NCBI GenBank assembly: GCA_001303705.1
Contig: LJUI01000102.1
Span: forward strand, 1 to 11,596
From: a candidate division TA06 bacterium SM23_40
Lineage (GTDB): Bacteria; LJUI01; SM1-40
DNA: 11,596 nucleotides
Direction: 5' to 3'
In this document: piece after piece, positions 1 to 11,596 of the stretch
Layout of the letters: each line of letters opens with the position of its first letter
Numbering within the stretch: the first letter of the stretch is position 1
Notes under the pieces: model-generated
What the model saw: the letters and a program-made list of their open reading frames with translations, nothing else
Told to the model about the DNA's origin: nothing
The model's database searches: none
Program-made: the position numbers and the translations under genes

Positions 1-213
1 GCGGCGTGTTAGTTGCGTCTGAAGCGCAGTCTGGAGGTTCCAGTGCCGATCGCGTGGGGAGCACCGATTGGACAACCTCGAAGAGAGGCACTCTGGATAA
101 GATGATCCGGTCGGTCAGCTGCCTGGCTGCGGCTCATCTGAGACCGTCAGTCGAGCGGGCCGCGTCTTCTTCCGGGGATGAGACGCGGCAAGCCGATACC
201 AAAGACTCGGCAT

Positions 214-1134
214 ATGAAGAGACTGCTTCTCAAATCTGATGCATTGCTCTTGCTCACGGCCATCATCTGGGGATTCGCGTTCGTGGCCCAACGTAAGGGA
301 ATGGAGTACGTTGGGCCGTTCACCTTCAACGCCGTTCGTTTTGCATTAGGCAGCGTCTTCCTGATTCCCTTTCTGGTGGGGCGACGGCGCAGGCGTGCGC
401 GCGGCGGGGACGGTCCGCCGTTCATCGCGAAGGTCGCCCTGTCGGGTTGCGGTCTGGCCGGAGTCGCGCTCTTCATGGGCGCATCCCTGCAGCAGACCGG
501 CATAGTCTACACGACAGCGGGGAAGGCCGGGTTCATTACCGGGATCTATGTCATCATCGTGCCGATCCTGGGCTTCTTCATTGGGCAGCGTTCCGGCATC
601 GGGACCTGGATCGGCGCTTGTTGTGCGGTAGTGGGTCTTCACTTCCTGAGTCTGAGTGGCAGGTTCTCCTTTTCCCACGGCGATCTGCTGGTCCTCGGCG
701 GGGCGTTCTTCTGGGCCGCTCACGTCCTCATCATCGGATGGCTCACGTCCTGGGTTGCCCCGCTCGTATTGGCGTTCCTTCAGTATGCAGCCTGCGCAGC
801 GCTGAGCTTCATGGCGGCAATGCTCGTCGAGGCGATCTCCGCCGAGGCACTGCTCCGGGCGGCCGTACCGATTCTCTACGGGGGAGTTCTCTCCACAGGG
901 ATCGCCTACACCCTGCAGGTAGTGGCGCAGCGAACTGCTCATCCATCGCATGCGGCGATCATTCTGAGCCTCGAGGCCGTCTTCGCTGCGCTGGGCGGCT
1001 GGCTGCTGCTCGATGAGACGCTGCCGCTCCGGGGGTGGTTCGGCTGCGCACTCATTCTCGCGGGGATATTCGCCTCCGAGCTCACCCACAGGGGAAAATT
1101 GAGGGGTGGCTCCGTCAGAGCGATCTCGACCTAG
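214..1134 (+). CDS. EamA/DMT-family inner-membrane transporter
   Basis: The 306-residue product is almost entirely hydrophobic, with about ten membrane segments in two halves, the layout and length of the EamA (drug/metabolite transporter, RhaT-like) family. The first half opens with the helix around IIWGFAFVAQR (residues 17-27), a common EamA start. The second half ends with the typical LEAVFAALGGWLLLDETL stretch (about residues 265-282) and a last helix. A short basic loop (RRRRRAR, near residue 60) is probably cytoplasmic by the positive-inside rule. The substrate cannot be told from sequence; relatives export amino acids, metabolites or drugs. I chose ATG 214 because the protein then begins MKRLLLKSD directly before the first helix; an in-frame ATG at 178 would add 12 polar residues, and neither start has a convincing Shine-Dalgarno site. 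The next gene begins 48 nt downstream on the same strand, so co-transcription is possible. Family assignment is firm, function open. Confidence 0.88.
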   Translation: MKRLLLKSDALLLLTAIIWGFAFVAQRKGMEYVGPFTFNAVRFALGSVFLIPFLVGRRRRRARGGDGPPFIAKVALSGCGLAGVALFMGASLQQTGIVYTTAGKAGFITGIYVIIVPILGFFIGQRSGIGTWIGACCAVVGLHFLSLSGRFSFSHGDLLVLGGAFFWAAHVLIIGWLTSWVAPLVLAFLQYAACAALSFMAAMLVEAISAEALLRAAVPILYGGVLSTGIAYTLQVVAQRTAHPSHAAIILSLEAVFAALGGWLLLDETLPLRGWFGCALILAGIFASELTHRGKLRGGSVRAIST

Positions 1135-1182
1135 CCCGGCCGGATCCATAGGGAGGTTAGTCAGCCGAGAGGAGAGAGAATG

Positions 1183-1377
1183 ATGCCGACGGTCGTGGTA
1201 GATGGCCCGCCGATGAAGAGCATCGAGCAGAAGCGAACAATGGTACAGCGGCTCACAGATGCCGCGGCCGAGGTCTATGGGTACGACAAGATGAAGATCT
1301 CGGTGATCATTCGCGAGAACCCGCCTGAGAACGTCGGGAGAGGCGGTCGCCTGATAGCCGATCTGCGCGGGGAATAG
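1183..1377 (+). CDS. 4-oxalocrotonate tautomerase-like small protein
   Basis: A 64-residue protein of the 4-OT/tautomerase superfamily, whose members are about 62 residues long, form oligomers and use an N-terminal proline as catalytic base. The second ATG (1183) gives a protein beginning Met-Pro, so Met removal would expose Pro1; ATG 1180 would bury it. A GGAG at 1171-1174 stands 8 nt before ATG 1183. The family pattern is visible: beta strand PTVVVDGPP, then EQKRTMVQRLTDAAAEV helix, then KISVIIRENPPENVGRGG, like the usual V.I.E....NWG.GG. Aligned without gaps to the classical 4-OT enzyme as I recall it, Pro1 is kept but Arg11 is Lys, Arg39 is Ser and Phe50 is Val, so the catecholic meta-cleavage activity is unlikely and the real substrate is unknown. 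It probably belongs to the same transcript as the upstream transporter; no catabolic genes are nearby. Confidence 0.85.
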   Translation: MPTVVVDGPPMKSIEQKRTMVQRLTDAAAEVYGYDKMKISVIIRENPPENVGRGGRLIADLRGE

Positions 1378-1413
1378 CGTGTCCCCCGCGGTCCGAGAAC
1401 CGTCGGGCCGGGC

Positions 1414-1445
1414 CCGCTGGGGGGGGTAGCCAGCGGTATTGTTCG
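1414..1445 (+). terminator. possible weak intrinsic terminator after the tautomerase gene
   Basis: A perfect 7-bp stem, CCGCTGG (1414-1420) with CCAGCGG (1430-1436), encloses a 9-nt G-rich loop and is followed by TATTGTT. The T run is interrupted, so termination may be weak. Its place 36 nt after the tautomerase stop, ahead of the next promoter candidate, fits a transcription boundary. Confidence 0.4.
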
Positions 1446-1522
1446 CGGTTATGGGAACCGGAGGCCGTTTCCTGCGTCGGAAAGGTGGGAGAGCCACCAT
1501 AGAGACATGGGTGCTTTTGTCC

Positions 1523-1551
1523 TTGCGCCTCGTTGTCTCACGTAGTATAGT
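1523..1551 (+). promoter_or_regulatory. candidate sigma70-type promoter for the pilO-like operon
   Basis: TTGCGC (1523-1528) and TATAGT (1546-1551) are separated by exactly 17 nt in a small AT-richer patch of an otherwise GC-rich gap. The -10 box matches consensus at 5 of 6 positions, the -35 box at 3 of 6. A start near 1558 would leave a leader of about 64 nt before ATG 1622. The 1378-1621 gap holds nothing else recognisable except the hairpin at 1414-1436. Confidence 0.4.
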
Positions 1552-1621
1552 ACGAGAGTGGCAGAGTGATCTGGCCCTCCGGCGAACGCAATTGGGATTC
1601 GTTGGCGAAGGAGACTCGGTG

Positions 1622-2185
1622 ATGCAACTCGATAGGCCGGTCGGCGATATGTTGCGGGCCAACGTCTGGGTCGTCAGCGTGACGATTGCGGTCATTGTGA
1701 TCACAGCGCTCGTCCTGGGACTGGTCGTCATGCCGATGGCCGTGTCGATCGGGCAGACGAGGCGTGAGCTCGCTTCCGGGGCGTACGATCTGGAGATGTG
1801 GCGACGCAAGGTTGCCCGCCGGGCCCAGCTGCATTCGGAGAATCTGGAGCTGTCGCGCCGCGCTGAGAGCATGGGAGCGATGGTGGAGCGGGGCGAAGAG
1901 CCTTCCCATCTCCTCGATACGCTCATAGCGGCGGCCGCGAAGAGCGGTATAGACTTCATCTCCATCGTTCCGTCGGAGATCGTCGACCACGGCAAGTACC
2001 GGGAATTCCCCATGGAGATCGAGGTGCGGGCGCGGTTTCACAATCTCGGGCAGTTCGTCAACGAGATCGAGCGGTCGAGCACGACTATCACGGTCGTAGG
2101 TTTGAGCATAGGGACTTCCGAGGCAGGGACGAGACAGGGATTGCTGAACATTAGTCTGGAGGCTGTCGCCTATCTGGTCAACTGA
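1622..2185 (+). CDS. pilO: PilO/GspM-like inner-membrane alignment-complex protein
   Basis: The 187-residue protein has the PilO layout: a short cytoplasmic N-terminus, one membrane helix (about residues 15-40), a periplasmic helical or coiled-coil stretch rich in Arg, Glu and Leu (about 45-90), and a C-terminal ferredoxin-like domain (about 95-187). In that domain, FPMEIEVRARFHNLGQFVNEIE (around 129-150) followed by a VVGLSIG strand matches the usual PilO pattern in which a strand leads to F....l..lE. PilO pairs with PilN and links the cytoplasmic PilM ring to PilP and the secretin; GspM does the same in type II secretion. ATG 1622 is chosen because GAAGGAGA at about 1605-1613 lies 8-9 nt before it and the membrane helix then starts near residue 15; an in-frame extension back to 1439 is compositionally unlike the rest. 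Its usual upstream partner PilN is not adjacent here but fused to PilM about 6.5 kb away. Confidence 0.8.
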   Translation: MQLDRPVGDMLRANVWVVSVTIAVIVITALVLGLVVMPMAVSIGQTRRELASGAYDLEMWRRKVARRAQLHSENLELSRRAESMGAMVERGEEPSHLLDTLIAAAAKSGIDFISIVPSEIVDHGKYREFPMEIEVRARFHNLGQFVNEIERSSTTITVVGLSIGTSEAGTRQGLLNISLEAVAYLVN

Positions 2186-2259
2186 ATCTGCTGCAGGTGG
2201 AAAGTGCGACGTCTTCCTGCCTCAGGATCTAGATGAGGTTCGGATCTCTCCGATGTTGT

Positions 2260-2265
2260 GGAGGT
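2260..2265 (+). promoter_or_regulatory. ribosome binding site deciding a GTG start (pilP-like gene)
   Basis: GGAGGT lies 9 nt before GTG 2275. It is the best Shine-Dalgarno match in this region and favours GTG 2275 over the in-frame ATG 2233, which has only AGGA at 5 nt. Confidence 0.65.
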
Positions 2266-2274
2266 GCTGGCAAA

Positions 2275-2763
2275 GTGAATTGGTCAGAGAGACTTCCACG
2301 GGGCGTGAAGCCGATTTTGATCGCGCTCATCATCATGGGCGTTACTCTGGTCTGGGCACACAATCTCGTTCTGTTGACCAGGATCGTGATGGTGTCAAGA
2401 GCGTGGCGACCTGAGATATTCACCACGCCGTCTATAGTGATGCCTGAGGATGAGACCGGCATCTCATCGTTGTACGCAGCAGCTGACTCAGGATTTGTAT
2501 ACGAACCGTCGTTCCGGGATCCATTCTCCGTTTCAGGGAGCTTCGGTGGCGGATCTGACGAACGACAGGCTGCGCTTACACTCAAAGGCGTACTGTGGAG
2601 CCCGACTCGTCCCCTCGCCGTTGTCGAGGATGCAACTGGCACCTCCTACCGCGTCGAAGAGGGTGACCCGCTGGGTGAGGCCAGGGTAGTTTCGATACTC
2701 GTCGATGGCATCGTCCTCGACAAAGGAGGGGGCGAGGAGCTACTGAAGGTCTGGGAACAGTAG
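2275..2763 (+). CDS. pilP: PilP/GspC-like protein with N-terminal membrane anchor
   Basis: A 162-residue protein with one membrane helix (about residues 12-36), a variable linker, a conserved RDPF motif (81-84) and a C-terminal beta-domain (about 99-161) with the pattern LKGVLW...A.VED..G.SYRVEEGDPLG...V..I..DGIVL. That is the homology-region fold shared by PilP and GspC, which binds the N0 domain of the secretin. Classical PilP is a lipoprotein; this one has no lipobox and is held by a membrane helix, as GspC is. The start is GTG 2275 because of a GGAGGT 9 nt upstream; ATG 2233 would add 14 residues. The gene follows the PilO-like gene by 89 nt and its stop is separated by one base from the next start, so it is in the same operon and probably translationally coupled. 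The partner is presumably the secretin encoded on the opposite strand at 8309-6519. Confidence 0.8.
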   Translation: MNWSERLPRGVKPILIALIIMGVTLVWAHNLVLLTRIVMVSRAWRPEIFTTPSIVMPEDETGISSLYAAADSGFVYEPSFRDPFSVSGSFGGGSDERQAALTLKGVLWSPTRPLAVVEDATGTSYRVEEGDPLGEARVVSILVDGIVLDKGGGEELLKVWEQ

Positions 2764-2764
2764 G

Positions 2765-4276
2765 ATGTTGGTCGTATCTCCAAATAGAAGGTGCAGAAAG
2801 GGCGAGCAGGGTGCTGCATTGATCATTACGGTCCTGATCGCCTTCATCGTCTTTCTGCTTGTCGCTTCCTGGCTCATTACGACGACCCGCCGTCTCCGGC
2901 TCATCTCACTGGAGCGGGATCGCCTCCAGGCGTTCTATACTGCGGAGGCGGGCATCAACAAGGCGCTGTGGTACCTGAAGGGAAATGGCGACCGGAATGC
3001 GAGCTGGCGGACGCAGGACGAAGAGGGCGAGGAGGAACCGGTAGAGGATACACTCTTCGTCGGGCGGGCGGATGTCGCAAGGCTTTCTGTTCAGGACCGG
3101 GGCGCCTTCCTGGGCATCACCTCGCGCGGGAGGGCTCGTTGGGCGACCAAAGAGGTGAGCGTGACAATGGGGACCGAACTCTCCGGCGTATTCGGACCTG
3201 CCGTCACCGTGGCGTCACAGACTGCGCTGGTTCTCGATGCGGGGACCGAGATCGTGGGAAACTTTCAGGCACGGGTGCCTCCTGTCGAGATGGGTGGCCG
3301 GATCGAGGGGAAAAAGCGGATTGATGGTAACGTGGCTCTTCCTCCGTTTGATTCCTCTTCGCTCACCAGCACCGCTGAGAAGTTTCGCGCGATGCTGGGG
3401 GATGCAAGCCTTGCTGATGAGGAACTTTTCTCGCCCCAGATATTCGACGAGCGCAACCTGCCCGATTTCGCCGGCGGCAAGACCATCTATGTGAACGATC
3501 TCGTCCTTATCGAAGGGGGGGAGCCTGATGCCCCGCTCATCATCAAGGGTCCTGGGACGATCATCAGCATCAATGAAATACAGGTCTCCGGAACCGTGAG
3601 ATTGCTCGATCAGGTAACGCTCGTGGCGCAGGACGAAGTTCGGTTGCTGGAATCCGCGGAGTTGTACGACGGCATGATATACGCCGGCCGGAAGATCGGA
3701 ATCAGGGAGGAATCGCAATTCCGTGGTCAAGCTCTCACCCCGGGCAAGATAGTCGTTGGCGAGGAGGCCACCGTCCATTCTCCCAGCGTGCTGTTCGCAG
3801 GCGGTGGTGGGGATGGGCAGAGGGAGGGGCGCATCGTCGTCGACGGAGATGCGATCGTAACTGCATCGCTCCTGGCTATGCAGGCTAGTTCTGGCGGGGG
3901 CATGTTCCAGGGGAGTCAGGCACGCGGAGGGGCCGGGCGCGGGACCAGCTGGGCGGCCAGCAGAGGAGGACAGCCCGGCACATCCCGGCAGGCGGAGGAG
4001 GAGGAGGCGACGATCTACATCGGGGAAGACGCGCTCGTCAGAGGTCTTGTCTACACCCCGGCGTCGGCCGAGATACGGGGAACGGTCAGGGGTGCAGTGG
4101 CCATCGGGGAGTTCTATAGCAAGGCGCTATCTTCAACACCAGGTCATCCCATGGCGTCGACGAACCGAGTGGTGGGAGCAACGATCGATCGAGGGGGACT
4201 TCCTGCGGACTTTGTCGCGCCATTCGGGTTCGCTGGTTCTCAAACCCTGAGACTCGTCTCATGGATCGAACTGTAG
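2765..4276 (+). CDS. PilX/GspK-like pseudopilin with beta-helix (bactofilin-like) domain
   Basis: The 503-residue protein starts with a basic leader and QGAALIITVLIAFIVFLLVASW, then ...RDRLQAFYTAEAGINKALWYL (to residue 71), the hallmark of PilX/GspK minor pilins. The expected cleavage is after Gly16. The +5 residue of the mature protein is Ile, not Glu, as in GspK. From about residue 143 to 455 the chain turns into many short beta strands with periodic turns (for example IVGNFQARV, GTIISINEIQVSG, DALVRGLVYTPASAEIRGTVRGAVAIGEFY), which looks like a right-handed beta-helix related to the bactofilin (polymer-forming) fold. A Gly/Ser/Arg-rich low-complexity insert lies at about 375-408. Inferred role: first or tip subunit of a pseudopilus or pilus, exposing the beta-helix outside. 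ATG 2765 follows the previous stop by one base; the Shine-Dalgarno is poor, so coupled translation is likely. Leader and PilX-type N-terminus are certain, beta-helix is judged by eye. Confidence 0.78.
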   Translation: MLVVSPNRRCRKGEQGAALIITVLIAFIVFLLVASWLITTTRRLRLISLERDRLQAFYTAEAGINKALWYLKGNGDRNASWRTQDEEGEEEPVEDTLFVGRADVARLSVQDRGAFLGITSRGRARWATKEVSVTMGTELSGVFGPAVTVASQTALVLDAGTEIVGNFQARVPPVEMGGRIEGKKRIDGNVALPPFDSSSLTSTAEKFRAMLGDASLADEELFSPQIFDERNLPDFAGGKTIYVNDLVLIEGGEPDAPLIIKGPGTIISINEIQVSGTVRLLDQVTLVAQDEVRLLESAELYDGMIYAGRKIGIREESQFRGQALTPGKIVVGEEATVHSPSVLFAGGGGDGQREGRIVVDGDAIVTASLLAMQASSGGGMFQGSQARGGAGRGTSWAASRGGQPGTSRQAEEEEATIYIGEDALVRGLVYTPASAEIRGTVRGAVAIGEFYSKALSSTPGHPMASTNRVVGATIDRGGLPADFVAPFGFAGSQTLRLVSWIEL

Positions 4277-4293
4277 CAATGAGAGGTGGGGCA

Positions 4294-4950
4294 ATGCTGA
4301 GGCAGAGAGGGCGGAGGAGTCGTGCGGACGGAGTTCGCGGATTCACACTCGTCGAGCTTCTTGTGGCGATCTCTATCATCGGCATCTTGCTCCTTCCGCT
4401 GCTCAACGTGTTGAGCAGACAGGTGAGGACGGAGAGGGATCTGAGGGACATGCAGATCGCGCTTGCCCTGGCGCAGGATGCAATGGAGCAGATGCAGAAT
4501 CTTCCGATGCGGGAAGATGAACTGAAGGATCGCGAATTCTTTATCGAGCTCCAGGGCACCACGTGGCGCATCGTTCGTGATGTGATCGACGGGGAAGAGG
4601 AGGACGAACCGCTCGACGGTACCGACCCCCTCGAGATCTGGATCCAGGTATACAAAGGAGAGAGTCCCACGGCCATTGCAGAGCTGGCGATGCTGAAGGA
4701 GGACTGGCAGGGGAGCTTCGGCGGAGCGATTGCCCAGATGGGAGGTGCAGGGGGACCCGGGGGCGCCGGCGGGTTCGGGACGACGTCTAGTCTGGACTGG
4801 GGTGCGGAGGGATGGGGAGAGATGGGCAGCGATTGGGGGAGCGGAGGCGACTGGGGTGGCGGCGACTGGGGCGGAGGCGACTGGGGCGGAGGCGACTGGG
4901 GAGAATGGACATTCGATACAACCGGAGGATGGTTTGGAGGCGGGCCGTGA
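4294..4950 (+). CDS. GspI/PilV-like prepilin with Gly-Asp-Trp repeat tail
   Basis: A 218-residue prepilin. The class III leader is short and basic and ends at Gly16; the mature protein begins FTLVELLVAISIIGILLLPLL with Glu at +5, so prepilin peptidase should cleave and methylate it. The sequence after the helix, RDMQIALALAQDAMEQMQNLP (51-71), resembles the ARaLAqakLEqLr segment of GspI/PilV minor pilins. The conserved pilin head is short (to about residue 135). The tail from about 147 is Gly-rich and ends with a DWGGG repeat (about 180-204) encoded by a 15-bp DNA repeat, then WTFDTTGGWFGGGP. The start is ATG 4294, with GAGG at 4283-4286, 7 nt upstream; in-frame ATGs at 4261 (inside the previous gene) and 4279 lack a good site. 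It follows the PilX-like gene by 17 nt and overlaps the next gene by 4 nt. Prepilin status is firm; the I/V class is an inference. Confidence 0.82.
   Translation: MLRQRGRRSRADGVRGFTLVELLVAISIIGILLLPLLNVLSRQVRTERDLRDMQIALALAQDAMEQMQNLPMREDELKDREFFIELQGTTWRIVRDVIDGEEEDEPLDGTDPLEIWIQVYKGESPTAIAELAMLKEDWQGSFGGAIAQMGGAGGPGGAGGFGTTSSLDWGAEGWGEMGSDWGSGGDWGGGDWGGGDWGGGDWGEWTFDTTGGWFGGGP
4831..4904 (+). repeat. 15-bp tandem repeat coding for Gly-Gly-Asp-Trp-Gly
   Basis: Units of the form GGCGACTGGGGYGGM start at 4846, 4861, 4876 and 4891 (the last one incomplete), preceded by a degenerate unit at 4831-4845. The units at 4861 and 4876 are identical. The period is a multiple of three, so copy-number change would lengthen or shorten the tail of the prepilin without a frameshift. 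The same DNA read on the minus strand gives proline-rich open frames that are only shadows. Confidence 0.9.
4936..4940 (+). promoter_or_regulatory. ribosome binding site deciding a GTG start (second prepilin)
   Basis: GGAGG lies 6 nt before GTG 4947, inside the end of the preceding gene. An in-frame ATG at 4929 has GGAGG directly abutting it with no spacer, so it cannot use that site well. Confidence 0.7.
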
Positions 4951-5711
4951 GCACACCTGATCGGCATCGGTCGAGAACTGACGAGCGAGCTGCCGCGAGT
5001 CTCGACTTCCGCAGTGGCTTCACCCTCGTCGAGTTGATGGTGACGATGACCATTTTCGCCATCGTCACATCTATCGTCTATTTCGCCTATGTACAGGCGC
5101 TACGCACGATGACCAAGGGCGAAGAGGCGGCTGATCTGGGGAGTGCGGTCCACGGCCTCGTGAAGACGATCCGGCAGGACCTGCTGCATTCTTCTTATCT
5201 CACGGAGGCTGCCCGGGAATCACTGGGGATCGTCACTTCCGACGGAGAAGAGATCCTCTACGTTCTCCATGACAGCGTGCTTGTCCGAAACGAGGCGCCT
5301 GCGCTCCCGCAGGGGATCATGCTGGACACATTTGCCTTTGCGTTTTATGGCAACGATCTCTCGTTCGATACGGACGGCGACAGCAGCGTTACGCTCGAAG
5401 AGCTCGACCTTGATAGCGACGAGGTATTGAAGCCGGGGGAGATCGAGCGTGTGACACTCGTTGAGGTCTACTTGCAGGCGTCGAAGCACGACCTGTCAAG
5501 GGCGATTACTTCCTCTGTCTATCTCCGGAGTCCGGGCCGCGCGCCAGCCACAGGACTGGCCGATACGAGCGCGTTTCCGGGAGACCGGTTTGGAGAGGGA
5601 ACGCTGTTTGGAGAAGGGACGGTGTTGGGAGAGCGAGAACGGCTGAAGGAGAAGGACCGTCAGAAGCAGAAGGAGAAGGGATTCGGTTTCGACTCGGATA
5701 TCTTCAAGTAG
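4947..5711 (+). CDS. GspJ/PilW-like prepilin with EF-hand-like loop and charged tail
   Basis: A 254-residue prepilin. The leader ends at Gly24 and the mature protein begins FTLVELMVTMTIFAIVTSIVYFAYVQALRTM with Glu at +5. The body (about 60-195) follows the GspJ/PilW plan: a helix containing LVKTIRQDLLHSS, then beta strands including EEILYVLHDSVLVRN and a terminal RVTLVEVYLQASK strand. An insert at 141-152, DTDGDSSVTLEE, has acidic residues at EF-hand positions 1, 3, 5 and 12 and Val at 8, so it could bind calcium; Ser replaces the usual Gly at position 6. The tail (about 214-254) has two FGEGT motifs and a Lys/Glu/Arg-rich stretch. The start is GTG 4947, with GGAGG 6 nt upstream and a 4-base GTGA overlap with the previous stop, a classic sign of coupled translation. 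It is the last gene of this unit; the next gene converges on it 13 nt away. Confidence 0.82.
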   Translation: MSTPDRHRSRTDERAAASLDFRSGFTLVELMVTMTIFAIVTSIVYFAYVQALRTMTKGEEAADLGSAVHGLVKTIRQDLLHSSYLTEAARESLGIVTSDGEEILYVLHDSVLVRNEAPALPQGIMLDTFAFAFYGNDLSFDTDGDSSVTLEELDLDSDEVLKPGEIERVTLVEVYLQASKHDLSRAITSSVYLRSPGRAPATGLADTSAFPGDRFGEGTLFGEGTVLGERERLKEKDRQKQKEKGFGFDSDIFK

Positions 5712-5722
5712 CAGGGACCGTT

Positions 5723-5744
5723 CACTACTGCCATGGCAGGAGTG
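5723..5744. terminator. near-perfect palindrome at the convergent gene junction
   Basis: CACT-A-CTGCCATGGCAG-G-AGTG is a 22-nt palindrome with one mismatched pair (5727/5740). It begins 12 nt past the stop of the second prepilin gene and covers the stop of the opposing lipoprotein gene (5725-5727). It could form a hairpin in either transcript and act as a shared end or stability element. There is no T run on either side, so a factor-independent terminator is not proven. Confidence 0.4.
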
Positions 5745-6510
5745 ATGGAGCCTTAGCCGTATCCGGCAGAGCCGTATCCGGCAGATCGGCCTCTTTCTCA
5801 GGGGCCGGTTCCTTTTTTGCGGGCTGTTCCTTCTGAGGAGCTTTCGGTGGCTTTGATTGAGGGACTTCCGGTGGCTCCGGGGATGCGGGGCGCATCTCTT
5901 CGGGGGCTGTGGTGACCTCCGGAGTATCCGCGGCCGCAGCCCGCTCTTTGCGTTCGTGTCTACGCTCACTCTGCCGTTCGATGGGAGCGACCTCGCCGGA
6001 CACCGATACCGCCATCTTTCTCACTACGACATCGGTGAGCTCACCGATATCTGCGTGGTCCTCCCGGCGGTAGGTCGCTACTCCAACGAGTTCTCCGCTC
6101 GACGCGTCGATCAGCTCGAGTGAAAGGGCGATCCGCTGCTTCTCTTCCGTGATGAGCCCGACTTCGTACTCGTCGATGGCTCCCATGACGAGGATGTCCG
6201 CGTCCAGAATGGTCCCTGCCGCCACGATCTCCTCGGTGGAGAGGTCCACTCCCTGTTCGATTCCCGCCTCCTCGAGTTTGCGGTTGAGCTGCCCCCGCTC
6301 CACGACGATCAGCTGATCCTGATGAAACAACTCGTGGGAAAGCTTGTCGGCGACCCTGCTGCCGAGGTGACGGTCGGCAGACGAGCTGTGATCGACGAAA
6401 TCGAGGATCGCAACTGTAAGTGGGGTCTCGGGGGGGAGCGAGCGCACGGTCGTGCGGGGCGCTGCACACGAAGTCACTACCAGAACAGGAATCAGCAGAA
6501 TTCTCTTCAT
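5725..6510 (-). CDS. CsgG-like outer-membrane lipoprotein with proline-rich tail
   Basis: The 261-residue product begins MKRILLIPVLVVTSC with lipobox VTSC, so it should be lipidated at Cys15. Residues about 30-170 match the CsgG/FlgO-like fold: LTVAILDFVDHS opening strand, GSRVADKLSHEL helix, LIVVERGQLNRKLEEAG, and AAGTILDADILVMGAIDEYEV, equivalent to the family's vveR..l...l.E.....A..lgaD.ivvG.i.eY. Position 111-113 is Ala-Ile-Asp without a Cys. The C-terminal 90 residues are rich in Pro, Glu, Lys and Ala, likely disordered, and carry a small LPDTA duplication. The start is ATG 6510, because upstream codons in the same frame lie inside the secretin gene and would hide the signal peptide. It lies 8 nt after the secretin stop on the same strand, so the two are co-transcribed. 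Inferred role: outer-membrane partner of the secretin, perhaps pilotin-like or an assembly factor; not demonstrated. Confidence 0.82.
   Translation of the reverse strand: MKRILLIPVLVVTSCAAPRTTVRSLPPETPLTVAILDFVDHSSSADRHLGSRVADKLSHELFHQDQLIVVERGQLNRKLEEAGIEQGVDLSTEEIVAAGTILDADILVMGAIDEYEVGLITEEKQRIALSLELIDASSGELVGVATYRREDHADIGELTDVVVRKMAVSVSGEVAPIERQSERRHERKERAAAADTPEVTTAPEEMRPASPEPPEVPQSKPPKAPQKEQPAKKEPAPEKEADLPDTALPDTAKAPSLLPWQ
5756..5785 (-). repeat. exact 15-bp tandem duplication in the lipoprotein gene
   Basis: GCCGTATCCGGCAGA occurs twice head to tail (5756-5770 and 5771-5785). On the coding strand it doubles the pentapeptide LPDTA near the C-terminus. This is an in-frame slippage product in a disordered tail and is unlikely to change function. 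Confidence 0.9.
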
Positions 6511-6518
6511 CGGATCGA

Positions 6519-8309
6519 TCAGCTCTCTATCAGGTGCGGGGTGATATAGATGACGAGCTCTTGGTCGTCTCGGGTCTTGTCCCACGAGGAGAAGAGGATT
6601 CCGACAAGGGGGAGATCGCCCAGAAGCGGAATCTTGGTCCGTGTGTCCGTGACGCGGGACTGGCTGAGCCCGCCAATGATGATTGTCTCTCCATCACGGA
6701 GACGTATCGTCGTGTCAGCCACCCGTCGCCCAACTTCTGGGAGCCCCTCAGAGGTAATACCGGTGATGTCTGAGATCTCGATGTGGATCACCGTAGTGAT
6801 CTCGCCCGATGCAGCCACCCAGGGTATGATGTTGAGGCGGATCGCCACATCGATCGAGTGGAGCTGCGTGATCGGCTCGAGAGCAGTGCCTGTCGTCGTA
6901 CGGTACCACTGGACTGTCCCCACATCGATGCTCGCCTGGTTCCCGTTCAGGGTTGCGATCCTCGGCCTGGCCCTCACTCTCACATCGCCGGAGGTCTCGA
7001 GCGCCTCCAGGGTCAGCACGAAGTCCTCGGGCAGCCGGCCCAGACTGCCGAACCGGAGCTGGTCGGTGATATCCTCGACTCTATCGCTGATGTCGTCGCC
7101 CGTCAGCACTACGTTGAGGGTGGGGATGATCGTGCGCCCTGTATCCGGAGTAGTTGGCTCGAAGTACCCCCCCCTCATGCCCAGCTTCATCTGTGCCTTA
7201 TCCGACAGCTGGGCGATGACCGCGTCGAACATGACCTGAGGCGATACCACATCGATCTGCTGGATAAAGTCCTCCGTCCGGTCAAGGAGATCCTCCGTCC
7301 CCATGACAAGGATGGCGTTCTGTTCCTTTACGACCCTCACGTTGACTGCAGGGATCGATTGAGGAAGGAGCTGAAGTACTCCCTCAGCCTTGATATGGTG
7401 GAGGGGGATGAGCTTGGTCGAGCTCATCGCCTGGGCGGCAGGGCTATTGATGCTCTTGTCTCCGACGAGATAGATCTTGTCGACCTTGCGGTAGGTCAAA
7501 TTGGTGCCCTGGAACAGGAGGCTGAATACCTGCTCCAGCGGGACCCGCGTCAACTTCGCGTTGACGAGTCCCCGCACGTCTCCGTATCGGACGATGTCGA
7601 TATCGGTCTGGAGGGCGATCTCGTCGAGGACGTCGGCTATGTCGGCGTCGCTCACATCGAGAGTGACGAGAAGCCCCTCCTCAATGGTGATGGACAGCCC
7701 CTTCCGAGCGCCCGGCCGTCCGGCCGCCCGGGAGACCTCGTACACATTGAGGCGTTTGCGCAGGATGTAGCCATTGGCGCTGAGAAATGATGCGAGGCCG
7801 GTGTCGAACTCAACGTCGTGGAGCATCCCGGACACCGGTCCCCGGACGGTCTGGTCGGAGACGATGTTGATCCCGCTCTGGCGGGAGATCTCACGGAGGA
7901 CAGTGGTGATCTCGGCGTTGGTGACGTCGATACTGAGGACCTCAGTCGTGGCCTCGATGTCGATTCGTCCCTCGCTGCGCCGCACGATGTATGCGTCGGC
8001 CTCGCGGATAAGCATGAAACCGTTCTGCTCGAGGAGGAGTTTCAGACCTTCGATGACGGGGATTTCGTGGAGATGAATCGTGACGTTTCCCTCCACCGCC
8101 TGATCGACGATGATGTTGAGGCCGAACTGATCTCCAATGGCCCGCACGATATCCCTGATATCGGCATCCTTGAAGTCGAGCGTCATGGTGCGGGTCGTGT
8201 CCGGCTCCTCCTGTGCGACGGTTTGAACCCCCAACACGCACAGGACGAACAGACCTGCAATCACCAGGCGATGTGCCAGCTTACCGTGTCGCTGATGCTT
8301 CCGTCTCAT
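6519..8309 (-). CDS. pilQ: outer-membrane secretin (PilQ/GspD family), three N0-like domains
   Basis: The 596-residue protein forms the outer-membrane gate. A signal peptide (1 to about 33, cut near VQTVAQ) is followed by three similar STN/N0-like modules at about 42-110, 119-193 and 205-283. Each has the form L.F.DADI.DVL..I..Q..INIV.D..V.G.V...L..VP...L..LL. An N1/NolW-like domain follows at about 296-353 (STKLIPLHHIKAEGVLQLL...NAILVMGTEDLLDRTEDFIQQID). The secretin core is 357-596 and holds VRARPRIATLNGNQASIDVG (443-464), GLPEVGRRVADTTIRLRDGETIIIGGL (522-548), KIPLLGDLPLVGILFSS and ELVIYITPHLI, all textbook secretin signatures. No AMIN domain is seen. ATG 8309 is chosen because GAGGAGA stands just before it; the ATGs at 8342/8339 have no such site and would put 11 polar residues ahead of the signal peptide. 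It is transcribed with the CsgG-like lipoprotein and divergently from the PilM-PilN gene. Confidence 0.93.
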   Translation of the reverse strand: MRRKHQRHGKLAHRLVIAGLFVLCVLGVQTVAQEEPDTTRTMTLDFKDADIRDIVRAIGDQFGLNIIVDQAVEGNVTIHLHEIPVIEGLKLLLEQNGFMLIREADAYIVRRSEGRIDIEATTEVLSIDVTNAEITTVLREISRQSGINIVSDQTVRGPVSGMLHDVEFDTGLASFLSANGYILRKRLNVYEVSRAAGRPGARKGLSITIEEGLLVTLDVSDADIADVLDEIALQTDIDIVRYGDVRGLVNAKLTRVPLEQVFSLLFQGTNLTYRKVDKIYLVGDKSINSPAAQAMSSTKLIPLHHIKAEGVLQLLPQSIPAVNVRVVKEQNAILVMGTEDLLDRTEDFIQQIDVVSPQVMFDAVIAQLSDKAQMKLGMRGGYFEPTTPDTGRTIIPTLNVVLTGDDISDRVEDITDQLRFGSLGRLPEDFVLTLEALETSGDVRVRARPRIATLNGNQASIDVGTVQWYRTTTGTALEPITQLHSIDVAIRLNIIPWVAASGEITTVIHIEISDITGITSEGLPEVGRRVADTTIRLRDGETIIIGGLSQSRVTDTRTKIPLLGDLPLVGILFSSWDKTRDDQELVIYITPHLIES

Positions 8310-8360
8310 GATCTCCTCAGAATTCGCGGCGTCTGTCATCAAGACGGCGGTACTACCAGG

Positions 8361-8394
8361 AAAAAGAACCGACCCGATGAGTCAACAAGTCGGT
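8361..8394 (-). promoter_or_regulatory. possible leader hairpin or attenuator of the secretin transcript
   Basis: Read on the minus strand, ACCGAC (8373-8368 side) pairs with GTCGGT (8394-8389 side) as a 6-bp stem with a 15-nt loop, followed by TTCTTTTT. It would lie at the very 5' end of a transcript from the promoter at 8404-8432, so it could attenuate or stabilise the mRNA. The stem is short and the call is tentative. Confidence 0.25.
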
Positions 8395-8403
8395 GCCGAC
8401 TAC

Positions 8404-8432
8404 ATACTAGGGCATTGGGCACCTATTTGCAA
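8404..8432 (-). promoter_or_regulatory. candidate sigma70-type promoter for the secretin operon
   Basis: On the minus strand TTGCAA (8432-8427) and TAGTAT (8409-8404) are 17 nt apart; each box matches consensus at 4 of 6 positions. Transcription would start near 8397, giving a leader of about 88 nt before ATG 8309. Confidence 0.45.
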
Positions 8433-8498
8433 GTGAAAAAGTTCGCCGTTCGAGGGTTCCCCAGTAGATCCTGCGGCCCAGCTAGTGTAACGAGCGGG

Positions 8499-8524
8499 GG
8501 AGGCAAAAGTTCCCTGTTTCCTCC
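8499..8524. repeat. imperfect inverted repeat in the divergent regulatory region
   Basis: GGAGG-c-AAA (8499-8507) can pair with TTT-CCTCC (8517-8524), giving 8 pairs with one bulged base and a 9-nt loop. It lies between the two divergent promoters. It may be a protein site or chance. The rest of 8433-8591 shows no gene or RNA that I can recognise. Confidence 0.25.
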
Positions 8525-8591
8525 TCGATCTGGATGGAACTATCGTGCCCCTCTCTGCGTCAGAAGCGGCGGGAAAACGAGCAATATGGAC

Positions 8592-8620
8592 TTGACGCTT
8601 CGAGGGTGCTTTGCTATCGT
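8592..8620 (+). promoter_or_regulatory. strong sigma70-type promoter with extended -10, for pilM-pilN
   Basis: TTGACG (8592-8597) and TATCGT (8615-8620) are separated by 17 nt, and TGC directly before the -10 box makes an extended -10. The -35 matches 5 of 6 positions, the -10 four of 6. A start near 8627 leaves a leader of about 53 nt before ATG 8680, which has GGGGGA at 8665-8670, 9 nt upstream. Confidence 0.7.
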
Positions 8621-8679
8621 CTGGTTGGATAACACGTAATGCGTGCCAGGCGACCTCTTTTTATGGGGGAATGGAACGT

Positions 8680-10352
8680 ATGGCAGAGTGGCAGGAGCAG
8701 ATCAGACGTCTCGTAGGAGGCAGGAAGACCTACGTCGGGCTCGACATAGGGACACAGGCGGTCAAGGTCGTCGAGGTGGCCCTGGACCGGGATCAGCTCG
8801 TCGTTTCTCGGCTGGGAAGTGCGCCGATTGCGGGCTGGGCCTCTGCGGGCGGCCCAATCTGAGCGGAGCGTTCGTGGTGTCGCGTTCGCTCAGCGTTCCT
8901 TCGCTGGCACGGGGAGCGATCGATCAGATACTCTCAACCGACGCGCTCGCCTACCTGCCCCCGGGGGTGGGAGGCAAGGATGTCGTCGTCGACTACCAGG
9001 TGATTGGAGAAACGCAGGCGAGGGGGAAGGGAAAGGGTGTGGCCCAAGTCCTGATCGTTGCTGCGCGGAAGGATGCGATCCACGAACATGTCGACCTCCT
9101 GAGGCAGGCCGGGTTGCTGGCGCGACGGATCGACGCGAACTGCCTTTCTCTGCTCGAGGCGTTCCAGGGGCACCGGTGGCTTACTGAGGGGAGGGCGACG
9201 GCGATCCTCGATGTGGGGGCGAGCAGCACCAAAGTCGTCGTGGTTGAACGCGGCGCGGTGAGGCTCTCTTCCGAGCTCACGTTCGGAGGTGTGCAGGTAA
9301 CGCAGGCGCTTGCCTCCAGGTATGATCTGGACGAGGAGGGGGCTGAGGCTCTGAAGCTAGAGGTATCCCGGGCCGGTGAAGAGACCGAATCCGTGGAGGT
9401 CGACGGCAGGGCCTACTCTGTGGCAGAACTGCGGGAGACGCTGGAAAGCCTGTACGAGGCGCTTATTGGTTCGCTGCGACGTCTGTTCGATTTCTATCAG
9501 CGGACTGAGTTTGCTGGTAGTTCTGTCGATAGTCTGATTCTGGCTGGAGGTGGGGCTCGGGCGTTCGGGCTCCAGCCGTTCCTGGCGGCAAAGATGCTGC
9601 TCGATGTCGAGGTGGGCAACCCCTTCGGTCGCCTGCCCTTTCGTCTCTCCGGCCCGGCACTGGTGGATCTGGACGAGGCTTCGCCGAGATATGCGCTGGC
9701 GCTCGGTCTCGCACTCAAGGGCATGGCTCCGCGTGAGGGCGCGGTCGACCTGCTTCCGCTCTCTGTACGCGATGACCAGACGAGAGTTCGTCAGGGGCGA
9801 CGCGCGCGGAGAGTTGCCCTCGTCTACTTTGGTGTGCTGGCTCTCGTCGCCGCTCTCCTCGCCGAAGGGCGGCACTACTTCCGTGCTCAGGCCGATTATG
9901 CTCGAGAGCAGACGGCTGTGCTCAGGCCTCTGGTCGAGGAAGCGACGAGACTGGAGGAGGAGAACGTCCGCCTGCGCGACAAACTCGCTCTGCTGGAAGG
10001 TCTGGGCGGCGGGAGACTCATCTGGGCCAAGGCACTTCACGATATCGGAAGCCTCGTCCCCGACGGTGTGTGGCTTACGGACATCTCCTCTGAAGAGAGA
10101 CTCAGGGTACGGCGGCGGGAAGCCGAGGAGGCCTCGAGCGCTGAGCCGGGGCGCACGGTCACCAGCCTGACCATGTTGACTGTCGAAGGGAGGGGATCGT
10201 CGGAGAGCGATGTTTCGCGTTTCCTCAGAGCTCTCGAGACATCCCCCGCGATGACGAATGTGAGGCTCGACTACGTCAGGGAGATCGAAGATGAGGGAAG
10301 ATACGCGGCTCAGGGGGTCGAGTTCCAGATCAGGCTTGCATTCACACCATAA
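8680..10352 (+). pseudogene. PilM-PilN fusion (GspL-like), interrupted by a frameshift in the PilM part
   Basis: The gene would encode an actin-like PilM joined in one frame to PilN. From ATG 8680 the frame gives GLDIGTQAVKVVEV (phosphate-1 loop of PilM) and runs to a TGA at 8860-8862. The rest lies in another frame, open to the TAA at 10350-10352: FVVSRSLSVPSLARGAI, DVGASSTKVVVVE (phosphate-2, about 9211-9249), LILAGGGARAFGLQPFL (adenosine-binding motif, about 9534-9584), then without a stop AVDLLPLSVR (9741-9770), equivalent to the INLLP peptide of PilN, a membrane helix (about 9800-9864), a coiled coil, and a ferredoxin-like domain to the end. About 35-45 residues normally found between the two frames are absent, so the lesion is a loss of length 1 modulo 3, not a one-base slip. 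It is either a real inactivating deletion or an assembly error. Downstream sequence is otherwise intact, which favours a recent event or an artefact. No separate PilN start is needed, although an in-frame ATG exists at 9723. Confidence 0.78.
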
Positions 10353-10407
10353 TGATGGCCGCCGCAATTCCGGTCGGCTCGTTCGTCTTCGCAGGAGACG
10401 CGGGTGC

Positions 10408-11596
10408 ATGACGCTCGCGTCTCTTGTCTATCTGTGCCTCGTGGTGACTGTGAGCTTGCCCGGAGTCAGCGGCCGGGCGTGTGCCGCGGAGAGCGCCGCC
10501 TCCGCCCTCGGGACTGCCTCCGACGATAGTACGATTCCTGTACCCTCTCCTGTTGGGGAGGAGGCGTTGGTGGAGGCGCTACGTGGCCTGAAGATGACGC
10601 CGGATGACGTTCACTTCAGGCTCGACTATGCCGATCCAGAACCATTCCGTCTTGCCCTCATCGATGAGCTGCTCGATACTCCCCTCGATGCGGGCGAGCT
10701 GAGCTACGAGATCGCGAGAGGCCTCTCCTGGAGCGAAGAAGCGAGCATCGAGTCATTTGTGGTGAACGCTGCCGGGCTGCTCGATGTCGAACTCAGCCCT
10801 GTGGCAGATGGCCCGGCGATGGCTCAGGCCAGGGTGAAGCTGCCGCGAGGGCTGCCCGCTCCGCTCCGTTCGCCGGTGGCCCGGCTCATCGCGGCCATGG
10901 AGACGGCGTCGGCTGAAGTGGGCGACGCGTTCCGCGAGTTCACCCCCTCCGAATTGGAGTTCCTGATAGCCCAGGCGCCGCGGATACTCGAGGAAGAGGC
11001 AGCGATCGAGGAAGAGAAGACACCGGAAGAGGAGTACGAGGAATGGGAGAGGGAGGAGGCGCTGGCAAAAGAACTACTCAGGCTCGCCGATCTTGTCGAT
11101 CGCGGGAGTCTGTACCGCGGGGCTGCGCGAGTTGCGAAGGCGCTCGACGAGTTGCGGGCCGCGGTGGAGGAAGGCGGCGCGGCCGACATGGCCGTTCCCG
11201 GGCGGCGTCGACCCGCGCATCGGGCGGATGATGGCGTGCAGGGCGATGTCCTCGGGGTCTGGGAGTCGTCGATCGGGCGGATCGTCATCGGAGGTCCTGG
11301 CAGGACCGTGTACACCGGCGACTGTGCCCTCATCGTCGACCTCGGAGGGGACGACAGATATGAGAATGCCGCGGCGGGTGCACGCTACCCGGATCTCCCC
11401 GTGGCGGCCGTCGTCGATCTGGGGGGCAATGATACCTACCTGTCGGACGCACCGGGAGCACAGGGCGGGGCCTATCTCGGGGTGGGCATGCTCATCGATA
11501 TGGCGGGAGACGACTCGTATCGGAGCGGCAATTACTCTCAAGGAGCGGGGCTGTTCGGCACGGGGGTACTCCTCGATCTCTCGGGACACGATACGT
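10408..11596 (+). CDS. partial exported protein with Asp/Gly-rich DLGGDDxY repeats
   Basis: The reading frame is open from ATG 10408 past the right edge, giving 396 residues without the C-terminus. Residues 1 to about 27 form a hydrophobic signal peptide, though with no basic residue before the core. Residues about 45-260 are an unrecognised acidic, helical region with a Glu-rich run at 194-216. From about 290 a repeat begins: DLGGDDRY (311), DLGGNDTY (337), DMAGDDSY (364) and DLSGHDT (390), spaced 26-27 residues, with intervening G.G-LL strands and a SQGAG turn. The pattern suggests a beta-roll or beta-solenoid whose acidic turns may bind calcium, as RTX repeats do, but it is not the RTX consensus. 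An AGGAG at 10393-10397 lies 10 nt before ATG 10408 and sets the start. The gene follows the PilM-PilN stop by 55 nt and is probably in the same operon, so it may be an exported partner or substrate; that is inference. Confidence 0.75.
   Translation, partial: MTLASLVYLCLVVTVSLPGVSGRACAAESAASALGTASDDSTIPVPSPVGEEALVEALRGLKMTPDDVHFRLDYADPEPFRLALIDELLDTPLDAGELSYEIARGLSWSEEASIESFVVNAAGLLDVELSPVADGPAMAQARVKLPRGLPAPLRSPVARLIAAMETASAEVGDAFREFTPSELEFLIAQAPRILEEEAAIEEEKTPEEEYEEWEREEALAKELLRLADLVDRGSLYRGAARVAKALDELRAAVEEGGAADMAVPGRRRPAHRADDGVQGDVLGVWESSIGRIVIGGPGRTVYTGDCALIVDLGGDDRYENAAAGARYPDLPVAAVVDLGGNDTYLSDAPGAQGGAYLGVGMLIDMAGDDSYRSGNYSQGAGLFGTGVLLDLSGHDT

Follow-up and report, generated by a model that had tools for sequence, protein, structure and literature searches.

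A conserved PilM-PilN fusion, interrupted as sequenced, in a probable second type IV filament system of a candidate division TA06 bacterium

Introduction

GspL of the type II secretion system (T2SS) is the counterpart of PilM plus PilN of type IV pili (T4P) (PMC10191384; PMC3815138; PMC4471445). A sequence-only reading of a locus in candidate division TA06 bacterium SM23_40 had proposed that PilM and PilN form one GspL-like polypeptide there (8680–10352) and that this chain, by keeping the ATP motifs of PilM, stands between the two systems. Here, we ask whether that polypeptide exists, whether the fusion is conserved and to which kind of machine it belongs. The window analysed is the entire contig C55 (11,596 bases); the draft genome to which it belongs comprises 189 contigs, totals 2.88 Mb and is 89.8% complete. 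In the genome set compared, searches of its own genus, family and phylum returned the window's genome alone, and an Rfam search of the window gave no match.

Domains and reading frames of the PilM-PilN locus

On the forward strand, a single frame runs from PilM into PilN without a stop codon (8856–10352), as the sequence-only reading had described. Its translation (8862–10349) matches PF11104 PilM_2 (E=3e-30; profile positions 89–339 of 340) and PF05137 PilN (E=1.5e-12). The PilM part (8856–9740) carries, by loop alignment, the phosphate-2 loop DVGASSTK (9210–9233) and the adenosine loop LAGGG (9540–9554). It is followed by AVDLLP (9741–9758), which aligns with the INLLP/IDLIP of fused homologues and is the counterpart of the INLLP peptide by which PilN docks to PilM, here covalently attached. 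Next come a single membrane helix, VALVYFGVLALVAALLAEG (9813–9869), the sole strong hydropathy peak (2.21 over 19 residues), and the periplasmic ferredoxin-like domain of PilN (10035–10337; PF05137, residues 392–492 of the fragment). Of the three profiles with which the earlier reading suggested comparing the translation, those for PilM and PilN thus matched and that for GspL did not: neither PF05134 nor TIGR01709 hit the window protein at E<=1, and PF05134 had no match anywhere in the genome. NF045709 (Amuc_1101), an NCBI PilM-like family long enough to be fused, aligns across the PilM-PilN junction and matches residues 1–428 (E=1.5e-34), but the score of 119.8 bits against a cut-off of 650, obtained without the N-terminus, does not make the window protein a member.

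The first phosphate loop, GLDIGT (8737–8754), lies in a different frame. It belongs to an upstream piece (piece A; 8671–8862, forward strand) that encodes the N-terminal strands of the actin-like subdomain 1A and ends at TGA 8860–8862, so that GLDIGT does not share a chain with DVGASSTK as had been claimed. Piece A may start at ATG 8671 or ATG 8680; from 8680, the translation MAEWQ...KTYVGLDIGTQAVKVVEV...SAGGPI runs for 60 residues up to the stop. It matches positions 1–32 of the PF11104 profile weakly (E=0.012) and is 57% identical to residues 8–37 of a fused PilMN orthologue in another genome, G267 (locus L035; blastp, E=1e-9). The downstream frame (piece B; 8643+3n) is open from 8643, but its homology begins only with NLSG at 8856, and from there it aligns with residues 77–538 of the same orthologue (28% identity, E=9e-53). 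Between the two alignments, 41 nt (8815–8855, forward strand) stand where 39–41 orthologue codons are expected, so that some 76–82 nt are missing (about 76 by comparison with G267 and 82 with the orthologue in G292, a number equal to 1 modulo 3) and the frame is changed. Codon-position GC switches phase between about 8830 and 8920; both pieces therefore look coding, with the shift near 8815–8856.

Relative to the aligned homologues, the lesion lacks 25–27 residues. On the AlphaFold model of the G292 orthologue, these are the counterpart of the helix at residues 51–68 and the start of the strand at 75–80 of the actin-like domain, a region that is occupied in every aligned homologue, whether fused or separate. 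A complete PilM domain, with its phosphate-1 loop in the frame of PilN, is absent from the window and present in three orthologues. The DNA as it stands encodes no single polypeptide from 8680 to 10352: the fusion of PilM to PilN stands, whereas the phosphate-1 piece is out of frame with it and about 80 nt are gone.

The gene is thus interrupted inside PilM subdomain 1A, either by a real mutation that removed some 80 nt or by an assembly error. A pure assembly error, with an intact fused gene in the living cell, would be a special case of our preferred explanation and not a rival to the fusion, and we put it at slightly better than even. It would fit the remaining 498 codons being open and well conserved, the adjoining secretin, PilO, PilP and PilX-like genes being intact and the genome being a draft of 189 contigs. 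Short GC-rich repeats are also found at the junction (TGCGGGC at 8829 and 8844, GGCTGGG at 8810 and 8833), although seven-base repeats may well arise by chance at such GC content, and a recent real deletion would give an identical picture. If the mutation is real, the second machine discussed below would be off in this cell line. Programmed ribosomal frameshifting, which would join the two pieces and make the interruption functional, was considered because codon-position GC and homology suggest that both are coding. A change of frame alone, however, cannot supply the 25–27 missing residues, which build one helix and contribute to a strand, and no orthologue has a frame break at that site; we rejected this explanation as highly improbable.

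Intact orthologues and predicted fold

Three genomes of one other phylum (G267, G291 and G292) carry the gene as an intact single fusion of 558–561 codons. These orthologues cover nearly the whole window fragment at 28–33% identity and group with the window protein in the phylogenetic tree (clade support 100/98). All three ATP-site loops are there, as GLDIG, D[ILV]G and GGG/GGA, and an INLLP-type peptide lies between the PilM domain and the helix that crosses the membrane. The sequence-only reading had named separate pilM and pilN genes in orthologues as evidence against a fusion; none was detected among the orthologues found, all from that one phylum, and the separate pilM and pilN on contig C22 of the window's own genome are paralogues. 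Given three intact single-gene orthologues in another phylum, the fusion is conserved in several genomes, the result that this reading had named as supporting evidence. Sequence comparison thus indicates that the PilM-PilN fusion is real and conserved, and that the window's copy, as sequenced, is broken.

For the G292 orthologue, AlphaFold predicts (pLDDT 83.8) an actin-like part, a long helix and a C-terminal alpha/beta domain. The best PDB matches of this model are PilM bound to PilN(1–12) with ATP (5EOU, E=2.4e-26) and PilM-PilN (2YCH), and loop conservation predicts that the PilM domain of the orthologues binds ATP. The window protein and its orthologues thus share with type IVa PilM and PilN (PF11104, PF05137; 5EOU, 2YCH) the actin-like fold, the INLLP-type peptide, the membrane helix and the PilN domain, and the intact orthologues share the ATP loops as well. 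In type IVa pili, however, these parts form two chains and here one, with PilM interrupted in the window.

ATP loops and the divide between pili and secretion

Does the fusion represent an evolutionary intermediate between T4P and T2SS, in which a GspL-like chain has retained the ATP loops of PilM? The locus does hold a mixture of genes: a PilO with a weaker T2SSM_b match, a GspC-like PilP, GspI- and GspJ-like pseudopilins and a secretin that scores best with PilQ, while the orthologues keep the ATP loops. These loops, however, are not diagnostic. Among 290 sampled genomes, 20 loci encoding a fused PilM-PilN or a PilM-like GspL chain were inspected, and in most the loops were intact. Locus L140 is a complete, textbook gspD-E-F-G-H-I-J-K-L-M-N operon whose GspL carries GLDIGSYSIK, DIGHQKT and GGS and matches both PF11104 and PF05134, so the presence of ATP loops is no sign of a half-way form. 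Such loops in a fused chain thus fail to distinguish pili from secretion, and the intermediate status that had been proposed for the fusion does not follow from them.

The phylogeny leans the same way. The window clade groups with separate PilMs (86/89) and is sister to one separate PilM (95/84), while the other fusions group with PilM-like GspLs, apart from it; taken as it is, this topology implies a separate fusion event for the window clade. The AU test does not reject a common origin for all fusions (p-AU 0.265), so that the tree establishes neither the number of fusion events nor a transitional position. With no PF05134 match in the window protein or its genome, and with the window clade placed beside separate T4P PilMs and not GspLs (again subject to the p-AU of 0.265), we regard an evolutionary intermediate as very unlikely.

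The fusion is instead a further case of an already known arrangement. Most T4P clusters of Campylobacterota have pilM and pilN fused, likewise as one gene (PMC11870540), but the gene order reported there is pilMNOPQ, whereas here the secretin is divergent and PilO and PilP stand apart. With GspL (PF05134/TIGR01709), including that of L140, the window protein shares the combination, within a single chain, of a cytosolic actin-like domain with a membrane helix and a periplasmic domain; it differs in having no PF05134 match, in its neighbours and in its separation from PilM-like GspLs in the tree, where the support is not decisive. Fusions of PilM and PilN with ATP loops are common and are found in ordinary T2SS operons as well, so that such a chain is no missing link.

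Neighbouring genes

The PilMN frame is flanked by a divergent secretin gene (6519–8342, reverse strand) with several N0/STN domains (PF00263, E=1.5e-39; PF07660, PF21305, PF03958). Downstream of the secretin, on the same strand, lies a CsgG/LpoB-like lipoprotein (5725–6585; PF03783, E=7.4e-07), a neighbour common to G291, G292 and G267. Secretin orthologues adjoin PilMN in G291 and G292 (phmmer, E about 1e-196), where the secretin and the CsgG-like lipoprotein are divergent from PilMN exactly as in the window, and the G267 secretin is 53% identical. A close secretin was also seen in a further lineage (G148, contig C44, L097:8468–10348; 42% identity, E=1.7e-150); no PilMN was seen in the 10 kb of L097, a span limited by contig ends, and the PilM of that genome is separate, on contig C154 (L105).

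Five further genes lie on the forward strand. The PilO/GspM-like protein (1622–2185) has one membrane helix and matches PF04350 (E=2.2e-12), PF10741 T2SSM_b (E=1e-05) and, below the cut-off, NF040576 (E=1.1e-9). The PilP/GspC-like protein (2233–2763) scores better with T2SSC (E=1.8e-4) than with PilP (E=0.022), both below the cut-off, and a helix at residues 28–46 bears out the earlier suggestion that PilP is membrane-anchored; it also resembles the PilO-PilP fusion of L035 (phmmer, E=1e-17). PilO and PilP are two adjacent genes in the window and fused in the clusters of the other phylum (L035:8515–9396, L072:4580–5479, L073:10603–11514); in G291 and G292 the fusion comes after PilMN, while the window has its separate genes at 1622–2763. 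The next gene (2765–4276) combines a PilX/GspK-like N-terminus with a bactofilin-like C-terminal part (PilX_N, E=1.7e-5; Bactofilin, E=1.6e-5; both just below the cut-off). The GspK-like protein of the sequence-only reading is recognizable in it over residues 14–114 (NF037980, E=1.9e-4), but the rest is partly bactofilin-like, below the cut-off; orthologues were found in G267 (phmmer, E=3e-49) and G292 (E=8e-48).

Two minor pseudopilins follow, each with an N_methyl match above the cut-off: a GspI-like protein (4261–4950; TIGR01707, E=9.2e-11) and a GspJ-like protein (4812–5711), whose true start is probably near GFTLVELM. Orthologues of both are present in G267 (L098) and G292 (L108), with E-values of 3e-25 and 7e-25 for the GspI-like and 3e-12 and 3e-10 for the GspJ-like protein. 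At its C-terminus the GspI-like protein has a GGDWGGGDWGGGDW repeat, which overlaps the beginning of the following frame (4830–4920). No ATPase, platform protein, major pilin or GspG was detected on the window contig. Compared with a T2SS locus, which has gspE, F, G, K and M together, the contig thus holds PilO/GspM-, GspC/PilP-, GspI- and GspJ-like genes and one that is GspK-like in part.

A second machine and its motor

A canonical, separate pilM-N-O-P-Q set lies on contig C22 of the window's genome, and in G292 the genes pilM, N, O and Q are located on contig C1 (L104); the window system, existing alongside such a canonical set, is a second type IV filament machine. Bin contamination as the source of two systems was rejected: contigs C55, C22 and C101 agree in composition, with a tetranucleotide r of 0.95–0.97 between the window contig and other contigs of the genome. 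Upstream of the canonical pil genes, their contig also encodes a predicted multihaem cytochrome c with many CxxCH motifs (L005:1294–3282).

Contig C101 of the window's genome (G000; L064) encodes one PilC/GspF (two PF00482 domains in one gene), adjacent to two PilB-type ATPases, a PilT and PilS/PilR. G267, G291 and G292 have one PilC each and three PilB-type ATPases close together (L099 and L103 among the loci), where the ATPases again neighbour PilT, PilC and PilS/PilR. The ATPase trio is not specific to the window system, as G129 and G290 have three PilB-type ATPases too, and a search of these genomes at E<=1e-15 gave no PilMN. In G000 (only 90% complete), G291 and G292, two PilMNOP/secretin sets were found but one PilC/GspF, and with one platform protein for two alignment complexes, sharing would be the simplest reading. 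Tentatively, the locus may then represent an undescribed, motorless type IV filament machine present in two phyla, composed of PilMN, PilO with PilP, a secretin, a CsgG-like lipoprotein, a PilX/bactofilin-like protein and GspI/J-like pseudopilins, and borrowing the single PilC and the tandem PilB of the canonical pilus; we consider this possible, though less likely than the opposite. If the platform is shared with T4P, the two machines would form a natural experiment on which component determines what a type IV filament motor builds.

Proposed working of the machine

With a probability of about 0.8, we assign the locus to a second type IV filament machine, as its GspL-type subunit, with the gene interrupted in the assembly. 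The domains, the frame break, the intact orthologues, the neighbours and the orthologue's fold model are observations; the coupling mechanism, and a pseudopilus or secretion device as the product in place of a surface pilus, are what we infer from them, with orthologues of a single phylum as the comparison.

In the intact orthologues, the INLLP-type peptide and one membrane helix connect the actin-like, predicted ATP-binding PilM domain to the periplasmic PilN domain, so that the fusion replaces the non-covalent PilM-PilN contact and makes it permanent. By analogy with GspL-type function in T2SS (PMC4471445; PMC10191384) and with PilMNO (PMC4471445), the cytosolic actin-like domain would bind and hold, or sense, the extension ATPase. 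In the periplasm, PilO and the membrane-anchored PilP would be the partners of PilN, and PilP may reach the secretin, as GspC does. Motor movement would thereby reach a short pseudopilus built from GspI/J/PilX-like subunits, which would work against the secretin, and the pseudopilin set suggests, by analogy, a pseudopilus of the secretion type.

Downstream of PilMN, the window encodes a predicted exported protein with GGDDRY/GGNDTY-type repeats that runs off the contig (10408–11596) and has no Pfam match at E<=0.1. The orthologous clusters have predicted exported proteins of very large size beside them (L098:10280–17449, L035:1983–5900, L072:5873–9502), which are possible substrates of the system. 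Those of G267 are RHS-repeat proteins (one was compared with Pfam and matched RHS_repeat at E=3.6e-20; L035 has RHS-like sequence), and the large exported protein of G291 has a weak glycosyl-hydrolase match.
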